Source of the DNA: Saccoglossus kowalevskii
Lineage: Eukaryota; Hemichordata; Enteropneusta; Harrimaniidae
NCBI RefSeq assembly: GCF_000003605.2
Contig: NW_003148792.1
Span: 42,827 to 63,319, forward strand
Direction: 5' to 3'
DNA length: 20,493 nucleotides
Each line of letters opens with the position of its first letter. Position 1 is the first letter of the stretch. A model generated the notes under the pieces. That model was not told the DNA's origin, did not search any database, and worked only from the letters and a program-made list of their open reading frames with translations. Shown piece after piece: positions 1 to 20,493 of the stretch. Position numbers and translations under genes: made by a program.

Positions 1-2290
1 AACATGACCTTGTAAACATCTAAGTATTTGGACATATTCTGATATAGTGTTTAGACATTTTATGACGTGACCTTTGTGGACATATAAGTATAAGTACACT
101 ACGAAATTAATATTTACGCAATCGTTTACGTCCAGTGACGTGATTCTATTCGCATCCTCGCGCTATATTATTGCTGCGTCAAATAAAAAAAAAGCTATTT
201 GAGACATAATATGACGCACACCTTAATAATAAGGAAGACGTTTTTGAATTTACCAACATTTGTGCAATAATTTTTTACATTGCAACCGACATTTTCTAAT
301 TAATTAACATTGATAACAACAAAAATCACTCAAAGAACATTTAGTCAATACCGTTGATACTTTGATATTATTGCAGACCATTGGTATACCAATTGAGAAT
401 ATGAAAAATGCCTTTTAAAAAGAATTCATACAGATAATTACAGAGAAAATTGTGTTTATGTTTTGTGATTATTTGCGCTGTATTAGAGGGTTATATATTG
501 CATACAGTAGTAACAATATCAAATTATGGTTATTATGAGCACAGATAATTACGTAATACTGTGAAATTTATCAGATAATTGCTCAGTCCATACCATTATT
601 AACCATTAAGAAGGAATATTCACTGATGTTACAGATGATTTATCAAGGATTAATTACATACAAGATAATATTTCAAGCAATCTTTATATTTGCACAGCAG
701 TGACAACGCATACGCCTACATACTATGCAAAACACATAATACATGTATTTGAAACGAAGTATACTTAGTAACTGAATTACTTAAAGGTGGATGGGTGACT
801 CTGTGTTGTGGCATGGGTTCGAGACCAGGGTCAGTTTACTAGGCATAAACAGATTATTGCAGGGCTTTTTTGTGTAAGAATATATCATTGCTATGCTTTG
901 TATAGCTCATACATGGGCAACATTGTCATGATGTTTACTTGTTGTATTTTAACAGAATACTCAAATACAGGTAGCTTCGATCAGAAATATTTATGTGTTC
1001 AAAGAAGCAATGAACATGTGCAAGTTGATAATACATTCGAAATGCACTATGAACACGCAATCAGTAACGAACGATTAGTATCAATTAAATGAACCGTGAA
1101 GCTGACTAATCAAGATGATGAATATCACCGAAGATGTCGATTGTAATTTAAGATGAATACGGCCAATGGGAAATTGTCAAGTCACTAGACTTTCTCACTG
1201 CTAACAATGGCAATATGGAATCCCTGTATTCAGCTGCGCAAAGTTCATCTCACTGAAATTAGGTTGCATAGCGAGGTAAGATTATTATCGACAGGGAATA
1301 AACCATGGTAATTGAATATAACGATAAATGAGAGTCAGATTAAGTATATAGATGCAGAAAGCGTCACCAACATCCCTGTAATGACGTAGTCACTGTCACC
1401 AATATCTCGTGATGTTAAAATGTACAAATTTCATATAATTACATATAATCCACATGACGTCGTCATTTTAATAATTTCCCAAATAAACCGATGATAAAAC
1501 GAATCCATTAAATAAAGCGGCAGTTTACTTCCGCACATACCATGAATGATGCCGCAAGGAAGAAACCTAGCATATTACAGTTATCTTGTCTATCTTGTCG
1601 ACTGAATTGGAAACGTTTAACCCCAGAGGGCAAATAGAACAACGGTAATAGTAACTAATATCCAGGATTTATTTTATTCACCACACGTCACGACATCGTA
1701 CTGGAAATCCTTCGCCGTATTTGACGTATAATATCAATTACCGTTAGCGAAGTAATTGCATTTCACTCATTATTGCCTTGATATGACGTACACCATCCTC
1801 TCTATCTGTAACAGTTACAACTACACAGTGTCACCATAGCATATTATAACAACTTTGGTGCATTTTATTTTAAGAAACTACATAGCAATAATCAATTCTT
1901 CATAATACTTTATTGAATACAGTTGTTACACGATATAATTATTTCACTCGTAATAAATCTAATATGGTCACGATTTTGATAATTGTTTAGCCTATGTATA
2001 TATTTCTTAGCTTGTATGCGTCAAAACGAATACTGTTTTATATGCGCACGTATTCCGTATCTACGTAGATCGTTCCGTTCCATCTCATCAATTCAATACT
2101 GGACCACCTTTCATTGAACACTTACTAGTGCTATAATTTATCAACCGGTTAGGAAATATGTTTTTGTTTCAAGGACATGTATATTCACGGTTTTGTGATC
2201 ACAATTAAATCATATTTCGTAGCTCTTACACTTTTCGTAAGAAATAATATAACAAACGTTTAAATTTAATAAATTAGAAAGGGTTAACCG
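1..2290. other. AT-rich stretch without a recognised gene
   Basis: No ORF here looks like a conserved protein. The longest (808-1092, plus, 94 codons) has no domain signature and irregular composition. The sequence is AT-rich with scattered TGACGT (CRE half-site) motifs at 63, 136, 1382, 1455, 1685 (reverse), 1722 and 1784. A B-box-like string, GGGTTCGAGACC, occurs near 813 without a convincing A box upstream. One short splice-bordered open segment is listed separately at 1234-1275. I see no tRNA, rRNA or transposon ends. Confidence 0.6.
1234..1275 (+). CDS. Candidate 42-base micro-exon, product unknown
   Basis: The segment is preceded by a plausible 3' splice site: a CTAAC branch-like site at about 1200-1204 and a pyrimidine-containing run ending in TTCAG at 1233. 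It is followed by the consensus-like donor GAG|GTAAGA at 1276. It is 42 bases long and open in phase 0, giving LRKVHLTEIRLHSE. Its G+C content is higher than the surrounding DNA. No partner exons were found on either side, and borders like these arise by chance in AT-rich DNA. It is a weak candidate and no family is recognised. Confidence 0.13.
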
Positions 2291-2292
2291 AT

Positions 2293-2366
2293 TAGTGTAG
2301 TGTAGTGTAGAGTTAAACATATATATATACATATATTCACACACATATATATATATATACATATTT
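2293..2366. repeat. (TGTAG)n and AT/ACAT low-complexity tract
   Basis: Three to four TGTAG pentamers (about 2296-2311) are followed within a few bases by alternating TA/CA-rich DNA to about 2366. The tract resembles, in the same orientation, the larger pentamer array at 2580-2635. The two bracket the GC-richer island between them. Confidence 0.75.
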
Positions 2367-2431
2367 ACATGAAAAATTGTCCACCTATGCGGATCTGTTT
2401 GTGCAGGAATTTTACGACCGTATGCCTTTAC

Positions 2432-2439
2432 TGACGTCA
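2432..2439. promoter_or_regulatory. Palindromic CRE (TGACGTCA)
   Basis: This is a perfect full-length CREB/ATF palindrome, the only perfect one noticed in the left part of the window. It lies just upstream of the GC-richer island. The motif match is exact, but whether it functions is unknown and no TATA box or initiator was seen close by. Confidence 0.3.
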
Positions 2440-2449
2440 ACCAAACATG

Positions 2450-2575
2450 TTATGTGGGAAGTTGGCACCCAAGGCTTACAGGTACTACATCTTGCCCAAG
2501 GGTGACCTGGAGGTAGTTGTGGCAAAGGGTAACCTCATTCTCCCAAGTCCATAGACTCCACAACCGGGTGTAGTT
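2450..2575. other. GC-richer island with short ORFs on both strands, unassigned
   Basis: This patch of about 125 bases has clearly higher G+C than its surroundings. On the plus strand an ATG at about 2448 opens a 36-codon frame containing KAYRYYILPKGDLEVVVAKG and ending in TAG. On the minus strand another frame contains PPGHPWARCSTCKPWVP, with a CxxC pair. No family is recognised for either. It sits between two (TGTAG)n tracts, so it may be a fragment of a dispersed repeat or a decayed coding piece rather than a gene. Confidence 0.3.
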
Positions 2576-2579
2576 TTAA

Positions 2580-2635
2580 CGTAGTATAGTGTAGTATAGT
2601 GTAGTGTAGTGTAATGTAATGTAATGTAGTGTTGT
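2580..2635. repeat. (TAGTG)n pentamer microsatellite
   Basis: About ten pentamer units of TAGTG/TAGTA/TAATG type run from 2580 to 2635. The units are degenerate, with a GTAGTATAGT pattern on the left and TGTAATG variants on the right. Apparent minus-strand ORFs across this region are repeat artefacts (ITLHYTT-type peptides). Confidence 0.85.
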
Positions 2636-4160
2636 ATACACCAAGAACAAAATAAAATGTTAGCATTTTGGTGATTACCAGCCAATATGCTAAATGATCA
2701 ATGCGTCGGATTGGATCAACCATAGTATACTGCCATTAATTATATTTCGACATATGTTCTACTATATCAGCTTAAGTCTTGTTAAGTTTACGAAATGTTC
2801 GGACAATATCCATATATATGGTTATCGCATGGAATCGTTATCGTTGTGACCAGAATGCATGAATATTCTTATCTTAGAAAACCTTGATATTACCTATTAG
2901 GAAAAATTATTACACGTGGACTGCCATGATATATGAGACAGACATGGTTAATGTACGTGCTGAACTATTCTGCTGCCTAATTGTTACCATTACAACTATC
3001 GATACATCTTACAAACAGTTATCTATTTCAGCTATCAATATGACACAACCTTAATATATCAATCACCGTATTTGCTTTTACATAACCTTATTTGTAAAAG
3101 TACAGGATAAACCATCTACATTGTTGTTATATGCCTTTACGATGTACAATCGATGTACATCGTCATAATCTTTCACTTTTATACTTCATGTGCCCGAACC
3201 AACGTAATAGTTTAGTGGTTACTAAACAATATATGTGTGACCCTAACTATACCTAGACATTTGAGTTTAACAATTTACTTTCCTGCAAACTTTGGTATGC
3301 CTTAGGATGATCTTGGGCTTCACAATTTACTGACTAGGCATAGAACTTAGGCCTGTGTTACCTGCGTCTACCTAGACGTTGATTGGTTTACCAAAGCCTG
3401 TATTTGAAGTACAGAGTAGGTATGCAGTGCTCGTCTGCATTTGCGGAAGACCCTGTGTACTGTTCTTTCGTGAGTTCATCTTTTTTTTTCAAGTCTGTCG
3501 AATGAATCTCAGTCATTGAAATATCTCCCCATGATGTTATCAAATGCAATATAGCCCAAAACTGAGAACGCAACTTTGCATTTACTCGCACGTATTATCA
3601 ATCTTGCTTCTTTCAATTTACTATTGTAATCTTAGATAACATTTAATAGCGATGTTATTGTCGTTGTATGCATTTCAAAATCTTGACATTTTGGAATCAT
3701 CAAACCCATGAGTAACGAAAGCATGTGCATCAGGATTTTCATATTTCTAATAACTTACACAAATCTGTCATCGAATGTGTCGGAAAGTTTGTGCTTTGGC
3801 CAATTAATATCTCCTTTGGTGTTCTGAACAAGTTAACTATGATTACCAGTTCCTCTGCTATACATTAATTTCAGGTATAGCCTTAGGGGGTCGTATACTC
3901 GTATGTGGTTAATTGATGAAGTAAAGAGCCAATAATGTCTATACACCACCACCAATGTTCTTCTAACACATACAGCAGGAGTTTAGCTTTTAAACCAAAA
4001 GTTTTATTTGCAACCTTTCGGCATGTTTCACATGTGCGACAATATTTGGCCACATCTGTAAAGATTCAAGGCCAATAGTAGTGTTGAAGTAGTCTTCTAT
4101 TAGTTTTCTCCAAATGTTATCTCATGCGCTAAGCATAGAAAAGTCTGTTGGCAGTTTTTA
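2636..4160. other. AT-rich stretch without a recognised gene
   Basis: No protein-like frame or splice-bordered exon was found that I could support. It contains a 10-bp-stem hairpin (3139-3163), a shorter hairpin near 3367-3380 (CGTCTA, CC, TAGACG), and at about 3990-4050 a segment that looks like the end of a dispersed repeat (see findings). Confidence 0.5.
3139..3163. repeat. Perfect hairpin, 10-bp stem and 5-base loop
   Basis: ACGATGTACA and its exact reverse complement TGTACATCGT are separated by ATCGA. The arms also contain the direct repeat CGATGTACA. It could form a cruciform or a transcript hairpin; its role is unknown. Confidence 0.7.
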
Positions 4161-4232
4161 GGTAAGACCAACTGGTTAAGTATTTGATAAGTGTTGGACT
4201 TAGAAGTCCACGTTCGACATACTGAACCACCT
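4161..4232 (+). repeat. tRNA-like SINE head or tRNA pseudogene (Ser/Leu-like)
   Basis: An A-box-like stretch (GACCAACTGGTTAAG) is followed by an anticodon-arm-like palindrome (TTGGACTTAGAAGTCCA) and a B-box-like GTTCGAC. Order and spacing follow a tRNA of the serine/leucine kind, whose type II genes carry GAGTGGTTAAGG and a TTGGACTTGAAATCC-type arm. The T stem does not pair properly and extra bases lie between the D and anticodon arms, so it is not an intact tRNA gene. An AATAAAAACAATTATTTT-type A/T-rich tail follows at about 4237. It is best read as a decayed tRNA-derived SINE or tRNA pseudogene. Confidence 0.4.
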
Positions 4233-5010
4233 TTCCAATAAAAACAATTATTTTCATTCGCCGCCTGCTTCACTCGAATAGCATAGCATTGCTAGCATAG
4301 ATTCAAGCTGCACAATTCATGTTACCTTCATGTCAAATTTCTCATTATTATGTATTATAAATTTATTATTCTGTCTAGTTTGTACAGAAGATTACATTGG
4401 CATTGACTTGGGTAGCACGCTAGATTTGTACACATCGATGAGTTCATTATGAAGCCTTCCATGTTGTCATTATGCCACCAGTAGTGCACGTACACCTTTT
4501 ATGATCAGTTTCCATAATATCAATTCCAAGTATTATTCACTCAAGTACAGTCTCCAATACAATAGCAAACAGTTAACATGCCTAAGAACTCAAAACAAAC
4601 GACTGACACTTGAAAAAACAAACCACAGGAATAAACAAATACACTATACTACATAACCAAAAGAGTAAATATATATGAACTGCATGGCGTACATGTATTG
4701 ATGTCATGTGTGTCAAAAAAAGTGAGCACATATATTATTCTGAGTCATAAGTACAATAGGTTCTTTATGAAGACAAGTAAAATTAATGGCATCTATTAAG
4801 ATCAAGTATTTATCAAGTATACCTATCAAAATCTGTGAGTGTTAAGGTCAGTAATTCTCTACAGAACCCTCAAAAGTTTTGACGACAGCGTTTTTTTTTA
4901 AATGTCTGCATATGTATTACTAGCCCTGGAATATTAAATAAGCTGGGAAATGTGTACCCATAGGTTCATAAGTTGCTTAGAATGCTGTTTTCATATAATC
5001 AAAGCGCATT
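4233..5010. other. AT-rich stretch, nothing recognised
   Basis: No ORF, exon, repeat array or RNA gene can be supported here. A small direct repeat of TAGCATAG-type words lies near 4279-4300, and a T-rich run is present near 4889. Confidence 0.6.
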
Positions 5011-6660
5011 TGTTTTTAATTTAAACAATATTTTTATTTCGTTTCAATAATATAAACATACAACACAAAATATTACATTACAAAGAGGTAGAAGGAAGAA
5101 AATTAAAATTAAGAGAAAGAAAATAAGAAAAACAAATTTTTGATCTGGTATAACATCTAAATTTGCCCATTATCTAGCCAATTAGCTAATTGTCCCCATT
5201 TATGATAATGGATGAGTTCTTTATTTTTGTTTATTGCGATTTGTAGTTCAATATTTCTATACTCCTTGATCCAAATTTTATATGCGTATTTTGTTGGATG
5301 AACCTTTTGAACCCTGCAGGTATATACATATTTTTTTAAATAATAAAATAAAATGATTTAATAATATATTTTCCGGTTCACATAGACCTATAATAATATT
5401 GTTGACATTACAAACAATATTAGCAATAAGTGTACAATCACTTTGCAACAGTTTCAACAGTTTCTTTACAACAATACAGTTAACAAATAGGTTACTTAAT
5501 GTTACTTCTTCTTTTTCACAAAAAGAACAGTGGGGGAATTGATTATTTTTCATTTATACATTAGTTGTTAGAAGTCTGTGTATAATTTTGTATTGGAATT
5601 GAAATTGTTGTCTTGAAAGGTAATTTGAATTGTTGTTTCAACCCATACAAATGTTGGAAGTCTATGGCAATATTTGGCTCTTCAACAATCTTTTCAGACA
5701 AAGATTTATACACCTTTTTGCTTGTTAGTGTATTAATTGCAACTTACTTAGAATTCCATTGATTTTGTTTTGAAAATCACACTACTCATGGGTATTATAG
5801 TATGGTATTCTGTCAAAGTGATACCTTTTACCTTCCAATATTGCCAGTCATGAAAGTTTCCATAGAAATCGATTAGGTCTATTATTCTTAATACTTATTT
5901 TCTTGCCAAATTGTTCAGATAGACTGTACGAAAGCCAATTTTTAAAAATATAATGTTCCATAATATTTGTTATCAATTTCAGATGTTGTTTTTGGAGTGT
6001 ATGATGTCAGAGATGGCCATTCCCGGATAATACCATAATAAAAGGGTGCAATTTGATTTTCAAATTCTGATTCATCATAGTTGCAAAAAAACACAAAAAA
6101 ACATGGTCCCCAAACGTTTTCAATAGTCCCTTTCAATATATTCTTCCATCCGGCTTGGCTATCTGAAACAAATCGTTTCACCCACATAATATGTTGTGCT
6201 TTAAAAAAAGAGTCCGCCTCAATCATATTTAATCCACCCCTTTCAATATCTGGAATAAGGATTTTTCTTTTAATTTTATCCTTTCCATTCCAAATAAAAT
6301 TGTAAATAATATTATTGTCTTTTTTGATAATTGATTTTGGCACTGAAATCATTAATGCTAAATATATAAATTGAGAAAGGCCAAAGGTTTTAAGAATCTG
6401 TATTTTACCAATTATTGACAGTTTTCATTTAGACCATAATGAGCATACTGACTTTAGACTGTTAATTTTCTTTGAAAAATTTTCTTCAATAGACATGTCA
6501 GATGCATAGGTAAAACAACTCCCAAAATTGTTATTCCATTCGACCATTTAATATTTATTTTCCCCTTTGTGCAATGTTTCAACAGTTCTGGTTCTATGCT
6601 AATTCAAATGAGCATCAATAATGATTTATTATTTATTATTGAAGTGAGTTGAATATTGCT
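5011..6660 (-). mobile_element. 5'-truncated L1-like non-LTR retrotransposon (LINE)
   Basis: Read on the minus strand, this is the 3' part of a LINE. It begins at about 6660 in the region after the reverse-transcriptase core. It runs through a C-terminal zinc-knuckle-like segment, a stop codon at 5157-5159, a roughly 145-base AT-rich 3' UTR and an A-rich end near 5011-5030 that includes GAAATAAAAAT. The reverse-transcriptase catalytic core and the endonuclease are absent, as expected for 5' truncation during target-primed reverse transcription. Stops and frameshifts break the frame, so the copy is dead. The motif style (WNGK, ERGGL, WVKR) matches L1/Tx1-like elements of marine invertebrates and fish. 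Clade assignment is from memory of these motifs, not a search. Convincing target-site duplications were not found. Confidence 0.85.
5157..6640 (-). pseudogene. LINE ORF2 C-terminal region, broken
   Basis: This is the decayed C-terminal part of an L1-like ORF2 protein, the polyprotein that copies the element. From the N-terminal side, the readable pieces are as follows. ELLKHCTKGKINIKWSNG lies near 6590-6535. After a frameshift near 6515-6520 comes SIEENFSKKINSL. An in-frame TGA at about 6431 interrupts LWSK*KLSIIGKIQILKTFG. An intact block (6352-5942) carries NFIWNGKDKIKRK, ERGGLNM and MWVKRF, hallmarks of this family. Several frame changes follow between 5940 and 5555, including a recognisable YKIIHRLLTTNV. 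Then comes a Cys-rich piece (5553-5278) with CSFCEKEE and a later NCIVV cysteine, like the C-terminal zinc-binding segment. The end is clean (HKWGQLANWLDNGQI, then TAG). The plus-strand ORF at 6081-6305 is its antisense shadow. Confidence 0.85.
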
Positions 6661-7243
6661 GTGGGAAATTGTTTATAGTAAAATTATAATAGTGTCCTTT
6701 GTCATATAGTCTGGTAGAAAGCTGGTCAAAATCAAAGTACACCTCAAGTATGGAGCAAAATAAGCCGATTCTGTAGTAACTAATTATTTGATCCGGCTTC
6801 TAACATTCTGTAATGGTTTTCGAACAAATGTTAGCTTTATGAGCAGGTTTATGATCAGTAATACATGTAAGAATGTAAATTAGTTTGACTTGAAATCTAT
6901 CCATTTGACTTATTATTCGTTCGCTTGTTTGTTATCAGAGTTTTGGATTCCAGATGACAATCTGTCATTTCGACTAAGTCATCAATATCCTTCCTTGTTT
7001 TATGCTTGCATAATGACAAGTCTATTCAACAGGTGAGGGACCTTCACATCATTCCTGTAGTTCATTTTGTTTTGCGTTATATAATATTTGTAGTTAATTC
7101 ACTTCAGCCATTACAAGAACACATGTACTGTATTTACATTCATTACATGATATCCTTCATATGCCAACCTCTACTGAACTTAATTTGGCTTGTGATGACA
7201 GAAATATAAATAATTCATATTGTTTCTTTTAACAAATACAAAC
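6661..7243. other. AT-rich stretch, nothing recognised
   Basis: A 67-codon plus-strand ORF (7006-7209) is present but has no recognisable motif. Its composition follows the local AT-rich DNA, so I treat it as chance. No exon borders, RNA genes or repeats can be supported. Confidence 0.55.
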
Positions 7244-7373
7244 TTGTGTGTTACACATGTACCAGCTTGCTTCCCTGCTTGTCATTAAATATAAGATGTT
7301 GTGATAATACAGCCATTGTGTGTTACACATGTACCATCCCCCTTCCCTGCTTGTCACTAGATATAGGGCGTTG
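7244..7373. repeat. Two-copy tandem duplication, 72-bp period
   Basis: TTGTGTGTTACACATGTACC begins at 7244 and again at 7316. Each copy continues through CTTCCCTGCTTGTCA and a TATA(A/G)G(A/G)(T/C)GTTG tail. The copies differ at several positions in the second half, so the duplication is old. The CATGTAC core is locally palindromic. Confidence 0.85.
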
Positions 7374-7662
7374 GACGGTAGAAATGACACAGAAATAACT
7401 AATCTATATATTATTCAGCCAATTACATTTCCGTAACGACCCGTAGGGCCTTCTTAACCAGGCTTAGTTTTATTAGAACGAGAACAAAATGTAGTGGATT
7501 GTTTAGAAAGAACAGAAATGACGTCCTTACAATACAAAATAAGGTCGACTTACGGTAATCTCTCACTTTGTGTATGCTGGAGTCATTACCTCATATAATA
7601 TATGTGCTGCCAATAACCTACTAAATACACTCATTACAATTCAGCCATATATTTCTGTGGGA

Positions 7663-8025
7663 AACAAATGTATACTAAATGTAAACCAATGTATACTAAA
7701 TGTTAACCAATGTATACTAAATGTAATTCAATGTATACTAAAAGTTACCAATGTATACTAAATGCTTGCCAATGTATACTAAATGTTAACCAATGTATAC
7801 TAAATGTTAACAATGTATATTAAATGTTAACCAATGTATACTAAATGTTAACAATGTATACTAAATGTTAACCAATGTATACTAAAGGTTACCATTGTAT
7901 GCTAAATGTTAACAATTTATACTAAATGTTAACAAATGTATACTAAATGTTAACAATGTATACTAAATATGAACCAATGTATACTAAATGTAAACCGATG
8001 TATACTAAATGTTACCCAAATAATA
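7663..8025. repeat. Minisatellite, 20/21-bp unit, about 17 copies
   Basis: The unit is AATGTATACTAAATGTTAAC with an optional extra C. About 17 copies plus a decayed terminal copy can be counted by the GTATACTAA core. Units with and without the extra C alternate between about 7780 and 7890, giving a 41-bp dimer in the centre of the array. Each unit holds two palindromic words, GTATAC and GTTAAC. Divergent copies (GTATGCTAA, TTTATACTAA) lie near 7898-7920. The short ORF at 7570-7761 runs into this array and is not a gene. Confidence 0.95.
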
Positions 8026-9194
8026 CTATTTCATAATGTGACATAATTAACAATTTCGAATATTTTCAAAGTGAATATCAGATTAGTGTAGTACGAATAT
8101 GAGCTGCACATTGATATGGAATTATTTAATAGCGTACGCTATAATAAGTAGTGAATTCGTCATATTGTATTAAGGGTGAAATTTTGGTTGAGTCTTTTGA
8201 AATGTTGAGTAATATTTTAATGTAATAAGCAGCTACGGTATTTGCATGTAGATATCCGGGTCAGATGTTTCTTGCCGAACATCAATTCAAAGAACAGTCC
8301 CGTGTTTGTGATTGAGTTATCAATATCTTAGAGACTCATCAAGTCACCGAATTGACTCTCTGATGATCGAAGATAGACTGTATTACAAATAAATTCAATA
8401 TTCAATGTCAATCATTTCTATTAAGGTTAGTCTGGGATGTACACGAAACTCGTAAGGTTTTTTTCTGTATAGCCAATTAGTTCAGCCAATTACAGGACGA
8501 GTATCTTACCTATGTTACCACTGTGTCGCAGCGAACGTCAAACATTACTTACTTCGTGGGCTGTTTTAGCGCACTCCAGAAAAGAAATTGAATAGCAATG
8601 AATGACGAGTTTTATTTTAGTGAAGCAACGTGCGAATGCCATTATTTTTATATTTCATTCTTATTAAAGGACTTTCAACTAAGTTGTGCCGACTATACAT
8701 CTTTGAGATATTAAAATGAATTTCGTTGTCAAATGTTTTTCCTGCACATCCATTCCCACACATATATTTCGCCAGTTATTAAGTAGCTATATGACATCAT
8801 GTTCGCCCTACATTTCAAAAGGAAATTACATACTGTATGTGAAAGTTAAATATACATAACTAAAAACAGGCATACTACCAAATTACATTGGATTTGTATA
8901 ATATGAACACTGAAAATTCAGCAGATGCTTTACCTTTCGTCATACTGCTTCCAGGCACATTGCATGATACAGTCAACATACCTGGTTTACATTTTTGTTG
9001 AATGTATGCGTATGTATATTTTATTGTGGTAGTGTGAAATTGCCGTTAGGTATCGAACACGATACCCATCTATCTTTTTGTAAATCGGATATGGCCGTTC
9101 AAATTTCAAACCCTACCCCCACCAACTCTCAACCTCTATATTTCAATGAACGACAGTGAACAATTTCACAAATTTACCGTTTACAGCGACATAC
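8026..9194. other. AT-rich stretch, no recognised gene
   Basis: No protein-like frame was found. An imperfect hairpin lies at 8336-8366 (TCATCAAGTCA pairing with TGACTCTCTGATGA, with a 3-base bulge). A 14-base string, TTCAGCCAATTACA, occurs here near 8479 and also near 7416. It includes a CCAAT word in each place but no other promoter signals. Confidence 0.5.
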
Positions 9195-9204
9195 ATACAG
9201 CGGT

Positions 9205-9950
9205 GATCTAACCATAGTGTCGTAATATAATCATAGTGACGTAATTGAACCATAGTGTCGTAATTGAATCATAGTGTCGTAATAGAACCATAGTGTCGTA
9301 ATAGAACTATAGTGTCGTAATGTAACCACAGTGTCGTAATTGAACCATAGTGTCGTAATAGAATCATAGTGTCGTAATAGAACCATAGTGTCGTAATAGA
9401 ACTATAGTGTCGTAATGTAACCATAGTGCCGTAATAGAACCATAGTGTCGTAATAGAACTAGTGTTGTAATGTAACCACAGTGTCGTAATTGAACCATAG
9501 TGTCGTAATAGAATCATAGTGTCGTAATAGAACCATAGTGTCGTAATAAAACTATAGTGTCGTAATGTAACCACAGTGTCGTAATTGAACCATAGTGTCG
9601 TAATAGAATCATAGTGTCGTAATGTAACCATAGTGTCGTAGTGTCGTATTGGAACCATTGTGTCGTAATAGAACCACATTGTCGTAATAGAACTATAGTG
9701 TCGTAATATAATCATAGTGTCGTGATAGAACCATAGTGTCGTAACATAACCATAGTGTCGTAATAGAATCATAGTGTCGTAATAGAACCATAGTGTCGTA
9801 ATAGAACCATAGTGTCGTAATGTAACATTAGTGTCGTAATAGAACCATAGTGTCGTAACATAACCATAGTGTCGTAATAGAATCATAGTGTCGTAATAGA
9901 ACCATAGTGTCGTAATAGAACCATAGTGTCGTAATAGAATCATAGTATCT
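9205..9950. repeat. 19-bp satellite array, about 39 copies
   Basis: The consensus unit is AATAGAACCATAGTGTCGT. Copies run head to tail with strict 19-bp spacing, except one 17-base copy near 9457 and one 8-base partial copy near 9640. Variant units recur in a fixed order: AACTATAG, then GTAACCACAG, TTGAACC, AGAATC, AGAACC. This order appears near 9300-9400, 9455-9545 and 9545-9620, a 95-bp higher-order repeat. The right half has a different order (ACATAACC, AGAATC, AGAACC, AGAACC) repeating at about 114 bp. The 224-codon minus-strand ORF here is a by-product: 19 is not a multiple of 3 and the minus consensus lacks stops in all three frames. Confidence 0.97.
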
Positions 9951-10098
9951 GGTCATACATCAGTAACATAACAATAGTGTTTGGTCAAAAAGTGGTAATA
10001 TAACCATATTTGGTTATACAGCGGCAACAGAACCCTATTACTATTGTGCCAGGCCATACAGCGATAACAGACTATATATTGCCTGGTTATACAGTGAT
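9933..10098. repeat. Diverged long-unit flank of the 19-bp satellite
   Basis: Right of the 19-bp array come five decayed units of about 29-40 bases. Each begins AACATAACAATAGTGT-like and continues with TTGGTCATACAGCGGT-like sequence. The left edge of the array (9195-9208, CATACAGCGGTGAT) has the same extra piece. The 19-bp unit equals this longer unit minus about 13 bases, so the flanks look like the ancestral repeat. Confidence 0.75.
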
Positions 10099-10300
10099 AA
10101 CTAAATGTTAAATGTTAGAGAATCTTTAGTTTGTCTCCTAGCAACATAATGATATGTAAAGTCCAGTGAGTCTCAAATGTTTTTAGATAGAAGTATGGAT
10201 ACATATTTCAACAGCGTCTATCTATGAGCATGGCTGCACAGCGTATGAATACCAGTCGTACGTAGTTCTAAGCGAGCCTATAACCACACTGAATTGTATG

Positions 10301-10310
10301 TATAAATAGG
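10301..10310 (+). promoter_or_regulatory. Candidate TATA box (TATAAATAGG)
   Basis: This is an exact match to the strong animal TATA consensus TATAAATAG. It predicts a start site near 10331. The first AUG downstream is at 10396, just before a possible donor. The initiator match is poor, so this core promoter is weaker than the one at 13784. Confidence 0.35.
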
Positions 10311-10330
10311 CACTGGTGATAGTGTGAGAG

Positions 10331-10400
10331 ATACTGTAACATTATATCAGCAGAAACACTGGGGAATTGTTTCGATACACGTGACCTGATTACGAATGAG
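10331..10400 (+). other. Candidate first exon (5' UTR plus ATG AG)
   Basis: Starting about 30 bases after the TATA box, this stretch has no AUG until 10396. There ATG AG runs straight into a GTAATA donor at 10401. The base at -3 is C, so the start context is only fair. The exon would end two bases into codon 2, the phase needed by the exon candidate at 10741. Confidence 0.22.
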
Positions 10401-10740
10401 GTAATAAGTATACGTGCAAGAATTCAATGTAAGGAAGTGTCAATTCTTCAAGTGTTAATCATTTCATCATTAATGTAAGATTTTAAAAGTCTAAAATAGG
10501 TCAACAAACAACTATTCTGTCAGTTTTCTTTTGTTTATTTATGGCATTTAAAAAAATACTTAATAACGTTATCATCAAAGAAAACAAAACTCTAATCCTG
10601 GAATGTGAATAATCCAAAGTTTTTTTTATAACAATATATTTTGTATGCTTTCCTCCTAAAAGAACGTGTTTTGTACTACAATATCAAAATAGAAACACTG
10701 TACACATATTCATAAATCGCTATATAATATATAACTTCAG

Positions 10741-10794
10741 AGCCCTCGTGACGAGGATTGGAGAAACCCGCGTTGAAACTAGTCTCACTAGATG
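10741..10794 (+). CDS. Candidate 54-base exon, product unknown
   Basis: The segment is preceded by ATAACTTCAG (acceptor) and followed by GATG|GTAAGC (donor). Its G+C content is near half, against AT-rich flanks. Of the three frames only one is open: one base completing a codon, then ALVTRIGETRVETSLTR, then two bases of the next codon. Joined to the ATG AG of the upstream candidate exon, it gives a continuous start beginning MRALVTRIGETR. No further exon in phase was found and no family is recognised. The sequence also contains two small palindromes (CCTCG/CGAGG and CTAG/CTAG), so a non-coding repeat fragment is an alternative. Confidence 0.25.
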
Positions 10795-11923
10795 GTAAGC
10801 GTTATTTGAAGAGATTACCTAGAATATAGACCAGTTTTTGAAAAAGAGAAAAGTGTCCTATTAGTCAGGATGTATATTGTTTTCACCATGTACAGTATAC
10901 CAGGAATACAATTTGAGATACGGCATAATAGCTTCGCCAATAATCAATGTCAAAAGCAGTACAGATAAACTGACCGCAATCTTCTGGAAAATAGGCCCCC
11001 AGCATATTACGTTTATATCTTTATATTGATTGGAAGTACACCTGATGCTAAATTCTGGATGTTTCAAGCAGGATGTCATAGTCGTGGAGTGGTAACTATG
11101 TAACTATGTAACTATGCAACTGCCTCAAAATAAAAAAAGTGTGAATGCTTGCAAAATTTTCCACAACCTTTCAAGTTAGTTGTAGGTCCTGATCGTTCTC
11201 AATAAAATGACAATTTGACTTATATGGGTGTATATATTTGCATCACTATAGGTGAAACGTCGAATACTATGACGTGTTTGTGTATGCATGATTAAAGTGC
11301 ACTCGTTCTTAAATTGACGGGAACCAGGGCGTTCAGTAAAATATCTGAATGATGCATGACAGGAGTGGTCAGTGTCTGACTTTCTGCACGTCGACAGGAT
11401 GGATGGTACTGACGAACCACTTTTCGTGGTTCCGTGGTTGTATTGTATCATTTACATGCCACAATGATCACATTGTGATAACATATAGAATATTAAAAAA
11501 AAACTCAGATTAGAAATATATATATAAAAATATTAAGAACATTGATTTACGCGATCGACTGAATAGATTTTGACTATGTAATCACTCTGAAAATAGAAAC
11601 CGGTAGGCATGCTAAACCAAAGACATCGATAGACGACAGAACAATGAAAAAAAAAAGATGATGAGATGCACTTTTTTTCTATCTTGCCCAGTATACAATG
11701 AAAAATAAAACACTATCCTCAACGCAAAAGAACATAAACTTTAAAAACACATGTTAAACCAGCAATTTGAATATTTAATGTCTACGACATAATGATAATC
11801 CCACTAGCAATTTATATAAGCCACTGCATGGAACTAAGTCAGCAACACACTCACCCTCGGTAGTTCATTGTCACAGAAGAGAGTATTTCTGTATTTTAGT
11901 GATTTTGTCGTTAACTGTTGTTA
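10795..11923. other. AT-rich stretch without a supported gene
   Basis: The minus-strand ORF at 10861-11079 contains one hydrophobic segment, and the one at 11176-11451 is somewhat GC-richer. Neither has a recognisable motif or good splice borders. A small 8-bp repeat (TAACTATG, about three and a half copies) lies at 11092-11119. Poly-A runs occur near 11493 and 11646. Confidence 0.5.
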
Positions 11924-11931
11924 TTGATTTG

Positions 11932-12087
11932 CAGTGGTGGATCCAGCAAAATGTATTGGGGGGGGGGGGGGGTCCAAGCTTCGCTTAAGATATACGGAGC
12001 GTAAATCACAGAGAAGCTATGCGTAATCCAGATCATATGAATCGTCATGCGTTTGGGAGGCATGGCCCCCCGCTGGATCCGCCACTG
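11932..12087. mobile_element. hAT-type MITE with 8-bp target-site duplication
   Basis: The ends are CAGTGGTGGATCCAGC on the left and GCTGGATCCGCCACTG on the right, a 16-bp terminal inverted repeat with one mismatch. Flanking 8-mers TTGATTTG (11924-11931) and GTGATTTG (12088-12095) match at 7 of 8 bases, the duplication length typical of hAT transposases. CAGTGGCGGATCCAG-type ends are common in animal hAT elements. The 156-bp element has no transposase and holds a 15-base G run (11958-11972) near the left end, so it is a non-autonomous MITE. The minus-strand ORF that spans it is not a gene. Confidence 0.88.
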
Positions 12088-12109
12088 GTGATTTGTAACA
12101 TTCAATTAT

Positions 12110-12120
12110 GGGGGGGGGGG
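12110..12120 (+). repeat. Poly-G run, 11 bases
   Basis: Eleven consecutive G residues lie only 22 bases beyond the hAT MITE, which itself carries a 15-base G run. Long G runs are rare in such AT-rich DNA. Confidence 0.9.
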
Positions 12121-12284
12121 CAATATCTAGACAATGCATCGCACAGTTGCATACAGAGCCTAAAGATTCACGTTAAGGATCGCTCGTTCCAATGATTGTA
12201 TCTACGGTACGCCGTAAGCCCATGACGTGCATTTCATCTCAAGTTTTGTAATTATATAGAGAGATGTTATTGGATATATGGATC

Positions 12285-12745
12285 CCGAAAAAAGACTTCC
12301 GCGTAAAGTTGTAAATTTATATTATATATGATTAGGCGCGTAAGCGTCCTCCAATAATAAAAACAAACATGGCTGCCACCAGGGTTTGAACGGACTACAC
12401 ACAAAGAAGTTCGCTTATTCTGTTATAAACTTTTTGAATTTCGGCATCCCATGAAGTACTATTGAAATAAGTTTATTACGAAGATACCTCGACGTATGAA
12501 GTCGGACAGTACGCCGTCGCATCGAACTCCGTTGTGCATACGCATACGACCTGTTCACAAATTAGAGGTGATCCACCTAGAGAACGCAGACAAACTTCAA
12601 CGATAAAGCATCGATTTTTAGTTCTACCACAACAGTCCACGCAAGCACAGAAGCCTAATATGACGCCTTTGATCGCTGATATGTCAATATACAAATATAT
12701 CAACCGCCAAACGCGCGAATCGGATTGGCTAATAGCGCTATGAAA
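12285..12745. promoter_or_regulatory. CpG-richer, promoter-like patch without a TATA box
   Basis: This segment has more CpG and G+C than its surroundings. On the minus strand it carries an ETS-like GCGGAAGT (about 12293-12300), a CCAAT box inside TTAGCCAATCCGATT (about 12720-12735) and next to it GCGCGTTTGGCGG, which resembles E2F sites. A YY1-like AACATGGCTGCC lies near 12368. Such combinations mark TATA-less animal promoters. Long overlapping ORFs on both strands (12476-12844 minus, 12534-12743 plus) show no family features and probably reflect the base composition. No exon could be confirmed. Confidence 0.28.
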
Positions 12746-12845
12746 AATAAATATTGTATTATGTAATTCCCAAAATACAATGCTACAGTACAGTGAAATG
12801 ACGTTACCACTGTACCACGAGAAGAACAGCGCCATCAAGTACATG

Positions 12846-13690
12846 GGAACAGTATGCTATTCATTGGAAAAGGAAACAACAGTTCGGAAACTAGGCTTAT
12901 TCTATCTTGAAAACACATACGCCATTTGGAATCTCACGTAAATACCACAATTCGTGTCAATAATCCGTGTTATTATGTTACGTACATACCACGTTTACAT
13001 GTAAATATACATTGGATCATCAACCCCGACATATGACGCTGAATGCTGGCAACGTAGGTGTGTTATGAGACACAGAGATGCCCTTAGAAAACACATTATA
13101 GCATATTGTGATTGACAAAGGTTACTTTGTACTGGGAATTCTCATTAGGTCACATTTTAACAACATTTACTGTTCTACTGTTTGACTAAGATATATCACC
13201 ATATCATCAATTCGAACCTCTGCGGCTAGAGAATGGAAATAAATGTGTTAACAATGAATTAACATGACAGATATACGAGATAATCCCATGCAAATTTGAG
13301 CACACGTAATATGGGCGTTTTCTTAATTTTCTTTAAGACATAGGAAAATGAACCATTACTGACATAATGATATGAATGTGTTCGCTGGCACGTTTCTTAG
13401 CAAAGGTTACAATAACGAGCAGAACGTCATTAAATATAAATATATTTTCTCTCTATAATTAAACCATATGTAAAATAATAGTTTCAACACGTCCTGTGTG
13501 AATGAATTTGGCTATTACCGAATTCCTATATATTTATGCCAAAAGAGAATGAATACGGGCGTGTTTTCAACTTGCGAGTATGCATTATCCGTCGATAAAC
13601 CAGTGGGCAAGACTCAGGAGACGACCGACATAGAAACAGCACGTTTTCCATAAATTAACATAATATCAAATTAACTCACTCTATAAGTCG
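12846..13690. other. AT-rich stretch, nothing recognised
   Basis: No ORF, exon border pair, repeat array or RNA gene can be supported. It lies immediately upstream of the peptide-gene promoter and may hold distal regulatory sequence, but no clear motif cluster is seen. Confidence 0.55.
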
Positions 13691-13697
13691 TTCCTTG

Positions 13698-13818
13698 CTT
13701 CGACGTCATCACGGCAAAGACATCGCATTTGATCTCCGGCTTTTAACTTACTATCCCAGGTCGAGTGGGACGAAGTCACGGTATATAAACAAGCCGGATT
13801 GTATGAGAAAAGTCAGTC
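13698..13818 (+). promoter_or_regulatory. Core promoter: CRE-like site, TATA box, initiator
   Basis: TATAAA at 13784-13789 (within GTATATAAAC) lies 31 bases before the A of TCAGTC (13813-13818). TCAGTC matches the invertebrate initiator TCAKTY, and this is the standard TATA-to-start spacing. A CRE-like CGACGTCATCA lies at about 13701-13711, roughly 110 bases upstream of the inferred start. The local G+C content is raised. CRE plus TATA promoters are usual for neuropeptide and other regulated secretory genes. The motifs are seen directly; promoter activity is inferred. Confidence 0.55.
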
Positions 13819-13871
13819 GTTTCATCAATCCAAGACGAAGAGTAGTTATTGAGAGTTCTGCCGACATAAAG
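13815..13871 (+). other. Candidate leader exon (5' UTR)
   Basis: From the initiator A at 13815 to the donor AAAG|GTAAAC at 13872, this 57-base exon contains no AUG. It is followed by a 142-base intron with a branch-like CAACTAAAC (about 13972-13980) and a long pyrimidine tract ending in TTTCCACAG at 14013. Joined to the first 32 bases of the next exon, it gives an 89-base AUG-free leader. Confidence 0.5.
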
Positions 13872-14045
13872 GTAAACTGCGTAGACTGTATTAACAACCA
13901 TGTATGCGTTTACGATGCGCCATTCGATTAATGTTAATGCATCAACAGTTTCGCATTTCTTGCTTTTTTTCCAACTAAACTTCATGTATGTTTTTTTCCT
14001 TCCCTTTCCACAGTGTTTCACCTGTTGCCTTACACTCACGTCATC

Positions 14046-14159
14046 ATGAAACTGTGTTACGTAATATTCATACATTTTGGTTTGATGTGTGCCTGTACGC
14101 AAATTAAGGCATTTCCCAACTTTGCCAGTTTATTTATGAACACGGGTAAAGAAACATCG
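14046..14159 (+). CDS. First coding exon of a putative secreted peptide gene
   Basis: The exon starts at 14014, after one of the best polypyrimidine-AG acceptors seen in the window. Its first ATG at 14046 (A at -3) is also the first AUG of the inferred spliced transcript. It encodes 38 residues: a basic-then-hydrophobic leader (MKLCYVIFIHFGLMCACTQ) like a signal peptide, followed by IKAFPNFASLF and a hydrophilic end. It stops at the consensus donor TCG|GTGAGT (14160) in phase 0. Cleavage is plausible around residues 17-22. The product would enter the secretory pathway, and the small size and CRE/TATA promoter suggest a peptide hormone or other small secreted protein. I do not recognise the family. 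A second, earlier donor (CGG|GTAAAG at 14146) would end in phase 1. Opposite-strand and flanking-frame ORFs here are shadows. Confidence 0.45.
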
Positions 14160-14225
14160 GTGAGTCAATATTCTTTGCTTTGCACACGCACGAATATGTA
14201 TTTTTCCATCGTATTTTTGCGATTG

Positions 14226-14245
14226 TTTTTTTTTTTTTTTTTTTT
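14226..14245 (+). repeat. Poly-T run, 20 bases
   Basis: Twenty consecutive T residues lie inside the proposed second intron. This could be the A tail of a minus-strand retrocopy, but no recognisable body follows. It could also be simple slippage. Confidence 0.9.
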
Positions 14246-14463
14246 ACAAAATACCAAATTGCATCAATCGACGCAAAACAGTGGCTGTAAGCAATACTGC
14301 GTCAATCATAAATACAGAAACTGTCACATTCTTCACCCTCATTAATACAGTGGATCCAGTTACAGTCGTGCGGTTTTTCCAGTGACCAATTGCTTGCAAA
14401 TGACCCCTGTAGTCTACACTGCAACCAGTTTATTTAATCAGTGATGCCGGACGAATTCTCGTG

Positions 14464-14473
14464 TATAAAATAG
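14464..14473 (+). promoter_or_regulatory. Possible TATA box (TATAAAATAG)
   Basis: This TATA consensus match lies inside the proposed second intron. A TTCAAGT initiator-like word lies 33 bases downstream. It could be an internal promoter or chance; no exon after it is clear. Confidence 0.18.
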
Positions 14474-14657
14474 CTGCCAACAATGTGCACTCGTTCAAGT
14501 GCTATGCCTAGTCTTTATATACACATACTTGTAACCATAGGTCGTTTGTGCAATTCTTTGAAATAGAAGAGACCTTGCGTTCGGTCATTTGTGACAGTAC
14601 ACGTCGTTTTATTTTGGGTTTATGTTGCTTGAGTTCTCCTGATGTTGATTTCACCCG

Positions 14658-14791
14658 TTTAAAGGCGGTGGTCGTCGCTCAGCGCGTGTTCGAATTTCAT
14701 GTAAATAAATAATGTATTTTACACGCATTGTGTACGTCGCTATGAGTCGCATAACGAACAGGACGCGGAACGACGACTGCCGCCCTTTAAA
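14658..14791. mobile_element. 134-bp foldback MITE ending in TTTAAAGG
   Basis: The left end (TTTAAAGGCGGTGGTCGTCG...) and the reverse complement of the right end (TTTAAAGGGCGGCAGTCGTCG...) match over about 36 bases with a few gaps and substitutions. The match continues through a CGCGT word to GTTCG. The interior is about 60 bases with no coding capacity. TTTAAA at both outer edges is palindromic, so target duplication and terminal repeat cannot be separated. A TTAA-type (piggyBac-like) or TA-type target is possible. It lies in the proposed second intron. Confidence 0.75.
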
Positions 14792-14912
14792 TTTACACTT
14801 TTCTAAAAGACACGTACGTGTTAAGTGTCGTGTTCCAGTGTTTCAATTAAAAAACGGTATGGCAGCGAATATGCAGTCTCTCATTACGTGCACGTGTTTG
14901 TTATAGTTGTAG

Positions 14913-15016
14913 CCATACTGCGCTATCTCGAAGAACGGATAATGAGTGTAAAGAGGCAGCTAGACTTTAGTCGTGATTTGGGGGAACATTTACAGTTCAA
15001 TATTCAAAACGCGTGA
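14913..15016 (+). CDS. Alternative terminal exon candidate with a Lys-Arg site
   Basis: An open frame encodes ILRYLEERIMSVKR, then QLDFSRDLGEHLQFNIQNA and TGA. A GTAG acceptor at 14912 is only fair, because another AG lies six bases before it. Used with the earlier donor at 14146, the phase fits (G plus CC makes an Ala codon). It would give a 67-residue precursor with a signal peptide, one dibasic site and a 19-residue C-terminal peptide starting with Gln. That is a typical neuropeptide layout. It competes with the exon at 16358, and neither is proven. Confidence 0.2.
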
Positions 15017-15346
15017 TTAGTGTGCCGAAATATTGATCAACCATCTGACAGAGGGGCATTCATAACATATAAATGAAAGGTGTGGATTCGCACGAAAAGT
15101 TACATTGACATTACATTGATTTCCAGGTTTGAGAAAGGGTCTGACAATGTTCAGAATTCATATGATCAAGTACATGATATGATAACATTCCCAAGCGTGG
15201 TCAACTCGGATAATGTGTGCTGTTGTGACAAAAAAGTTCCCGAAAAGTAGTATGAGAAATGTTGGGTATTAAAGAAAATGGGTTGAAATGGTATGCTAAT
15301 CCCTGAGGAAACTCCCCAATATTGCTGGTAACCTTGATACCCCCTT

Positions 15347-15369
15347 TCCCGGGGCAACCATCCCCGGGA
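15347..15369. repeat. GC-rich hairpin, 8-bp stem
   Basis: TCCCGGGG and CCCCGGGA flank the 7-base loop CAACCAT. It is a stable GC-only core in AT-rich intronic DNA, with CCCCC and CTCCCC runs just upstream. Its role is unknown. Confidence 0.75.
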
Positions 15370-16340
15370 TGTAACTTGCGTGCTTCAGCTGAACAGCTAT
15401 TACATCGAAAGACGTTGTGCGCCACAAATGGTGCTCGCCTCGACCAACGCCACTACTGAGTATTTCATGTAGCTATATATACTGATATAACGTGTTTCGT
15501 AGACTAAATGTTAACGTTCTTTCAGAAAAAATACACAACGTTTTTTTCAACTTTCAGCAATTGAATAAATGACGCGAGGAAATCCGTTTCCCACGGATCT
15601 GTGTTCTGTTTATCTAAAGTTGTTTTTGTATTATGTAAGCCTATTTTGTAATGGTTGTGGTAATCCTTACACAAAACAATACACCTTTCAGAAGTTAAGT
15701 AGTCCACATGTATAATCTAAGTATGTAAATATGTAATACCTTAAATAAGTGGATTAGTATGGAAAACCTTTTAAAAATGTTTGAACATGAAATTTTTGAA
15801 GTATATGTTAGAACAATCTTAGCATTCAAATGTAAACCAGGGGATTACTGCTTGTATATATAGCTACGAGGGGAAACAGTAATTCAGAAAAACACCAGAT
15901 CCACGCGTTGTTATTCATGCTGGAAAAGTTTAACAAACTTTTAAAGGTTCAGTGAACGTATTTGACAACAAATCAGCGAAATATCTCGAGTGTTTCACCG
16001 GGTCGATGGGTTAAGGGGTGTAGTTGTGTACGGAAATGTAAACTGTAATGTTGAGTGACTCACATGGAATAAACTAACGTATGAATTACAGATCCCATTG
16101 TATAGCGATAACTTTCTTCAACGTAGTACTTTTCAGATTTGAACGACATTCACTATGGGTAGACGAAATCACACGTTGACCATTTCAATGTTTCTTGTAG
16201 AATTTCTGCCTAATTTACATTGTTGTATCTTGGTATAACGAGTAGTCATATGTGTGTCAACTTGATGATAGGTTTGTAATCAGTCGCCATTGTTAAGATT
16301 TGCCAATCAAACAAAAATCAATATAACGAGTTTTTAACAC
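15370..16340. other. Proposed intron sequence, nothing further recognised
   Basis: This is AT-rich DNA between candidate exons. No splice-bordered open segment, RNA gene or transposon end could be supported. It includes a T/A-rich run near 15540. Confidence 0.5.
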
Positions 16341-16357
16341 ATTTATCTTGATTGCAG

Positions 16358-16436
16358 GGGAGTGGCCAGGATGAGGAAGTTTTACCACCACATGCATTCA
16401 CAGAAGAAGAGGCATTGCGAGCCCTACATCTTGCAC
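16358..16436 (+). CDS. Coding exon candidate, acidic segment, family unknown
   Basis: This 79-base segment has consensus borders: ATTTATCTTGATTGCAG before it and GCAC|GTAAGTG after it. Its G+C content is about half, falling sharply outside. In phase 0, matching the donor at 14160, it reads GSGQDEEVLPPHAFTEEEAL then RALHLA plus one base of the next codon. The segment is acidic and then helix-forming. A second frame (beginning GVARMRKFYHH) is also open but basic and less protein-like; the third has a stop. If the donor is ignored, the main frame reads on to a TGA at 16532 and adds three cysteines, giving a possible terminal-exon isoform. No family is recognised. Confidence 0.5.
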
Positions 16437-17130
16437 GTAAGTGTGTTTACTGGGATATGCATAATCACATTACATATACAAATACTTGCACTATTTTTGT
16501 ACAGAAAGCATGTGATAATCAAACAACATTGTGATAGTGTATATTATATGGTATATTACACAGGGTTGAGTGAGTACATTTTTTGTATTTAGTATTATAT
16601 TTGATTCATTTCTTAGCCCAATATTAACGGCCGATCAATTTTAAACGAATGCCATGATAAGAAAATTAGTCGACACTACCATATTTAATCAATTGGGGTC
16701 ACAGATAACAGAATAATGTTTTAGTGTGTGGTGTATATTCAGTTCAAGACACTTGCATGTTATCGGCAAAGTAGCTATTTCCATGCTCTATCATATTTTA
16801 CGACATTGAAGTTAAAGCCATGTTTATGATCGATGCGGAGCCGTTAAAGTCCACCACCAATCGATCACCTAGATTAAAGAAGGGTGTTAATGACAAAACA
16901 TTATCGAGAACTCGCTTTCATTAACATTTTTAGAATACTCGTTCCTGGAAAAGTGTGCATATTAGTTAAATTAGTGTTCAACCACTTGGTTTATAAGCTC
17001 TCTGCCACGACAGACCATAACTATATTTAATTGGATGTACTAACTCCCTTCGAATAGTCCGACATGATGAAATATTGAATTCAAACTCCTAATTGGTGTT
17101 CTTAATGGGATAATGGTTGATATATTACAG

Positions 17131-17189
17131 TATACAAGTCGTGGAGGTATTTGCGGAAGCGAATTGTGCAATTACGAGTAGGAATATGA
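17131..17189 (+). CDS. Possible terminal exon with a Lys-Arg pair
   Basis: After TTGATATATTACAG an open segment begins whose first two bases complete the codon left by the exon at 16358, making CTA (Leu). It continues YKSWRYLRKRIVQLRVGI and ends with TGA. It is GC-richer than its flanks and strongly basic. With the two upstream exons the whole product would be 83 residues: signal peptide, acidic spacer, basic amphipathic tail with one dibasic site. The acceptor has a poor pyrimidine tract, and no AATAAA follows within several hundred bases. Other acceptors downstream are also possible, so this exon is tentative. Confidence 0.2.
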
Positions 17190-17613
17190 GCAGCCTTTCA
17201 TTTTTCTTACTTATACTTAAATTCGTCTAGGGATTTGACTTAATTGAGCTACGCATGTAATAATTCAGGATATCAAAAGGACAAAAATTACTATTTTGAG
17301 AGAAAGAGTCACACAACAATATTTTTTTGTGCGAGATTCTTTGAAATGTTTTTATTTTACATTCATCAATGATCTAATTTGTGCTATGACCATACCATGG
17401 AAATGGAATCACCCGGAATAGCTACAACTTGGTGTGTATACAAAATACAATATTCCTTTCAGGGTTGATTATGTGACCTACAAGCTAAATAGGGAGTAGG
17501 AGATATTTATGTTTTTGTTCATATCTTCAATGACCTTAATCACCCTGACTAGTAATGAGAGAGTACTAATACAGTTGCATACTCTGTTAAATCTCAGACC
17601 CTTTTCTAGACCA

Positions 17614-17720
17614 GCGCCATAAATATCATACTTTTATGGCGCCGTCGATATACATATATATCGCCACAGTGTCAACTGATATCGCTATAAGAAAACGATA
17701 CCAATTGTGTCAACTATAAC
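17614..17720. repeat. Two adjacent hairpins and three GTGTCAA words
   Basis: GCGCCATAAA and TTTATGGCGC form a perfect 10-bp stem with a 9-base loop (17614-17642). Three bases further, CGATATA and TATATCG form a 7-bp stem with a 4-base loop (17646-17663). Then GTGTCAACT occurs at about 17670 and 17707, and GTGTCAATC at about 17724. The cluster could be regulatory or the remains of a foldback element. Confidence 0.6.
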
Positions 17721-17734
17721 CCCGTGTCAATCGA

Positions 17735-20390
17735 TTTCAGTTAAATATAATAACTTTAAGACATATTAAATACGCTGATAAGAAGAATTAGATTATATAT
17801 ATCTACCATTGTATGAGAAGCGTTGCTACACGACCCAATTCTATCTTGGATTTTAGCTTTATTCGTAATATTCCATGTAATTAAAGCATAAAACAAATAC
17901 CGACTCAAAGAGTGCCGATTGTGTACATTTGTGTACAATAATGCAAGTTATTATTTAGGGATCTACAGAATGTCTTAATTTAAGAGATCGACCTGTAAAT
18001 TACCTGAGTAACTCATACGTTGTTTATTTTCCACATATGCGAGTAATTGCAACGCTGAAATTATTAATATTTAATTATTTTTATATTACTGATCAGTATA
18101 AATAACTGAAGTTAGACTAGAAAATAAAGAGGGGGAGCAATCTCAAGCATGGCTCTTAGAAGATATAATCTCAGTAGTTGAACAATTTTGACAGTTGCAT
18201 ACAATATTATTAAAATATTCCAAATTATTGCATGGTTTCCCGTTGAACCCACCCTTCAGTAGATATAATCTATTTAGAAATTATAATTATATATGTTTGT
18301 AATGTGACTGTAATTCCCAAATGTATTAGTTCACACTGATGTAAATTTCTGAATATCCTAAATCTATATATCCACTTTCTCCCACTGTGTGTCTGTTTCG
18401 TTTTTCGCTATTGAAAATCAATATTTGAAGCCATAAAACCGCTGTTCAAAAATCATTACTCGTATACAATTGCAAATACTTATGATCACATGATCGCAGC
18501 AAACACCGACACTAAAATACAACTGCTCACAGCTGAGCAAGTCTAATAAATTCTAACCAGACACTTCTGAGAAGAAGTGAATTAACTTATCAAATTACTT
18601 AGCGCGGTAGTTGCCATTGACAACACACACAACGCCACGGGATTCCATCAAACTAGCTTGAGCAACGGTAAATCCATTAATGTATTATATATCAATACTC
18701 TTAATTCAAAGAAGGTTCTATCACATTGCCTATTAGTGCAATGACGCACATGATGACCCGGGCCTAATCACTGTATGTGAAATTGATCTAGTGTAGAACT
18801 AATCGTTATAATTTATCACTGGGCACTTGTAAAAATTACAAATCAAGTTCTACTCTTGAATAGTTACAAGACTATAATTTCAGAAGTTTGACATCCATCC
18901 TACCCAATACCTCTGTAATTCATAGCACCTTTCGGCGCAGAGCTCTACATACCAGGCTATGTGATCTAAGTTATTTCACAAAAGCGATTATATTGTGTGA
19001 CGACAATTCGAAGGGGATTTAAGAACGAACGTCATCAACGTTTAATTTAAGGGTTATATGTATACACTTAAAACTAGCTTTAAAAACCTATTTGCTTTGA
19101 AATTACAACGTTTTTTCTAGTTGTGAAATGTTATATCAGTACTTCTATTTAGTTCTTCTGCTGTTATCGGCACCATTGCACTGTCAACCCACAACTCACA
19201 TGTTGTACCCGTATTATAGGTAGTACCTACGTTATGATGTACAAGTGTACTATGACGTAACATTTACATGGTTTGATTTTGGCTCTTATTGATTGCTTAT
19301 TTTCATTCAAGAGTTGCCAATGGACCGATTCCCAAATAGGTTTCCGTACATGAAATATCTTTGATGACAGGTTAAGTAGTCGATCGAATAGGTCATATGG
19401 ATACCCAATCTCCTCTTCATTATATTCCATGCCGCTTGAGATTTCCGTATCCTGTTGGCAGATGTTAAAGGAGTGCGAGTGGCAACTGTAAAATCATTTA
19501 CAACTTTAATATTCTTTGACTTTATACAAAAGCGATCTTTCTAATGATTTCGAATCTCGAGACACGTTTTATGATACTTCCTACTTACCCCTGGGGTGTT
19601 TTTAAGATCACATGTGCACTTAAATTGCATGACGTGCTTCCCAAGGATTTAAAAGTCATTATTTTTATGCGAGAATCACGAATAGGACTATAGTGATGGT
19701 GCCCAAGAGAAATATAGCCGGAGATTAGTATTTAGAATATAGACAGTGGACATAGGACATTATATATAACAATTAATCGGGACATGCGATCATATGTATT
19801 ACTCATATCACTAAAGTGTTTTTAGATATTTGAAATAGCTAAAATATTAACAACAACATCATTATATTACGTATATTAATGACCCAGATCAATGTTCACG
19901 CGCGTATTTTGGTTACGTTTTGTTATTTTTCAATCGATTACGGAAATTTCATCCTATTTCTTGAGAAAAGGTTTTTGCCAAAATTGTAAATTGTAGAAAT
20001 CGGTCTAGAGCGAAATATTTGTTTTAGGAATGAGCCTTTAAACTACAGTACACGGGGATACATCTATCCCTCATGGGATTTCGAGACCAAATAACCCGTA
20101 TTGTGTTCTTTGATGTTCCGCTTTATCTAATAGTGTACAAACACCCACTGACATTCGCTTTTACTTACGTGTGGCGGGAATCTATTCAATACAACCAGGT
20201 AGAGAACAACACAGATAATAGGTTGAAGGAATTCCCCCCTGGAGGTATTTCAATTATCTACGACCACTACCGAGTGCAGGATTCGATATACAATAGAAAG
20301 TTTTTTCTTTTTATAATTTACCTTGAATCATAATTCAGCTCAATTTCACTGCAAGTGTCATCCCATTTTCACCAATAGTTGTTACACAAT
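17735..20390. other. AT-rich stretch without a supported gene
   Basis: Several 60-90 codon ORFs occur (17756-17938 minus, 19227-19430 minus, 20073-20333 plus). None has a recognisable motif, and their composition follows the local DNA. A TATAAATAAC near 18093 is followed by ATGG at about 18150, which opens only a 10-codon frame. TGACGT words occur near 19254 and 19630. No tRNA, transposon end or repeat array is seen before 20393. Confidence 0.5.
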
Positions 20391-20392
20391 TG

Positions 20393-20493
20393 CTTGGTTA
20401 GTGCTAGGGGCGCCAACTCTACTATTAGTTTCATCATTACTGGTTAGTGTTATGAGCACCAACTCTATTAGTTTCATCATTACTTGGTTAGTG
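20393..20493. repeat. Tandem repeat of 43-47 bp, cut by the window edge
   Basis: CTTGGTTAGTG begins at 20393 and, with small changes, again at 20440 and 20483. Each unit continues GC(G/A)CCAACTCT, ATTAGTTTCATCATTA. The second copy lacks four bases (CTA plus one) relative to the first. The third copy starts eleven bases before the end, so the array continues outside the window. Confidence 0.95.

Follow-up and report, generated by a model that had tools for sequence, protein, structure and literature searches.

A very probable four-exon gene encoding a small secreted peptide with a cationic helical tail in Saccoglossus kowalevskii

Positions 13,698 to 17,189 of a 20,493-nucleotide stretch of Saccoglossus kowalevskii DNA (contig NW_003148792.1; hereafter the window) raise the question of whether they hold a true gene for a small secreted peptide, as an earlier note had proposed, and of what kind this peptide would be. 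The promoter, the leader, the signal-peptide exon, its phase-0 donor and the open GC-rich exon described in that note all lie at the coordinates claimed for them. They very probably belong to a short four-exon animal gene whose product is a small secreted peptide with a cationic helical tail.

Promoter and exons 1 to 3

The following features, all on the forward strand, make up the first part of the model.

13701-13708, forward strand: CRE-like site, CGACGTCA, with 7 of the 8 letters of the CRE consensus, TGACGTCA
13784-13789, forward strand: TATA box, TATAAA, read from the sequence
13813-13818, forward strand: initiator, TCAGTC, with the A at 13815 as putative transcription start
13815-13871, forward strand: exon 1, AUG-free leader of 57 nt, donor AAAG/GTAAAC
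14014-14159, forward strand: exon 2, remaining leader, AUG at 14046, signal peptide and next 16 residues, phase-0 donor ATCG/GTGAGT
16358-16436, forward strand: exon 3, 26 residues, acidic (-5), GSGQDEEVLPPHAFTEEEALRALHLA, phase-1 donor CAC/GTAAGT

The first T of TATAAA and the A of the initiator are 31 bases apart. One strict TATA-initiator pair was found in the window, and the pair alone is unremarkable because 0.34 are expected by chance on both strands. The CRE-like site pointed out earlier is indeed present, but it is imperfect, and the window holds 21 copies of TGACGT in one or the other orientation, three of them within 13315-14060. A stretch at 11813-11841 was similar by eye and was rejected as a paralogous promoter, 51 of 300 random stretches aligning equally well. 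Bacterial-type promoters and terminators, which are not relevant here, showed no excess over shuffled sequences.

Splice sites were ranked with a splice consensus against all 1347 GT and 1017 AG of the whole window. The donor of exon 1 (13872) was in the top 1.93% of the GT. The acceptor of exon 2 (14014), TTTCCACAG, ends at 14013 downstream of an ACTAAAC-like branch sequence recognised by eye, and it ranked in the top 0.2%, while the donor of this exon (14160) was in the top 0.22%. For exon 3, the acceptor was in the top 0.39% and the donor (16437) in the top 0.82%. An unrelated exon-like stretch at 6939-7032 has a summed splice score (20.15) higher than those of exon 2 (19.3) and exon 3 (17.35). 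From these signals we infer that the exons are spliced as listed, the AUG at 14046 being the first of the model. The TATA/initiator promoter would then drive the leader exon, and exon 2 would start translation and supply the signal peptide. Exon 3 is open in the phase 0 set by exon 2, has a G+C content of 0.519 (0.346 in the window) and its acceptor is clearly the strongest among the three choices listed for phase-0 continuation from exon 2. The link across the 2.2-kb intron, which the earlier note had offered as inference, is firmer than it claimed, the acceptor and donor of exon 3 being among the best of the window.

A signal-peptide exon is expected 0.005 times per window under a strict definition, whose thresholds were chosen after the site was seen, and 1.85 times under a relaxed one, which is not unusual alone. 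As the relaxed test gave no support to exon 2 by itself, we relied on the joint chain score. The best chain of a signal-peptide exon and an in-phase exon scored 36.65, a value not reached in any of three sets of 120 random windows (360 in all) of Markov order 1, 2 and 4, whose maxima of 36.0, 36.6 and 35.9, respectively, were very near it. This score leaves out the promoter, which is correctly placed and ordered before the chain. The anatomy is thus present in excess of chance, and the splice, frame and promoter signals jointly support the proposed 5' architecture of a real gene for a small secreted protein. Exons 1 to 3 are very probably real, and the product is probably small and secreted.

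Exon 4 and the encoded precursor

The 3' part of the model consists of two candidate features.

17131-17189, forward strand: candidate exon 4 with 19 residues, cationic (+6), LYKSWRYLRKRIVQLRVGI, ending in the stop codon TGA at 17187-17189
18123-18128, forward strand: first AATAAA past the stop codon, candidate polyadenylation signal

The motif ATTAAA also occurs at 17765 and 17880. The acceptor of exon 4 is weak (top 17.1% of the 1017 AG). In a test picked after the peptide had been seen, the join of exons 3 and 4 gives the most amphipathic helix among 131 candidate downstream joins, and of 368 upstream joins used as controls one matched its amphipathicity. We consider it fairly likely that exon 4 is correctly assigned.

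The coding parts of the exons (114, 79 and 59 nt) give a model precursor of 83 residues comprising a signal peptide, an acidic segment (-5) and a cationic tail (+6). The signal peptide is predicted by rule, with Lys2, a hydrophobic eight-residue mean of 2.38 and a cleavage-like site, QIKA/F; cleavage would most likely occur after Ala22. Given exon 4, a long amphipathic helix follows Pro48-Pro49, and the acidic segment precedes a cationic amphipathic part. The highest 18-residue helical moment (0.614) spans the exon 3/4 join, and the moment peaks at 100 degrees, where it is expected for an alpha helix. Its excess over shuffled copies is modest (p 0.038 for the mature part as a whole and 0.078 for the tail). 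There are no dibasic sites between the signal peptide and residue 73 of the 83-residue model; given exon 4, the only RK/KR pairs are those of residues 73-75 (RKR), inside the helix, where convertases could cut. A C-terminal amidation signal (Gly followed by a basic residue) is also missing from the 83 residues, which contain GK only at 34-35 and end in RVGI. Ahead of the cationic part, EALR at residues 56-59 fits a processing quadruplet rule that is derived from spiders and loose, one Glu within 3 positions before Arg being enough.

Searches of Pfam and NCBIfam gave no match to the precursor, nor did those of viral contigs and phage records, and in PDB there was none with E < 1. The tail alone gave PDB matches at E 1.2 and 1.8 with one mitochondrial and one archaeal-type ribosomal protein, which were taken as chance. 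Short stretches of the peptide did not occur in the literature text searched. In addition, 16 known peptides, hormones for the most part, were aligned, and none exceeded shuffled copies at p < 0.05, the values being 0.053 for Aplysia egg-laying hormone (the best), 0.16 for PTH, 0.23 for TIP39, 0.41 for PTHrP, 0.83 for CRF and 0.90 for NPY. By these shuffled alignments PTH, TIP39, NPY, CRF, egg-laying hormone and others were rejected as the family. Because the libraries searched gave no match, the function proposed below is a guess. No tandem copies of the gene were detected in the window besides the three exons themselves (next best match, E 0.18). The window contained no tRNA and no Rfam family at the gathering threshold, and its LINE-like open frame had no relative in viral contigs or in bacterial or archaeal genomes.

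Comparison with known systems and alternative explanations

In spider linear cationic peptides with an acidic pro-region, the processing quadruplet has Arg at -1 and Glu at -2, -3 and/or -4, and EEAR, EEER, ELER and GEER are the motifs listed for that spider (PMC9788040). The model resembles the precursors described there in its signal peptide, acidic segment and cationic amphipathic helix, and possibly in an XXXR motif with Glu at -4 ahead of the helix. It differs from them in the single Glu of this motif, and in having neither an inverted motif after the helix nor a C-terminal Gly for amidation. The likeness is one of layout. Echinoderm F-type SALMFamide genes (PMC9793003) share with the model, as predicted from its splice signals, an intron before the AUG and a phase-0 intron behind the signal-peptide exon; in contrast, the model lacks repeated amidated SALMFamide-like peptides and dibasic sites between them. 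The PTH family, including TIP39 and insect iPTH, has in common with the model a small precursor whose C-terminal part is helical, as well as a leader exon and a signal-peptide exon (PMC4354418, PMC7224569), but three exons make up the PTH and TIP39 genes, against four here. Mature iPTH/PXXXamide is preceded by KR and followed by the amidation signal GRR (PMC7224569), and neither is found in the model. For the N-terminal 34 residues that define the PTH family, no significant similarity to PTH, PTHrP or TIP39 was seen (shuffle p above).

That the signals line up by chance, or that the gene has decayed, is very improbable. The numbers of TATA-initiator pairs and relaxed signal-peptide exons expected per window speak for chance, as does the nearest random chain at 36.6, but no random window reached the observed score and the promoter, which is not part of it, is correctly placed. 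Moreover, exons 2 and 3 showed neither a frame break nor a damaged splice site. Exons 1 to 3 might also begin a longer protein, secreted or in the membrane, whose frame bypasses the exon at 17131 and continues elsewhere, perhaps outside the window. This is improbable, although the weak acceptor of exon 4 and other phase-compatible acceptors, such as those at 19462 (score 7.64) and at 20134 (score 5.1, with 66 open codons), would suit it. However, the alternative acceptors all continue the exon 3 helix less well. A Pfam scan of the 80 open stretches with 52 codons or more, which short exons would escape, gave no domain at E up to 0.01 except for a weak 17-residue match (3886-4065, minus strand).

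A closer rival is a helical peptide hormone or neuropeptide, in which the secreted 61-residue chain, or a helix from about Phe52, would bind a class B-type G protein-coupled receptor; PTH, CRF and egg-laying hormone are ligands of such receptors. The short precursor, the TATA promoter, the introns placed as in F-type SALMFamide genes and the long helix following Pro48-Pro49 are consistent with it, and by eye YLRKRI is like a stretch of PTH, TIP39 and egg-laying hormone also being somewhat alike. Against this, none of the 16 known peptides passed the shuffling test and no Pfam hormone family was found at E up to 10, a search in which HMMER filters remove most weak matches. Most neuropeptides need dibasic sites or an amidation signal, and the model has no dibasic site ahead of the helix and no such signal. 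We regard a hormone as rather unlikely, though a close rival of the reading favoured below. Of the earlier proposal that a small precursor behind a CRE/TATA promoter is neuropeptide-like, the small secreted peptide finds support and the neuropeptide does not.

We favour a cationic membrane-active peptide of host-defence type. Exon 3 would encode the acidic segment and exon 4 a cationic segment prolonging the same amphipathic helix, the acidic part most likely shielding or steering the cationic helix before secretion. Cleavage, perhaps after Arg59 (EALR), would release 24 residues as a helix with a net charge of +6, which may be membrane-active in the manner of host-defence peptides. An NF-kB-like site was sought near the promoter and not found, which counts against this reading. 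The whole explanation, a four-exon gene with an acidic pro-region and a cationic host-defence type peptide, is tentative and falls somewhat short of an even chance, and the membrane-active function itself is slightly more doubtful.

Significance of the locus

By itself the gene bears on no open question yet. It is quite improbable, if conceivable, that it represents an undescribed secreted peptide family in which a phase-1 intron splits an amphipathic helix into acidic and cationic halves on separate exons; if so, a choice among alternative last exons might equip a single precursor with different active tails. If the model is true, this would be another small secreted peptide gene of a sort missed by gene finders because its exons are short and match no annotated family, and promoter, splice and frame signals taken jointly can reveal such genes without homology.

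Gene model and splice signals

A small secreted peptide gene with a CRE/TATA promoter had been proposed on the plus strand in the earlier note. All of the sequence elements named there were found, and its end point, 17189, is the final base of the TGA that closes a candidate fourth exon. The features of the model are the following:

13701-13708, plus strand: CRE-like site CGACGTCA, with 7 of 8 letters of the consensus
13784-13789, plus strand: TATA box TATAAA, read from the sequence
13815, plus strand: A of the initiator TCAGTC, 31 bases beyond TATAAA
13815-13871, plus strand: exon 1, without AUG, borders read from the sequence
14014-14159, plus strand: exon 2, first AUG at 14046, encoding MKLCYVIFIHFGLMCACTQIKAFPNFASLFMNTGKETS, donor in phase 0
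16358-16436, plus strand: exon 3, encoding GSGQDEEVLPPHAFTEEEALRALHLA, ending in phase 1
17131-17189, plus strand: candidate exon 4, encoding LYKSWRYLRKRIVQLRVGI, closed by TGA

Splice sites were scored with general consensus tables, which were not trained on this genome. Among the 1347 GT of the window, the donors ranked in the top 0.22% (14160), 0.82% (16437) and 1.93% (13872). The acceptor of exon 2 (before 14014) ranked in the top 0.2% of 1017 AG, that of exon 3 (before 16358) in the top 0.39%. In addition, a chain score was computed as a maximum statistic over both strands, which joins an acceptor, a first AUG with hydrophobic start, a donor and an in-phase open second exon and in which the promoter plays no part. 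Exons 2 and 3 gave the best chain of the window (36.65), the opposite strand reaching at best 26.9; for the reversed sequence the values were 30.1 and 28.3. In no case did a random window generated with a Markov model of order 1, 2 or 4 (120 per order, 360 in all) attain the value of 36.65, the closest giving 36.6. The expected number of signal-peptide exons under strict criteria, fixed after the site was seen, was 0.005, with 1 in 200 random windows containing one; under relaxed criteria it was 1.85 per window. By chance, a window counted over its two strands is expected to hold 0.34 strict TATA-initiator pairs; by arithmetic, the probability of finding one in a particular 300-base stretch of a single strand is then about 0.0025. 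We are confident that exons 1-3 are real, and the gene as such is very probably real.

Elsewhere on the plus strand, an exon-like stretch at 6939-7032 has the top summed splice score of that strand (20.15, versus 19.3 for exon 2 and 17.35 for exon 3), with a donor of 12.85 and one open frame. A second arrangement, TATATAA ... AAGTCAGCA, lies at 11813-11841 of the same strand with 28 bases from T to A; it resembles the promoter (13782-13815) by eye, yet 51 of 300 random stretches align equally well and it was rejected as a look-alike.

The candidate fourth exon and the predicted helix

Splicing of exons 2-4 would give a frame of 114 + 79 + 59 nt, that is, a precursor of 83 residues plus stop. 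The residues at the end of exon 3 would form one face of an amphipathic helix. Exon 3 was joined in turn to each of the 131 downstream AG sites that keep the correct phase open for 8 codons or more; 17131 had the largest helical moment over 18 residues spanning the join (0.614; second best 0.606), a value matched by 1 of 368 upstream control AG sites. Shuffled letters attained the maximum moment in 3.8% of trials for the mature part and 7.8% for the cationic C-terminal tail. The join test was picked after the peptide had been seen, and its runner-up is near. Weighing these results with the weak acceptor before 17131, which ranks only in the top 17.1% of 1017 AG, we regard exon 4 as reasonably likely to be correct. 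A donor-like GT at 17178 (score 4.45) would make a further exon possible.

Surrounding sequence

The window has a G+C content of 0.346 and a CpG observed/expected ratio of 0.95, values which, together with the LINE-like remnant described below, are compatible with many invertebrates. It contains three minisatellites:

7663-8019: 21-base unit
9210-9946: 19-base unit, with 227 codons open on the minus strand
20389-20493: 43-base unit

At 11919-12100, inverted arms of 29 nt (76%) frame CAGTGGTGGATCCAGC ... GCTGGATCCGCCACTG at 11932-12087, whose flanks, TTGATTTG and GTGATTTG, are alike in 7 of 8 positions; it resembles a short non-autonomous hAT-type element. Inside the 2.2-kb intron, in its most G+C-rich part, an inverted repeat at 14658-14790 (27-nt arms, 78% complementary, 79 nt between) is possibly a small inserted element. 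Two open stretches of 160 and 91 aa on the minus strand (5278-6424) resemble the C-terminus of a LINE of L1/Tx1 type; they found no support in Pfam, NCBIfam or PDB and no relative in viral or prokaryote contigs. Additionally, an exon-like stretch at 19350-19451 of the minus strand (acceptor CTGCCAACAG|GATACGG, 6.91; donor 6.13), encoding DTEISSGMEYNEEEIGYPYDLFDRLLNLSSKIFH, looks coding and possibly belongs to another gene; it had no Pfam or NCBIfam match, and its PDB matches all had E values of 1.3 or worse.

Possible function of the product

By rule, the precursor starts with a signal peptide (Lys2, hydrophobic core, cleavage A22|F23), and a small secreted peptide is the probable product, as had been proposed. 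The suggestion of a neuropeptide gene was not supported: the precursor has no dibasic site ahead of residue 73 and no Gly-basic C-terminal end, and this argues against maturation of the usual neuropeptide kind. Exon 3 is acidic (-5) and exon 4 cationic (+6). According to PMC9788040, linear peptides of spiders are processed at a quadruplet with Arg at -1 and Glu at -2, -3 and/or -4, a loose rule that EALR (residues 56-59) fits; cleavage after it would release 24 residues of charge +6. On these grounds, a membrane-active peptide of host-defence type is our tentative first choice.

A helical hormone is an equally tentative, close second. The gene layout speaks for it, since in echinoderm F-type SALMFamide genes, as described in PMC9793003, an intron likewise precedes the AUG and a phase-0 intron follows the signal-peptide exon. 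The helices of PTH-like peptides and egg-laying hormone also look similar by eye, but none of 16 known peptides aligned with p < 0.05 against 2000 shuffles each (egg-laying hormone 0.053, PTH 0.16, glucagon 0.18, LL-37 0.19, galanin 0.20, TIP39 0.23, the remaining ten at least 0.40). Therefore no family membership can be claimed. PTH-like peptides have been proposed in tunicates and amphioxus (PMC4354418). In iPTH, the insect PTH-receptor ligand, the mature peptide must be preceded by KR and followed by GRR (PMC7224569), flanks which are absent here.

No relatives of the precursor were found in the viral contigs and phages searched, eukaryotic small-peptide libraries being thin, and 12 short stretches of it did not occur in the literature text searched, which says little on novelty. 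The accessible parts of PMC8557429, PMC11521371, PMC8398477 and PMC12002301 contain no peptide resembling it.
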